Source: Paralichthys olivaceus (Eukaryota > Chordata > Actinopteri > Pleuronectiformes > Paralichthyidae). From it: a stretch of 64,000 bases of DNA. The position numbers were made by a program, and so were the translations under genes. Below are positions 1-64,000 of the stretch, in pieces. The notes under the pieces were generated by a model. It saw only the letters and a list, made by a program, of their open reading frames with translations, was not told the DNA's origin and ran no database searches. The first letter of the stretch is position 1. The number at the start of each line of letters is the position of its first letter. Location: positions 27,604,316 through 27,668,315 of the forward strand of contig NC_091098.1 in the NCBI RefSeq assembly GCF_024713975.1. Reading direction: 5' to 3'.

Positions 1-1554
1 CACAGACACACACAGACACACACACACACAGACACAGACACACACTACATTCAGGTCCTCTTACAACGTCGAACAGTTGCAAACAGCTGCAGATACGAAG
101 CTGTGATTGGTGTGAAACATTAATAACCATGGAACATCTCTCCATCTGTTTCACAGCTGCTCCTTCTTTTCTCTCTTCTCACATTCGTTCCATCTTTTTT
201 CGGACACGTCCTACGAGCACTTTCTAACACAAGAAAATCCAAATAAATTAAGGTTTTCATTATTTTCAGTGCACTGTCCAGAGCATAATAACTTCACCTC
301 TTTTATTCTCTGTGTGGAAACGTGCACTTGTTTTAATTCCCACTCATTTATTCCTGTTTTTACTTTCACCCGTCACCGTCTGTACGAACACACACGTGCA
401 CACTTGTAAATCTCCTCAGGTGTCATTAGAAGACGTTCATATCTGAGCAGCTTTAGAGTTCAGTCGTCTCCTAATCTGAACGAGCGGAGCAGGGATTATC
501 TGGAATCAGAGCATCGAGTGTGGATTCTACAAATTCAAGTCCAGACGGAGCCGAACTCAGCTGAACAAAGCTGAGTGCTGTTGCTATGGAAACTCACCTG
601 TTGGTTCTCCCTCACCTGTGAAGAGACGAAGTGAAGCGGAGAGAAAGATAAATAAAAGATTTCCTGGCTCTTGAGTTGATCCCTCAGACAAACAGTTTCC
701 GCGCCGCTCGTGTTGAGTCACATGTTGGACATGTGGGCGTGGCCTGACAGTCTCCAACGTGAAATCTGTCAACAATACACATATAATGTATATTATATAT
801 ATATTATATTTATAATGTATATTTTATATATATATTATAAATATAATGTTTGATTTGTAGTCTTTGCACCTTCCCGCTGAATTCTGCAGATATATCGACG
901 CCCGGGAGCTGAAGTCTGACAAAGACATTTTTATGATGTTAGTCATGCTTCCTTTTGTTTCCTGCTTCCTGCAAGACGGAGCTTGAACTAAATACTTTGT
1001 GTCGGTGTCAGACAACCTGAATATATTGATCTGTTTTATTGACAGTGAATAAAACATGGGTGAAGTAAATCAGTGATTCTGGGATGAGATGTTTGAGTCA
1101 TAGCTCAACAGCTTCCTGCTGAACCTTGTTCTTCAGTGTTAGCATGCGTTAGCATCATGACGCTTCACGGGCCGAGAGACGTCTTTATTTGAAAATGTTG
1201 AGCATCGATCCACCGTCACTCTGCGTCAGAGGCCGAGATCACGGCGGGTTCTCCACAGGTTCTTGGACCAGGTTGAAGTCACCTGTACCATCACACAGTT
1301 TGTATCTGTGTCAAGTTTTCAAGTCTCACTTGTCACTGGTAAGTTAACACAGGGTCAACAGAAGAGTGACGAGAAGGAAGTGAAACCAAAGTGACGAGTG
1401 TGAACTTTACTGCAGCTTGTGTTGTGACCTTTAAAAACAGTAACATGATCAAAAGAAAGCAGCGCTGAGAATTAAGAAATCCAGTCTGAAACGAGCCGTC
1501 CTCCTCTTTCTGTCCGAGTCCTCCTCCCTTACCTCGTTGTCCCTCTGTCACCAG
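1..1554. other. 5' edge: upstream intron or flank of gene A, no exon recognised
   Basis: This stretch lies upstream of the first recognisable exon of gene A. It opens with a CA/CAGA simple repeat (1-46) and holds an AT-rich, partly palindromic stretch (about 779-850). I see no convincing coding exon on either strand: the short open frames lack splice context and family resemblance. The first coding exon of gene A starts in phase 0 with no ATG of its own, so the true start and promoter are probably further upstream, outside the window. Confidence 0.5.
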
Positions 1555-10401
<8,847 letters not shown>

Positions 10402-12760
10402 AAACCAGCCATCACCAGGAAAACAGACGCCACATGTGAACACACAGCGTGATGCCGGCTGTCAGAAACATCCTGCTGTAACGAACAGGAGATTTAAACA
10501 TCTCTGTCAGAACGGAGGCTTCTCAGAGTCGCTGGGAAAATAGTGACATAGCTGTTATAATGCACTGTAGCCTTAAACACACACTAACACACAGACACAC
10601 AAACAGAAGAGGGGAGCACCTTCATCACCGGAGGAGGGAAAGGGGGGGGGGCAAAGGTCAAAGTGATGCAAGTTGCGTCGTCTTGGGGGGGGGGGGGGGG
10701 GGTTCAAAGGGAAAGAAGATCACACTCGCTCCTTCATTTCGTTAAGAAGACGAGGACTTGATTTAATAGATGTGTATTTTTTTAGGGCATTGTTTTTAAG
10801 TTCAACACTTTTTAGTTGTAGGAAAATATAAAAACAATGCAAACCAACTTTTTAAGTGGCTCCATATCACAAAGTTTATCAGAGGTCACTCGTCTTCGCT
10901 CCTCATGATTCTAACATGTGACGATGTTAATCTAAGGAACCTACTTGTTATCTGACTCGGACCAAAGTTATCGGGCGTCTTTGAACGTCTCCTGCTGTTT
11001 CACTAGTCTTAGCATTATTAACACTATTTTAAATATCCGGCAGTTTCTAAAGTCTCACAGCTGTTTCTCACCATAACTACATATCACATAAGTCTTAGCC
11101 ACAGAAATACTGTGAAAGAGAAAACTAACTTTTATTAAAGATTTTATGAGCATTTTTTTGTATCGACAGTGTGAAACTTTGAGTTGTTTTAATGTCACAG
11201 CGACGTCTCCCTGAGAGCGACACACAAATACTTGAAACAAAGCCAATGCAAAAACAGATGTAGAGGAGGGTTTGTCTTTTATCAACCTTAGGAACTAAGA
11301 GTGGTTCTGTTCATTCGACTGTAGATGTTTGATGATGGTTTTAATGATAAAAGTAGCTTGAGTTTAGTTTTAATCCTGGAAAACAAACGAGTCTGTAACT
11401 CTGGTTCAAAACTTTTTCCAGAAATTAAAAAAAGAGATGGACACAATATTTTTGTAAACTATCACTGACTACTTTTTCTTTAAAGACGTTTTTCAGTTTA
11501 AAAAAAAACAGATTCAGAGGACTGCCATGAAAATCATTTAAAAGATGCCTTCTCAAGGTCTGTGTGGGGCACATGCTTCTGTATGGTATGTTTACATCAT
11601 GCCAAGTAAGTATTACCCTCTGTCATGTAGAGAAGAACTGTTGTTACCCCGTGAGACGTTAACACCAAACTATCGTAGTTTACACATTTCCATCATCTAC
11701 TAAAGATCCAGTATCAGCTGTTGACTGGAACATGTTTCTCAGGCTGAATGCTTCAGCTTCAGGGTGTTAACCAGAAATCTACTGTGACCTCACTCACCTT
11801 TCAAATGTTGATGTTATTTTGAAAACTGGAAGATTTTTTCTATCGTCACCAAATTAAAGTAAACGGGCATTACCTCAGACACAGGACAACTGTGCACCAC
11901 TCGTCCTTTAGTGTCTCTATTCTGTGAATATATGCTGTAGCTTTCTGCTCCCATATGACCTGTATGTGTATCTATATTTAGCTTGTATTTTATCACTGGA
12001 ACTGTTTTTTACATAGTGTTTTGTTTACTGTATCCATAGAAAGGTTTACAAGTCTTTTAACTCTCTTGTTTGACCAAGAACTAGTTTTTTCTTTTACAAA
12101 AACATGCACAAGTCTTTGCAAATCGCTGTTTTAATGTTAAATGAGCAGCTGACTTAGAAAGAGTCCTCAGTGGTGCTCCCCCACTTAAAGAGCCACCAGG
12201 ATCCTTCTTTTACTTTCAAGTCTGATTTTACTGTTTTTAAAAACAGAAAGTAACTGTTTACATGCTTTGTTAACACTGATGAATCTGTTGAATGTTTAAT
12301 GAAACCAGTTCACAAATAGTTTTTCTCTTTTGTAACTGCTCTTTTAAGACTTTTTATGTATGTTAAGAAGATACAGTTTATATTAACACCACACAAAGCT
12401 TGCTTGAATTTTGTTATAACACGATAGAACATATTAATCAATAGCTGTTTGACATAGTGTGTTATTTACATGTAAACCCTTTGCGTGTGTATTTGTAGAC
12501 ATCTGAGAACAGTTTCTGCTTTTTCCTCTTAAACTGCTTTGTGCTTTATCTTTTATCAGAGGTTTGTGTTTCTGCTTTTAGTTTTGTTGTTTTACTTTTT
12601 ATGAATCAAAAGTGCAAAAGCATTTCAAAAGATCGGATTCTGTGTTATTTTTATACTTTTTTAGGAGAGAACATTTTTTTAATGTTTTTTTATTTTTTGT
12701 GTAATTCCTATAGCAACATATATATAATTTTACTCAATAAAAAACAGCTTGCTGCTAAAA
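10402..12760 (+). other. 3' UTR of gene A with poly(A) signal
   Basis: After the stop at 10399-10401 there is about 2.3 kb of AT-rich sequence without coding character, ending at a clear AATAAA at 12736-12741. G-runs lie at about 10638-10702. The stop codon itself is embedded in an AATAAA hexamer (10397-10402). That hexamer is probably unused, because the following sequence still looks like a long 3' UTR. Confidence 0.7.
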
Positions 12761-14470
12761 TCCACTGACACGTGTCCTGTTTGAGCTGCTGAGCCACCTG
12801 TGAGCATTTACCTGACGTTGGAAGATTCCTCCCAAGGGTCAAAGGTCAATGAGAATGAAAGTAATTACTTTCATCATTGGTTTTATTCCATGTCGCAATT
12901 ATATAGATAGATATAGATAGATACTTATTGATCCTGAGGCTATATTCATACTCATATTATAAGAATAACAAAAGGTGAAGAATCATGAATAAGTTCACTG
13001 CGGTGAGATGAAAGTCACCAGAACTACCACAGATCTGTGAGTGTAAAGAAATATGTGCTGATGGAGACACTGAGGAGACAGATATTTGGCAAAGTACTGA
13101 AGCCGAATATAAATACAGATTTAAAGATAAATAACTGAAGCTACAAAAAGTTAGACCAACACACTATAAAATGATGGTGCAGCATTTAAAAAAAGTTATA
13201 ACAGTGCAAGAGTAAAACTTACAAGACTAGAGAAATAAGAAATATAGAATCTATTAAAGATAAATATAGACAGTAATGGAGACAGTCTGGCAGCCTAGTG
13301 TCACAGTTAATGTGTTCATCACCTTCAATAAGATGGAGAACTACAAATGTTTTCACAGAATCCATAAAAATCTAATCTCTCTACTGAGCAACGTTCAAGG
13401 CCAACTTGAAACCTTCTCCTTAAAAGATATTATAATATGGACTCATCTGGGACAATTGCAGCAATAACTTTCTGGTAAATATCATTCTGATACTTGGAAT
13501 ATTTTACAAATCCATGACCCTGAAAGTGGAACCTGGATTTAATGTGTTTGATGAATTTCTTTTACATCAAACTCTTAAACTCATTGAAAAAATGAAGTGG
13601 CCTTGTTATTTTAACTGAACATTTATTTAAATTCTTATTCTATAAGTTGTATTGTATACATCATGACATTTTTATGTTTAATCTCCTGCTTTTAGTTTAT
13701 CCTTCCAGCTGCAGCTTATCTGTCTCCATATTGTTTGAACCATATCGTTTATTAACTGTCTCTGGTTTTACATTAGTTCAGATAAAGTTAAATAATAAGA
13801 ATCAGCATCGTAGTAAAATCTATTATTATTATTAGTATTATGCACTTCCGTGTTTACTCATTTCATCCCACGTGACATCCCTCCAGCCAATCAGGGGTTT
13901 TCTGGTGACCAACGTGAATTAACATGGTTACCGCGATTTAAACCTTTATATCAAGTTCTGTATGTATAAACATATATTATAAATATTAATATTTACGATA
14001 CATAGTCATATGTGTATTTATTAGGCCATTGATTATTACACAGAAACATTTTAATTAAACAATTAAATATATATGATTATCAAAAACGTTATAATTTCCC
14101 ATCAACCACCGCAGGAGTCAGATTCGTAGGTGTAAATATTAAAACTATAGAAAATCTCAATGTTTGGTTTAACATGTGTTTGCTAGCGGCTGGTGAATAG
14201 GCTAGCTTAGCTTCAAACTCCACATGGGAAACTGTGAATAACGTGACGGTAACATTCGGTTCCGCTTCATTTTCTCGTCAAACATATAAACATTAAAGTT
14301 CAGAACATGAAATCCTGTAAATGTGCATTGTTAGCATCATGTCAGCTAACGGCTAACGCATGGCGCTAGCTTAGCTCCCAAAGCTAGCTAGGAAATAGAC
14401 AGAAAGTACAAACGCACGTTGTCGCAGGAAGTAGTTTGATCAGAATAAGTTGTTTCACCACAATCGTGGA
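12761..14470. other. Spacer between gene A and gene B
   Basis: No gene seen. At 12895-13265 there is a degenerate repeat beginning with GATA units and ACTTATTGATCC, a signature common at ends of fish retroelement fragments. Around 14160-14400 GCTAGC-type words are dense, as often seen near fish promoters. Short open frames here have no splice or codon support. Confidence 0.5.
12895..13265. repeat. GATA tract followed by degenerate retroelement-like fragment
   Basis: A short (GATA)n at about 12900-12925 runs into CTTATTGATCCTGAGG and then an A-rich stretch (ATAAATACAG, TGCAAGAGTAAAA). This resembles the decayed ends of LINE-type elements in fish. The class is a guess from recall; a repeat-library search would decide. 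Confidence 0.35.
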
Positions 14471-14640
14471 GTTTCGTGATGTTTCAGTGACGTGTCCCCG
14501 GGGGACAGGGACCGGAGGCCGGTGAGTGACCCGGGGTTAGGGGAGGGATCAGCGGGGCTCAGGAGCTGCAGTCGGGTTCCGGAGGTTTAAAGACCCGCAG
14601 GGATCCGGAGCAGCGCCGCTGAGTGAGTCACACGTTTCAT
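14440..14640 (+). promoter_or_regulatory. Possible promoter and non-coding first exon of gene B
   Basis: Against the AT-rich surroundings this segment is GC- and CpG-rich (CCCCGGGGGACAGGGACCGGAGG). It contains a good donor, GGCCG|GTGAGT, with GT at 14522-14523. Gene B's first coding exon begins only two bases before its ATG (acceptor ending at 20170), so a non-coding upstream exon is required. If this is it, the minisatellite at 15.5-19.6 kb sits in intron 1. RNA evidence is lacking. Confidence 0.4.
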
Positions 14641-15504
14641 GTTGTTCAGGTTTCATGGGAACTCGTTTTCAAACACGCACATGTTTTTAACGCACTGCAC
14701 GTCACTACGCAGCTTTCACGCAGGATTCTTTGTCAGAAATCAGTTAGCGTAATGTTCACTACGTTTTTAGCTCGCGACATGTAGCCACCGCGGCTAATGT
14801 CCCCGTTTCGTCCATTACGAGATGTGTGATTCTCTTTATTTCCTCATTAACGTCACTCAGGAAACTCGTGTGGACGTTAAACAAGCTAGCTAGCTAATGT
14901 TTGAGTTCGCTGGTTTACGAGTCTGATTAACAGCTGACGTAGTTTCTAGAGAACTAATTGTGATATTTGCGTAGTTTCGTCAAAGAGAAGTTTAGTTCGT
15001 TACGTTATGTTTCACTTCCGGTCAGTTTAGACTTTGATTTGTAGAAATATGCGCACGTTGTGTTAAAACACGTTAAATGTTCGATGGGTTGTGGTTGTGT
15101 AGTGGACATGTCCACATGCGCTCTCCTCATTCAAACGTCCCAACATGGCTCCTCTTCCGGCTCGGGGACATAAACCTGTTCGGTTTGTTTACAGTGGGTC
15201 TGAGATCGGTTTTGTTTGAATCCGCGTGTCGACCACAGACTTTATTTAAAGTCACCGGCTGGTGAGCTGATCCAGAGTCAGCTGGTTTAAGGAGCCATCT
15301 GCTTTCTTCCCATTGGTCCGAGGTTCCCACACTTTATTGTGATTGGTGCAGAGGCGGAGTCATCCAATGGTTGCGTTCGAGTTCACGCAGGAAGTTACCA
15401 ATGTGTATCAAAACATCTGCACATTCATTTATTTTGTGTCAGATTGAAAAACACAATTCACACTGGTTCTTCTCAGTTTCACCTGGGGACGTGTTGGTGA
15501 GGAA

Positions 15505-18500
15505 ATCAAACACACACTGTCAGGAGGAAGCAGATCAGGCACACACTGTCAGGAGGAAGCAGATCAAACACACACTGTCAGAAGGAAGCAGCAGATCAAA
15601 CACACACTGTCAGGAAGAAGCAGCAGATCAAACACACACTGTCAGGAGGAAGCAGATCAGGCACACACTGTCAGGAGGAAGCAGGAAATCAAACACACGC
15701 TGTCAGGAGGAAGCAGCAGATCAAACACACACTGTCAGGAGGAAGCAGGAAATCAAACACACACTGTCAGGAGGAAGCAGCAGATCAGACACACACTGTC
15801 AGGAGGAAGCAGATCAAACACACACTGTCAGGAGGAAGCAGCAGATCAAACACACGCTGTCAAGAGGAAGCAGATCAAACACACACTGTCAGGAGGAAGC
15901 AGGAAATCAAACACACACTGTCAGGAGGAAGCAGGAAATCAAACACACGCTGTCAGGAGGAAGCAGCAGATCAAACACACACTGTCAGGAGGAAGCAGGA
16001 AATCAAACACAAGCTGTCAGGAGGAAGCAGCAAATCAAACACACGCTGTCAGGAGGAAGCAGGAAATCAAACACACTGTCAGGAGGAAGCAGAAGATCAA
16101 ACACACACTGTCAGGAGGAAGCAGATCAAACACACACTGTCAGGAGGAAGCAGCAGATCAAACACACACTGTCAGGAGGAAGCAGGAAATCAATCACACA
16201 CTGTCAGGAGGAAGCAGCAGATCAAACACACACTGTCAGGAGGAAACAGCAGATCAAACACACACTGTCAGGAGGAAGCAGCAGATCAAACACACACTGT
16301 CAGGAGGAAGCAGATCAAACACACTCTGTCAGGAGGAAGCAGATCAAACACACACTGTCAGGAGGAAACAGCAGTTCAAACACACACTGTCAGGAGGAAG
16401 CAGATCAAACACACACTGTCAGGAGGAAGCAGCAGATCAAACACACACTGTCAGGAGGAAGCAGCAGATCAAACACACACTGTCAGGAGGAAGCAGATCA
16501 AACACACACTGTCAGGAGGAGGCAGCAGATCAAACACACGGTGTCAGGAGGAAGCAGCAAATCAAACACACTGTCAGGAGGAAGCAGCAGATCAAACACA
16601 CACTGTAAGGAGGAAGCAGCAAATCAAACACACACTGTCAGGAGGAAGCAGCAGATCAAACACACGCTGTCAGGAGGAAGCAGCACATCAAACACACGCT
16701 GTCAGAAGGAAGCAGCAGATCAAACACACGCTGTCAGAAGGAAGCAGCAGATCAAACACACACTGTCAGGAGGAAGCAGCAGATCAAACACACACTGTCA
16801 GGAGGAAGCAGCAGATCAAACACACACTGTCAGGAGGAAACAGGAAATCAAACACACACTGTCAGGAGGAAGCAGCAGATCAAACACACACTGTCAGGAG
16901 GAAGCAGCAGATCAAACACACACTGTCAGGAGGAAGCAGGAAATCAAACACACAGTGTCAGGAGGAAGCAGAAGATCCAACACACAGTGTCAGGAGGAAG
17001 CAGATCAAACACACACTGTCAGGAGGAAACAGGAAATCAAACACACAGTGTCAGGAGGAAGCAGCATATCAAACACACACTGTCAGGAGGAAGCAGGAAA
17101 TCAAACACACAGTGTCAGGAGGAACCAGCAGATCAAACACACACTGTCAAGAGGAAGCAGCAGATCAAACACACACTGTCAGGAGGAACCAGCAGATCAA
17201 ACACACTCTGTCAGGAGGAAGCAGCAGATCAAACACACGCTGTCAGGAGGAAGCAGCAGATCAAATACACAGTGTCAGGAGGAAGCAGCAGATCAAACAC
17301 ACACTGTCAGGAGGAAGCAGCAGATCAAACACACACTGTAGCAGATCAAACACACACTGTCAGGAGGAAGCAGGAATTCAAACACACAGTGTCAGGAGGA
17401 AGCAGGAAATCAAACACACACTGTAGCAGATCAAACACACACTGTCAGGAGGAAGCAGCAGATCAAACACACACTGTCAGGAGCAAGCAGCAGATCAAAC
17501 ACACACTGTCAGGAGGAAGCAGCAGATCAAACACACAGTGTCAGGAGGAAGCAGATCAAACACACACTGTCAGGAGGAAGCAGGAAATCAAACACACACT
17601 GTCAGGAGGAAGCAGGAAATCAAACACAAGGTCAAGAGGAAGCATCAGATCAAACACACACTGTCATTAGGAAGCAGGAAATCAAACACACAGTGTCAGG
17701 AGGAACCAGCAGATCAAACACACACTGTCAAGAGGAAGCAGCAGATCAAACACACACTGTCAGGAGGAACCAGCAGATCAAACACACTCTGTCAGGAGGA
17801 AGCAGCAGATCAAACACACGCTGTCAGGAGGAAGCAGCAGATCCAACACACACTGTCAGGAGGAAGCAGCAGATCAAACACACACTGTCAGGAGGAAACA
17901 GGAAATCAAACACACACTGTCAGGAGGAAGCAGCAGATCAAACACACACTGTCAGGAGGAAGCAGCAGATCAAACACACACTGTCAGGAGGAAGCAGGAA
18001 ATCAAACACACAGTGTCAGGAGGAAGCAGAAGATCCAACACACAGTGTCAGGAGGAAGCAGATCAAACACACACTGTCAGGAGGAAACAGGAAATCAAAC
18101 ACACAGTGTCAGGAGGAAGCAGCATATCAAACACACACTGTCAGGAGGAAGCAGGAAATCAAACACACAGTGTCAGGAGGAACCAGCAGATCAAACACAC
18201 ACTGTCAAGAGGAAGCAGCAGATCAAACACACACTGTCAGGAGGAACCAGCAGATCAAACACACTCTGTCAGGAGGAAGCAGCAGATCAAACACACGCTG
18301 TCAGGAGGAAGCAGCAGATCAAATACACAGTGTCAGGAGGAAGCAGCAGATCAAACACACACTGTCAGGAGGAAGCAGCAGATCAAACACACACTGTAGC
18401 AGATCAAACACACACTGTCAGGAGGAAGCAGGAATTCAAACACACAGTGTCAGGAGGAAGCAGGAAATCAAACACACACTGTAGCAGATCAAACACACAC

Positions 18501-19575
18501 TGTCAGGAGGAAGCAGCAGATCAAACACACACTGTCAGGAGCAAGCAGCAGATCAAACACACACTGTCAGGAGGAAGCAGCAGATCAAACACACAGTGTC
18601 AGGAGGAAGCAGATCAAACACACACTGTCAGGAGGAAGCAGGAAATCAAACACACACTGTCAGGAGGAAGCAGGAAATCAAACACAAGGTCAAGAGGAAG
18701 CATCAGATCAAACACACACTGTCATTAGGAAGCAGGAAATCAAACACACAGTGTCAGGAGGAACCAGCAGATCAAACACACACTGTCAAGAGGAAGCAGC
18801 AGATCAAACACACACTGTCAGGAGGAACCAGCAGATCAAACACACTCTGTCAGGAGGAAGCAGCAGATCAAACACACGCTGTCAGGAGGAAGCAGCAGAT
18901 CAAACACACAGTGTCAGGAGGAAGCAGCAGATCAAACACACAGTGTCAGGAGGAAGCAGCAGATCAAACACACACTGTCAGGAGGAAGCAGCAGATCAAA
19001 CACACACTGTCAGGAGGAAGCCGATCAAACAAACACTGTCAGGAGGAAGCAGCAGATCAAACACACACTGTAGCAGATCAAACACACACTGTCAGGCGGA
19101 AGCAGATCAAACACACACTGTCAGGAGGAAGCAGGAATTCAAACACACAGTGTCAGGAGGAAGCAGGAAATCAAACACACACTGTAGCAGATCAAACACA
19201 CACTGTCAGGAGGAAGCAGCAGATCAAACACACACTGTCAGGAGCAAGCAGCAGATCAAACACACACTGTCAGGAGGAAGCAGCAGATCAAACACACAGT
19301 GTCAGGAGGAAGCAGATCAAACACACACTGTCAGGAGGAAGCAGGAAATCAAACACACACTGTCAGGAGGAAGCAGGAAATCAAACACAGTGTCAAGAGG
19401 AAGCAGCAGATCAAACACACACTGTCATGAGGAATCAGCAGATCAAGACACGCTGTCAGGAGGAAGCAGCAGATCAAACACACACTGTCAGGAGGAAGCA
19501 GCAGATCAAACACACACTGTCAGGAGGAAGAAGCAGATCAAACACACACTGTCAGGAGGAAGCAGGAAATCGTTA
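15505..19575. repeat. 4 kb minisatellite, 29/32 bp units with higher-order structure
   Basis: About 4.07 kb of tandem units sharing the core CAAACACACACTGTCAGGAG and joined by AGCAGATC (29 bp), AGCAGCAGATC or AGCAGGAAATC (32 bp). Dividing span by unit length gives about 130 units. Diagnostic variants recur at a fixed distance: GAAGATCCAA at 16971 and 18029, and CACAAGGTC at 17625 and 18683. Both give 1,058 bp, so the right half is built from a higher-order block, with a further partial copy to about 19400. Units contain no stop in any forward frame, so long open frames across it are artefacts. Confidence 0.95.
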
Positions 19576-20170
19576 ATATGGTATTTTGTCCCAAAACAGA
19601 AAAACATTTAGTGGGTTCATCAAAACATGCATTAACTGATTGTTGAGCAAAGAGACTCAAATCAATAGACCCAGAGTTTATTTATAGCAAATCGCTTTTT
19701 ATTCGAGTCTGAGATTAACTGCACTTGCACTTTGAAGTACATGCATCATTTTTTGCAGGGAATAGCCAAAGTGGGCAGAAGGTAGTAAACAATACACACA
19801 ACTCATCTCTAACGTAGTTTTATTAACTGTGTTATGGGCTGTTATTACCAGCCTGAAATTGTTAGTGTTTCATTAAAAGAAGAGTCGGCAGTTTAATGCC
19901 ACACTTTGAAATGTAAAATGAGCAACTTGTCATTGGACAGTGATTTGGGGTGGCCCCTGATATCAGTGCTGTCTCTAGTGTCGTGCACAACGACACCTTT
20001 ATCAACATGTCTTTTTTTGAATGCTCACATTTGCTATGTGCTAAATGCTTCTGTGTTTTCTCACCCGTACTGTAACTCAAAGCCACACGCTAAGATCAGT
20101 GTTTTGTGTCTGTCTCTTATGTAATTGTATATTTATCTTGTGTTTGTGTAGGTTTGTGTACTGTGTGCAG
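19576..20170. other. Sequence between minisatellite and first coding exon of gene B
   Basis: Probable intron 1 remainder. I see no exon or repeat of note. It ends in the acceptor CTGTGTGCAG at 20161-20170, with a possible alternative acceptor at 20149-20150 (GTTTGTGTAG). Confidence 0.4.
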
Positions 20171-20172
20171 AG

Positions 20173-21437
20173 ATGGCAGTGAATGTAGCAGTGAATGCAG
20201 CAGCGAATGTACATTCATATAACCGCTATGAGCTGCTGGCGTGGCTCAATGACACGTTACAGACGTGCTTCACCAAGGTGGAGCAGGTATGCACAGGTAG
20301 GTCGTCACGCAAATGTGTTTATGTGTAAATAAAATGCCAAGAAGAAACAATGAGTGCATGTTGTGTGTATACTTTGGGTCTGTGGTAGGTGGGCGGAGCT
20401 TTCATGGCCTTGTTTGTTACAGATCTCACCAGTTTCAAGATCTGCCAAGACCACAAAGTTTGTAAAGCTCAGGAGACTCTGACATTCACCAATGTTTTTT
20501 TGTTCAGTTGCATAATAAGATTTAAATTACCATCATATTTCACAAGTTTTATTTTAGAAGCGAGTGACAATTCAGTACACGTTCATTTTTTTAAACGCAT
20601 GCAAATGTTGAGTAAGAGAAGACACAGAATATTTGGTCTCTACTACATGTTGAAGAGGAGAATAATAAACCATAAATATAGTCCCCATAAACCATCTGTA
20701 GGTTTTACACACTGGTGTTTACATAATTAATGTGTCACATGTTCCATTAGAGATTTTTCAGGAGATGCAAGCGCACCAATTTGCTTTGTAGAGCAACAAA
20801 TCACATCATACATGATCTCAAGGCATTTTACATAGTGACAGAATGACTTCTGTGTGTTTGTATCCTAATCCAGGTGCAGCTTATTGCCAGCTGATGGACT
20901 TGTTATTTCCTGGCTCTCTGGATCTTTCCAGGGTCCGGTTCCAAAGCAACAATCAGGTGGACTCTATCCACAACTACAGTTTACTGCAAGCTGCATTCAG
21001 AAGAACTGGAGTCGTACGAGTAAGTTTTTCTAAATATAAAAGTGGTGAGCGAGCAGTAAATCTGATAATATTTTAAGTTTGATCAATACTGTGTACTGAG
21101 TGTTTTTATGTTCTAATCCTCAATGCACCATTATCTAAACAACATGGGTTAGGTAAAAGACCTGATAACTTTCTTTGGGTCTTTGCAAGTTTTGGTGAAA
21201 GTGTCTTGTGTCTCATGTCATGGTGCGAGAGGTCATTCTCTTCAAGTAGATATTTGTGAGGTATATTCTCTTTTTTTGTCCAGTACGTCCCCATTGAGGC
21301 TCTGATGAAGAGGAACCCGACGGTGGCTCTGACCTTCCTGCAGTGGTTTAAGCTGTTTTTTAATGAGAACAACAAGGGCAGGGAGTACCACGCCCTGGAG
21401 GCCAGAGGAGGCCAGAGCATGGCTCCTGCTGACTCAG
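20173..21437 (+). other. EB1/MAPRE-type calponin-homology exons of gene B
   Basis: Exons 20173-20296, 20874-21019 and 21284-21437 encode a protein starting MAVNV with [26 protein letters not shown] and FLQWFKLFF. It aligns along its length with mapre1 downstream ([40 protein letters not shown]). The first coding exon ends at the same CTG codon phase, and the second exon is 146 nt in both genes. Several basic residues used by EB1 for microtubule binding differ: the position of human EB1 Lys59 is Ser and Lys66 is Asn, while Lys60 and Lys89 are Arg. Microtubule-tip affinity may therefore be altered. Numbering of EB1 is from memory. Confidence 0.93.
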
Positions 21438-24400
21438 GTGGGAGCAGTGTATATCCATGGATTAAAAACTGTAGCTTTAATTACAAGACTGTGGCGGCTC
21501 ACCATAGTTGAATCCGTCTGTCATGGTTTTCATATGTGTTCAGGTGGTGCAACTCAGTGTCCTTTCCTCTTACAGATGATGTTTCCAAGACTCTTCATCA
21601 GAAACTGGAGATCATTCTGAAGATGGAAGCAAGAAAAGAGAAACCCAGAGACGATCTGAACAGGACCGCAGAAATGGTGGTGGTGATATCTGACGACGAT
21701 GATGATTTGATGATGGATGTGTCGAATGAGCAGAAAACAGATAAAATGGAGATTCTAGAGCAAGAACAGGAGAAGGAGAGAGCAGAGCAAACAGAAGCAG
21801 CTGTGGACCAGAGAAGTGAACAAACTAGTTCTTGCAGCAGCAACACTTTGCAGAGTTTCATCAGAAAATACTGTTGTGAGAATGTGGACTCTTCTGCCAT
21901 CATAAGCCCGTCCATCCCAAAAGACGTCATCCAGGCCTGCTCACTCACGCCGTACTGCCTCTACCTGTACATGGGGGTAGAGCTGGACGGAGGACAAAGC
22001 GCAAGCGTCGTCCTGATTGGCTATTTTGACCAGAACTCAGGGGTCCGTGTGGTCAGGCTGCTGTGCACTCTGCAGATGAGTGTGGATCCGCAAACATCCG
22101 TGGATATGGACACAGATGCCGTACACTCTGATTCACACCTTCTGCTTGACACACTGAAGACCTCCAACCTCTCTCTGTCTAACCTTGCTGTGTTTTACTG
22201 TAACGCCCCTCACCCACGGGAGAGCTGGGTGTTTGTGTCCGAGCTCAAGGCCCACAGCCCAGGGTTGGTGTCGCTCTGTGGCCTCCCGGGGATAGCAGGA
22301 AGAGCCTGCGAGATCGCACTTTCTGCTTCCTTTCCTTACGTAGTGGACTTTGTTGGAGACATCCACCACCACTGCTCCACCCACCCCTCTGTTAATAACA
22401 GTCTGAAGGAGATGTTTGCTGTTGTAGAGTCGTACAACCCATTGCACCCCGTCTCTGCACAGTGTTTAGTTTTCATCCACACTGTGCGGAAGATGGTCGG
22501 CAGTTGGAGGGATTTAGTGAAGCATTTTAACTCAGTGAGGCAAACGGCGGGGATTGAACGAATCAGAACCCAGCTGACAGATAGTAAAGTTGAACTGCAC
22601 TTCCTCTTCCTCTCCCAGTCTTTGGAGCCCCTTCAATCTATTGAAGAAGTGCAGCAGAAAGGTGAAGCCGACGTGTTCACGGAGCTCCAGCTGACCTCTG
22701 CTTTGATTCAGTCATATGCAGCTAACATTTTCCGGCCCTCCAGTGCTAAGCGCTTTGTCAGTAGACCAGAGCTTTATCTCCTCCACAGTGACAGGGAGCT
22801 GCTCCCCACATCAGAGATTAACGTAGGCTCCAATGCGATGGACTTCTTGTGGGCCACTGCTGACGTGGATCTTGAGGAACAGGAGAGGAGCGACTTCCTG
22901 AAGGCTGCAGTGACTTTCTATAAAACAACGCTACAGAGCATAGTACAGAGTGTCCCTCAGCAGCTTGGAAAAGTGAGCCTGAGGGGCATCAACACAGTGC
23001 TGAAACACCCAGGGAATATCAATGTAAGAAGGTTCATTTCTTTTTGCCCTGAATCAGAGCAACTGTGCTCAGTTACAGTTCAGCATTTGAACCTGCACCA
23101 GTCAGACTTTTACACCTACCTTGTTTGTTTCATACCTTAAGACTTCTGCTTCATGTAACCTAAAATATCAGGTGTGAAAGGTTCCTCGGAATAAGGTCCA
23201 GACCAACTTTAATTTTTCGTTTGATCACCAGGATCCTCAGTTGTCCAGACTTGCGGTGTCAGAGTTGGGAGTTCAGCTGGGTCTGTGTAAAGTCCAATCT
23301 CCAGAGATGGATCAGCTGGAACTCGACTACCTCAGTTTCATTAAGACGCTGGAAGAAGAACAGACAAGCAAAACAGAAGGTTATTGCTGGACAAAGGTAA
23401 ACCGAGGGAAAAATGTTTCTCGGTGGTTAAAAGGTGTAACTGTCTTGTCCCTGGGAAGATTACCTGTGTTGACTGGAAAATGATTGTCAGTTTATCAGAT
23501 TAGTTTCACACTTTAATCAATCAATCAATCAAATTTGATTTGTATCACCCTTATTCACAAATCACAATTTGTCTCATAGGGCTTTAACAAGGTGTGACAT
23601 CCTCTGTTCTTAACTCGACAAGGAAAAAAACCTTCAAAGGGGAAAAAGAGCGTAGAACCCTGAGAGAGTCACGTGTGAGGATCCCTCTCCCAGGACGGAC
23701 AGACAGAAGTGCAGCAGATACCACGTCACATTCACAAGAGATCACATGTTTAATCTCTGTGATCACAGTGTTAGAAATGAACCCAGTTAAACAAATAAAC
23801 CAAACAAGTTTCATCTCTTTTAATCATCTGTTTCTTTATTGACATTTAAGTCCTCCCACGTAGACAAGTGCAAATTCAGCAGCTGCTGTAGAAATGTTTA
23901 AAATCAAATAGCAGAATTTCCTGTGTCCACAGATGTTGAACGGCATTAGACCATGTTCTGCTCTGCACAGACTCCTCCTGACCCTCCTTGCTCTTCCAAG
24001 CTCTCTCTGCAGGAAACAGGTGTTTTCTAAGGTGAGTGTTAAAAGCTGAGATTATGTTATTCATGGTCCACAGAGGATGACTCCACTTGAACGTTGTCAT
24101 CACTGAACCTTTTCCTCTTTTCCTCTAATGCCGCCTGACATATTTTTGTGAAATATCTCCCTAACCATTGGCTGGACTACCATGACAATTTGGTTTACAC
24201 ATTCATGTCTTTATCACAATAATCATTTTGTTGATCCCTAACTTCTTCCGCTCTAGCACCATCAGTGGTTTGGTGTGTGCATCACTTGACTTAGAATACT
24301 AATGACCTTCCATCAGCACATCGGCCTCTGTATACCTTGTGTTAAATATTAAATAGCAAGTGTTAGCATGCTGCCCTACGACACAGATCTCTAGGTTTTG

Positions 24401-27400
24401 GTCTGTTCTCCTGTCTCAAGATGATCGACAGCACCAAGGCTCCTCCTGACAACAAACAAACCCCCAAACCTCAACCAGGGATGTGGACAGGAAGACCCCA
24501 TGTCCGCAGAAGGAAGCTTCCCATCCTGGCAGGTTATAGCAGCAAGAAGAAAGAAGAAGAGGAGGATGATGAGAGTTCATCTGATGATGGTTTCAGTTTT
24601 GTGGACAAACACAGTCAACAAAAGACAAAAGACAACACGGAGGAGTCAGACCACACAGACAATTCTTCTGGTAAGACCTTCAGGTGAACCAGTCCACGAG
24701 ACCAGACATTATCACTCATGGTTTATTTCTGTACCGGCTGCATCTACGACAGCAGCGATTCTAAATGTTGTTAATAATGATCAATATGAATGTTTTTTGT
24801 TTTTATCAGATGTGGTTGACATCAGCGAGGATTCCAAACTGTTTCACATCAGCAGGCTAACAAAGGCAGAAGGTAAATTTAGAATATACTGATCTTCTGC
24901 ACTTAGTCAGGTGTTGCTTTCACTCATGACCTGAACTCCAGTCAGTTGCTCCAAAAGATTTTCTGGAACGTTTCCTTCTCGTTGCTTTATTATTATTAAT
25001 GCAGTAAATCAGGTCATTCCAAAGGTTTCACATTCTTTTTCTTGCCACTGTATTTGTATGTTAAAATATTCAAAACTCTTGAGTCCAGATTTCATTTACT
25101 AATTTTTTCTGTTTTTCAGCCGAATCAGGTCTACAGGCAAACTCACTTGTCTTGGACAGTGATGATGATGAAGATGATGACGAAGAGGTTTCAAGGAGGA
25201 AACCCTCCAGATCAGCAGGATTCCTGGTAAATAAGGTAAGGTTCAGAAATTGGTTTAATGTCTTGTAGTTTGAATCTGCTGAACAAACTGAATTTACAGT
25301 TATTTGTGATAGAGTTTAAGGTTAAACTGTAAAATTTCAAACCTTAATTGTATTTCTTTGATAATGATGATTTCATTTTAGGAATCATTAACATTTTTTT
25401 AGATATTTGTATATCGGTTTAAATATTAGTATCATCATTTTTTACTACCTGATATCGGCATATATATACACAAGGTATATATATCATGTATATATATATA
25501 CATGTATATGTATGTATGTCTGCTGTGTGGAGAACTGTCAGTAGTTATGCTTTAGCATCTATATATGTGTTTGTGTTGTACAGGATTCAAACGGGGTGCT
25601 GGTCTGGGCTATGGTGAAGGGATTTGGTCTCTGGCCGGCCATCATCGAAGCCTGTGAGGAACAGAAGCTGTTTCAAGGAAAGGGGACAGTGGAGTGGTTT
25701 GGACAGAAAATGTCTTCACAACTGAGTGATGTGTGTTAAGTTATGAAGTTTTGCACATAATTATGCACATACATGCTTCATCTACATCAGTGGTCACCAA
25801 CCTTTTAGAGCACAAGATCACTTTTTAATTCCAAACGTAAGTCGAGATCTACCCCCCCGATATCTTGCAAACAACCCACTTAAGAGGGTCATATTTATTA
25901 GTTGGGCAAATTCTGTCAAAGGCTCAATGTACGAGCATAAATATACAAAGAAATGCAGTTATGCTACTTTATCTATTCAGTGCACAATATTCACATTAAT
26001 ATTAATTCATATTTACAGCTTCTGTTCCATGTGCAATATCTAGCTTCTGATCAACCATATGTTTTGCAGTGGAGCTGCTGCAGAACAATGTTTTGCCTAG
26101 GCTTTGCACGGATTATGGCCATAAATATGACTATTGTCCTGTGTACTTGAATAAATACCAGTACTATGAAGCCATGCATCTTCTGCTCCTGCAAATATTT
26201 CACAATAAAAAACCCTTATTAAACAAAAGAATGTATTGGGCAACAGATATGCTGGAGTGCTTTTATTTTGATCATGTGTCTATGTCACTAACGTATTTAC
26301 AACACTTCCTGAACCTGCTTCCAAGTAAAAGCATTCCGGTGTTTCACTGAATCCATTTATTTGTTTTAATGGGGCTTTGATTGTTCAAAGTTTCCCCACC
26401 TGCTTTTTAATTGACCACCACCTCCTGAGTTACTGATCATTTAAAAATGTTCACTACATTGCTCTGCCTTACTATTCTGACTCCATTCCATGCACTCATT
26501 GTTTTGGCTCTGATTCCAGGTCAGTTTGCTGACTCTGAAACCATTTGCTGCCTTCGGCGAGTGCTTCTGTTCCAGCTCCTTCGCCACACTTGCCACCTAC
26601 AAAGAAGCCATTCTCCTGTCACTGGAGGTTTGTGCGCCCCTCTGCTGTCTGAAATCAACCAACTTGAAAAGTGCTTAGACACCTGTAGCGTCTAACTTAG
26701 TGATGCTATCCACAGATAAAATCTTGTTCAAACAGTTTCTGTTTCTACCATTGATGTTCATGTTTTTCCGACTGCTTCCATATTTTTTATTCTTTTTCTG
26801 TCAGGAGGCAGCACTTCGCTGTAAGAAACGATTTCCTGCGCCTCCCGAGGACAAAAATAAGCTGCTGATGCAGATGTTAGACTGGGCCTTAGCAGGCTTT
26901 CAACCCACAGGACCAGACGGATTCAAACCAACGGCTTCTGTAAATGGTACGAACATCAGAGTAACAGCCTGGATAGATGAACTGTATTAATTATTAAAGA
27001 TTTTTGGAGACATATGGTGTGAACCATATAACATTCTATCAGTCATGGTGTTTTTTTAGTTTTATTACAGATGTCAGTGAGGAAAGAGAGCATGTGTGCA
27101 CAGAAAAAGTAAAAACAAAGTCAGATAATCTGCAGCGTCACATGGATCCAAGTAAGACAGGACATGTAGCTGCATCCTATTGTTAGATTTCTATATATTG
27201 CCCATATCGTGGGCAGTATTCTGTACTAGAGTTGCGACGTTCATGAACGAACCAAATCTTTTGACCGGCTCATTAACATGAACGATGGGAACCGAGTCGC
27301 GGTTGGTTGGGAGCCGTTCTTTTTTTTTTTCTCTCTCCCTGAGTTCACACCACAGACTGTATATAAAGGGTTCACACCTATGGTTCACACAGATGCTCAC

Positions 27401-30400
27401 AAAAGCTCCTTTCTGCTCCTCCACTGAGTGAGACAGAGAGCATGGGGAGCAACAACTTTGCATAATGCAAATATTGCATGAGTTGTGCACGCTCCCTTCA
27501 CGGGAGTGCCTCAATGAAAAACAAAGAAAAAAAAAAAGCAAGCAGCCTGAAGGACGGGGACGTCGTCGTTCTGCAAAATGAGCCAAAGAAAAAGGAGCAT
27601 TTGGATGCACTTTTCGCTTGAGGCAGACAGTAAGGCTAAGTGCAATATTTGCCAGAAGATAATTTCATTTAAGTCTGGCTCCACAAACAATTTGCACAGG
27701 CATTTTAAAACTCAACACCCCACTGTTAAAACTTGTGTGAAGCGTTTTTCTCTAAAATTTGCACTAAAACAAGACACGGTGTTACTGACCAACAACTTAG
27801 TATTTCCTTACAGCACCTTTAATCTTTATTATTACTTTATTATATTATATTAAATATTGTTTTGAGTTTTTCTGTATTGTTCAAAATGTTCTTGTGTGTT
27901 TTTATTGTGTATTTATAAGTGTTTGGGTGTTTCATGAATAACATAAGTCAAAGTAGTTTTACACACATACACACACTTTATACAAAGGGTAAATAGTGAT
28001 CTCACTGTCAACTCAGAGGGATATGGCATTGGAATATTTACAATGAATCCATATCAGACTTTGTCCACACATGTCAAATGAAGCTATAATCAATATTTCA
28101 GAATAATTCAAACTCAAATATTGGTGGAATTAACCCCAGGCTGGCTTCTTAAAAGTGGATACATATAAAAATGAGCCAGTCTTTTGAATGGCTCTTTGAA
28201 ATGAACGTATCCCAAAGAGCCATAAATCCCATCTCTATTCTGTACTGCTTTGAAATGCGATGGTCATATGTCTGTCCTCTGTCCAGGTGATGGTGAGATA
28301 ACCCACCAGCCGAAGGCAAAGAAGAACCTCTTCCTGAAAGCCTCCACTTCTCCTCACTCCGTCAACTCCTCCACTCCACCGAGCATCATGAGCACCGACG
28401 TGAAAGAAGTGGCTGCGTCTCTGAACGAACGGAGAGGGGAAGAAGAGGTGGATTCTGTGGGGAAAAGCACCAGAGGTGGAACGAAGGGGAAGGGATCCAG
28501 AGGAGGATTGGTGGCAGTGAGACAACAGAGGGGAGGATGGGCAGGAGGTAAAGATGACTGGGTGCGAGGGGGTGAGAAGCCAAAAGAAGGATGGGGGAGA
28601 AAAAGGGGTAAGGGAGAATGGAGAAGAGGGAGCGCACAGAGGAAGAAAAGCAGTGGGTTTGATAACGACACATCCCCGGACTTTGTGCCCTACAAGAGGA
28701 GGAACTTCACCAAAACTAACAAGGTCAATGAGGTGACCAGCGTCTACACTCAGCCGGACCAGAAAGTCCGAGGTACACAATTTAATCCTGTCACTGAAGC
28801 TTCATCTGATTTACACCACGAATACAAAGTATTCTAACACGTTCACATGACTGAGAAACAATCACTGAATTATGTCTGAAGTTGATCTTGTGGCGATTTT
28901 GTTGAAGATGAAGTGTTGAAAACTGTTCAGTCATTAATTCAGACTGTGTGTTTGTGGAGTAAAAGAACACTTGAGTCCAAGTCTTCTTATTTAATATGTG
29001 CTACCATGTATTACTCACTATAATATAGTTGAATGTATTGAAAGTGAAAAACTGAATCCTGGATCCACTGGTTTGTCAGGATCAGGTCAGAACTGTAATA
29101 ACAGTATTTTGAGTAATCCTGCAGACACATGGAAATTAAAACATAATAATACTAATTGGATTTTTATCACAAACCTTCATTGATTATTGGTGTTTTTTTG
29201 GTTTCAGAGGAAACAATTCGTAGGATCACAGATATGAAACTGGACATCGAAGGTGAGTAGTAAGACTTTAGTTTTTCATTCTAAATGTGTTCATCATTTT
29301 GCCGTCTCACATTATTAAGGACAGTCCTGTGTACAGGTACGACGACAGCTGAGCTGTTTACATCCATGTAGATGATTTCACCAACTTGGTTTCTTTGTGT
29401 CTGCAGATTTGTGTTTGTGCTGTGGATCTGAGAGCGTGGAGATGTCCCACCCTCTGTTTAAAGGAAGCCTCTGTTTAAAGTGTAAAGTAAGAAACCATGA
29501 ACTTCTCTTTAAGTCACAGTTGGCAGTGACCAACAGTAAAACTCCTCCCAGTTCACCTTGAATGTCATTAAAATGTCGGGAACTGAAGCTCAACACTTTT
29601 TCTCTCCGATTATTATTTTTTAGTCCTGCGCTGGCGACACCTAGTGGCTGGAGTTTTATGTTTTCAGGTTGTCCGTCCATCCAATTGTAATGAACACGAT
29701 GTCTCAAGAACACTGTGAGGGAATGTCTTCACATTGACACATTCACTTAGATTCAGTGATGAAGTGATGACACTGAGGTCCTTCTCACCTGAACTCAAAC
29801 ATCTCAACTCTGGAATTTCTTCACATTAGACTAAACCCATTTCAGCCTCTCGAACATTTTATGTTAAGAACATCTTGCGACACTCGTTCACTTCGACTCT
29901 TGGATTAACTGATTCGATTTGGAAGGTCGAGGTCACGGTGAGTTTGACGTCAGGAGTTTTTCTTCACATTTAGAGTCACTTTGACTCAAAGAAGAACTGA
30001 TCAGATTTCAGTGGTTAAAGGTCAAATGTCATGTGACCACATGATGTATCAGGAACACTTGAAAACAACTGAAACAACCGCAGGGCAATAATTCAATATG
30101 TTTCTTAAACAGCTGATATTATAATTTCCTCTGATGTCGTCCGTGTCTCTGCAGCGTAACTTCACAGAAACTCTGCATCGTTATGATGAAGATGGATATC
30201 AGTCCTACTGCACCATCTGCTGCTACGGACTGGAGGTGATACTGTGCGGCAATGACAGCTGCTGCAGGTTAGTCTGTCGTATCTCCACATTTTAATCTAC
30301 TCTACATATGTAATAAAAACTCAAAGTATAGCGTCTGAGTTTTCTTTCATTGTCCAGCCTCCTCTTCTCCTCTTCCTCTGCACCCTCAGGTCTTTCTGTG

Positions 30401-33400
30401 AGGACTGTCTGAACGTTCTCGTTGGTCCAGGGACGTTCGACTCATTGAAGCTGCAGGACCCGTGGATCTGCTTCCTGTGTCAGCCGCACCGAGCCCACGG
30501 CGCTCTGATCCCCAGGGAGGACTGGAGCATTCGTGTTCAGGAGGTCTTTGCCAACAACAGCGCCATGGCGTTCGTGAGTGCTCCACACATGGAATCAGTT
30601 GAATTGTTTCACTGTAATACAGTTTCACATCACACAACATGAATTCACTCTGCAGTGACGGGATCATTTGTGCATGATTTACATTCTTAGTGATTCTTTA
30701 GCTTCGACCACCATTTATTTTGATCCTGAATTTGTCCACTCAGGTTTCTGGATTTAATGTTTTGTCTTTAAATCATCTGAAACGAGAGAAACCTCCGAAC
30801 ATATTTCATTTAAAATATGTTAAACTGAGGAAAATATCCGCTGTTTAGTTTTCAATTAATTAATTAACTGATGAATCAACTAATCCTTTCAGTTCTTTAT
30901 CAGCCAGGACGTCAGGACTCTTTAATGTCAGTGTTTGTATCTCAGCTCTCAGTGTTATACTGAAATTAGAAATCATGTGATTTTAATTGCATTGTTTTTC
31001 ACATTATGTTAATTTATAAGGTACATTTCAGACATTTTGCTTAAAAAATATATTTAAAACAAACTTAGTTGATCTGTAAAGGCGAATTAAAGAACAGATG
31101 CATTGTGAGTTTAAATAACAAGAATACTGAATAAATGAGCATCTTCTGAACAAAATAACCATAAAACAACAAAATAAATTAGAAATTGAATACACTTAAA
31201 ATAAGAAATGTCCCTGCTTTTAAAAGCATTATTTTTAAATGAGCTTAACTCTATGATTTTTTCTTCTATTAATAAATAATCACACATGTCTTCTCCTCTG
31301 TAGGAGCCGCACCGTGTTTACCCGTCCATCCCCGCCAACCTGCGCAGACCCCTTCGAGTCCTGTCGCTGTTTGATGGCATCGCAACAGGTGACCTCTGCT
31401 CTGTCCTCACTCAGATACTTTGCTCCTGTACATGGTCGGTTGTGACATTTGTTTGGAAATGTGTTAGAGCCTCAGTGTGTAAATATGTGTGTCTGTTTTC
31501 TCCTCAGGTTTCTTGGTGCTGAAGGATCTCGGCTTTAAAGTGGAGAAATACGTCGCCTCAGAGGTCTGTGAAGACTCCATCGCTGTGGCGGCCGTCAACC
31601 ACGATGGGAAGATCATCCCTGTAGGCGACGCCCGTTTCATCACCCAGGAACATGTATGTCAACACACAAACACACACTTCCATATACATCACAGAAGGTT
31701 AGTATGATAATATTCAAAGTTTCTTTTTGTTTGAAATTGTGCTTTTCGCTCACATGACGTGATTTACTTTACTCGTTAGTTTTGAGGAGCGTTAGGAGCG
31801 GTAGAAGAAAATCCATCGGAAGAATTCTGAGAAATAAAGATGAAATTTCAACAATTACCATCACACTTTTCAAGATTATATAAATATAAAAATATATATA
31901 TTAATCAGCCTAAACGAATTGTGACTAAAATCAGCTTTTTGTTGTTCTCTGATAATCCAGCTGGAGGAGTGGGGTCCGTTTGATTTGCTGATCGGTGGCA
32001 GCCCCTGTAACGACCTCTCCATCGTCAACCCGTTCAGAAAAGGAATCTATGGTACGAATTAGTCCATTTTCAATAATGGCAAACGGCCACGGATTACATG
32101 TGGAAAGATGCTGCTTTCTCATTTGAACGTTTTGTCTTAATAATTTTTAAACCTTTGCCTTTTCTTTTTTGCTCTCTTTCCCCGGTCTCTCCTGCAGAGG
32201 GCACCGGCAGGCTGTTCTTTGAGTTCTACCGCATCCTTCAGCTGCTGAAGCCCAAAGACGGAGACCCGCGGCCGTTCTTCTGGCTGTTTGAGAACGTCGT
32301 CTTCATGAACACACACGACAAAGTCAACATCTGTCGCTTCCTCGAGGTTCGTCCACAGCAGTTCTGGAATGTTCTCCTTTTCTTCTTCTGTGTTCCCTCC
32401 TCTTTGTTTCCTCTTTCTTCCTTCCCTCCTCTCTGTCCTTGTTGCCCTGCTGGTTTGAACCAAATGTTTTAACTTGGACAGAATGACTGACTAACAGAGA
32501 GCTCACACTTCCTCTCATTCAATCCATCGACAGTGCAACCCGGTGGTGGTGGACGCAGTCAAAGTCAGTCCGGCCCACAGAGCTCGTCACTTCTGGGGAA
32601 ACATCCCGGGGATGGGCAGGTCCGAGATTTAATTCATTATGGATTAATGTTGTTAATGAAAAATAATAAACTTGCTTTAATGCATTATAATCCTGTAGTT
32701 TTACACCGTGATACATATATTTCATAGAAATGTGACAAATAAGTTGAGCGAGATTCTTTTCCTTCATTTTACTGCTCTGTTTTTTCTGAGTGAGTGAATG
32801 AATGAATGACACCTTGCTCCCCTGTGCACATGTGTAAAAGCCCCATCATGTGTCCAACTTAAGAAAAAGACACCTTTGTGTCCGATTGTTTTGTCCTTTT
32901 GGTTGTCTCTGCTTTCAGACATGGAAAGAAGGACACTGGAAGAAGTCTGGACAATTGTAAAAACCCATTGAAAACCTGAAGATATGTGTTTGTGTGTTTG
33001 CCCCCCCCGTCAGGCCCATTGCTGCGTCTCAGAGCGACAGGCTGAGTCTCCAGGACTGTTTAGAGGTCGGCAGAGAAGCCAGGGTCAGTAACTGCTTCAG
33101 TTCTACTCACTTGTTTGTCATCCTGTCATTACTTCATCACTGGATATTGTTTTATGCAGGTCACTAAAGTGAGGACGATCACCACCAATGCAAACTCTCT
33201 GAAGCAGGGAAAAGATGTGTCTCTGCTGCCTGTCCTGCAGAACGGTCAAGAGGACAACCTCTGGATCACTGAACTGGAAAAGTAGGTATACTTACAATGT
33301 GATTAGGAGTGGGGGGGGGGGGTTTGTGTGAATTGCCAGAATACTAAAACATGTTGGTCTGAACTTAAGGGTGAAATGTTCGCTGATGCTAGTAAATGCT

Positions 33401-34044
33401 AAGCTATCATCAACCAAGACTGTGACAACAAACAAACTCATTCATTTTCATGAAGTGATGATGTCACCACGATGGTGATGTCGCCGTGAAGGAGCGTTGG
33501 ACGTCTTCGTCACTGGATGCAGGCATGCTAACGTGCTAACATTCCAACAGTCGTCTCTCTCTGTGTTACTCTCTCTCCCAGATTCACTCCCACTTTGGTC
33601 TCGTTTAACAAGAAACGATTCTCAGTAGTACAGACGTCATTTGGTCAATACCCTTAAAAGAACCAAGCTCTGTACTAGAAGGCCCCTGACGATAGCTAGA
33701 GAGAATCAGTTCTGGGTGTATGAAATAAAACTGCTAACAACCTGACGTACAGAATGAAAGCACACAGGTTGTAACCATAGACTGTATATAAAGAGGTTTT
33801 AACACACACTTCATTCACCTCCAGGATCTTTGGTTTCCCCAAACACTACACGGATGTGCGGAACATGAACCGGCAGCAGAGACAGAAGGTGCTGGGGAAG
33901 GCGTGGAGTGTCCCCGTCATCCGTCACCTCTTCGCTCCCCTCAAAGACTATTTTGCCTGTGAGGAGCTTTTGACCACGCCCACTTCACACTCCTCCGCCT
34001 CCCAGTTGCCGCCTGCCTCTCCAGGACTACAGCTCCTCAGATAG
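20173..34044 (+). CDS. dnmt3bb.2: Chimeric DNMT3B-type methyltransferase with EB1-like CH domain and transposase-like middle, gene B
   Basis: Predicted de novo CpG methyltransferase. 25 exons splice in frame to 1,606 residues: 20173-20296, 20874-21019, 21284-21437, 21576-23023, 23232-23396, 24421-24670, 24810-24872, 25120-25235, 25584-25730, 26520-26627, 26805-26946, 27071-27151, 28287-28772, 29208-29252, 29407-29486, 30155-30267, 30390-30573, 31304-31388, 31508-31653, 31961-32051, 32198-32346, 32534-32619, 33014-33083, 33160-33281, 33825-34044. Domains: EB1-type CH (1-140), acidic/SUMO-interaction-like motif (176-185), transposase-like fold (about 255-680), acidic linker, divergent PWWP (823-907), Arg/Gly/Trp linker (about 981-1143), ADD (1159-1284), methyltransferase (1285-1580) with [18 protein letters not shown] and RARHFWGN, then a 24-residue tail after YFACE. 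Catalytic motifs are intact. Zebrafish Dnmt3 (dnmt3bb.2) is similarly long and CH-bearing, as far as I recall; the symbol follows that analogy. Junctions are read by eye; the start is the first ATG after the acceptor at 20170. Confidence 0.92.
21576..23396 (+). other. Transposase-like (hAT/RNase H-type) domain encoded largely by one 1.45 kb exon of gene B
   Basis: One exon of 1,448 nt (21576-23023) plus the next (23232-23396) encode about 540 residues absent from gene A and from mammalian DNMT3 proteins. The order of segments resembles the hAT transposase core: strands around [13 protein letters not shown] and [12 protein letters not shown], then [27 protein letters not shown] and [12 protein letters not shown], a helical part ([19 protein letters not shown]), and [18 protein letters not shown] followed by [12 protein letters not shown], as in BED/hAT-derived host genes. 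The Asp positions expected for catalysis are not conserved (MGVE, YCNAP), so it would be inactive. A single large exon fits a captured transposase gene. This is inference from pattern; structure prediction is needed. Confidence 0.5.
23516..23730. repeat. Dispersed teleost-type repeat, copy 2
   Basis: Intronic copy of the family also seen at about 8430-8590, preceded by (TCAA)n. Here the GGAAAAA-block region continues into GGATCCCTCTCCCAGGACGG and GCAGCAGAT, parts missing from copy 1, so it is the longer copy. Confidence 0.6.
25584..26627 (+). other. Divergent PWWP-domain exons of gene B
   Basis: Exons 25584-25730 and 26520-26627 correspond to gene A's PWWP exons (the second is 108 nt in both). 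The signature reads GFGLWPA instead of GFSWWPG, and WFGQKMSS instead of WFGDGKFS. The Asp that in DNMT3A/B contributes to the H3K36-methyl cage is thus Gln, and the first Trp is Leu. The first exon's donor is weak (GAT|GTGTGT), and retention would meet an in-frame TAA at once. Confidence 0.8.
25788..26519. repeat. Intronic repeat remnant with hAT-like end
   Basis: In the intron splitting the PWWP of gene B, CAGTGGTCACCAACCTTTT (25788-25806) resembles the terminal inverted repeat of hAT elements (CAGTGGT...CCAACC). I found no matching right end in the intron, so it is truncated. An open frame at 26069-26350 lies further along; its origin is unclear. Confidence 0.4.
27227..28237 (+). mobile_element. 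hAT DNA transposon remnant with BED-finger open frame and 8 bp target duplication
   Basis: 1,011 bp in an intron of gene B. It begins TAGAGTTGCG and its other end reads, on the opposite strand, TAGAGATGGG, short terminal inverted repeats. It is flanked on both sides by TTCTGTAC (27219-27226 and 28238-28245), an exact 8 bp duplication typical of hAT insertion. An open frame at 27578-27853 encodes a BED zinc finger ([22 protein letters not shown]) and stops soon after; no transposase catalytic region is present. It is therefore an internally deleted, non-autonomous copy. It is not an exon of gene B. Confidence 0.85.
28287..28772 (+). other. Arg/Gly/Trp-rich linker exon of gene B
   Basis: A 486 nt exon placed between the PWWP-side and ADD-side exons, where gene A has only a 123 nt exon. 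It encodes about 162 residues. The central part is dominated by Gly, Arg, Lys and regularly spaced Trp ([30 protein letters not shown]). The final part ([12 protein letters not shown]) resembles the linker before the ADD in other DNMT3B proteins. Strong positive charge suggests nucleic-acid contact; no known domain recognised. The minus-strand open frames here are shadows. Confidence 0.8.
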
Positions 34045-34064
34045 AGGGAGGTCAGGTCTTGGTG

Positions 34065-34146
<82 letters not shown>

Positions 34147-34895
34147 AGGGTTTTTCCTTCTATATGATTGATAAGGAGAAGCTGGAGGACAAATGGTCTC
34201 TTCTATTCTCAGCAGCTCACAAACAGGCTTTTGTGGTTCCCTGACACGTGTTCATTTTATCTGCTGCGCCCTCGAGGCTCTTGCATCATGTCACACATGT
34301 AGTTTCCGCAAATCAGCCTCTTTGTGTTGGATGAAAAAGAAAATGCAGATTATTCTCCCTCTTCTCAGTTTTACTGATAATGTGAAAGGCCATTATCAAT
34401 GTTGCGTGATGGTGACGATGAAAGAATTCATCTGATCTCAGCCTGTTGGGTCAAAAACCATCTTCGCTGTTTGTCTGGTCAGTTTTAAACCTGAATATTA
34501 TGAGATAATAAATGTGTCTACATTAGCTATTTTAATGATTTTAATGATTTATAAAAGAACACGTGTGCATGTTAAGTTCGTTATTCACTGCTGCCTCATT
34601 GGAGTTGTTTTTCAAAGTGTGAATCATGTTGAAATCTGAAAGTAATGTTTGTTGTTTCCAGGAGAAAAGAAGAACTGCAATTTTGAAAATCTCCAACACT
34701 TTAAAAAAAACTATATTGTCAATATTGATGAAGAAGAAAAAAGGCATTTGTGGCTTCATAACCAAAGTTCACACTCTGACCTTTAACCATGATCATGTTT
34801 TCACACGTCTTTTTTATTTTTCTGAATTTCTCTTGTCTATTATTAATTCAGGGAAGTCTGGTTTCCAGGCATTTTTAAGTCTTAATTTGAAAGAA

Positions 34896-34929
<34 letters not shown>

Positions 34930-35385
34930 ACCAATAAGACTGATGGAAACTGCCAAATTTAATTGTTATTGCCTAAGTGTGCTGCCATTTTTCAATACTG
35001 ACAAACTTTTGAATCTGATTTTAAATTTTAACGTTGAATTATCTTAGACCACTGAGGGGCGTGTCCTGTTGACTGATTGTCGTAGAGAATGTAAATGCAG
35101 TTTATGAGTTTGATGAATGGGTTTTGAAAAGTGTTCTGGGTGAGAGTGTCGAGGTGGGGGAGGGATGTCAGGGTGTGAAACATCTGTAGTGAAACATCTG
35201 TATGACTGTGATCTCTGCACCAGATACTAGTGATATTTAGTTTATGTGGAAGTGTTTGAATATAGAACGATGCTGCCTCTGCATGTTGTGTATTTGAGTT
35301 ACTGAATGGAAATAAGACATTTTAACTCGGTTATGTTGACCAATGCCAGAGAAAATAATAAAAACGAATTTCAGATGGATTCAGA
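34045..35385 (+). other. 3' UTR of gene B with (GT)n and poly(A) signals
   Basis: The stop TAG at 34042-34044 is followed after about 20 bases by a pure (GT)n of about 80 bp (34064-34144), then AT-rich sequence with a second short GT tract (about 34892-34920). An AATAAA at 35357-35362 is the best poly(A) signal; an earlier one lies near 34506. Only about 220 bp separate the last signal from the mapre1 CRE site. Confidence 0.65.
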
Positions 35386-35579
35386 GGATGATGTCTTTAT
35401 TTCACTTATTTAGTATTTTCTTTTCTTCTGTTGTCACATTTAATTTTTATCATATTAAATTTTATTATATTTGAATTGCTGCCAGCAGGTTTCTATTTTA
35501 ATTGAATTTTCATTGATTAGATTTTTGTCACATTTGATTTAATTTCACTCTTTTTTCGTCACGTTGATCCGGTCCTCGC

Positions 35580-35587
35580 TGACGTCA
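35580..35587. promoter_or_regulatory. Consensus CRE (TGACGTCA) in mapre1 promoter
   Basis: A perfect palindromic CREB/ATF site immediately before the GC-rich, purine-rich putative first exon of mapre1 (35590-35791). No TATA box seen. Function inferred from consensus only. Confidence 0.5.
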
Positions 35588-35820
35588 TGAGACCGGTTCT
35601 TCCGCCGCCGGTGAAGAGGAAGAGGAAGAAGAAGAGGAAGAGGAACCAGCCGCAGCATCACCAGAAGAAGAAGCAGCTCCACCATCAGAGCCGCTAACGA
35701 CCAGACTATCGCTCAGCGGCTGTTTATGACTCACGCTCACTACAGACGAACATCATCGAGTCTGAGAGACGCGAACGTTAATCCTCTCCCGGTAAGTGCA
35801 GCGACTCTGCCCCGGTAAGT
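35588..35820 (+). other. mapre1: Probable non-coding first exon of mapre1 with two tandem splice donors
   Basis: GAAGAGGAA-rich leader sequence ends at CCCG|GTAAGTGC (GT at 35792). The same donor-containing block recurs 23 bp downstream (GT at 35815). The coding exon begins after an acceptor at 37071-37072, leaving 13 nt before the ATG. The transcription start is not known. Confidence 0.55.
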
Positions 35821-36113
35821 GCGGCGACTCTCCCGGCACCGTTATGGAGCCGGAATGTGAGGCGGCTAAGCTAAGCTCTGCTTGCTAACACATTAGCTTA
35901 GCAGACCGGGATGCGCCCTTTTGAGTGAGCGGCGCAACAGTGACGGTTCTTCGGGTGTAGCAGCCTCCGGTTGTTCGCGGAGAAACACGGAGCTCCGGGC
36001 GCTGCGTTTAAAACTCTGTCACATTAGCGGTGACGAGCTAACGGAGGCTAACGCGGTACCCGGTGAGTTCAGGGCGGGGAAACGGCTTCATGTCGGAGAT
36101 ACACTGACTCACG

Positions 36114-36530
36114 TTAGCCGGCGGTTAGCCGGCAGTTAGCCGGCAGTTAGCCGGCTACATGATGCTAGTCTGAGCTACATGTTCGTCGCCATTAGGACTA
36201 AAGTGAAAACTCGTTCAGTCAGCTGTCGACAGGCGGCTTCAGACCGGACACTCGGACCAGTAGCCGCGGGGCTAAGCTACATGTCAGAGGAGCTCAGCTG
36301 TGGATGACTGGGCTAGCTGCGGCTAACGGGAGCTTCCAAGTTCCTGAACGTGGCCTGTTGCGTTCAGCTGCTGCTACTTCATCATCAGCCTGGATGTTAG
36401 CAAGTGCAGCTCCACCGGCTAAAGATCACCTGTGTGTCTGTATCGATCAGAACTGTTTTCACGAGTCATCAGGATCACAGACCTCAGATCACAGACCTCA
36501 GATCACAGACCTCAGATCACAGACAGCACT
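36114..36530. repeat. Two short tandem arrays in mapre1 intron 1
   Basis: At about 36114-36160 GTTAGCCGGCA repeats about four times (11 bp unit). At about 36474-36525 CACAGACCTCAGAT repeats about three and a half times (14 bp unit). Both are within the presumed first intron. No coding role. Confidence 0.8.
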
Positions 36531-37085
36531 GCGTCACGAGACCTTCAACAGTTCTTCAGGGAACAATTCACTCAAAGAACCAATGAAAACTTCTGAAGCT
36601 TCCTCAGAGGTCCAGTTGTTGAATCAAGGTTTTATTTCAGATCAGTTCAGAGTCACTGGACATTAAACACGTCATGTAGGGTTCTTTCATTCTGACATAT
36701 CTACAAAGCATTCAAGGATCTTGATGAAATAAATCAGGCATTAACTGGACAGATATTTCTGCGTGTGATGTATTATATGTGGACTGTTGGGAGAGGTCTG
36801 TGCTCTAATAATAATAAATCATTTCTGAAGTAATTAGTGATTCTTCTCGTGTCTCTGTGTATGACTAAGGCCTCAGTCCTGGTTTTTTAACAAACCAGTG
36901 TAAAGTGATGAATCACACTGTCAGGATTCAAATGAACTCTCGGCCAGCTGCTTTGTTCAGGAACCGTTTGTCTGCACCGGGTTTGCTGATACGTCAGAGT
37001 GGTAGAGCTGACAAACTGTCATCAGGTGACGTTTATAATTCTATACTTACACTGTCGTCTCCTCCATGGCAGCCCGTGACCCACA

Positions 37086-40000
37086 ATGGCTGTGAACGTG
37101 TACTCGACCTCAGTGACCAGCGACAACCTAAGTCGTCATGACATGCTGGTTTGGATCAATGAGTCTCTACAGATGAACCTCACCAAGATTGAAATGTTGT
37201 GTACAGGTAAGTTTGGTTTCTGATATTATAATATTCCACAGCTACGTTTACCTCTTTCTTTAGAGGAACTTTATCTCAACCTCCTCCACTGTCGCCGTGT
37301 TTGTTGTCAGAGACTCCGCTCTGTAAAGACAAAATAAATGAACCTGCTGACTCAGCTGCTGATTTCACCTCTTCTGCTCATCTGATCAGTGTCTTGATTT
37401 GCAGTTGGTGCTAACACTGTAATACTACCTTAAGAAGTGGATCAAACCTGCTGTGCATTCATCACTTCCAAAAAAACATTGTTCAAAACAAGTGATGGTG
37501 ACAAAAAGGAATATTTTATCCAATTGCCTAAACCACATGACCTGCTGATACCTTCATACTGTTTCACACCCACCGTCCTGTGTCGTACCTCTGCAGATGT
37601 AACAGACAATAGTAATGATAGTGCCAAACCGATCATGTGGCTAAAATAGAGTTACAGCGTGTCAGGTAGGAGGAGCATAAGAAAGCACATGAGCTAATTT
37701 CTGGTTATCTGATTTATATCATGATGTTTATCAATATCGACCTGATATGTAAAAATGATCGTGATAAGGTTTTCCCCTGAGCGCCCAGCCCACACGCCCT
37801 GTCATGATTTTACAGTAGCAGATATAAACAACTGAAGATTTCGTGGTCAATGTTTTTGCTGCAGGTGCCGCCTATTGCCAGTTCATGGACATGCTGTTCC
37901 CCAACTCGGTGCCTCTGAAGAAAGTGAAATTCGGTGCCAAGCTGGAACATGAATACATCCACAACTTCAAGCTTCTGCAGGTTTCCTTCAAAAAGATGGG
38001 AGTTGACAAAGTAAGTGGCACACCTACATGTCTGCTTGAAATCACATGGTGTATCTGGGCCTGTCCTGTATCGTCTCATATTACGTGGCAGTTGAGTTTA
38101 TTTGTTGTTGACTGAAAAAAAAATCCTGAATCAAGTCATGACGCAGCTTGAAAATCTCTTACAAAGCCTCACATGGATGCAGCTACAGATCTTCAAGTTG
38201 AATTTAAAACCATGATATGATCAAAACATAGAATACTGGAGAAATAAATGACAACACATGTCATCTGTTCTTTTACAAGTTAATCGTTGCCCTCGCTATT
38301 GCCTTGAAAAAAAGAGCCAACGTGAATCTGCAAATAAATCTTTATATAAAACTGTATGTGAGCGCTTCTGCTCACCTCTGAGACTCTGGATATTCAAGAG
38401 AGACACCGGACCTGCAATGTGCGCCAGCACCTGACGCAGAAGAAGCGGCTGCAACCATCCTGCAGAGGCGGGTCGGTTTTGTTCGGTATCTCCAGTACTG
38501 TTAGAATTTTGGCATCAACTTGGTACCAAAGTATCGGTTCTCGTGACATCTGTAAGTGAGGCTGCATTTTCTGGAGCTGCCTCATAATAAAAATCTACAG
38601 CACTGAATATGAGAGGAGGTGAATTGTGATGCCTGATTGTTATTGTGCACCTGCACCTACTCTTAAACACTGCAGCGAGACTTTACTCCAAACTTTCTCT
38701 TGTCACAAACTGTCCAGACAAATCACCCTCACAGTGACTGCGCTGTATTGTGATGTCGGCCATTTGAAGACGCGAGTAACAACGCTGCTTTGACGAGACT
38801 GTTTTGACTCCTGATCACTGTGGTAGCTTGTTCAAACTGAGTAGTACTTCCTGCTGCTTGATATAAGAAGTGAAGCTCCTGTCGTCCCTCCCAACCAGCC
38901 ACGCTGCTGATCTGCTCATGAGTCATTTTGTTTTTATAACCAGTGTTTGCTCAGCTTCACTGTGGATCCAGTTACTACTGCAGTGTTTCCAGTGGATGGA
39001 GTTGTATCAGCGGAGGTAAAGCCAGTGTGCACGGGACAAATGACTGTCATGATATAATTAATGTGACGTGCAAACAAGGGATAGAAAACAAGCAAATGTT
39101 AATGTTCCCTCGTTTTAAACGTCCTGTGCCGCCCCAGCATGATGCTCCATACCTAGATCCTTCTCAATGGACTCTCCTCTCTCATCCAGCTTTGACCCAA
39201 AAGGTTTTCACTTCACCTCGGCTGCTTCCCTGTGTGTCACTCTGAGAGAGTGAGTGAATGTGGGCGGGGCCAGCCCTGTGCATGCGTGCATGCCTCGTTC
39301 TCAGACACAAAGAGAAGCAACACAACTCACTCACTAAATGTTGGTGACATTCTTGTATAAATAAACACGATGTGCAATTTATTGAGGTCACCAAAGTTAT
39401 CAAGTTAATATTTGTTTAGGATCAGTCCATACAGTAATTATCAGGACAGACCTCCTCGGTTCACCAGCTGCTAAACGCATGTGGGAGAAACGCTGCTGCT
39501 GTCATGTCTTCATCAATCAGAGTAAAAATGAGACTGTGCACCAGCAGAAATATTACTGACTTGCTCGGGTGACTTTTCTAAGCTCCGCAGAGTTCACCAG
39601 ACTCAACGTCGTGGTTTAGTTGACTAACTTTAGTATGTGTCGTTCGCACAGTTCGTCATTTTCTGACACTTTTGAAACAAAAGACGAAGTTGAGTGGAGA
39701 TATGAAGCAGTGTGGCATCATGGGAGTTATTTGATGATTAGCTGCTGATCTGTGAAAAGAGGAAAGAAGTCAAACGTCAGGTCTTCATCAGCTGAGTTCG
39801 TCTTCATTATCAGAGGCTTTTCAATAGAAGGTGAAGTGCATTAGTAATAACTTCAAAACAGGGCGTGTCCGGCTCAATCTTCCTTTGTTTCCTTTGCTGC
39901 TATAATTTATTCATGAGCCACTTCCTGTCAGTTTCCTCCAGCTTCCTCTTGTCATGCGTGTTTCAGCAGAAACAACATTGTTTGTATTTTTCCTGCACAG

Positions 40001-42279
40001 GCCACATGTTGTTAGTTAGTCGTTTTATTCCCAGGTCACTTTGTGTTTCACTTGACACTGATGACATTTGTAGTTATAGGCCCCACCCACACAGATACGT
40101 TTTCATGGCACACCAACTCAACGCTACAGATTTGTCTCACATCCATTCTACTCTGGAGTTTTAGAATCGCTAAAACTAAAATGTTTTTAAACACTGCTGG
40201 TCCCATTTGAGTTTTTCAGGGCGATGCTGTAGTCTGGACGACTTTTGGAAACGATGACGCAGCCACTCTCAACCTCTACATGATTGGTTCTTTCAGATCA
40301 TTCCCGTGGACAAACTGGTGAAGGGGAAGTTTCAGGACAACTTTGAGTTCGTCCAGTGGTTTAAAAAGTTCTTTGATGCCAACTACGATGGGAAGGAATA
40401 CGATCCAGTGGAGGCAAGGCAGGGCCAGGACGCCGTGTCCTCATCCAACCCCACCACATCAGCACTCAACAAACCCCCGAAGAAGGCCATAAATCAAGGT
40501 CAGGGGGGCGAGTGAGTCTTAATGTGATTATGATCGATGGCAGGAAAATAATAATCTGTCACGTGTGTCTTCAGCTCCCCAGAGGCCACCCGTCGCCAAG
40601 GTGGCGCCAAAGTTGGCTCCGGTGAGCGTGAGGAAAACGGGGATGGGAGGAGCCGATGAGGAGAGGGCGGAGCTCATGAATGAGGTGAGCGCACCACAGA
40701 AAAAAAGAATCAGCATGGAAACATGATGTCAGAGGTAGAAACAATAGGTAATGATGAGTTTTTCCCGCAGCTGGAGATCCTGAAATCCACCTACCAGGAC
40801 ATGGAGAAGGAGAGAGACTTTTATTTTGGTAAGCTGCGGAACATTGAGCTGATCTGTCAGGAGAAGGAAGGCGAGAGTGACCCCACCCTGCAGAGGATCA
40901 TTGACATCCTCTACGCCACAGACGTGAGTGTCCGCTTTTCTTTTCTTTATTTACATTAAGTCTGTTGTTGCTAATTCATTTTGAAGATTGAGTTCCATTC
41001 CATCATATCGTCAAGTAAAAAAGACGAATTGTCCTCTGAGCCAAAGTTCTCCACTGTCGTCCTGAACTTTTAAAAACACGTCAGTCAAACACACGTTCCC
41101 TCATCACCGGGATCACACTCCTTCATTTATTGACCGACCCCATCAAATGCAGTTTTTGTCCTGTTCAGTGAATGAGTCCGAAGGTTTGATAAAATAAATA
41201 AAAAGATGTTATGAGTTGTGTTTTCAATGTGAACAATGTTTGACTCTGAGTTAAAGGAAAAGTGTTAAATAAAGTACGTCACCAGCTTTATTTAGAAATA
41301 CACATCCCATGAGCCTCTGACATGTTCTTGGTTCGGTACCAGATTAAAACCATTTGCTCTGTCAACTGCTGCTGATGCCGTTGTGAATTCCTGCAGAGGA
41401 ATGTCCTGCAGCTCGTTTACTGAGGCTCAAATTCTTCACTGATTCTTGTCCAGGAGAAAATATTAACCCATGAAGACCTGATGTAAGCGGGAGTATCAAC
41501 CCCCGTCACCCATCGGGTTGTGAGCTGTTCATTGTCGCGTTGTTGCGACGACACTACGAGCTTGTGAGCGAGTCTTCAAAATAAAGGAAAAAGTCAAAAG
41601 TGAAAAAGGTTGTGTCTGAAATTACTCACTCATTTATTCCTCCTTGTTTACGATTCAGTGAAGTCATCAGCAAAGAAAACAAAATGGCTCCGGCCCAGAC
41701 AACATTAAAAATCTTTATTTTAAACTTTCTATTCATGCTTCTAGAAGTATATAGCGTTTAAATTTAAATGTAGAAATAAACTTGTTGGCTGGACTTGACG
41801 ACTCGGATTTGTCTCCTGTCATAAAAAAAAACATTTTTGGGACGAACCTTAAAACAGACGGTTTTATAATGTGGGTTTGAAATTCTGAAAAATAAAAACC
41901 TGTCTGTCTCTGTCCTCATGATGAGAATAATGAGTCGAAACAGAAGAAGCCCTCTCTCCTCCTCTTTCACACATTTTTCCTCCTTCCACTTCTGTAAGTG
42001 CAATGCATGATGGTAAATGTGGTTTGTACACTACTTTGCACCACGTGTCCTGAGGGAGCCGTTTCCTAACATTCAGACAGATCTACAGTGTGGAGCTGAA
42101 CAAACAGCAGCAGTGAGACACAGTCAACACATTATCTGCTGAGCTGGATGATGAAGCGTCTCTGGTTCTCATCTCTCTCTCTCCCTCCCTCCCTCTCTCT
42201 CTCTCCCTCGCTCTCTCGCTCTCTCTCTCTCCAGGATGGCTTTGTGATACCTGATGCTGAGGAGCCAGAGGAGTTTTAA
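37086..42279 (+). CDS. mapre1: EB1, microtubule-associated protein RP/EB family member 1
   Basis: Microtubule plus-end tracking protein that recruits other tip proteins in cytoplasm, spindle and cilia. Six coding exons in frame, 258 residues (human EB1 has 268): 37086-37206, 37865-38010, 40297-40498, 40575-40684, 40771-40923, 42235-42279. The N-terminal CH domain starts [20 protein letters not shown] and contains [15 protein letters not shown] and [10 protein letters not shown] Pro/Lys-rich linker follows (KPPKKAINQ to VRKTGMGG). The coiled-coil/EB-homology part includes [19 protein letters not shown]. The tail is [14 protein letters not shown], ending in EEF rather than the usual EEY. It sits about 1.7 kb after gene B, whose CH exons are its closest relatives here. 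A 202 nt exon start is set at 40297 by reading frame. Which fish copy (1a or 1b) it is cannot be told. Confidence 0.96.
42174..42234 (+). repeat. (CT)n tract forming the acceptor of the last mapre1 exon
   Basis: About 60 bp of CT/CCCT repeats run directly into CCAG at 42231-42234 and serve as the polypyrimidine tract. Confidence 0.85.
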
Positions 42280-44030
42280 TGCTCAAGACTACAAGCAACT
42301 TGTCTCTCAGACGCCCTGGTCTACAAACGAGATCTTTCCTCACGCCATGTTTGGTTTTTATATCTGACACCAAACCTGATCTTGACTTGTGGCCCCTCAC
42401 ACCCCCCCCACCCCCACCCCCTTCTTCTTTCCTGAATCCTAACCTGCCGGACGTCTTCTCCTCATCTTCAGCCCGTCATACACAACTCCACCCCTTCTTC
42501 CCCAAAAGGTCTCTGACCAATTATCAACAACGATCAAGCCTCGGTCACTGCCACTCCTCTACACAGTTGCCCCCCCACCCCCCTCGCCTGGAATCCCAAC
42601 CTTCCCAAAACCAGATGGTGCATTACATGTCTGGTTTTAGAAATGGACGTCAGTGTGATAAACACAGTGATGTTCTGTGTGTATGTGTGCGTGTGTTAAA
42701 ACATCCATTGAAACAAATCAAACGTGACGAACCTCCTCTGAAGACCCGGCTGTCGAGTCACAGACCACTTTGTCCCAGACTTCCCCGACAGTTGGCTGCG
42801 TGATGAGTCTCCTCTTCACGCAGAGTTCATCCATTTGGAGGAAGATGAGGAGAAAAACGGAAGCGTAGTTTATTATTGATTGTAGCAATTTTTTCAAGCT
42901 GGCGCGATTTAAAATGTCCAGTGTGATTTGAGGAGCAGGTTTGCAGAAAGTAAAACGTAGAAGATATGAAGGAAAAGGTCAAACCTGTGAAGGGCTCAGG
43001 TTCAGTCTGTGACGAGGCAACAGTCGGGTTCTTCTCTCGGCCTTTTTCCACCTGTGACAAACTGTCACCGTGTTGATTTGTCGTGTTCAGCTTCAGATGA
43101 GCTTTTGTAAATTTATGCTACTGTTTTATCACATTTTTTCCTCCCGTCTGGCAGAGTTCCGTTTTTTTGGGCTGCAGTTTTCTCGCAGCAGTTCGTGTTT
43201 TTGCCGCTCACACGCTCCCGCTTCACCTCATGTTTCACTCTTTGAAAACGTGCGATTCTTTCTACCAGGAAAGTGGCTTACTCTTCCGGTTGATGTGAGA
43301 CTAAGTTTCTGAAGCTTTTGCGGGCGGTGGCCTTTTTGATCAACATGCCAATGTTTAGTAAGAAAGTGCTAAAATACAGTTAGAGACTGCATGATTGTTT
43401 TCATATGTTTTTGTCTTTTTGGAAAAGTCTGTTTTAAGGAAGATGCACTGTTTGATACCAGTGGCCTTTAATCAGCCCCTCGCCCATAAGAAAAATATGA
43501 ATCATTCCGAAAGGATGATGGGAAATCCAGAGCAGCCACCTGACAAACACTGTGAGCTCGGACTGTGGCTGCTCATTGTAGCCAGTCGCATGACCTGAGT
43601 GAAGCTGTGAGTGGCTTGTTTCTTCAGGTCATCACTGAAACTTCAAAACAAAGTGTGATCAATCTGTAAGTACAAACTTCACGTTGCCGCTCTGAGGGCG
43701 TCTCCGTGTTTTGTACTTCCACACCCTGATTCATTTTTAATATTAATATTGTTTATCGTGGATCTGATTTGAGACCAGTTTTTGTAAAATATAATTTCTG
43801 ACAAGTTTGTATCTGATTAGAAACAAACGAGTGTTGATTTCACACAAACAGTAAAACACAACTCTATCTTAATGGCCTTATTCATAAAGATTCTTTGTTC
43901 CAACAGTAAATATTCTTCATAACTTTTCCTCTAACTTTACTGTATGTCTCTACTGTTCTGGGTAAATGTTTGTGCTGTGACGGTCGTATTTTTAAATGTG
44001 TTCTGAAAATAAAGTACGTTGGAGGTATTT
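42280..44030 (+). other. mapre1: 3' UTR of mapre1
   Basis: Follows the stop at 42277-42279. A candidate AATAAA lies at 44008-44013. A further AATAAA at 45744-45749 could end a longer form. C-rich stretches at 42404-42421 and around 42570-42580. No coding character. Confidence 0.6.
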
Positions 44031-46059
44031 TGGATAAAGGCTCAGATGTGTTGCAGAGCGCCTGTCTTCCATTGAATGATCAAAAAGAAAAAAACATTTG
44101 CTAAAAACAAATTTAATGCAAGTTGAATTTGAATCAAGTATTTCTGGTGAATTATCAATTTTTAAAAATCTTTGAGCTGTGATCAAAGCGACGGCTGCAG
44201 ACGTATGAATTCATGTTCTGTTAAAGATCTGTTTGTCCAGTCGATCACGCACTGAAAGTGCTGTAGCTAAATGTGTTAGCTTCATGCTAGCTCAAAGGCC
44301 TTTAACAAAACACCTGGGTTGACCTGAACTTTGTTCTCTGGTTGTTTCAGTTAAAACCATCTTACGTTTCGTGGACCATGTGTGATGTAGATGTTGGAGC
44401 TCGGTTACACTCTGACTCGTGACTCAGATCTAAGTGCTGACGGACTCTGAGTTTCTACATCCGTGTCTGATGAACAATGTCCCACTTGTTTTCTCTGTTA
44501 TGGTCCTTTTTATTTTTTTTAATGCAGCAAGAAAATAATGGTGTAGTGGTTTGTAGCAGAAGCTCCATCTTCTCCCTCTGCCTCAGTTCATGTGATTCAC
44601 TGCTGAGCAGCAGAATGAAGCTGTTGTGATTGGGTCTTTGTTCAGTTACACACTTTAAGCTGCTGAGAGTTTTCAGACGTTTCAGGCCGAGCTCCATCAC
44701 ATCCTCGTGAACCAAATGTTCATTTCAGGTGTTGATTTCAAAAGCATCAGCAACTGAAAGTCAAAACTAAAACTCAACGCTCTGACGTACGGACGCAACA
44801 TAACAGCAAACTGTCTCTGGAAGTTAAAAAAAAAAAAAAAGGTGTCCCCCCCCTTTCACCTCTTTTGAAGCAATTGAATATAATTAAAACCTACTGGTAT
44901 CAGGAAAGTTTTTTTATTCACTTTAGTTTTTTTGCTTGATCAATTTTTGAACTATCGATGAAACGTCAAAGATGTCTCTCATGTCTCAGACGATCAAAAG
45001 CTGAAACCAGGAAACGTTTCTCGTGTTTGTTTTAACAGTTGATAATCAGCACAAAGATCCACTAACAGATGAACAGTTCAAGCTGCTGAATATTCACACC
45101 GAAAGTTTTAATAAAAACAAAGCTGAACAAATAACTAAAGATCAACTGAGATCAGTTCAAACCACTGAGAAGTTATTAAAACCAGAGTTTATCTCCAATG
45201 TTCAGCAGCAAACTTTAAAACATGAAGAACTCTGAGCAGAGTTTGGTCATTTGTTACAGCAGAAGCTCTGTTGGATCAGGAAGCAGAGGATCATGGGTAT
45301 GATGTGATGCGACGCGGTCACTTTGATTTTACATGAAACCATTTCATTACCACATGCGTCTCTAGGGGGCGCTGTTGCCCAGTGACAGACACTTCAGTCA
45401 CTGGTCAGCTGATAGGAAGATTTCTTTAATGGATGATTTCCAGATGTAGTAAAGTATCTTATATGTTGTGTCGACTGTTCAGGTCAGTGATTGTGTGTTT
45501 AATTGCCCGAGTGTTAACGAGCTTCATGAGGAGTTCATGGTTGCTGTGGGATACGTCGTTATGATCTTAAGGCCTTGATTCAGATCAGTGGTGACATCAC
45601 ATCGTTAGGCTCTGACCTCTGACCTTTTTCCCTTGTAGCAATCAGTGTGTTCACTGTGGGCGAGTGACACTGACTCTCTCTCTCTGACGTGTTTGTTAAA
45701 AATATGATGAACTCGATTTTCTGGAATCAAGTTTCGTACAAACAATAAAACTGAATTTCCTAATCAATCAGAATCTGCAGTTTATTGAATCTCTTCTCTT
45801 GTGTCCTGAAATTATGAATCAGTTCATTCAACGCACATTTAAGAACTATGACAGCTGTCAATCAAATACAGTGAAATAATAAATGGCCGACATAAAACTG
45901 ACCTATAAAAAAATGATTAGTATTAAAATCACAATGAGTTTGCCACATGTTTTACCTGATGTTTGACCGTATGTGTCTTGTATGTTAACATCTTTTCATT
46001 ATAAGCTTTATTGAATAAATCAGTGTTCTCTTGTTTCCTTTTAGTATATATATAGTTTT

Positions 46060-46096
<37 letters not shown>

Positions 46097-46420
46097 TTTT
46101 CTATTCCCTTTTAAAGAATGAATAAGTGTAAAGCACAGTCCTGATCCATCAGAGGTGGATTTTAATTCATATTTTAAATGTATCATCACATTTTTACTTT
46201 AGAAATCCGTTGGTGTGAGAACTGTTCTTTAAATGTGTAAAATCCTGAAGAATCATTGTAAAGGTTTGTTGAAGTCTCTTCCTCGAACAGGCCCTGCTCA
46301 TGTAGACAGATGTTTCATTCACTCTGTGTTTAAAGTTGTAGAAACATGTTTCAGGGTTTTGTGTTTCCAGAAAAGTTCACTGTCGCTTTTACGGGAAAAA
46401 CAATCGTGTGAATTCTGAGC
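44031..46420. other. Spacer between mapre1 and acss2
   Basis: No gene recognised on either strand. Contains a short poly(A) stretch (about 44826-44842) and an (AT)n tract (about 46055-46092). A 70-residue open frame at 45023-45235 has no splice or family support. Confidence 0.5.
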
Positions 46421-46424
46421 TTTA

Positions 46425-46720
46425 CCAGCGGCACGTGAACGCCCCGTGAGCTGTGATTGGCTGCTGCTGGAGTTGGGACAGAAGAAGAAGAAGCAGCAGC
46501 AGCAGGTGAAGAGACAGAAGAAGAAGAAGCAGCAGCGGGGCGGTCCTCTCTGAAACATCTGAAACATCTGGAAACACCTGAAACATCTGGAAACGGAGTT
46601 CGGACTGAAGCTGCATCAACACTGAGCTTCGTTCAGTTCAAGAGGAACCAACACGTCTGCGTCATTTCCTCCGCTGCAGCTGGACTGAGCTAGCTTAGCC
46701 TGTTAGCTTAGCAGGTCACC
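46425..46720 (+). promoter_or_regulatory. acss2: Putative acss2 promoter and 5' leader
   Basis: Upstream of the acss2 ATG there is an E-box CACGTG (46432-46437) and, about 20 bp on, a CCAAT box on the minus strand (ATTGG, 46456-46460). A GAAG/CAG-rich stretch follows (about 46484-46536). Mammalian ACSS2 is a known SREBP target, and SREBP sites usually pair with an NF-Y CCAAT box. A similar arrangement is possible here but unproven. Confidence 0.4.
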
Positions 46721-47017
46721 GTGTGTGTGTGTTTGTTTGTGTGTGTGTGTGCGCGCGCGCAGGACTTCACTTCCAGAACACATCGACCCGGAGCTGCAGC
46801 AGAACCGACCCGGACTTCACTTCACCATCTCGGCTGCACGCGAGGCCTCCAGCGTCGGTGTGTGCGCGTGAAGAGAAATCACGCAGCAGAAGCAGGAAGT
46901 GTGGATGAGCTCTGCTGCTAGCATCCTGCTAGCATCCTGCTAGCTGCACTGGTTCATTGTGCCGCTCAGAGGGGGAGGTGTCAGACATTTCTCTCATCGT
47001 GGTGAAGAGTCACCGAC

Positions 47018-50000
47018 ATGATTCCAGACAAAGCCCCGAAGGAAGACGTCTTCCACGGGTCTGATGACCTGAAGAAGGAGGCTCACATCTCCAGCTTCGA
47101 GAAATACAAAGAGCTGTACATGAAGTCTGTGGAGAGTCCAGGAGGTGAGTCTCTACACGTCTCACTGCTACACACTGCTGCACACTGCTACACACTGCTG
47201 CACACTGCTGCACACTACTGCACACACTCCTACACACTCCTACACACTGCTACACACTACTGCACACTGCTACACACTGCTACACACTACTGCACACTGC
47301 TACACACTGCTACACACTGCTACACACTGCTACACACTGCTACACACTGCTACACACTACTGCACACTGCTACACACTACTGCACACTCCTACACACTGC
47401 TGCACACTCCTACACACTGCTGCACACTCCTACACACCCCTACACACTCCTACACACTGCTACACACTCCTACACACTCCTAAACTTCCTACACACTTCA
47501 CAGAGCGAAGGTCCTGGACACGATCTTCGCTGTCCTCTTTAAATCACAGTTAGCCTCTGACGTTAACGTGTGTTCAGTTAAAGTCTCAGTTGTAAAGAAG
47601 CAGTGACAGTTAAACTCTCCTGAGCTTATTACATCATCACCTGTTGCAGCAAACCTCCACGTTAACTCCCACTGAGCGAGACATCGACACTTCCTCCATC
47701 GTGACACGCTGTAGAGGCGGGTCATGTGAGGTCATCTGAGGTCATCTGAGGTCATGTAAGGTCATGTAAGGTCATGTAAAGCTCCCAGGTGTGAGGTTCG
47801 GACCAGTGACCTGTGTAGAATCCCGTGTTCAGTGTGACGGACACATTTCTTACAATGACGTTCAAAATAAAAAAAAAAAGAGGAATGAAAATGTGACAAT
47901 TCTAAGCTTCCTGTGAATGAAATGACGAAGAGACGGAGCGCTGACTGAACTCCCGTTATAAAGTTTCGCTCCGTCAACTTTATCAACCATCACTTTATAA
48001 ACTAACATTTTTTGACCACGACCCCTCTCTCTCTTTGCTGTAGAGTTCTGGGGAGACATCGCCAAAGATTTCTTCTGGAAGACCAAACACACGGGTCAGT
48101 TCCTCGACTACAACTTTGACGTGACCAGGGGAGAAATCTTTGTCAAGTGTATGGATGGAGCCTCCACCAACATCAGCTACAACCTGCTGGACCGCAACGT
48201 CCACGAGAGGAAACTGGGCGATAAAGTGGCCTTCTACTGGTCAGTGTGTGTGTGGGGGGAGGGGTGAACACCAACAGGATTGAATACAAACGAATGGCAT
48301 GAATGGAGCTTCAGTCGTCCTCTGTCCTTTGTCTTTCTCTCACATTCCTCCTCTCATTCTTTTCTTCCCTCCTCTGTCTCTGTGTTCCTCTTTCTCAATC
48401 TCTGCTCATCTCTTTTATTTAGATTTCCTCATCTTCGTCATTGGACACGAACCTGCTCACATCTTGTTATTCAAGCCTCTTGGCTCATGTTGGTTTTTTC
48501 ATGGAAACACTGAACTTGTTCCTGCTTCTTTCATCATTCTCCTCTTTTGCCCACATTCGCTCTCAAGTTCTTTCCCTTGAGCTTTTCTGCCTCTTTGTCT
48601 TTGTGTCACTGACGTGTCCTGCAGACGAGCCCACGCCAGGCAGCGAGGTTATTCAGGGAGAATGTCCTGTGTGATGATCGTGTGATTGAATGAAACCGTC
48701 ATCGCTGGGATCACAGAAGCAGATGAGCTGAATTTTACGATGGGGGGGGGGGGGGGGCAGGAGAAGTTTTGTTGGTGAAATAATTTGAACTGTGAAGTAA
48801 TGAAGTCCTCAGGGGGAGAAGGAATCCTGTGTTGATGCAAATCAGCTTTTGAGGGAAGCATCATTAAAAAGTGGACCGAGGATGTTTTGCTGGATATTTT
48901 CAGAAAGACGTTAAGTCGTCTGTTCTGCTGCAGCCAGAGTTTTAAATGTTTACTGCGAACGTGTTGAGTTATTATGAGACGTGACTTTTCTTATCAGAAC
49001 TGATTTATTTTCAGACTTTGTGTGGGTGTGTCCTGATAACAGAGTACAGTAGGTCAACGTCAACTCTCAGATGATGTTACGACAGACTGAAGGACAAAGT
49101 GAGGAAGGTTAAAGATGGTGGAGTCAAATCACGAGAAGAGACAACAATGTAAAATCTGTGAAAGTAACGTGAACTGTTTCTTACGATGAACTGTTACGAC
49201 CCAGTCTCCAAATTAGTCCGAGTCAAAGTCCGAGTCGTGCACCAGGAAATGTTTCCACGCTGCCTGGTGCTGTAGGGTTGGGCTGTCAATCAAACGGGGT
49301 CCGATGGGCTCGGATCACGTTTCTAATGTGGAAACACAAGAAATCTTTTGACTGATTGATTCCTGCTGCCACACCGAACACAACACGACAGTAAGAGATG
49401 GACAGAAATCATGAGACAGGACAAGTGTCTCCTCCCAGAACATGAAAGTAAAGTCTCCTTTCAAAATAGTGAAAAATATGATATTCATTTCCGGTCACAC
49501 GGCCTCTGTTGTGCAGTGATTAGGTTTCAAACAACACAAAAAGTTGAAGCTGCAGCTTCAGTGTGAAGCTGAAGTCACACAACTGAGGTTTTCTCTGAGC
49601 TCTACCACACGTGGTGCAGGAGATAAAGTTTGTTCTGATCTGGAGCCGAAGGAAAAACATTTCTTCAACTGGGACACGTCAAACAAAAAGCTTGTGTAGC
49701 TCAGAGTTTTTATCAGTATCCACGTCCAGTATCAGTAATTACACTGTGCTCGACCATGCAGCGAACACGCAGCACATCACGTGCTTCACCGCTCTCACTC
49801 AAACTGTTTGTCAGTGGAGGATCCGCTGCTGTGTCCACCTCCTCCTTTAGACTTTCTACAGGAGCTGTGAGGAGACAGACAAACTTCGTCCTCCAGAGAA
49901 GATCCAGAGAACTGAGGAGATCATGTCTGAAAGCAGCTTCACCAAAACATTCAATATCCAGAAAATACATGTACGTTAAGTTCTTGCCGAGACAAAAGTT

Positions 50001-52115
50001 ACAAGAAGAAACTGAAACATGAGACAAACTGTTCCTGTTGTTGTGAACGAGTCTGACCCGACAACCTGCTGCTGCTTCTTCACATGAGAAAATCTGTTGT
50101 GAGGACATTTTCCAGAGTTTTTGTCTGGACACTAAACGCAGCCTCGTCTTGTTTACTATTGAAAGTCAGTGGTTTCCTGTGCGGTTGGTCAAACGTTTTG
50201 GTTTCTGATGCCTGAAAACTCCGTGTGATGTGGACGTAGCAGCAGCGATTCGTTTTAAAATGAATCGTGGCTGTAGCCTCGGAGTGAGGAGGCTCAGTGA
50301 CCCATCGTCTTCTGATCCGTCCAACGTTTCCACGCACACCAACGTGTTCCTTTGCTTTGTCTGACGACCTCAGTGTGAACACAGCAGCTCAGATATCAAG
50401 TTGGAAATGATCCTGAAGGTCAGAGCTTTATCATCGGTCGGGTGTTTAATGAATGTAACTCCCGTCGGCCGTCAGTGCTGAACTGGGTCACAGAAGTTTC
50501 AGCTCCACATGCTTTGCTACAACCAACTCTGAAAATACACTGGAACACACACACACACACACACACAAACTATCTCCCCTGCAGCTGCTGAATAAACAGT
50601 GTGCCTTGAGTCGTGCCCTGAACTAAACACGTCCCTCAGAGGCTGCGGAGACAGAACAGGCTCATCCAGCTCGGTCACTTGTGTCGCTCACACTTCCTCC
50701 ACTGTGTCGTCTCAACAACACAGAGAACAAGCCAGAGAATGTTTGCACTCTGGTTGCAGTACAACTTCAGCAGAGTTGTGAAACTCAACTTGTCTCAACT
50801 TTGCTCATTTTCACAACAGAGAGTCATCTGGACATTTGAGGAACTGACTGCACTTTTTATTTCTACACTCACACACGAGTCACGACGGCTCTGCCTCTGA
50901 GCGTCGTCCTGCTCGGCTCTGAGCATCACAGTCGACAAGCTGACACACGTGACGGACACTTGGTGACGGAGGGAGAGAGGCGGGCTGAGAAAAGGACGGA
51001 GGGTCTGGAGCTGCGTCCCAGTTCTGTCAGATTCTGGTGCATTTATCCAGCAACATAAATATGAACCAGCTGGTTTTTATCAAGATCAGTGAGTTTTCAG
51101 AAAACAGCAGAGTCACTTGTTAATCCCAACAATCGTCCATTAACCTGCTATAAGTTAAAAATAATCATGACGTTGAAGTGACGTCGCTCAGCTGTAGCTC
51201 AGCCTCTCGTCACAGATCAGTGGTCCTGGACGTCTCAGGGCTCTGGATCGAAGCTGACTCTAAACTCCGTCCACTGTGTAAAGAGCTCAGAGTGATGATG
51301 ATGATTAATCCTGTTCTCTAAAGTTATGAAACGAGGAGTCGTTGTGTTTCTTCAGGGAAGGAAACGAGCCCGGCGACGAGCTGACGGTGACGTACAGAGA
51401 GCTGCTGCAGAGGGTCTGTCAGTTCGCCAACGTCCTGAAGTCCCAGGGTACGTCACACCCACCTGACTCACAGCGGATGTTCAAACACTCACATGGTCTT
51501 TACAGATCCTGTGTCAGTTTCTGGTGCAGGTTGTTTTCAGGTTGTTCTCCTGGTTTATCTGTGTTTGATGTTGAGTGACAGAGTAAAGTCTCGTCTGCAG
51601 GCGTGAAGAAGGGCGACCGCGTGTCCATTTACATGCCCATGGTGGTGGAACTGGTGGTAGCCATGTTGGCGTGTGCCCGCATCGGAGCCGTTCACTCCAT
51701 AGTGGTGCGTTATTTACACACAGCACACGCGTGAGCGGGACGTCACTGCGTGGAGGACGGATGTTAACTCTGTTGTGCTGCATCCAGTTCGCAGGTTTCT
51801 CTGCTGAGTCTCTGTGTGAGAGGATCATGGACTCCCAGTGTTCACTGCTCATCACTGCAGGTCAGAAAATATCATGTGGATCTTCATCGTTTCACTTTTC
51901 AACTGTTCTCTCAATGTTTGATTCTCTTTGTCTCTTCATTCATTTCTTCATCTCGTTCACTCAGATGGTTTCTATCGAGGAGACAAGCTGATCAACTTGA
52001 AGCTCTTAGCTGACGAAGCTCTGCAGAAGTGTAGAGACAAGTACGACACACACACACACACACAGACCATCACACACACACACACAGACACACACAGACC
52101 ATCACAACCAGACCA

Positions 52116-52159
<44 letters not shown>

Positions 52160-55100
52160 ACCATCTCACTCAGACACACACACAGACACACACAGACCAT
52201 CACACACACACACACACACACAGAGACCATCTCACACACACAGACCATCACACACACACAGAGACCATCTCACTCACACACACAGACACACACACACACA
52301 CAGACCATCACATACACACACACACAGAGACAATCACACCATTTGATTGTGTGTGCCCCCTGGTGGCAACATAACATGTGGACACATATCGTTATCGTCG
52401 GGCTTATTATAATTAATAAGTTAAGAATATATCTGTACATGTTCCTGCTGAAGAGCTGATGAGCATCTTGTCTCTGTCTCTGCAGGGGTTTCCCAATGCA
52501 GAAGTGTATTATGCTGAAACACTTGTCCAAAGAGGCAGAGGACACGTCTCTGGATTCTCAGTCTCCTCCAGCCAAACGACCCTGTCCTGGTCTGCAGGTA
52601 AACAACAAGTTATCAACCACAAACTGTTCAGACGTGACCTGTGGTTGAAGCAATGTTTTAAGTTCTCATCGTCCATGAGAAGAAAACACGTGACACAACA
52701 GGTTTGACATGTGAGCAACATGATTCCAGTCTCAGTGGAATAAAAACCAAACACAGCTGATGTTTGTCTTTTGTGGACAAACGTCATGAAAAGACCCAAA
52801 CCAACATGTCAGCCTAACATGACATGGACACATTCACTGAGACGTTATTATTGATACATGACTTCCTGTTTGTTAGCTGGGCTGTGGAGTCTCAACAGTC
52901 TGAACTTCTGCTTCACCAGCGTGAGACATCAGACAATACGTCTCTAGGACGTCAGGGACAACACTTCGCTGGTCTGGGTCTTTTCATGGGATTCATTCAT
53001 AATAATCTAAACTGAGATTTAACTTCTGGTTTCGTCCCCAAACTTTTCTTCTTTTGTTTTCTCTGAAAGATTCAGACAGTTTGAGTATTTTCTGTGAAAC
53101 TCGTCCCTGGAGATACTTTTTTAACGATAATCAATCCTTCAAAGCTCTTAAATCTTTTCCCTCACTTTGGTTTAACCAGTTGGACCCTGCTTGTTTTTTG
53201 GGTTTTTTAAAATAATGGCTCTCCCTCATTAACTTCTCCTTCCTCCTCCTCCTCTCCTCGCTCCTGTCCAGCAGGAGAAACAGACAGGGAGAGTAAAGAA
53301 AACCCGTCCTGTTCCGCAGGTATTTTCATCCCCTCCTCCCTCCACTGAATCCCCCAGAACATCTTTGTGTTTGCTTTTTAAAAAGGAGTTTCACCCACAA
53401 ACAGAATTTACATTTTGCTGCTGTCAAAACAACAAATTGAGTTTGAAAAACTTAAATCCTTTTATTTGGTAAATACTATTTTTAATAAATGTCTTCTTTG
53501 CACAATTCAATGAAAATACAATTCAAGATTTATTGTTTTGACCAAACAGCAGTTTGTTATTCTCGTGACCGTTTACAGCTCAGACGACCTTTTGAACATG
53601 AGAAATCATCTTTCTTTCATTTAGAATTACATTTTCAGCCTGAAATCAGCTGACATTAAAATCAGCTGCTCAACTAAATCAAGAACTACTCTTGAAATTA
53701 ACGGACATTTTGAGCGAGCCAATTACATTTCGACAAAACATCAGAAAAGTGAGAATGTGGCTCATGTTCTGAAATGTTTGCTGTCGTGTCTCAAGTCGTG
53801 AGAATAAAATGTAAATTCTGTGTCAGTTGGATTAACACAGTTTTCTTTTCTTATCTGTTTTAACCTCTAACCTTCGACTGCACATCGTGGAGTCGTCCGC
53901 AGCTCAGTGACCTGAGTCTGAAGGGTTTTCTCTTCTTTTGAAAAGGCTCTAAACTTCAGAACTAAAATATAAAAGAGGTGGAGCCTGTGTTTTCTCCTAT
54001 GTACGTCTTTCCTGCGTCGCTTCATATCCGGTCACATCACTTCCTGGATTAAACTACAACTTCAGACAGGAACTGTCCTGACATGTTGTGTAGTCATGTT
54101 GTGTAGACATGTTGTGTAGACAGTGTGTGAAGCAGCAGCAGATTGTCGACTCGTTCACAACAACAGGAACATGTGGAGACATTCAGGTGAGGGGCGGAGC
54201 CTGTAGAGCAGCAGGAGGCGGGACATGACGTCTAAACTCTGCTGTGTAAAGATCAGTGTTCGTCCACACGGCGTCGGCCCTCATCACCTAAACATCTGGA
54301 ACCTCCTCGTCTTTCCAAGTGGACGTCTTCGTCCTCTACGTGTACGACTCCTCTTCTTCATCCTGAGACATTTGAGTTCTTCAGTTTCACGTCCGTCACG
54401 TGTTAGAAACCTCAGAGACACGCCCACTCGCTCACTGAGAAGGTTCCAGATGTTTCACTAGAAGCTGCAGCAGAAGATCCAGAACATGTCCAGAGACACT
54501 GACATTTGTTCTCACATACAGAACACGTCAGGAACACGTCAGGAACACGTCAGGAACACGTCAGGAACACGTCCAGACCATCTTAAAACAGTTCGAGTGT
54601 TAGTGCGACACCTGCGACCGTCGTTCCTCTTTTTCACCTGCACCCACATTAAAACATTAGATTTAAATTGAGTGAATCTCAGAACTGTTGACTTTGTGTC
54701 CAGAAACCACAGAATGTGACGGAAACAGAACACACACGAACATCACGTCTGCAGAAGCCGTGTGTTTTCTGAGTTAACAGTTTGATGAACGAGCTCAGTC
54801 GACACCAGATCTGGATCCATTTCCTGTTTCTTCCACTTGTTTCTGTCACGTAAAGGAAAATTAAATTATTGATCAAGAAAACTCAAAACCACCTGATCGT
54901 CAAGGTTTTTATGGCAAAATGTGATATACCCATGATTATTATTCTTATTATTGTTATTATTAGGGCCACGCTGAAGAAAGATATTTAGAGAATAAAGTAG
55001 TAGTATTATGAGAAATTGTATATTCCAAGAACAAAGATAAAGAATGATTACAAATATTACAATAATATTCCAAATGTGTCCTCAGTCACTATTGTACGTC

Positions 55101-58100
55101 GTAATCTTACATCGTTTAAGTTTAGTTTTACGAGAATAAAGAGAATGAATTCGATCTTTCCTTAATGTTTCTGAAACATTTGTATTTTTAACTCATATTT
55201 TGTCATAAGTTGTATCAGAAGACGGACACGGCGTCTCTTCTGCCCTCGATTGTACAACGATTAAGCAAGAATACAAACGCTGCCATTTTGTGGTGATGAT
55301 GTATATTATACTGCAGTCAGCCACCAGGGGGTGCTCAAGATGTTTAGGCTTCACTTTCGGCTGTTGTCGTGTCGTCCGTCTTTATTTCCTGTTCTCGATC
55401 AGACAGTAAATGACCCAGCTCTGAGGACGTCTCTTTATTCTGACTCGGATCTAAACTCTCTCTCTGCTCGTTTGTGTGTTTATGAAACTAACTTTCTTTC
55501 ACCTTGTGTTTTCGATTGTAGAGACATTGTTCTGTTTTCACCTTGAGTCTGTGATTCATAGGAAATGAGTCGTTAACTGTGTATTTGCATGTTTGTCCTC
55601 GTCTTCGTTTGTTTGACATGTTCGTGTCTTTTTGTTGTTGTTGTTGACTTTGCTCCCAGGTTCCGTGGAACCCTGATGTCGACCTGTGTTGGCTCAGTCT
55701 GACACGAGGAGCTTCAGACGAGTGCGAACCCGAGTGGTGCGATTCTGAAGATCCTCTATTCATCCTCTACACGAGCGGCTCCACCGGCAAACCCAAGGTA
55801 CAACACATTTTAACATTTGATTATAAAGATCAGCTCCAGAAATCGTCTTCACCAGTGTTAATATTCAAACTATTAAAAGCTCCTGTTCTGTCTTTGCTCT
55901 CTGGAATCACGTGTTTGTCACACGTTGCTCGTGTTTCTCGTTCTTACCCACCGTCCTCTGCTCTCGTCCTCAGGGAGTCCTTCACACAGTCAGCGGCTAC
56001 ATGCTCTACACCGCCACCACCTTTAAGCTGGTGTTCGACTACCAGCCCGATGATGTTTACTGGTGCACGGCGGACATCGGCTGGATCACCGGACACTCCT
56101 ACATCACCTACGGCCCTCTGGCCAACGGCGCCACCAGTGTGCTGGTGAGTAAAAGCCCACGGACTGCGGGACGACATAACTTCCTGTTTTTACAAACTGC
56201 AGCCAACTTGGCCGTCGGTCGCTCTATTGTGACTGTGGCTAATTTTATCCATGATGCACTGCAGCCAAAGAATCCTCCCTTCAGTACATTCATTCTGTAA
56301 TTTAGATTTTTAGTTTTCTATTTATTACAACCAGCTGATAAAAACAATTTTAGTACAAAAATAACAACATTTATTATATTTATATATATATATAAATACA
56401 AAATTGTAAAATATTTTCAGAAAAACAAATAGAAATATTCTGTAATGCCTGATGTTCTGTGAACCACCAGTAATGTTTTCTATCTGCTCATGTGACTTTA
56501 AATAAGACTGATGTCAGAGGTAACGAGCAGCTCGCCACGTGTCGTCATGACGACCAGTCTGTTCTATGTTGTCACAGACGTCTCTTCACCTAATGAATCG
56601 GTTTCTAGATTTTATTACCAACACGTAGCGTTGACACCCACCTGACCCGTCAGGTGACTTGGTAATTCAAACTTCTTCAACATGTTCAACACGTCGGCTT
56701 GTACAGGTTGAACCTGTTCATCCGAGGGAATGTGGATCAGCTCATAAACCATCTGACTGTTAATGTAGATGGTCTCCAGATAATCTCCAGTTAGTCTCCA
56801 GTTAGTCTCCAGTTAGTCTCCAGATAATCTCCAGTTAGTCTCCAGATAGTCTCCAGTTAGTCTCCAGTTAGTCTCCAGTTAGTCTCCAGACTTCTCCAGT
56901 TAGTCTCCAGATAATCTCCAGATAATCTCCAGTTAGTCTCCAGTTAGTCTCCAGTTAGTCTCCAGTTAGTCTCCAGATAGTCTCCAGTTAGTCTCCAGAT
57001 AATCTCCAGATAATCTCCAGTTAGTCTCCAGTGTGTCTCCAGATAGTCTCCAGTTAGTCTCCAGATAATCTCCAGTTAGTCTCCAGTTAGTCTCCAGTTA
57101 GTCTCTAGATAATCTCCAGTTAGTCTCCAGTTAGTCTCCAGATAATCTCCAGATAATCTCCAGTTAGTCTCCAGTTAGTCTCCAGTTAGTCTCTAGATAA
57201 TCTCCAGTTAGTCTCCAGTTAGTCTCCAGATAATCTCCAGTTAGTCTCCAGATAATCTCCAGATAATCTCCAGTTAGTCTCCAGATAATCTCCAGATAAT
57301 CTCCAGATAGTCTCCAGATAATCTCCAGATAGTCTCCAGTTAGTCTCTAGACCTTCTCCAGATAATCTCCAGTTAGTCTCCAGTTAGTCTCTAGACCTTC
57401 TCCAGATAATCTCCAGTTAGTCTCCAGATAGTCTCCAGTTAGTCTCTAGACCTTCTCCAGATAATCTCCAGTTAGTCTCCAGACCTTCTCCAGTTAGTCT
57501 CCAGTTAGTCTCCAGTTAGTCTCCAGACCTTCTCCAGATAATCTCCAGTTAGTCTCCAGTTAGTCTCCAGTTAGTCTCCAGATAATCTCCAGATAGTCTC
57601 CAGATAGTCTCCAGTTAGTCTCCAGACCTTCTCCAGTTAGTCTCCAGATAATCTCCAGTTAGTCTCCAGATAATCTCCAGATAGTCTCCAGATAATCTCC
57701 AGTTAGTCTCCAGATAATCTCCAGATAATCTCCAGATAGTCTCCAGTTAGTCTCTAGACCTTCTCCAGATAATCTCCAGTTAGTCTCCAGTTAGTCTCTA
57801 GACCTTCTCCAGATAATCTCCAGTTAGTCTCCAGTTAGTCTCTAGACCTTCTCCAGATAATCTCCAGTTAGTCTCCAGTTAGTCTCTAGACCTTCTCCAG
57901 ATAATCTCCAGTTAGTCTCCAGATAGTCTCCAGTTAGTCTCTAGACCTTCTCCAGATAATCTCCAGTTAGTCTCCAGACCTTCTCCAGTTAGTCTCCAGT
58001 TAGTCTCCAGTTAGTCTCCAGATAATCTCCAGTTAGTCTCCAGATAGTCTCCAGTTAGTCTCCAGTTAGTCTCCAGACCTTCTCCAGAAGGGCTGCGTGG

Positions 58101-61100
58101 GGTTTATGTCCAGATCAGGATGTGAGAAGACGTCAGGACGTTGTCCAGATGATTGACAGTCGTCCCTATGTTGAAACAGAGAATGTGACTGGTGATGACG
58201 TCACATCATGTCTAGATGAAGCTCATTGGTCGAGGACACAACAGAGTCACGGGTCTGATTCCACCACACGTTTGTTTTGTCTCCAGTTCGAGGGTCTGCC
58301 CACTTACCCTGACGTGAGCCGCATGTGGGAGATCGTGGACAAATATCTTGTGACCAAGTTCTACACGGCTCCGACCGCCATCAGGCTGCTGATGAAGTAC
58401 GGCAGGGAGCCGGTGCAGAAGTGAGTCCGTCCCTTTGTCCTCTGTGTGTCCTCCACACGTCCTCTGTGTGTCCTCTATACGTCCTCTACACGTCCTCTGT
58501 GTGTCCTCCACACGTCCTCTGTGTGTCCTCCACATGTCCTCTGTGTGTCCTCCACACGTCCTCTGTGTGTCCTCCACACATCCTCTGTGTGTCCTCCACA
58601 CGTCCTCCACACGTCCTCTGTGTCCTCCACATGTCCTCTGTGTGTCCTCCACACGTCCTCTGTGTGTCCTCTACACGTCCTCTGTGTGTCCTCCACACGT
58701 CCTCTGTGTGTCCTCCACACGTCCTCTGTGTGTCCTCTACACGTCCTCTGTGTGTCCTCCACACGTCCTCTGTGTGTCCTCTACACGTCCTCTGTGTGTC
58801 CTCCACACGTCCTCTGTGTGTCCTCTACACGTCCTCTACACGTCCTCTGTGTGTCCTCCACACGTCCTCTGTGTGTCCTCCACACGTCCTCTGTGTCCTC
58901 CACACGTCCTCGTCTGTTTGTGTGTGTTTCACATCAGCATTTACAACAAGACAAATATTCACATTTCCACAGGAGGAATTCAGATAAAAGGTTTGAAACT
59001 GATTCATTGATTCACGTAGATTTAATATTTATTTTAAATATTTACTTCATTCTCTCTCCGAATATCTCTGTCTCCCCCTCCCTCCCTCCCTCCCTCCCTC
59101 TCCCCAGGTTTAAGCGAGAGTCCCTGAAGGTTCTGGGGACAGTGGGAGAGCCCATCAACCCTGAGGCCTGGCAGTGGTACTACAACGTGGTGGGGGAGAG
59201 GAGGTGTCCTGTAGTGGACACCTTCTGGCAGACGGAAACTGTGAGTCTGAGTTATTGTTCACTGTGAAACCACTGATATCAAAAACATTTACTTCCTCAC
59301 TGAGAGCAGGTGAGACTGTGAGGTGTGGCGCCCCCTGTAGGAAGGAAAGTTGATTGACACTGGGTATAAATCATTTCCTGTCTGTCTTTCAGGGTGGACA
59401 CGTGTTGACTCCTCTTCCTGCAGCAACACCCATGAAGCCTGGATCTGCTGTGAGTACATGCTGCAAACAGACCTGGGGTCCTGACTGACAGCTGAGACGT
59501 CGGGCCGGACCTCGCCTCCGTCCCTTCTCTGACTTCACATGACGTCACCAGCGAGAGACGTGTTTCTGTGTTTTTTGCTTCAGTTTTCATAAAAACAGTT
59601 TGTTTGTGTCCTCCAGACGTTCCCGTTCTTCGGAGTGGTGCCTGCCATCTTGAATGAGTCGGGAGAGGAGCTGGAGGGGCCGAGTGAAGGATACCTGGTC
59701 AGGACTGTTATTGAACTAGTATGTTCTCCCAGGAACACGTCAGTGTCGTGTCACGTGTTGACTGCTCCGTGTTTCTAACAGGTGTTCAAACGGCCGTGGC
59801 CCGGTGTGATGAGAACAGTGTTTGGAAACCATCAGAGGTTTGAAACCATTTACTTCAAGAAGTTCCCGGGATACTACGTCACCGGAGACGGTGAGAAATC
59901 AAAACAAGTCAGAGAACATCTCCGAGTCCGATGAACGATTCCACGTCTGACTTCCCTGTTAGTGTGTAGACGAGATTCAGAGATTCAGGAAACAGAGACG
60001 ATAATATTCACACAGTCGTGTCTGTAGAGACGACAATGATGCCGTTCATACACAAAGAAAGAATGAAACCTCGTACTCATCTTACTCACTGTTCGTTCTT
60101 TCACTCGCCCTAGTGGCTCTTAGGAGTCATTGCAGTCTTGTAAAGACGCTGTCTTCCTACAGGTTGCCGTAGAGACAAGGACGGTTACTACTGGATCACA
60201 GGGCGGATCGACGACATGCTGAACGTGTCAGGTGAGACTCCTGTCGCCTCGATGAAGAGAACAAGACAAACGTTTTATAAAAGGATTTCATCTCGAGTGG
60301 CAGCGATGAATCAATGAGTCGATCAAAAGAGAATTCATCCCTGATCGTCTTCGACTAAACAAAGGTTTGATGGTTCAAAGTTGTAAAAAGTTGTCGAGAA
60401 CGTTTCTGATCTGAGTCTGAACAATGTGTTTGTTCATCGTTTCATTTGCTCTGTTAGTTTAAGACTTGTCTTCGTCACGTCCTGTCGTCGTCACATACGT
60501 CCTGTCTTCGTCACATACTTCCTGTCTTCGTCACATACGTCCTGTCGTCGTCACATACGTCCTGTCTTCGTCACATACGTCCTGTCTTCGTCACATACGT
60601 CCTGTCTTCGTCACATACGTCCTGTCGTCGTCACATACGTCCTGTCGTCGTCACCTGTCGACTTCCTGTGACCGGGCCAAACGTCCAAACAAGTGTTTTC
60701 ACTCTGCAGACGATCAGAACCATGGTTCAGTTGGATCCAGACCCAGAACACCTCCTCTGGTCGGATATTCCAACACTTTGATTCCGTCTCTTTCTTCAGG
60801 CCACTTGTTGAGCACAGCGGAGGTGGAGTCGGCTCTGGTGGAGCATGAGGCCGTTGCTGAGGCCGCTGTGGTGGGCAGACCTCATCCTGTGAAAGGAGAG
60901 AGCCTCTACTGCTTCGTAACCCTCAATGACGGGCTGACGTTCAACCGCACGCTGGAGGCAGAACTCAAAAAACAAGGTGGGTCAACACGGAGGAGTTTGT
61001 CTCCTGCGCTGCCTGAGAGCTGTCGTCCCGTCAGGGAGGACGAGCGTCTTCACAGGTTATTTGTAACGAAACAGCGACGCCCTGTGAAAGTTGGAGTCTC

Positions 61101-61619
61101 ATGTGGTTTGTGTTTGGTGTTTTCACAGTGAGGGAGAAGATCGGCGCCATCGCCACACCGGACTTCATCCAGAACGCCCCTGGACTCCCCAAGACCCGAT
61201 CAGGTCGGTGTTCAGGAAGTGGAGATGCTGCTTCACTGCAGCCGTACGTGTGGAGAAAGGAAAAGTTCAGTTGTATGAAGTCTCACAGGAAGTCAGAAAA
61301 CATGCTCCTCATTAAAGATCAGACTCATCAGACGCAGCAGCTGTGGGTCTGACCTCATCTTTAGAATTAGAAGAGAAAACTGTCAAATAAAGAAGTTTCT
61401 TCAAAGTGCTTCTTTTTATTCTCTTCTCCTTCACTCTTCCTTTCTTCGTGTTTTTGTCGTCTCTTCATGTTCCCCTCTTCTCTCTCCACAGGGAAGATCA
61501 TGCGACGGGTGCTCCGCAAAATCGCCTGCGGCGAACGGGACCTGGGGGACATCTCCACGCTGGCCGACTCGTCCGTCGTCGAGCAGCTCTTCCAGAACAG
61601 ATGCGGCGCCGCCGTGTGA
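47018..61619 (+). CDS. acss2: Acetyl-CoA synthetase 2, cytosolic/nuclear (ACSS2)
   Basis: Makes acetyl-CoA from acetate, ATP and CoA, for lipid synthesis and nuclear histone acetylation. 18 exons in frame, 683 residues (human 701): 47018-47144, 48044-48239, 51356-51447, 51601-51704, 51788-51860, 51965-52040, 52486-52597, 55660-55797, 55974-56144, 58287-58420, 59108-59240, 59393-59449, 59617-59697, 59782-59890, 60163-60231, 60800-60976, 61129-61203, 61492-61619. Motifs: N-terminal [11 protein letters not shown]; nucleotide loop [11 protein letters not shown] spanning an intron; [53 protein letters not shown]; and [13 protein letters not shown] with the invariant, acetylation-regulated lysine. 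The extended [20 protein letters not shown] insert is characteristic of ACSS2. It lacks a mitochondrial presequence, unlike ACSS1. The ATG at 47018 gives [12 protein letters not shown]; nothing is broken. Confidence 0.97.
47145..48043. repeat. acss2 intron 1 with CACACTGCTA-type minisatellite
   Basis: From about 47159 to 47490 a 10-11 bp unit (TACACACTGC, TACACACTAC, TACACACTCC) repeats about 30 times, starting soon after the exon 1 donor. The rest of the intron includes GGTCATGT(A/G)A repeats near 47720-47778. Tyr/Thr/His/Cys open frames across it are artefacts. Confidence 0.85.
48240..51355. other. acss2 intron 2
   Basis: 3.1 kb without supported exon. Contains a G-run (about 48741-48758) and a short (CA)n (about 50547-50566). 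Open frames up to 139 codons on the minus strand (49713-50132) show no recognisable family. Confidence 0.6.
52041..52335. repeat. (CA)n/ACACAGACCATC repeat in acss2 intron
   Basis: Compound CA microsatellite and a longer unit with GACCATCAC, starting just after the donor of the exon ending at 52040. Confidence 0.9.
53272..53319 (+). CDS. acss2: Candidate alternative cassette exon of acss2
   Basis: Within the 3 kb intron 52598-55659 a strong pyrimidine tract ends in CCAGCAG, followed by 48 nt open in the acss2 frame and a GCAG|GTATTT donor. It would add 16 residues ([16 protein letters not shown]) without shifting frame (45 nt if the second AG is used). A human ACSS2 isoform has a small in-frame insertion, as I recall, near this point of the protein. 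The insert is Lys/Arg-rich. No transcript evidence. Confidence 0.6.
54519..54577. repeat. Short GAACACGTCAG tandem repeat
   Basis: Five copies of an 11 bp unit in the large acss2 intron. Confidence 0.85.
56768..58086. repeat. 1.3 kb minisatellite of AGTCTCCAGTT-type units in acss2 intron
   Basis: About 120 copies (span divided by unit) of a 10-12 bp unit with interchangeable variants TCTCCAGTTAG, TCTCCAGATAA, TCTCCAGATAG and TTCTCCAGACC. Longer composite words such as GTCTCTAGACCTTCTCCAGA recur, so variants are arranged in blocks. It ends about 200 bp before the next acss2 exon. Confidence 0.95.
58432..58915. repeat. 21 bp minisatellite (CCTCTGTGTGTCCTCCACACG) in acss2 intron
   Basis: About 23 units starting roughly 15 bp after the donor of the exon ending at 58420, with CTACACGT/CCACACGT variants. 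Open frames on both strands are repeat artefacts. Confidence 0.95.
60468..60660. repeat. 20 bp minisatellite (CGTCACATACGTCCTGTCTT) in acss2 intron
   Basis: About nine units with GTCGTCG/GTCTTCG variants. Each unit carries two or more CpGs, making the array CpG-dense. Confidence 0.95.
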
Positions 61620-62600
61620 CGACCTCAGGGATCCTCGCTCGGACTGTGGCTGCACACCGACGGCCACAAAGTCAACCAGGGAAGAAGAAGAGGACAAGAG
61701 GAGGAGGAGGAGGAGGAGGAGGAGGATTCTTTGGACTCGGTCTTGGCTTGATAACAACCTCTAGCTCCTGGTGAGGAGCAGCGGCGCTCAGCACGCATTT
61801 AAAATCAGATATTTCACATCACAACTGACTTGAACATCTGGATTGAACAGGTTGGATGAAATGAGTCCAGAAGGAGACAGATGCTTCTGTTAGAAATAAA
61901 AACCAGTGAGCTTGAGAAGCTAGAGGTTGTTTGTGGGTAAGACCGTCCTGCAGCCGGACCGTGCAGGAGGCGGAGTCTTGTTTTATCCTTGTTTTAGCCA
62001 ATAATACGCAGCAGTTTGTTAACGTGTCACCGCTCAGTCAAAGCAAAGATCCAGCGTTCGTATGACAGATGTGGTCGAAGACTCCTCCCCTCGCTCCGCG
62101 CCATCGTCCTGTTCTTTACACTGAGGATTAGCTTCATTTGAAATGTTTTATGTAGGTTTGCGTTGGATGTTTGATTGAGGAGTTTTTCTGTCTGTGTCCG
62201 CACGCTCGTACGTTTTCTTCTGTTTTTTAATTGTAGTTTCAGGAGACGTGTCTCCAGCCTCTCGTGGCTCAGAAAATAACATGTTGACGGAAAGTGTTCA
62301 CTGAGATTCGTGGCTGAAACGTTTTTCCTCTGCGGACGTGATTTGAGCAAAGTTGTTTCCATCTTTATTTGTTCTGCTTGTTTGTGTGACTGTGAATGTG
62401 CCAACCTGAGGAACCGTGGCGCTCGATGTTTAGAGCTCATTTCTGTGTCTGATGTTAAAAGTGCAGCTGCTTCTTTGATTCTAATCTTTTTCTTGTGTAA
62501 CGAGGGAGAGGGAAGGAAGTTTGTCCTTTATTTTTTTGCTCTGTTCATTTTTATTTGTGTCGTTTCATTTGTTGGAATCGAACAGTAAAAGGACGTGACT
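61620..62600 (+). other. acss2: 3' UTR of acss2
   Basis: After the stop at 61617-61619 there is a (GAGGAG)n tract (about 61690-61726) and an AATAAA at 61895-61900. A longer form ending near 62590 is possible, but I see no canonical signal there. Confidence 0.5.
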
Positions 62601-64000
62601 GCCGCCTCCTCTGTCCCCGCCTCTTCCTTTATCACCTCATTCAGGAGAATTTCAGATTATTCCAGAGAAATATTGTTTAACTGACGAGTGATTGTGTGAA
62701 GTCAGTGAAGTTTCCTCTGCTGCTGTGTCACGTTTCAACACGTCACTCATCATGTGTCACTTTTAGTTTTTTAATTTGAATCTCTTTGTGAGAGATTCAT
62801 CGATTCGAACCACAGACGTCCACAGATCCTGATTTTTTTCACACGTCCTCGTTCAATCTGCACAGAACTGACGACGTAACAACGTCCAGTCAGACTCTCT
62901 CTCCTCAGGACCTGACACACATCAGTGAATCTGTCTGGATGATCAGAATGAAACTGATCTTCTCTCACTAATGTCACTTTTCTGCTTCCCTCAGATAATA
63001 ACAGACGTGTGTGTGCTGTGTTTGGATCCAGTGTGATTTCCTGTGGATATTTGAAGAAGTCGGCTCTGGTCTTGGGTCTGGTTGTGGCAGTAAAACATCC
63101 ACTTGAGACACAATCTGTGAAGTCTTTGTCTCTGTCTCCCTCAGAATGTCCTGTAGTCGACCTGTGACACAGCTGCTGTCACGTCTGGATGAGTGTAGAT
63201 TCACTGAGTGACAGTGAGGGGAGTTGAGTAATCATCAGTTTCAGGTTCCTCGTCAGCGCTGACCTGGAGTCAGCACACAGAAATGTACTTTGTTTTACTT
63301 TATCATTTGTATCTGTGGTAGATTTTTATGTGATGAACAAACCCAGGAATCTAAATCTCTTTCACATTGTGAGATGTTGAGAATAATCTCGATAAACATT
63401 TGGAGGAATGATATTTATCGTTTATTTGGTGCAGCTTTATTGGAGCTTGTTGGAGGTTGGAGCTCTACTGTCATTTCAGCTTCTAATATTTTCTTTTGAT
63501 TTGTTCGTTCCCCTTGTGTTGGTGTCTTTATCTGATTTCTGTCAACGTATTCTTTCAGTTGAAGTTTAATTCAGCTTCACGTGCACCGGTGGTTTGTTTC
63601 TGCAGCTTCAAGACTGTTTCTGTTCAAACTGGAATCAGGACGTGGTGCGGTCGTATGTGAGAGAATGTCAAATTATTACATAACTAATGTTGTTGGTTTA
63701 AGAAGATCAGGACAAGCCGAGGCCCGACAGGACACTTTATTTATATGAATGTTTAAAATACAAAAGGAGGAGACATGAAGCGTGCAGACGTGCCAAATAT
63801 AAAAAAGGAAATGAACTCAATTGATGAAAGTAGAATTAAATAAAAACCAAATACACAGTGATTGAAGGTAAGACAGTAGAATGTGATGCTACTGTGACAT
63901 CAGTGAGTTAACACAGGATCTGAAAAAGAACAGACAACACACACACACATGGAAACATGTCAGTAATATTACTTATTTATTACTTGTAAATGTTTTATTC
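62601..64000. other. 3' flank, no gene recognised
   Basis: No coding exon could be supported. TTTATT at 63736-63741 is AATAAA on the minus strand and could be the end of a converging gene beyond the window, but nothing coding is visible next to it. Confidence 0.4.

Follow-up and report, generated by a model that had tools for sequence, protein, structure and literature searches.

The window, by which we mean the whole 64,000-nucleotide stretch of the Paralichthys olivaceus genome analyzed here, contains a DNMT3B-like gene (gene A, dnmt3bb.1 by synteny) and, at 20173-34044, a gene that is dnmt3bb.2 by synteny and domains. The mapre1b gene, which encodes EB1, begins at 37086, 3 kb downstream of dnmt3bb.2 and on the same strand. 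The order nol4lb-commd7-dnmt3bb.1-dnmt3bb.2-mapre1b is kept across teleosts, according to the accessible text of PMC6976628, which uses its own nomenclature.

The dnmt3bb.2 gene extends from the ATG at 20173 to the end of the stop codon at 34044 as a single unbroken reading frame of 26 exons, 4,920 nt and 1,639 residues, with exon ends taken from the raw sequence and tested by script. A script run on the raw sequence also showed that 25/25 introns are GT-AG and that the sole stop is the terminal one. An initial annotation, made from the sequence alone, had joined 25 exons into 1,606 residues. Its single, phase-consistent frame holds up in the GT-AG splice model, but its counts do not. The shortfall is attributed to omission of exon 6, since the 33-residue difference matches the length of that exon and of no other; it is the only 99-bp exon of the gene. 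Exon 6 is present in P0002, a 1,612-aa Paralichthys olivaceus database protein labeled “isoform X1”, which a protein search found to be 100% identical to the model over residues 145-740. When the two are aligned end to end, the sole differences are the 27 exon-13 residues and the junction residue there. P0002 and the records from relatives are gene predictions, as far as seen. The features of the locus are as follows.

5388..10401, + strand: gene A, DNMT3B-like (dnmt3bb.1 by synteny), PWWP exon to stop, read by eye
20173-20296, 20874-21019, 21284-21437, + strand: exons 1-3, EB-type calponin-homology (CH) domain, residues about 14-135 (splice model, Pfam, EB structures)
21576..23023, + strand: exon 4 (1,448 bp), acidic linker and most of the hAT-like domain
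21623..21625, + strand: internal Met158, near the start of several CH-less models in relatives
21677..21706, + strand: SUMO-interaction-like motif, residues 176-185 (pattern counts against shuffles)
21845..24031, + strand: hAT-transposase-like domain, residues 232-712, spliced from exons 4-6 (predicted fold)
23232..23396, + strand: exon 5, hAT-like domain, continued (splice model; in P0002)
23933..24031, + strand: exon 6, 33 residues, C-terminal end of the hAT-like domain (splice model; in P0002)
24421..25235, + strand: exons 7-9, acidic linker (splice model)
25584..26946, + strand: exons 10-12, PWWP and the helices after it (splice model; DNMT3B PWWP chains)
27071..27151, + strand: exon 13, 27 residues, missing from database isoform X1 (splice model, P0002 alignment)
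28287..28772, + strand: exon 14, basic linker rich in Gly/Arg/Lys (splice model)
29208..30573, + strand: exons 15-18, ADD (splice model, Pfam, structure match)
31304..34044, + strand: exons 19-26, catalytic domain with SPCN and FENV (splice model, Pfam; ADD and core against DNMT3B)
37086-37206, 37865-38010, 40297-40498, 40575-40684, 40771-40923, 42235-42279 (overall 37086..42279), + strand: mapre1b (EB1), coding exons

The evidence supports an architecture drawn from three sources: a CH domain of EB1/EB3 type, a hAT-like middle domain whose catalytic acids are not conserved, and the core of DNMT3B. The three-family make-up proposed at the outset is thus recovered part by part, through Pfam and structure matches or a predicted fold. 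In the part of gene A that lies inside the window, no significant CH or hAT-like match was found, which bears out, for that part, the earlier remark that gene A has neither.

The methyltransferase core and the hAT-like domain

Pfam finds ADD (E 6.5e-24 and 9e-21) and DNA_methylase (E 3.7e-18) in the dnmt3bb.2 protein, and the ADD and catalytic region together match DNMT3B at E 1.1e-199. The PWWP scores 19.8 bits, below the Pfam cut-off of 25.6, and matches single DNMT3B PWWP chains at E about 3e-21. The complete PWWP-ADD-methyltransferase expected from the initial annotation is therefore present, its ADD and methylase by Pfam and its PWWP by the DNMT3B chains. SPCN and FENV co-occur in 162/167 matches longer than 1,000 aa. 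With a PWWP, an ADD, a C5-methylase core and the PCN and ENV motifs, the protein has the hallmarks of DNMT3, and, judged by its sequence, it is a de novo DNA methyltransferase.

The PWWP, ADD and catalytic core are common to this protein and mammalian DNMT3B, but the PWWP motif (25584-25730) reads WFGQ in flounder and WFGD in the mammalian protein. We take the D of WFGD to be a methyl-lysine contact. Among the 150 pattern-bearing sequences (of 167), FFGN occurs 63 times, WYGQ 58 times and WFGD 14 times; the PWWP of this gene and of many relatives is diverged in sequence. We know of no hAT-derived domain in mammalian DNMT3B.

The middle region gives no match in a Pfam search. Residues 232-712 are predicted to adopt the fold of the hAT transposase Hermes, with an RNase H core and a helical insertion. 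In both models Hermes leads the next row by 4.7-8.3 Z units, and 354-363 residues are covered in one model's comparison; this ranking holds within the fold listing, and a hAT family outside it may be closer. The hATC region also lacks a Pfam match, and the fold alignment extends to Hermes residue 606. In the predicted structures, the middle domain is thereby shown to have a hAT-transposase fold.

Of 250 sequences examined, among them the window's exon-4 ORF, 178 match 90% or more of the domain profile, and conservation was counted in these. The hAT fold would presumably place its catalytic acids in the regions of columns 60-65/67, 125 and 467. Predicted strand 1 (columns 60-65) has an acidic residue in 0/178 sequences, and column 67, just past this strand, has D/E in 108/178. 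After strand 4, column 125 holds N in 115 sequences and D in 36; near the C-terminus, column 467 holds E in 85 and D in 19 (D/E in 104). All three of columns 67, 125 and 467 are acidic in 23/178 sequences, or in 14 with column 68 in place of 67; the flounder residues there are G, N and K. Acidic columns elsewhere are conserved, such as column 80 with D in 173/178, and several columns are invariant. The acidic catalytic triad is not conserved across the family in these 178 sequences, and for this reason a transposase active across the family was rejected. The middle domain is probably no longer an active transposase, as far as its residues tell. The initial annotation had likened it to an inactivated hAT transposase, and the predicted Hermes fold and the absence of conserved catalytic acids both agree with this.

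Compared with Hermes, the flounder-type domain shares the RNase H core and the helical part in its predicted fold, but it has neither conserved catalytic acids nor a detected BED finger, is acidic (median pI 5.75 and median net charge -9 in the 178 sequences) and sits inside a methyltransferase. The BED finger was sought with Pfam (zf-BED) in the 1,639-residue protein and in 12 middle domains, and no match was found. Since the composition is acidic and no BED finger was found, DNA binding is disfavored as the main job of the domain, and it would be the weaker half of the earlier suggestion that the domain could bind DNA or dimerize. No free-standing hAT donor was recognized among the matches listed in three protein searches. 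The hAT-derived domain seems to have gone unrecognized in the searchable literature, which leaves most subscription papers outside it, and the CH domain was already known. The initial annotation likewise knew of no description of the middle domain.

The CH domain and mapre1b

The CH domain matches Pfam CH at E 2.7e-9 and the EB3 and EB1 structures at E 1.7e-38 and 3e-36, respectively, with 44-46% identity to EB1, EB3 and the window's mapre1b. The first three coding exons have intron phases 1/0/1 in both dnmt3bb.2 and mapre1b, and exon junctions 1 and 2 fall at identical aligned residues. The second coding exon is 146 bp in both genes; the third is 154 bp in dnmt3bb.2 and 202 bp in mapre1b. The fusion protein thus has the CH sequence in common with EB1/EB3 (MAPRE1/MAPRE3) and its exon junctions in common with mapre1b, but the likeness ends after the CH exons, and several basic positions are altered in the fusion CH. 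Among 115 CH rows, the K89 column of EB has K/R in 103/115 and the K100 column has N/D in 97/115. Basic positions of the K89/K100 type in the EB CH are presumably microtubule contacts.

A CH tree of 17 rows was made from the window CH, 13 of 114 CH-bearing matches, human EB1, human EB3 and mapre1b. The last three cluster together with a long stem, and the rows from Merluccius and Alosa have long branches too. The tree does not single out one EB gene as the CH donor and speaks neither for nor against mapre1.

An N-terminal CH domain in teleost dnmt3ba and dnmt3bb.2 is described in the accessible text of PMC5513168 and PMC6976628, and for dnmt3ba also in that of PMC5320511, in line with what the initial annotation had noted for some zebrafish Dnmt3b-like proteins. 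In mammalian Dnmt3, a CH domain was not identified, according to the accessible part of PMC5320511. The words EB1 and fusion are absent from the main text of PMC6976628. The adjoining mapre1b gene offers a simple, testable source for this so far unexplained teleost CH domain.

Distribution and age among teleosts

The protein search with residues 145-740 returned at least 76 proteins, and two further searches at least 74 and at least 104; a part was called present when more than 60% of its length was covered. Among the 76 matches listed, the middle domain is present in 76, the ADD in 76, the catalytic part in 75, the PWWP in 74 and the CH domain in 58. All five parts occur in the same order in 56 of these 76, so orthologues with the part order of the initial annotation do exist. 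The CH domain falls below the 60% threshold in 18 of the 76 matches listed, two of which have a partial CH, and several start near Met158; this may reflect either loss of the domain or isoform annotation. The Met158 column has Met in 47/77 rows and a gap in 18/77.

The further searches added cod relatives, Danio, carps, catfishes, electric eel, clupeids, salmonids and pike. Zebrafish Dnmt3bb.2 (P0230) has both the CH and the middle domain; Dnmt3bb.3 (P0225) has the middle domain, with the CH absent from its database domain list. Going by these sequences, the two domains are not always found together. The flounder gene shares the middle domain with zebrafish dnmt3bb.2 (dnmt3) and dnmt3bb.3 (dnmt5), “dnmt3bbb” of PMC6976628, with orthology by synteny according to the accessible text of that paper.

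A tree of the middle domain from 26 chosen sequences branches largely as the fish groups do, with 15/23 inner branches well supported; its root is the midpoint and serves only as a drawing aid. This placement is as expected from one ancient fusion, and both modules would have been gained before the divergence of the main living teleost groups in this sample. Those groups parted more than 200 million years ago. The three-source methyltransferase is both real and old. The lineage-specific gain proposed earlier stands relative to gene A but not as a recent event, since Danio, catfish, clupeids, salmonids, pike, cod relatives and percomorphs share the combination. A recent gain in flounder only was rejected because the middle domain occurs in clupeids, otophysans, salmonids and percomorphs.

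Two introns (23024-23231 and 23397-23932) split the flounder hAT-like domain, which lies over three exons, whereas single ORFs across the whole domain occur among otophysan relatives. In 82 matches shorter than 700 aa (window ORF included), the match stops at the end of exon 4 in 66, at the end of the domain in 14 and between the two in 2; the 14 full-domain ORF matches include two cyprinids and one annotated Gadus protein. Because some contigs may be transcripts, these counts do no more than suggest that the spiny-rayed line gained introns. An acidic motif at residues 176-185, after the internal Met158, resembles a SUMO-interaction motif (SIM). The SIM-like pattern was found in 0/67 long matches with enough upstream sequence from the 104-match search (Danio and others) and in 49/75 matches of the residues 145-740 search, with 0.5 expected from shuffles; one of the 76 matches listed was dropped for its short upstream part.

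Origin and function of the added domains

The explanation that we favor, with a probability of about 0.6, joins a tandem dnmt3b-mapre1 origin to a dead hAT body that serves as a multimerization or docking scaffold, with the CH domain as a separable module. A tandem copy of a dnmt3b-mapre1 unit would have set the first exons of one mapre1 copy in front of the second dnmt3b copy, with a hAT-derived exon joining between the two. The scaffold would alter both the assembly of the enzyme on chromatin and the range of chromatin within its reach. Dimers and larger rings are known for hAT proteins, and DNMT3 enzymes work as oligomers; multimerization or docking is suggested because both oligomerize, and because DNA reading is disfavored by the acidic composition and by the lack of a detected BED finger. 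The CH domain would be separable because Dnmt3bb.3 and several database models lack it. A broader proposal is more tentative: that the captured hAT body is a multimerizing or repeat-targeting scaffold of a teleost-wide methyltransferase class, to which the EB1-derived CH would add spatial or cell-cycle control.

Somewhat unlikely, though to be taken seriously, is a DNA-binding role in which the hAT-like domain steers the enzyme toward transposons or satellites. The top fold-comparison rows include Hermes-DNA complexes, but the acidic charge and the lack of a BED finger noted above speak against such a role. The idea is kept because the CH-bearing paralogue Dnmt3ba methylates TGCT in zebrafish mosaic satellites, as given in the accessible text of PMC7978034, which cites Ross et al. 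2020. The ricefield eel protein has 1,484 residues (accessible text of PMC5320511), a length that leaves room for a hAT-like domain in Dnmt3ba. If Dnmt3ba has the same module, this would help explain its satellite methylation outside CG.

It is improbable that the middle and CH domains are near-neutral passengers tolerated by the enzyme. The middle domain does diverge faster than the core (median identity to flounder 53.8% and 88.2% for the catalytic part, among the 76 matches listed), and the CH is often below threshold, but 178 of the 250 sequences match the domain profile over 90% or more of its length, with several invariant columns, and the fish represented range from clupeids and otophysans to salmonids and percomorphs. 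It is very unlikely that the middle is an RNase-H-fold domain with a different ancestry and no more than a likeness to hAT, given the lead of Hermes in both models and the coverage of most of the domain. Least credible is a merger by the gene model of two separate genes, one for the CH and middle domains and one a plain dnmt3b: although P0085 (Collichthys, 690 aa) and P0125 (Merluccius, 903 aa), both named EB3, and P0138 (Gadus, 688 aa) have the middle domain without a methyltransferase, this artefact was rejected on the splice sites, which are phase-consistent throughout, on P0002, which spans all parts in the same species, and on the part order in relatives, the last two being gene predictions.

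This gene would be a concrete case of the body of a jumping-gene enzyme inside the DNA-methylation machinery, retained since before the main teleost groups split. It gives a handle on why target choice varies among teleost Dnmt3 paralogues, and, as zebrafish Dnmt3bb.2 and Dnmt3bb.3 have the domain, it can be approached in a standard model animal open to in-frame deletions.

Other sequence features were observed at the locus. A 4-kb minisatellite (15505-19565) with a 32-bp unit in about 129 copies lies between gene A and dnmt3bb.2 and ends about 0.6 kb upstream of the dnmt3bb.2 ATG. Intron 13 contains an ORF with a BED zinc finger (27551-27853; Pfam zf-BED E 8.8e-11), which is probably a separate, younger hAT relic.
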